DNA from: Planctomycetota bacterium
Lineage (GTDB): Bacteria > Planctomycetota > Brocadiia > JAJRTI01
Assembly: GCA_024278415.1 (NCBI GenBank)
Contig: JAJRTI010000475.1
Span: forward strand, 1-5,375
DNA: 5,375 nucleotides
Direction of reading: 5' to 3'
Positions 1-5,375 of the stretch are shown here, in pieces. Position 1 is the stretch's first letter. Each line of letters opens with the position of its first letter. The notes beneath the pieces are model-generated. The model saw nothing but the letters and a program-made list of their open reading frames with translations, had not been told where the DNA came from and ran no database searches. Both the position numbers and the translations under genes were made by a program.

Positions 1-780
1 ATTATGGGCGCCAACCCCATCAACGGCGGCTCGCACCTGTCGCGATTCGTCAACGCGGCCATGAAGTCCTACTTCACGCCGGACCGCGTGCTGGAGATGC
101 TCGCGCAGTGCGAGGGCGTCGGCATCAATGCGTGGCAGTCCTGCCCACCTAACCTCGATTTGTACCGCCAGCACCGCGACGCCGGCGGCAGAGTCCAGTA
201 CATCTCGCTCGGGGCTGATCGCGAGGACGCCCCGGACCAACTCCAACACATCCTTGATGCGGGCGCGATCGCGGTCGCGCATCATGGCGAACTCACCGAC
301 TCGTTCTTCAAGGCCGGGCAGATCGACAAGGTGCGCGAGTACTTGCGCCGGGTCCGCGACGCGGGCGTCAGGGTCGGAGTGTCCACGCACATGCCGGCCG
401 TCATCGATCACGTCGAGAGCGCAGGCTGGGACGTGGACTTCTACATGTGCTGCGTGTACGAACGCCACCGCACGCGGGAGGAGCTAAAGGCGCTGCTGGG
501 GCGCGTGCCCATCCCCATTCGGGAGGTTTACTTGGAGGAGGATCCCCCGCGCATGTTCGCGGCCATGCGCGCGACGGACAAGCCTTGCCTCGCATTCAAG
601 GTCCTCGCGGCCGGGCGGCTCTGCGACCGACAGGAGACGGTCGAGCAGGCGTTCCGCCAGACTTTCGAGCAGATCAAGCCCACCGACGCGGTCATCGTGG
701 GCATGTGGCCGCAGCATGAGGACCAGGTGGGGATCAACGCGGGGTACGTGCGGCGATTCAGTGCGCTGAGCCGGGGGTGA
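1..780 (+). CDS. Aldo/keto-reductase-like TIM-barrel protein, 5' partial, function unknown
   Basis: The reading frame is open to the first base of the window, and the first codons read I-M-G-A-N-P-I. In relatives of this kind, 'L-I-x-G-x-N-P' closes the first beta strand after a short N-terminal segment, so the Met at position 4 is probably internal and the true start lies upstream. About 259 codons are visible, ending in TGA. Alternating strands and helices fit a TIM barrel: GINAWQS near residue 40, VQYISLGAD, AIAVAHHGE, VRVGVSTHMPAVIDH near 125, DVDFYMCCVYE near 145, PCLAFKVLAAGRL near 200 and AVIVGMWPQ near 230. The family resembles 'aldo/keto reductase' hypothetical proteins of planctomycete-type genomes. 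I see no confirmed catalytic tetrad and do not assign a reaction. The stop is only 2 bp from the converging hepT stop, so the two genes are arranged tail to tail. Confidence 0.82.
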   Translation: MMGANPINGGSHLSRFVNAAMKSYFTPDRVLEMLAQCEGVGINAWQSCPPNLDLYRQHRDAGGRVQYISLGADREDAPDQLQHILDAGAIAVAHHGELTDSFFKAGQIDKVREYLRRVRDAGVRVGVSTHMPAVIDHVESAGWDVDFYMCCVYERHRTREELKALLGRVPIPIREVYLEEDPPRMFAAMRATDKPCLAFKVLAAGRLCDRQETVEQAFRQTFEQIKPTDAVIVGMWPQHEDQVGINAGYVRRFSALSRG

Positions 781-782
781 GC

Positions 783-1208
783 CTACTCTCCGCCCTGCTC
801 AATCAGCGCCAGGAGCCGCTCCAAGAACCCCCTGATGTCCCCCAGCTCGCTGGCGACGATGTGGTGCACCATGTGCATGTCGATGCGGTTGTAGAGGTGG
901 ACCACACGGTTTCGGAACTGGACCATCTTGACGTAGATCGCCGCCCGTTCATCGCTGATCAGCCGTTGCTCCCTGAGCACCTCAATGACGTCCACGCTGC
1001 TTGCTGGGGTGCGCAACCCCAGGCTGCTCGCCACGTACGCCGCGACATCGACCAGCGCTTGGACAGACGTCTGGAGCAGGTGAAGTGCCGATGTCGTGTT
1101 CCGGAAATCGCCCACGAACGTATCATAGTCGTCCACCGGCAACTGGCGAAGCCGGTCGAGATTGTCGACGACCAGGTCGATCTTCGTTTGCACGTCGCGC
1201 ACGTTCAC
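783..1208 (-). CDS. hepT: HepT-type HEPN toxin (DUF86 family), RNase-like
   Basis: This is a 141-residue, mostly helical protein of the usual length for the HepT/DUF86 family. Near the C-terminus it has R99-N-R-V-V-H104-L-Y106, a perfect RX4HXY motif. In the HEPN superfamily this motif forms the RNase active site, and in studied MntA-HepT pairs the Tyr is AMPylated by the antitoxin. The predicted role, a cytoplasmic toxin that cleaves RNA unless modified by MntA, rests on family knowledge. The start is GTG (1208-1206), sharing GTGA with the mntA stop. This 4-nt overlap implies translational coupling, with the antitoxin made first. The stop is TAG at 785-783, 2 bp from the converging upstream gene. 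The frame looks intact and nothing essential is missing, so the toxin is probably functional. Confidence 0.9.
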   Translation of the reverse strand: MNVRDVQTKIDLVVDNLDRLRQLPVDDYDTFVGDFRNTTSALHLLQTSVQALVDVAAYVASSLGLRTPASSVDVIEVLREQRLISDERAAIYVKMVQFRNRVVHLYNRIDMHMVHHIVASELGDIRGFLERLLALIEQGGE

Positions 1209-1708
1209 AGTTGCGCAAGCCTCCTGCGGACGCCCTGCATATGGTAACGCTCGAACAACCGAAGCGTGGGCAGGAAGTCAAAGTAGCGCGAGAGCAGATC
1301 TGCCTCATACTTCGCACGTTCCTCGCAGCTTCGCTCATATAGCAGTGTCCCCCGGCTCACAACTCCGAACTGGAACGCCAGCGGCTGTTCAGCCAGAACG
1401 ACGAGGTCCACAGGAGCGCTGGTCGCCCGCTGGACGGCCGTCTCGATCTTGGCAAGCTGCTGCGCCCCGTCGGGCGTCGCTGCTCCCGGCCCGTTGAAGA
1501 CCACGCCGATGTCGAGATCACTGCCCGGACGCGCCCGGCCTTCACAGCGTGACCCAAACGCATATGCCGCCACCAAGCCGAGGCAATCCCTCCAGTCCAC
1601 CGCCCGCCTCAGACCGTCCAAGAGAGCATCGTGCGCGTCCGCGCCTGCCGGCCGCAGTGTCGCCTTGCCCCGCGACAACCCATGAACATCTGTCTCGTGC
1701 TGTAGCAT
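1205..1708 (-). CDS. mntA: MntA-type minimal nucleotidyltransferase antitoxin
   Basis: This 167-residue protein has the DNA polymerase beta-like nucleotidyltransferase signature G52-S53-X10-D64-L-D66 (FGSRCEGRARPGSDLDIGV). A third acidic residue, D101, sits in PVDLVVL, followed by the family-typical PLAFQFGVVSRGTLLYE strand-turn. In characterised MntA-HepT systems the enzyme transfers AMP from ATP to the toxin's RX4HXY tyrosine and so neutralises it. That role is transferred here by family and by gene order. I chose ATG at 1708. An in-frame GTG at 1759 would add 17 residues, but it lies only about 5 nt after the likely transcription start of the promoter at 1771-1799. Neither start has a clear Shine-Dalgarno sequence. 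The C-terminal tail (RYFDFLPTLRLFERY...) is helical and arginine-rich. The gene overlaps hepT by 4 nt. Confidence 0.88.
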   Translation of the reverse strand: MLQHETDVHGLSRGKATLRPAGADAHDALLDGLRRAVDWRDCLGLVAAYAFGSRCEGRARPGSDLDIGVVFNGPGAATPDGAQQLAKIETAVQRATSAPVDLVVLAEQPLAFQFGVVSRGTLLYERSCEERAKYEADLLSRYFDFLPTLRLFERYHMQGVRRRLAQL

Positions 1709-1770
1709 GTTTGGCCGGACAAAACTCGGAGAAGAACTGCCCTTTGCAGGATGCAACACGAACGCGTACG

Positions 1771-1799
1771 AGTCTATCCTCGCTGCCGGGCACTGTCAA
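1771..1799 (-). promoter_or_regulatory. Sigma70-type promoter of the mntA-hepT operon
   Basis: On the minus strand the sequence reads TTGACA (1799-1794), a 17-nt spacer, then TAGACT (1776-1771). The -35 box matches consensus fully and the -10 box matches 4 of 6 positions. Transcription would start near 1764, giving a leader of about 56 nt before the ATG at 1708. It points only toward mntA. I found no equally good promoter for the divergent arabinofuranosidase gene in the 174 bp between the two genes. This is a motif match without experimental support. Confidence 0.55.
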
Positions 1800-1882
1800 G
1801 GTTGCGACTGGGGCAAGAGTCTGGTATCCCTCTTGGCTGTGCCGATTGCCCCATGCCGCGGCCCGCACGCGACCGAGCCGCG

Positions 1883-3820
1883 ATGCGAAACCTCCCTTTC
1901 GCCCTCCTTGCCGCTATGCCCATCTCCACACACATCTGTTGCCTCCTCATTCTGCCCGTGGCTGCATGGCCGCAGGAGAACCTCCTCCTCAACCCCGGCT
2001 TCGAGTCCGGCGTCCAGGCCTGGCGCACGCTGGGCAGCCCGCGCTACCAGGTGCTCGCCGCGGCCGGGCGCAACGGCTCCAAGGGCCTGCGCTACCAGAA
2101 GCTCAAGGACGATGGCGGACCCAAGGAGAACTCGCACTTCGACCAGGAGGTCGACGTCGAGCCCCAGTCATTCTACGTGGCGAGTGCGTGGGTGAACGCG
2201 GGGGCCGGCCTGCGGCCGGTGCTGCGCATCGCGACAATGGACTGGGCCACGCTCGCGCTCGCCATCGCTGAGCCGAAGCCAGGCTGGCAGGAGATCCGCA
2301 CGCAGGTCAAGACCGGCCAGCACAAGCGCCTGCGCTTCCAACTCTTCCTGGGCGCCAAGACCGACCGCCGCGAATCCGCGATCGGCACGACTCGCTGCGA
2401 CGACGCGGTCCTGCGCAAGTGCTCGCCGCAGGAGATGAAGGCGATGCGCTCGTGCAACGTGACGGTCGACGTCGGCAAGAGGCTGCGCCCAGTCAACCCG
2501 CTCTTCTTCGGCGTGAACTCGCTCTTCTGGATCGAGACCGACCAGGCGGTTGCGGACGGCAAGATCGCCAAGCAACTCAGGGCCATGCCCTGCACGCTGC
2601 TGCGCTACCCGGCCGGCGAGGCCGCGGATAACTACCACTGGAAGACGCACACGCTGAACAACAAGAAGAGGTGGCCCTCCCGCGACACGCCCGACAACAT
2701 GGACACGGACGAGTTCATGGCCTGGCGCAGCCAGATCGGAGCGGAGCCGATCTTCGTGGTGAACCTCGAATCGTGCTACGTGAACGGCGATCCCGCGGCT
2801 GGGCCCAAGGAGGCCGCGGAGTGGGTGCGGTACTGCAACAAGGACAAGGGCTACAACGTGCGCTACTGGGAGATCGGCAACGAGACCTACCTCAAGGGCA
2901 CGTACTTCCCCATGACCGCCAAGCAGTACGCGGACGCGTTCGTGAAGTTCGCCAAGGCCATGAAAGCCGTGGACCCGACGATCCAGATCGGCGCGATCGG
3001 CCCCATGGGGATCGACGCCCCCGCGGCGATCGAGCGAAACAAGCGCGGGCCGGCGTGGTGGCCTACGGTCCTCGATGCGGCCGGCGACTTGCTCGGGTTC
3101 GTGGTCGTGCATCGCTACTATAACGTAGCGGATTACCAGCGCTTCGAGTGGGGCGCGCTGCGCGTGGACGAGCCCATCGCCAAGCTCCGCAGCTTGCTCG
3201 AAGAGCGCTACCCCGGCCGCTACATCCCCATCGCTCTAACCGAGTGGAATACGTGGCGCAAGACGAAGGCCCGCGGCATCGCGCAAGCGCTCATGGTCGC
3301 GGAACTCATCGGCCGCTACCTCGAGGGGGGCGTGGACATGGCCAACTTCTGGCCCATGCGCCTCACCGGCAAGAAGTCCACGTTCCGCTCGCTGCTCGAT
3401 AGCGACACCAACGAGCCGCGTCCTCCCTATCACGTGATGAAGCTCTTCGCATCGAACCTCGCGCAAGGCTGGTCGCAGGATCTTGTGGCCGCGCCCATGG
3501 CCAAGGTTCTTGCGCGCGCGTCGCACTTGGTCCAGGCCGACGCGTCGAGCGTGCAGGTCTACACGTGCGCCGGCCTGAGCGCCGATGGCCGCAAGCTGGC
3601 GGTCTTCCTCGTGAACAAGTCGACGTGGCCGCAGGGCATGGAGGTGAAGGTGAGCATCGCCGGCTTCCCGACGTCGGCCGCAGAGATGACCACCTTGACC
3701 GCGCCGGCGCTGGGGTCGGAAGACGTGGTGCTAAAGACGCTGACGCTCAAGCCCATAGACGGCCAGATGCAACTCAAGCTGCCGCCCCATTCACTGACAG
3801 TGGTGCAGGTCCACGAGTAG
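1883..3820 (+). CDS. Secreted CBM-linked alpha-L-arabinofuranosidase-like glycoside hydrolase (GH51-type, clan GH-A)
   Basis: This 645-residue protein probably hydrolyses terminal alpha-L-arabinofuranosyl groups of plant polysaccharides outside the cytoplasm. Domains in order: a signal peptide at about 1-28 (hydrophobic ICCLLILPVAA, cleavage likely after V-A-A28); a CBM4/9-like beta-sandwich at about 32-178, opening NLLLNPGFESG...W and closing CDDAVLRK; a catalytic (beta/alpha)8 barrel at about 190-525; and a C-terminal beta domain to 645. GH51-like signatures are LRYPAGEAADNYHW near 240, YWEIGNE with acid/base E334, VVVHRYYN, and ALTEWNTW with nucleophile E454. Substrate specificity is inferred. 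The frame is open back to 1751, but ATG 1883 is the first start that gives a signal peptide; ATG 1916 is a possible shorter start. No clear Shine-Dalgarno precedes either. The gene diverges from mntA. It ends in TAG, and no convincing terminator hairpin with a T-tract follows. Confidence 0.85.
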   Translation: MRNLPFALLAAMPISTHICCLLILPVAAWPQENLLLNPGFESGVQAWRTLGSPRYQVLAAAGRNGSKGLRYQKLKDDGGPKENSHFDQEVDVEPQSFYVASAWVNAGAGLRPVLRIATMDWATLALAIAEPKPGWQEIRTQVKTGQHKRLRFQLFLGAKTDRRESAIGTTRCDDAVLRKCSPQEMKAMRSCNVTVDVGKRLRPVNPLFFGVNSLFWIETDQAVADGKIAKQLRAMPCTLLRYPAGEAADNYHWKTHTLNNKKRWPSRDTPDNMDTDEFMAWRSQIGAEPIFVVNLESCYVNGDPAAGPKEAAEWVRYCNKDKGYNVRYWEIGNETYLKGTYFPMTAKQYADAFVKFAKAMKAVDPTIQIGAIGPMGIDAPAAIERNKRGPAWWPTVLDAAGDLLGFVVVHRYYNVADYQRFEWGALRVDEPIAKLRSLLEERYPGRYIPIALTEWNTWRKTKARGIAQALMVAELIGRYLEGGVDMANFWPMRLTGKKSTFRSLLDSDTNEPRPPYHVMKLFASNLAQGWSQDLVAAPMAKVLARASHLVQADASSVQVYTCAGLSADGRKLAVFLVNKSTWPQGMEVKVSIAGFPTSAAEMTTLTAPALGSEDVVLKTLTLKPIDGQMQLKLPPHSLTVVQVHE

Positions 3821-3889
3821 AGGGACTGGGCAGCTCTGGGGTCGATGCGGCGTGGCCAACATTATGCAAGATCCAAGCCGCCTCCATCT

Positions 3890-3917
3890 TTGACAACCCA
3901 TCGAATCGCCCTATAAT
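3890..3917 (+). promoter_or_regulatory. Near-perfect sigma70 promoter, now separated from its likely gene by a mobile element
   Basis: TTGACA (3890-3895) and TATAAT (3912-3917) match both consensus boxes exactly, with a 16-nt spacer. The next bases are the 9-bp duplication TAATCAATT (3914-3922, overlapping the -10 box) and then the element at 3923. Removing the element and one duplicate copy would place the -10 box 36 nt upstream of the ATG at 4370, an ordinary leader that includes the AGGAGAGG ribosome site at 4355-4362. Today the distance is 452 nt. The reconstructed site also contains CTATAATCAATTATAG, a 16-nt inverted repeat over the -10 box that could have been an operator. Promoter activity and the former linkage are inferences. 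Confidence 0.6.
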
Positions 3918-3922
3918 CAATT
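3914..3922. repeat. Left copy of 9-bp target site duplication TAATCAATT
   Basis: TAATCAATT directly abuts the left terminal inverted repeat at 3923 and is repeated exactly at 4330-4338, directly after the right terminal repeat. AT-rich 9-mers are rare in this GC-rich DNA, so chance placement at both ends is unlikely. Confidence 0.75.
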
Positions 3923-4329
3923 GGGCGTAACTCGCGCGCCGCTCTCTTAGACGATCTTGGTCTGCCCCATACGAGCGTCTGGGCTTCCCTCTTGATGCCC
4001 CTATCGACGCAGTGGAGGCAAATGTGGTGACTACAACAAGTACGGAAACCAAGCTGGCTAATGGCGCGACGAAGTCGCACAGGCATAAAGCCTTGGGCTT
4101 TAGCCCAAGGTCACCGATGCCAATGGGCACAGCGCTCTGAAGGAGCGCCGGAACGGGGCACGGAAACGGGGCCGCATGCGGCGGGACATCGGCCGGCTCC
4201 CCCGCGCCTACAGCGCGGGGGCCTGTGCCTGCCGCCTTTGTCCTTGGGCTGAAGCCCAAGGCTATACCCCGGCACCCCGTCGGGGTGCGTGCATGAGCCT
4301 TCGTATTGGGCGGAGCGCGAGTTACGCTC
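3923..4329 (+). mobile_element. MITE-like non-autonomous element with terminal inverted repeats and a hairpin-composite interior (copy 1)
   Basis: The 407-bp element starts GGGCGTAACTCGCGC (3923-3937), and its right end read in reverse complement is GAGCGTAACTCGCGC (4329-4315), a 14/15 match. Exact 9-bp direct repeats, TAATCAATT, flank it. The right-hand 150 bp (4178-4327) recurs inverted at 5226-5375 with about ten mismatches by my count, and the homology stops at the same terminus, which fixes the boundary independently. No open frame inside resembles a protein, so mobility would need a transposase supplied in trans. The left third (about 3938-4062) has no obvious palindromes beyond a weak AGACG/CGTCT pair; the rest is a chain of hairpins. 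A 9-bp duplication occurs in several IS families, so I do not assign one. Confidence 0.72.
4066..4288. repeat. Array of six different short hairpins inside element copy 1
   Basis: The palindromes in order are: GCGAC-gaa-GTCGC (4066-4078); CCTTGGGCTTTAGCCCAAGG (4091-4110); GCGCTC-tgaag-GAGCGC (4132-4148); a 9-bp stem CCCCCGCGC/GCGCGGGGG around ctaca (4199-4221); CCTTGGGCTGAAGCCCAAGG (4242-4261); and GCACCCC-gtc-GGGGTGC (4272-4288). The second and fifth are near-identical copies that differ only in the loop. The others are unrelated in sequence but share a design of 5-9 bp stems with 2-5 nt loops. None has a T-tract, so they are not typical terminators. Spacing is irregular. Confidence 0.8.
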
Positions 4330-4338
4330 TAATCAATT
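4330..4338. repeat. Right copy of 9-bp target site duplication TAATCAATT
   Basis: This is an exact copy of 3914-3922, directly after the right terminal repeat. It is followed by ATAG, which with the left flank restores the palindrome CTATAATCAATTATAG when the element is removed. Confidence 0.75.
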
Positions 4339-4369
4339 ATAGACAGTTCCTCCCAGGAGAGGCGAGAAC

Positions 4370-4618
4370 ATGGATAGCACATTGAGTTACATCGAAGCCC
4401 TTGCGCGCGAGACGAAGAAACCGCAAGAGGAGGTCATGACACTAGCCTTCCGGGTGGGGGCGAGGCAATTGTGGCGAGAGCATGTGCTTGGCCAATACTT
4501 GCGCAGGCAAGTATCGCGAGAGGCAGCGGTCGAAGCGGTGGGCATTGACTAGGTGGAGTTGGCGGAGAAGCAGCGCGACGCCATGCAGGAGGATATCGCA
4601 TGGGCAATGGGGGAATAG
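4370..4618 (+). pseudogene. Small antitoxin-like gene interrupted by an in-frame TAG
   Basis: ATG 4370 follows AGGAGAGG (4355-4362) with 7 nt spacing, a strong ribosome site. Sixty codons run to TAG at 4550-4552 (...ISR-like segment SREAAVEAVGID, stop). The same frame then continues without a break as VELAEKQRDAMQEDIAWAMGE to a second TAG at 4616-4618. The composite 'VGID-x-VELAE-Q-AM-ED-AWA' resembles the C-terminal half of small helical antitoxins that precede PIN-domain toxins, where x is usually Trp or Leu; this is from memory of the family. TGG or TTG to TAG is a single change. The protein is therefore probably truncated from about 81 to 60 residues. Its presumed promoter is cut off by the element upstream. 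A genuinely 60-residue protein is the alternative, but the in-frame family-like tail argues against it. Confidence 0.6.
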
Positions 4619-4752
4619 TGGCGCAGAAGGAGACGGCGATCATGGACCTCAGGGAATCCGTAGCCATCGCCACGGGCGCGTATACGCGGACGCTGATCGC
4701 CCTGGGGAATACCACATCAGCCATCAACCATCCGCCGCCACCGCGACGATAG
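4600..4752 (+). CDS. Short 50-residue ORF overlapping the antitoxin-like gene, possible remnant of its partner
   Basis: ATG 4600 sits 7 nt after a perfect AGGAGG (4587-4592) and overlaps the end of the preceding frame by 19 nt, as the second gene of a toxin-antitoxin pair often does. The product begins MGNGGIVAQKETAIMDLRES and ends HPPPPRR at TAG 4750-4752. An internal ATG at 4642 also has a good ribosome site (AGAAGGAG, 4625-4632). I do not recognise the sequence: it lacks the opening hydrophobic strand and Asp of a PIN toxin. Its last 29 bases run antisense into the aspartoacylase fragment that ends at 4724. This suggests the original 3' end was lost at a junction near 4710-4726. It could also be non-coding. 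Confidence 0.3.
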   Translation: MGNGGIVAQKETAIMDLRESVAIATGAYTRTLIALGNTTSAINHPPPPRR

Positions 4753-5223
4753 CCGCCGCCTGGCCTTCGGCCGCGTACGGGTGCATGAACGGCCGCGTGT
4801 GCTCCTCGCCCTTCTCATGGACGGGGCCGATCTCGTACACGTAGCCCGACACCGGGGCCCGCACTTCGATCGTGTCCAGCCGGTCCACAGTGAACATGTG
4901 CCCAAGCGACTCGCCCTCCTCGATCCAGTCCGCAGGCTCGCGCCCGGCCGGCACGAAGACGCCCGCGGCCGGCGCAGGCGCCTCCACCATCTCCGCGTCG
5001 TTGATCCAAACGACTGGCTCGTCCTCCCCCTCGATGTTGCCGGGCAGCATGCCGAAGTGCCGGAAGGCATTGCGCAGACCGCGCAGCCCCATCTCGATCT
5101 GCCGCGGCCAGAAGCCATACTACCCAGCGAACTCGACCGCGACGGTCATGCGATCCGTGTCGTGGAAGTAAGCCGATAGGGTGCACGGCGTGGCAGGCTC
5201 GACACGCGGTGCAATCACCTCAT
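4724..5223 (-). pseudogene. C-terminal fragment of an aspartoacylase / succinylglutamate desuccinylase-family gene, with in-frame TAG
   Basis: Read on the minus strand from the element boundary at 5223, the frame gives ...CTLSAYFHDTDRMTVAVEFAG, then TAG (5122-5120), then YGFWPRQIEMGLRGLRNAFRHFGMLPG and on to TGA at 4726-4724. VEFAG fits the strand carrying the catalytic Glu of AstE/AspA zinc carboxypeptidase-like enzymes. 'GLRGLRN-FRHFGMLPG' is typical of the following helix. The tail (AGVFVPAGREPADWIEEGESLG...VRAPVSGYVYEIG) is the lipoyl-like C-terminal barrel. The N-terminal zinc-binding half is absent: the frame runs into element copy 2 at 5224. A restart at ATG 5092 would yield 122 residues without a catalytic site. 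The TAG replaces one residue, for example Trp or Gln. I therefore call it a broken gene, though sequencing error at the TAG remains possible. Confidence 0.7.
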
Positions 5224-5375
5224 GGGCGTAACTTGCGCTCCGCCCAATATGGAGGCTCATGCACGCACCCCGACGGGGTGCAGGGATATAGCCTTGGGCT
5301 TCAGCCCAAGGACAAAGGCGGCAGGAACAAGCCCCCGCGCTGTAGGCGCGGTGGAGCCGCCCGATATCCCGCCGC
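5224..5375 (-). mobile_element. Second copy of the hairpin-composite element, inverted, truncated by the window end
   Basis: The copy starts GGGCGTAACTTGCGC, the same terminus as copy 1, and 5226-5375 is the reverse complement of 4178-4327 with about ten mismatches in 150 and no gaps. It contains the same three hairpins in order: GCACCCC-gac-GGGGTGC (5265-5281), CCTTGGGCTTCAGCCCAAGG (5292-5311) and CCCCCGCGC/GCGCGGTGG (5332-5353). The end itself can fold (GGGCG 5224-5228 with CGCCC 5241-5245). The nine bases before it are TCACCTCAT (5215-5223). If this is an insertion like copy 1, they should reappear beyond the far end, outside this window. Confidence 0.7.

Follow-up and report, generated by a model that had tools for sequence, protein, structure and literature searches.

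The window, by which we mean the whole stretch of 5,375 nucleotides analysed here (Planctomycetota bacterium, contig JAJRTI010000475.1), contains a 407-bp non-coding segment with sharply defined ends and a body of hairpins, which raises the question of how the segment arrived and whether the hairpins belong to whatever brought it. The best reading, to which we give a probability of about three in four, is a DDE-type MITE carrying a REPIN-like doublet of RF01687 (Acido-Lenti-1) modules. The MITE would have been cut and inserted at its 20-bp terminal inverted repeats (TIRs) by a DDE-type enzyme whose gene lies elsewhere, leaving a 9-bp target duplication; the cargo would be an inverted doublet of RF01687 modules, and a single-strand (HUH, Y1) transposase, of the IS200-like 'subclass 1.2', would use these as its REP-like hairpins. 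If the modules do belong to a Y1 transposase in this way, one mobile repeat sits inside another here. We regard the hairpins as probably a second mobile repeat, of REP type and Y1-linked, and not as part of the transposon.

The element has matching ends, a target duplication and a second copy

The element (copy A) spans 3923-4329, 407 bp, between exact 9-bp direct repeats. Its left end, GGGCGTAACTCGCGC from 3923, agrees with its right end, GAGCGTAACTCGCGC read inward from 4329, at 14 of 15 inverted positions, and the inverted match reaches 17 of 18 at 3925-3942 / 4310-4327. The features of the two copies, read directly from the sequence, are:

3914..3922, no strand: left target-site duplication, TAATCAATT (direct reading and shuffle test)
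3923..3942, plus strand: left terminal inverted repeat, GGGCGTAACTCGCGCGCCGC (direct reading, inverted match)
3943..4062, no strand: left spacer, free of hairpin modules and of Rfam matches at gathering score
4310..4329, minus strand: right terminal inverted repeat, read inward, GAGCGTAACTCGCGCTCCGC (direct reading, inverted match)
4330..4338, no strand: right target-site duplication, TAATCAATT (direct reading and shuffle test)
5224..5375, minus strand: second copy (copy B), inside which the contig stops, matching the right end of copy A at 141/152 positions
5224-5243: terminal repeat of copy B, GGGCGTAACTTGCGCTCCGC

The original prediction of 15-bp terminal repeats with a 9-bp duplication is borne out at these exact coordinates: the window holds one 9-bp direct repeat (copies 60-1000 bp apart) lying flush with TIRs that match at 14 or more of 15 positions, while 300 dinucleotide-preserving shuffles gave no such arrangement with TIRs of at least 14/15, one with at least 12 and 22 with at least 10. 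The second copy, whose homology had been said to stop at a shared terminus, opens with GGGCGTAACTTGCGC at 5224, the same terminus as that of copy A, and is identical to it at 141 of the 152 positions in 5224-5375. Two copies thus lie within 5.4 kb, copy B being cut off by the contig end at 5375, short of its other end and any duplication there; assemblies tend to stop inside repeats.

The 407-bp body also appears non-coding, as had been proposed. The one overlapping ORF scanned, 3774-4259 on the minus strand, has no Pfam match, and the window encodes nothing homologous to the Y1 or IS4 proteins; tblastn of 11 Y1 proteins against the window gave no hit better than E 0.08, and no Y1 gene was found between the TIRs. 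The short non-coding body between TIRs and the flanking target-site duplication are those of a MITE.

The cargo is an inverted doublet of three-hairpin modules

The body of the element consists of an inverted pair of ~95-bp three-hairpin modules, in the layout TIR, 120-bp spacer, module (-), 35 bp, module (+), short spacer, TIR. Modules were located with a covariance model, R1, made from 26 extended RF01687 regions of six other genomes, none from the window. These 26 aligned regions have a ~95-nt three-hairpin module in common, the stems of which covary, with two-sided changes in 9 of 17 predicted pairs. R1 finds three full modules in the window, each at E 2e-8 or better:

4063..4157, minus strand: hairpin module 1 (three hairpins), inverted relative to module 2 (R1 41.9 bits, E 7e-10)
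4193..4289, plus strand: hairpin module 2 (R1 36.1 bits, E 2e-8)
4242..4287, plus strand: RF01687 (Acido-Lenti-1), covering two of the three hairpins of module 2 (41.3 bits)
5264..5360, minus strand: hairpin module of copy B (R1 43.8 bits, E 2e-10)
5266-5311, minus strand: RF01687 in the module of copy B (42.3 bits)

Both RF01687 matches exceed the family's gathering score of 37, and the left module, 4063-4157, is not reported by Rfam at that threshold. Compared with the family as described in the available text of its 2010 publication as a candidate structured RNA (PMC2864571), the window thus has two of the three hairpins above threshold in module 2 and in copy B. Rfam files RF01687 as 'Gene; sRNA'; a 2026 paper calls its function little known and proposes that it takes part in the regulation of protease genes near it (PMC13298647). 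Here, by contrast with its filing as an sRNA, it is part of a larger three-hairpin module found in mobile elements and beside Y1 genes. In the accessible portions of the open-licence literature naming Acido-Lenti-1, to which any novelty is provisionally limited and in which the family is listed, annotated or described as little known in function, we found no tie to a Y1 transposase or to MITEs. The original prediction that this is not a known element holds for the TIR, which was found in no other element in the collections searched, and fails for the hairpins, which are Rfam RF01687.

The modules at 4063-4157 (-) and 4193-4289 (+) form the inverted doublet that marks GTAG REPs and REPINs. Of the 39 modules examined, which come from six genomes and the window, 36 have TAG on the opposite strand at the foot of the central hairpin, against a background of 1.6%. 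The foot is best written NTAG, with GTAG in 13/39 modules and ATAG in 18/39, and the fourth letter of the module foot is mostly A or G; it resembles the GT[AG]G foot of REPs without equalling it, and in the window, where the feet are ATAG and AAAG, the REP foot itself was not found. As far as the consulted sections of PMC3733652 go, GTAG REPs and REPtrons likewise form inverted doublets with the tag outside, and copies flank a Y1 gene; unlike them, our modules have the NTAG foot, three hairpins each and enclosure within TIRs and a target duplication. According to the same sections, long palindromes in A. variabilis and H. neapolitanus enclose some of the REP dimers, the nearest precedent we saw for a REP doublet within inverted repeats (PMC3733652).

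Some RF01687 modules lie beside genes for Y1 transposases

At one RF01687 locus of another genome, L072, an IS200-like gene lies between modules, and the L072 protein as sole query matched 13 of 370 loci, all 13 being RF01687 loci. With 11 Y1 queries, a homologue was found beside 12/150 RF01687 loci (11 genomes, 315 kb) versus 0/126 controls (666 kb), the gene lying 17-381 bp from the RF01687 match; a Pfam check of 10 of the 11 queries identified every one as Y1_Tnp, PF01797. The Fisher P of 6e-4 for this linkage is rough, because the queries were drawn from RF01687 loci, the control loci were not genome-matched (52/126 being viral contigs), control locus L023 itself has an RF01687 match and the RF01687 match of L225 is below the cut-off. 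In 10 of the 12 loci R1 modules lie at most 100 bp away on both sides of the Y1 gene, and in 8 loci the nearest modules are arranged as module (-), gene, module (+), the polarity of the window doublet.

A reverse test gave the same association: three plasmid Y1 places in two Bacteroidota records, found by protein similarity alone, all adjoin modules. Those of L371 are strong on both sides of the gene (E 1e-9 and 5e-11), those of L372 weak on both sides (E 0.0025 and 0.0011), and L373 has a module doublet on one side only (E 3e-5 and 0.0012). No Y1 relatives were found in viral contigs or in phages.

All 11 Y1 proteins carry the Y---Q--HH signature. In the text available to us, PMC6006769 gives this as the mark of TnpA-Y1 subclass 1.2, a low-copy group close to the IS200/IS605 transposases, generally without typical terminal IS200 structures and mostly of Cyanobacteria and Bacteroidetes. 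The module-linked proteins share that signature and differ from the reported subclass in that modules flank the gene, Planctomycetota included. An Rfam 'sRNA', RF01687, thus has the look of a REP repeat that belongs to an orphan transposase subclass and rides here in a MITE; the Y1 enzyme may be what mobilises the modules.

The same architecture recurs with different ends

RF01687 matches were found in 98 of 392 Planctomycetota genomes (78 above cut-off) and in 29 of 148 Bacteroidota genomes (14 above cut-off), and copy number is high, many Planctomycetota genomes having at least 15 places. In one Bacteroidota genome, G505, 37 RF01687 matches were counted among those listed, around L199 and L228, several of them grouped within 150-760 bases on one long contig.

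Among the matches listed, we sampled 121 Planctomycetota loci (39 genomes), leaving out RF01687 places at contig ends in G116, G132 and G147, and 30 Bacteroidota loci; some counted loci overlap (L044/L072 in this test, and L199/L228). A locus passed if TIRs of at least 12/15 lay within 2 bases of an exact 8-14 bp duplication around the RF01687 match. The window passed, as did 7/121 Planctomycetota loci (4/39 genomes) and 1/30 Bacteroidota loci. As a control, left flanks were paired with the right flank of a different locus, from the same genome if possible; 20 such trials gave 0 or 1 of 121, with a mean of 0.4. A run with slightly different limits gave 8/70 loci (the window included, one locus twice), and every one of five Markov controls gave 0/70. 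The Bacteroidota locus, L224, was dropped since R1 finds no module in it. As 7 of 121 loci pass this strict test, most modules are not visibly in such elements.

TIRs and duplications enclose full modules at L037, L054, L097, L098, L100, L103, L198, L322, L325, L333 and in the window. The ends are CAATGTCATTGAATTAAG and its variants at L054, L100, L103, L322, L325 and L333 (four genomes) and CTTGTCTTTGCACACA at L037 and L098 (one genome), and the window end, GGGCGTAACTCGCGC, is the third well-supported TIR type with module cargo. Single weaker cases have GGCYCTGTCGAAA at L097 and AATRGYGTTCAGC at L198; since each is just 12/15 at an offset of 2, near the control level, one of the two could be chance. 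The closest analogue of the window element, L322, is 307 bp long, with 18-bp perfect TIRs, an 11-bp duplication and two outward modules.

Modules within TIRs are single or double, and doublets point inward or outward; the CAATGTCATTGAATTAAG-type TIR also bounds module-free elements with duplications (L324, L327, L330, L331). This variable number and orientation, together with the module-free elements of one TIR family, marks the modules as separable cargo. The prediction of a non-autonomous, hairpin-bearing transposon gains support here, as TIR-modules-TIR with a 9-11 bp duplication recurs in other genomes. At L103, where an empty site was sought, the left flank is kept in the relative G052 without the element, and the junction has diverged and is not clean.

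An IS4-family sequence has ends close to those of one TIR family

A TIR two letters off the commonest CAATGTCATTGAATTAAG-family form, CAATGTCATTAAGTTAAG, bounds a 1494-bp sequence in the relative G170 (L321), which encodes a 434-aa DDE transposase (PF01609; NF033592 'IS4 family', 173 bits where the cut-off is 115). The ends of the small elements L330 and L331 are exactly CAATGTCATTAAGTTAAG, and an exact 10-11 bp duplication is present in 8 of the 19 loci of the CAATGTCATTGAATTAAG-type family that were scanned. The flanks of L321 resemble the palindromic target of L330-L332, with no exact duplication found. An intact IS4-family sequence is thus bounded by a close variant of one module-carrying TIR, its small relatives show duplications of 10-11 bp, and elements of the CAATGTCATTGAATTAAG-type family were probably carried by a DDE enzyme; G170 is the only relative in which an intact parent for that family was found. 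DDE_Tnp_1 genes in G155 and G050 were also considered as parents and rejected, as they are not bounded by the TIRs of the small elements there.

The window's TIR differs in sequence from that of L321, and its duplication is of 9 bp; by analogy, a DDE enzyme would act on it too. Searches of the genome contigs and the 392 Planctomycetota genomes found no transposase gene or autonomous parent with the window's TIR. The exact 20-mer of the TIR has three matches in genome contigs of 84,980 species: none of the three loci was seen as such an element or has RF01687, one (L003) is by eye part of another intergenic hairpin, and their genomes gave no blastn match to the window element. Blastn of the element against the 392 Planctomycetota genomes returned only local similarities of 20-51 bp, in 28 genomes, and plasmids gave no blastn match. 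In viral contigs the 18-mer of the TIR had 0 matches, and the 15-mer occurred once in each of 52 stretches, which were reused as control loci. A pattern of the body also had 0 matches.

Allowing 2 mismatches, the TIR pattern is found in 258/392 Planctomycetota genomes, in most of which the reversed pattern, by eye, is at least as frequent. It exceeds this control in G074 (37 vs 11), G035 (10 vs 3) and G308 (7 vs 0), with smaller excesses in, for example, G296 and G088. In G074 the matches include 22 identical copies that form the interior of a different, unrelated repeat, and in G035 and G308 they are scattered and dissimilar. The window's TIR is new to the collections searched. The 4.4-Mb G074 has an abundant unrelated repeat with GCGCAAGTCGCGCGCCGC, in at least 22 exact copies (L341, L344, L347 and other places).

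The hupL MITE of Thiomargarita, with 19-bp TIRs, 10-bp direct repeats, many copies and no known parent insertion sequence in the available part of its description (PMC4853749), is likewise non-coding and flanked by direct repeats. Unlike it, the window element carries a conserved hairpin doublet that is found also outside the element and with other TIRs.

Alternative explanations and significance

That the hairpins are a transcribed small RNA, making the element a mobile or duplicated RNA gene used by host or transposon, is the rival with most in its favour and is still unlikely. Rfam's class and the two-sided changes in 9/17 pairs accord with it, as does a promoter match of 12/12 pointing into the element; yet hairpins that a Y1 enzyme recognises in single-stranded DNA would be expected to covary too, the promoter is not part of the element but sits at its insertion site, and inverted modules around a Y1 gene, high copy number and carriage within differing TIRs all fit a repeat. 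Still less probable is that the TIRs are tyrosine-transposase ends, the element being a 'TIRtron' relic without its gene and not of DDE type. Y1 genes flanked by TIRs have been described, some in Acidobacteria, in the sections of PMC3733652 available, and the modules are linked to Y1 genes in other genomes, but the same modules are also carried between TIRs that closely resemble those of an IS4-family sequence. Y1 enzymes are not known to make duplications of 9-11 bp.

The near-palindromic joined flanks, CTATAATCAATTATAG, make short repeats at the site less surprising, so that 9-bp repeats and inverted ends could in principle have arisen by chance or from a local palindrome with no transposition; given 0/300 shuffles and a second copy that stops at the same base, we think this very improbable. 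We return to the DDE-type MITE with a REPIN-like cargo, for which a broader claim can be put forward tentatively, leaning somewhat against it: RF01687 might be the missing substrate of the orphan Y1 subclass 1.2, its doublets repeatedly hitch-hiking in MITEs of different DDE enzymes, with three TIR types well supported as vehicles and two more in single weaker cases. If true, two kinds of transposase would be recurrent partners, the single-strand hairpin repeat of one travelling in the cut-and-paste vehicles of the other, several of which land in palindromes, and the orphan subclass would gain a directly testable candidate substrate.

Taken by itself, a new MITE family would have limited interest; the identity of the cargo is the more useful result. 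Should RF01687 be a REP-type hairpin of a Y1 transposase, annotations as an sRNA or in protease regulation would need rethinking. One repeat family in differently ended elements would also suggest how REP-like repeats reach genomes that lack their transposase.

Insertion site and neighbouring genes

A promoter-like site adjoins the left end of the element:

3890..3917, plus strand: TTGACA-16-TATAAT, its -10 box overlapping the left duplication (consensus match only)

The site matches the consensus at all 12 positions, with a mean of 0.2 such sites in shuffles of 3780-4700. By the usual promoter spacing, the start would fall in the first bases of the window element. The insertion would have occurred just downstream of the -10 box and placed the start of the downstream transcript within the element; judged from the sequence, this transcript would run on through it towards a 60-aa ORF at 4370.

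By eye, the joined flanks of the window element pair at 14 of 16 positions. Across 11 elements, six have palindromic targets at P<0.02 (window 0.012) and the other five do not (P 0.09 to 1.0), giving a Fisher's combined P of 3e-6, which is a lead only, because the 11 were picked after the pattern was seen, four are of one TIR family and four of one genome, and one is L224. L103, L054, L100, L109, L130, L321 and L330-L332 lie near the centre of palindromes such as CCCTCC-TTGCGAA-GGAGGG, and a GGTTTGCAACC-type palindrome recurs in the DNA on either side of the IS4-family L321 and of the small elements L330-L332, which are 100 bp long.

Just downstream of the element, the 60-aa ORF (4370-4552, plus strand) has AGGAGAGG before its ATG, by eye, and ends in TAG; it has no Pfam match and one family match far below cut-off, and is possibly an antitoxin-like or decayed gene. 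Upstream, 1751-3820 (plus strand) encodes an arabinofuranosidase-like glycoside hydrolase (PF22848, precomputed) whose nearest named proteins are from Planctomycetota, at 52-54% identity, and which has a match at E<=1e-40 in 1/392 Planctomycetota genomes. Before it lies a HepT toxin / MntA antitoxin pair at 783-1208 and 1205-1759, both on the minus strand with a four-base overlap (NF047751 96 bits, NF047752 77 bits).
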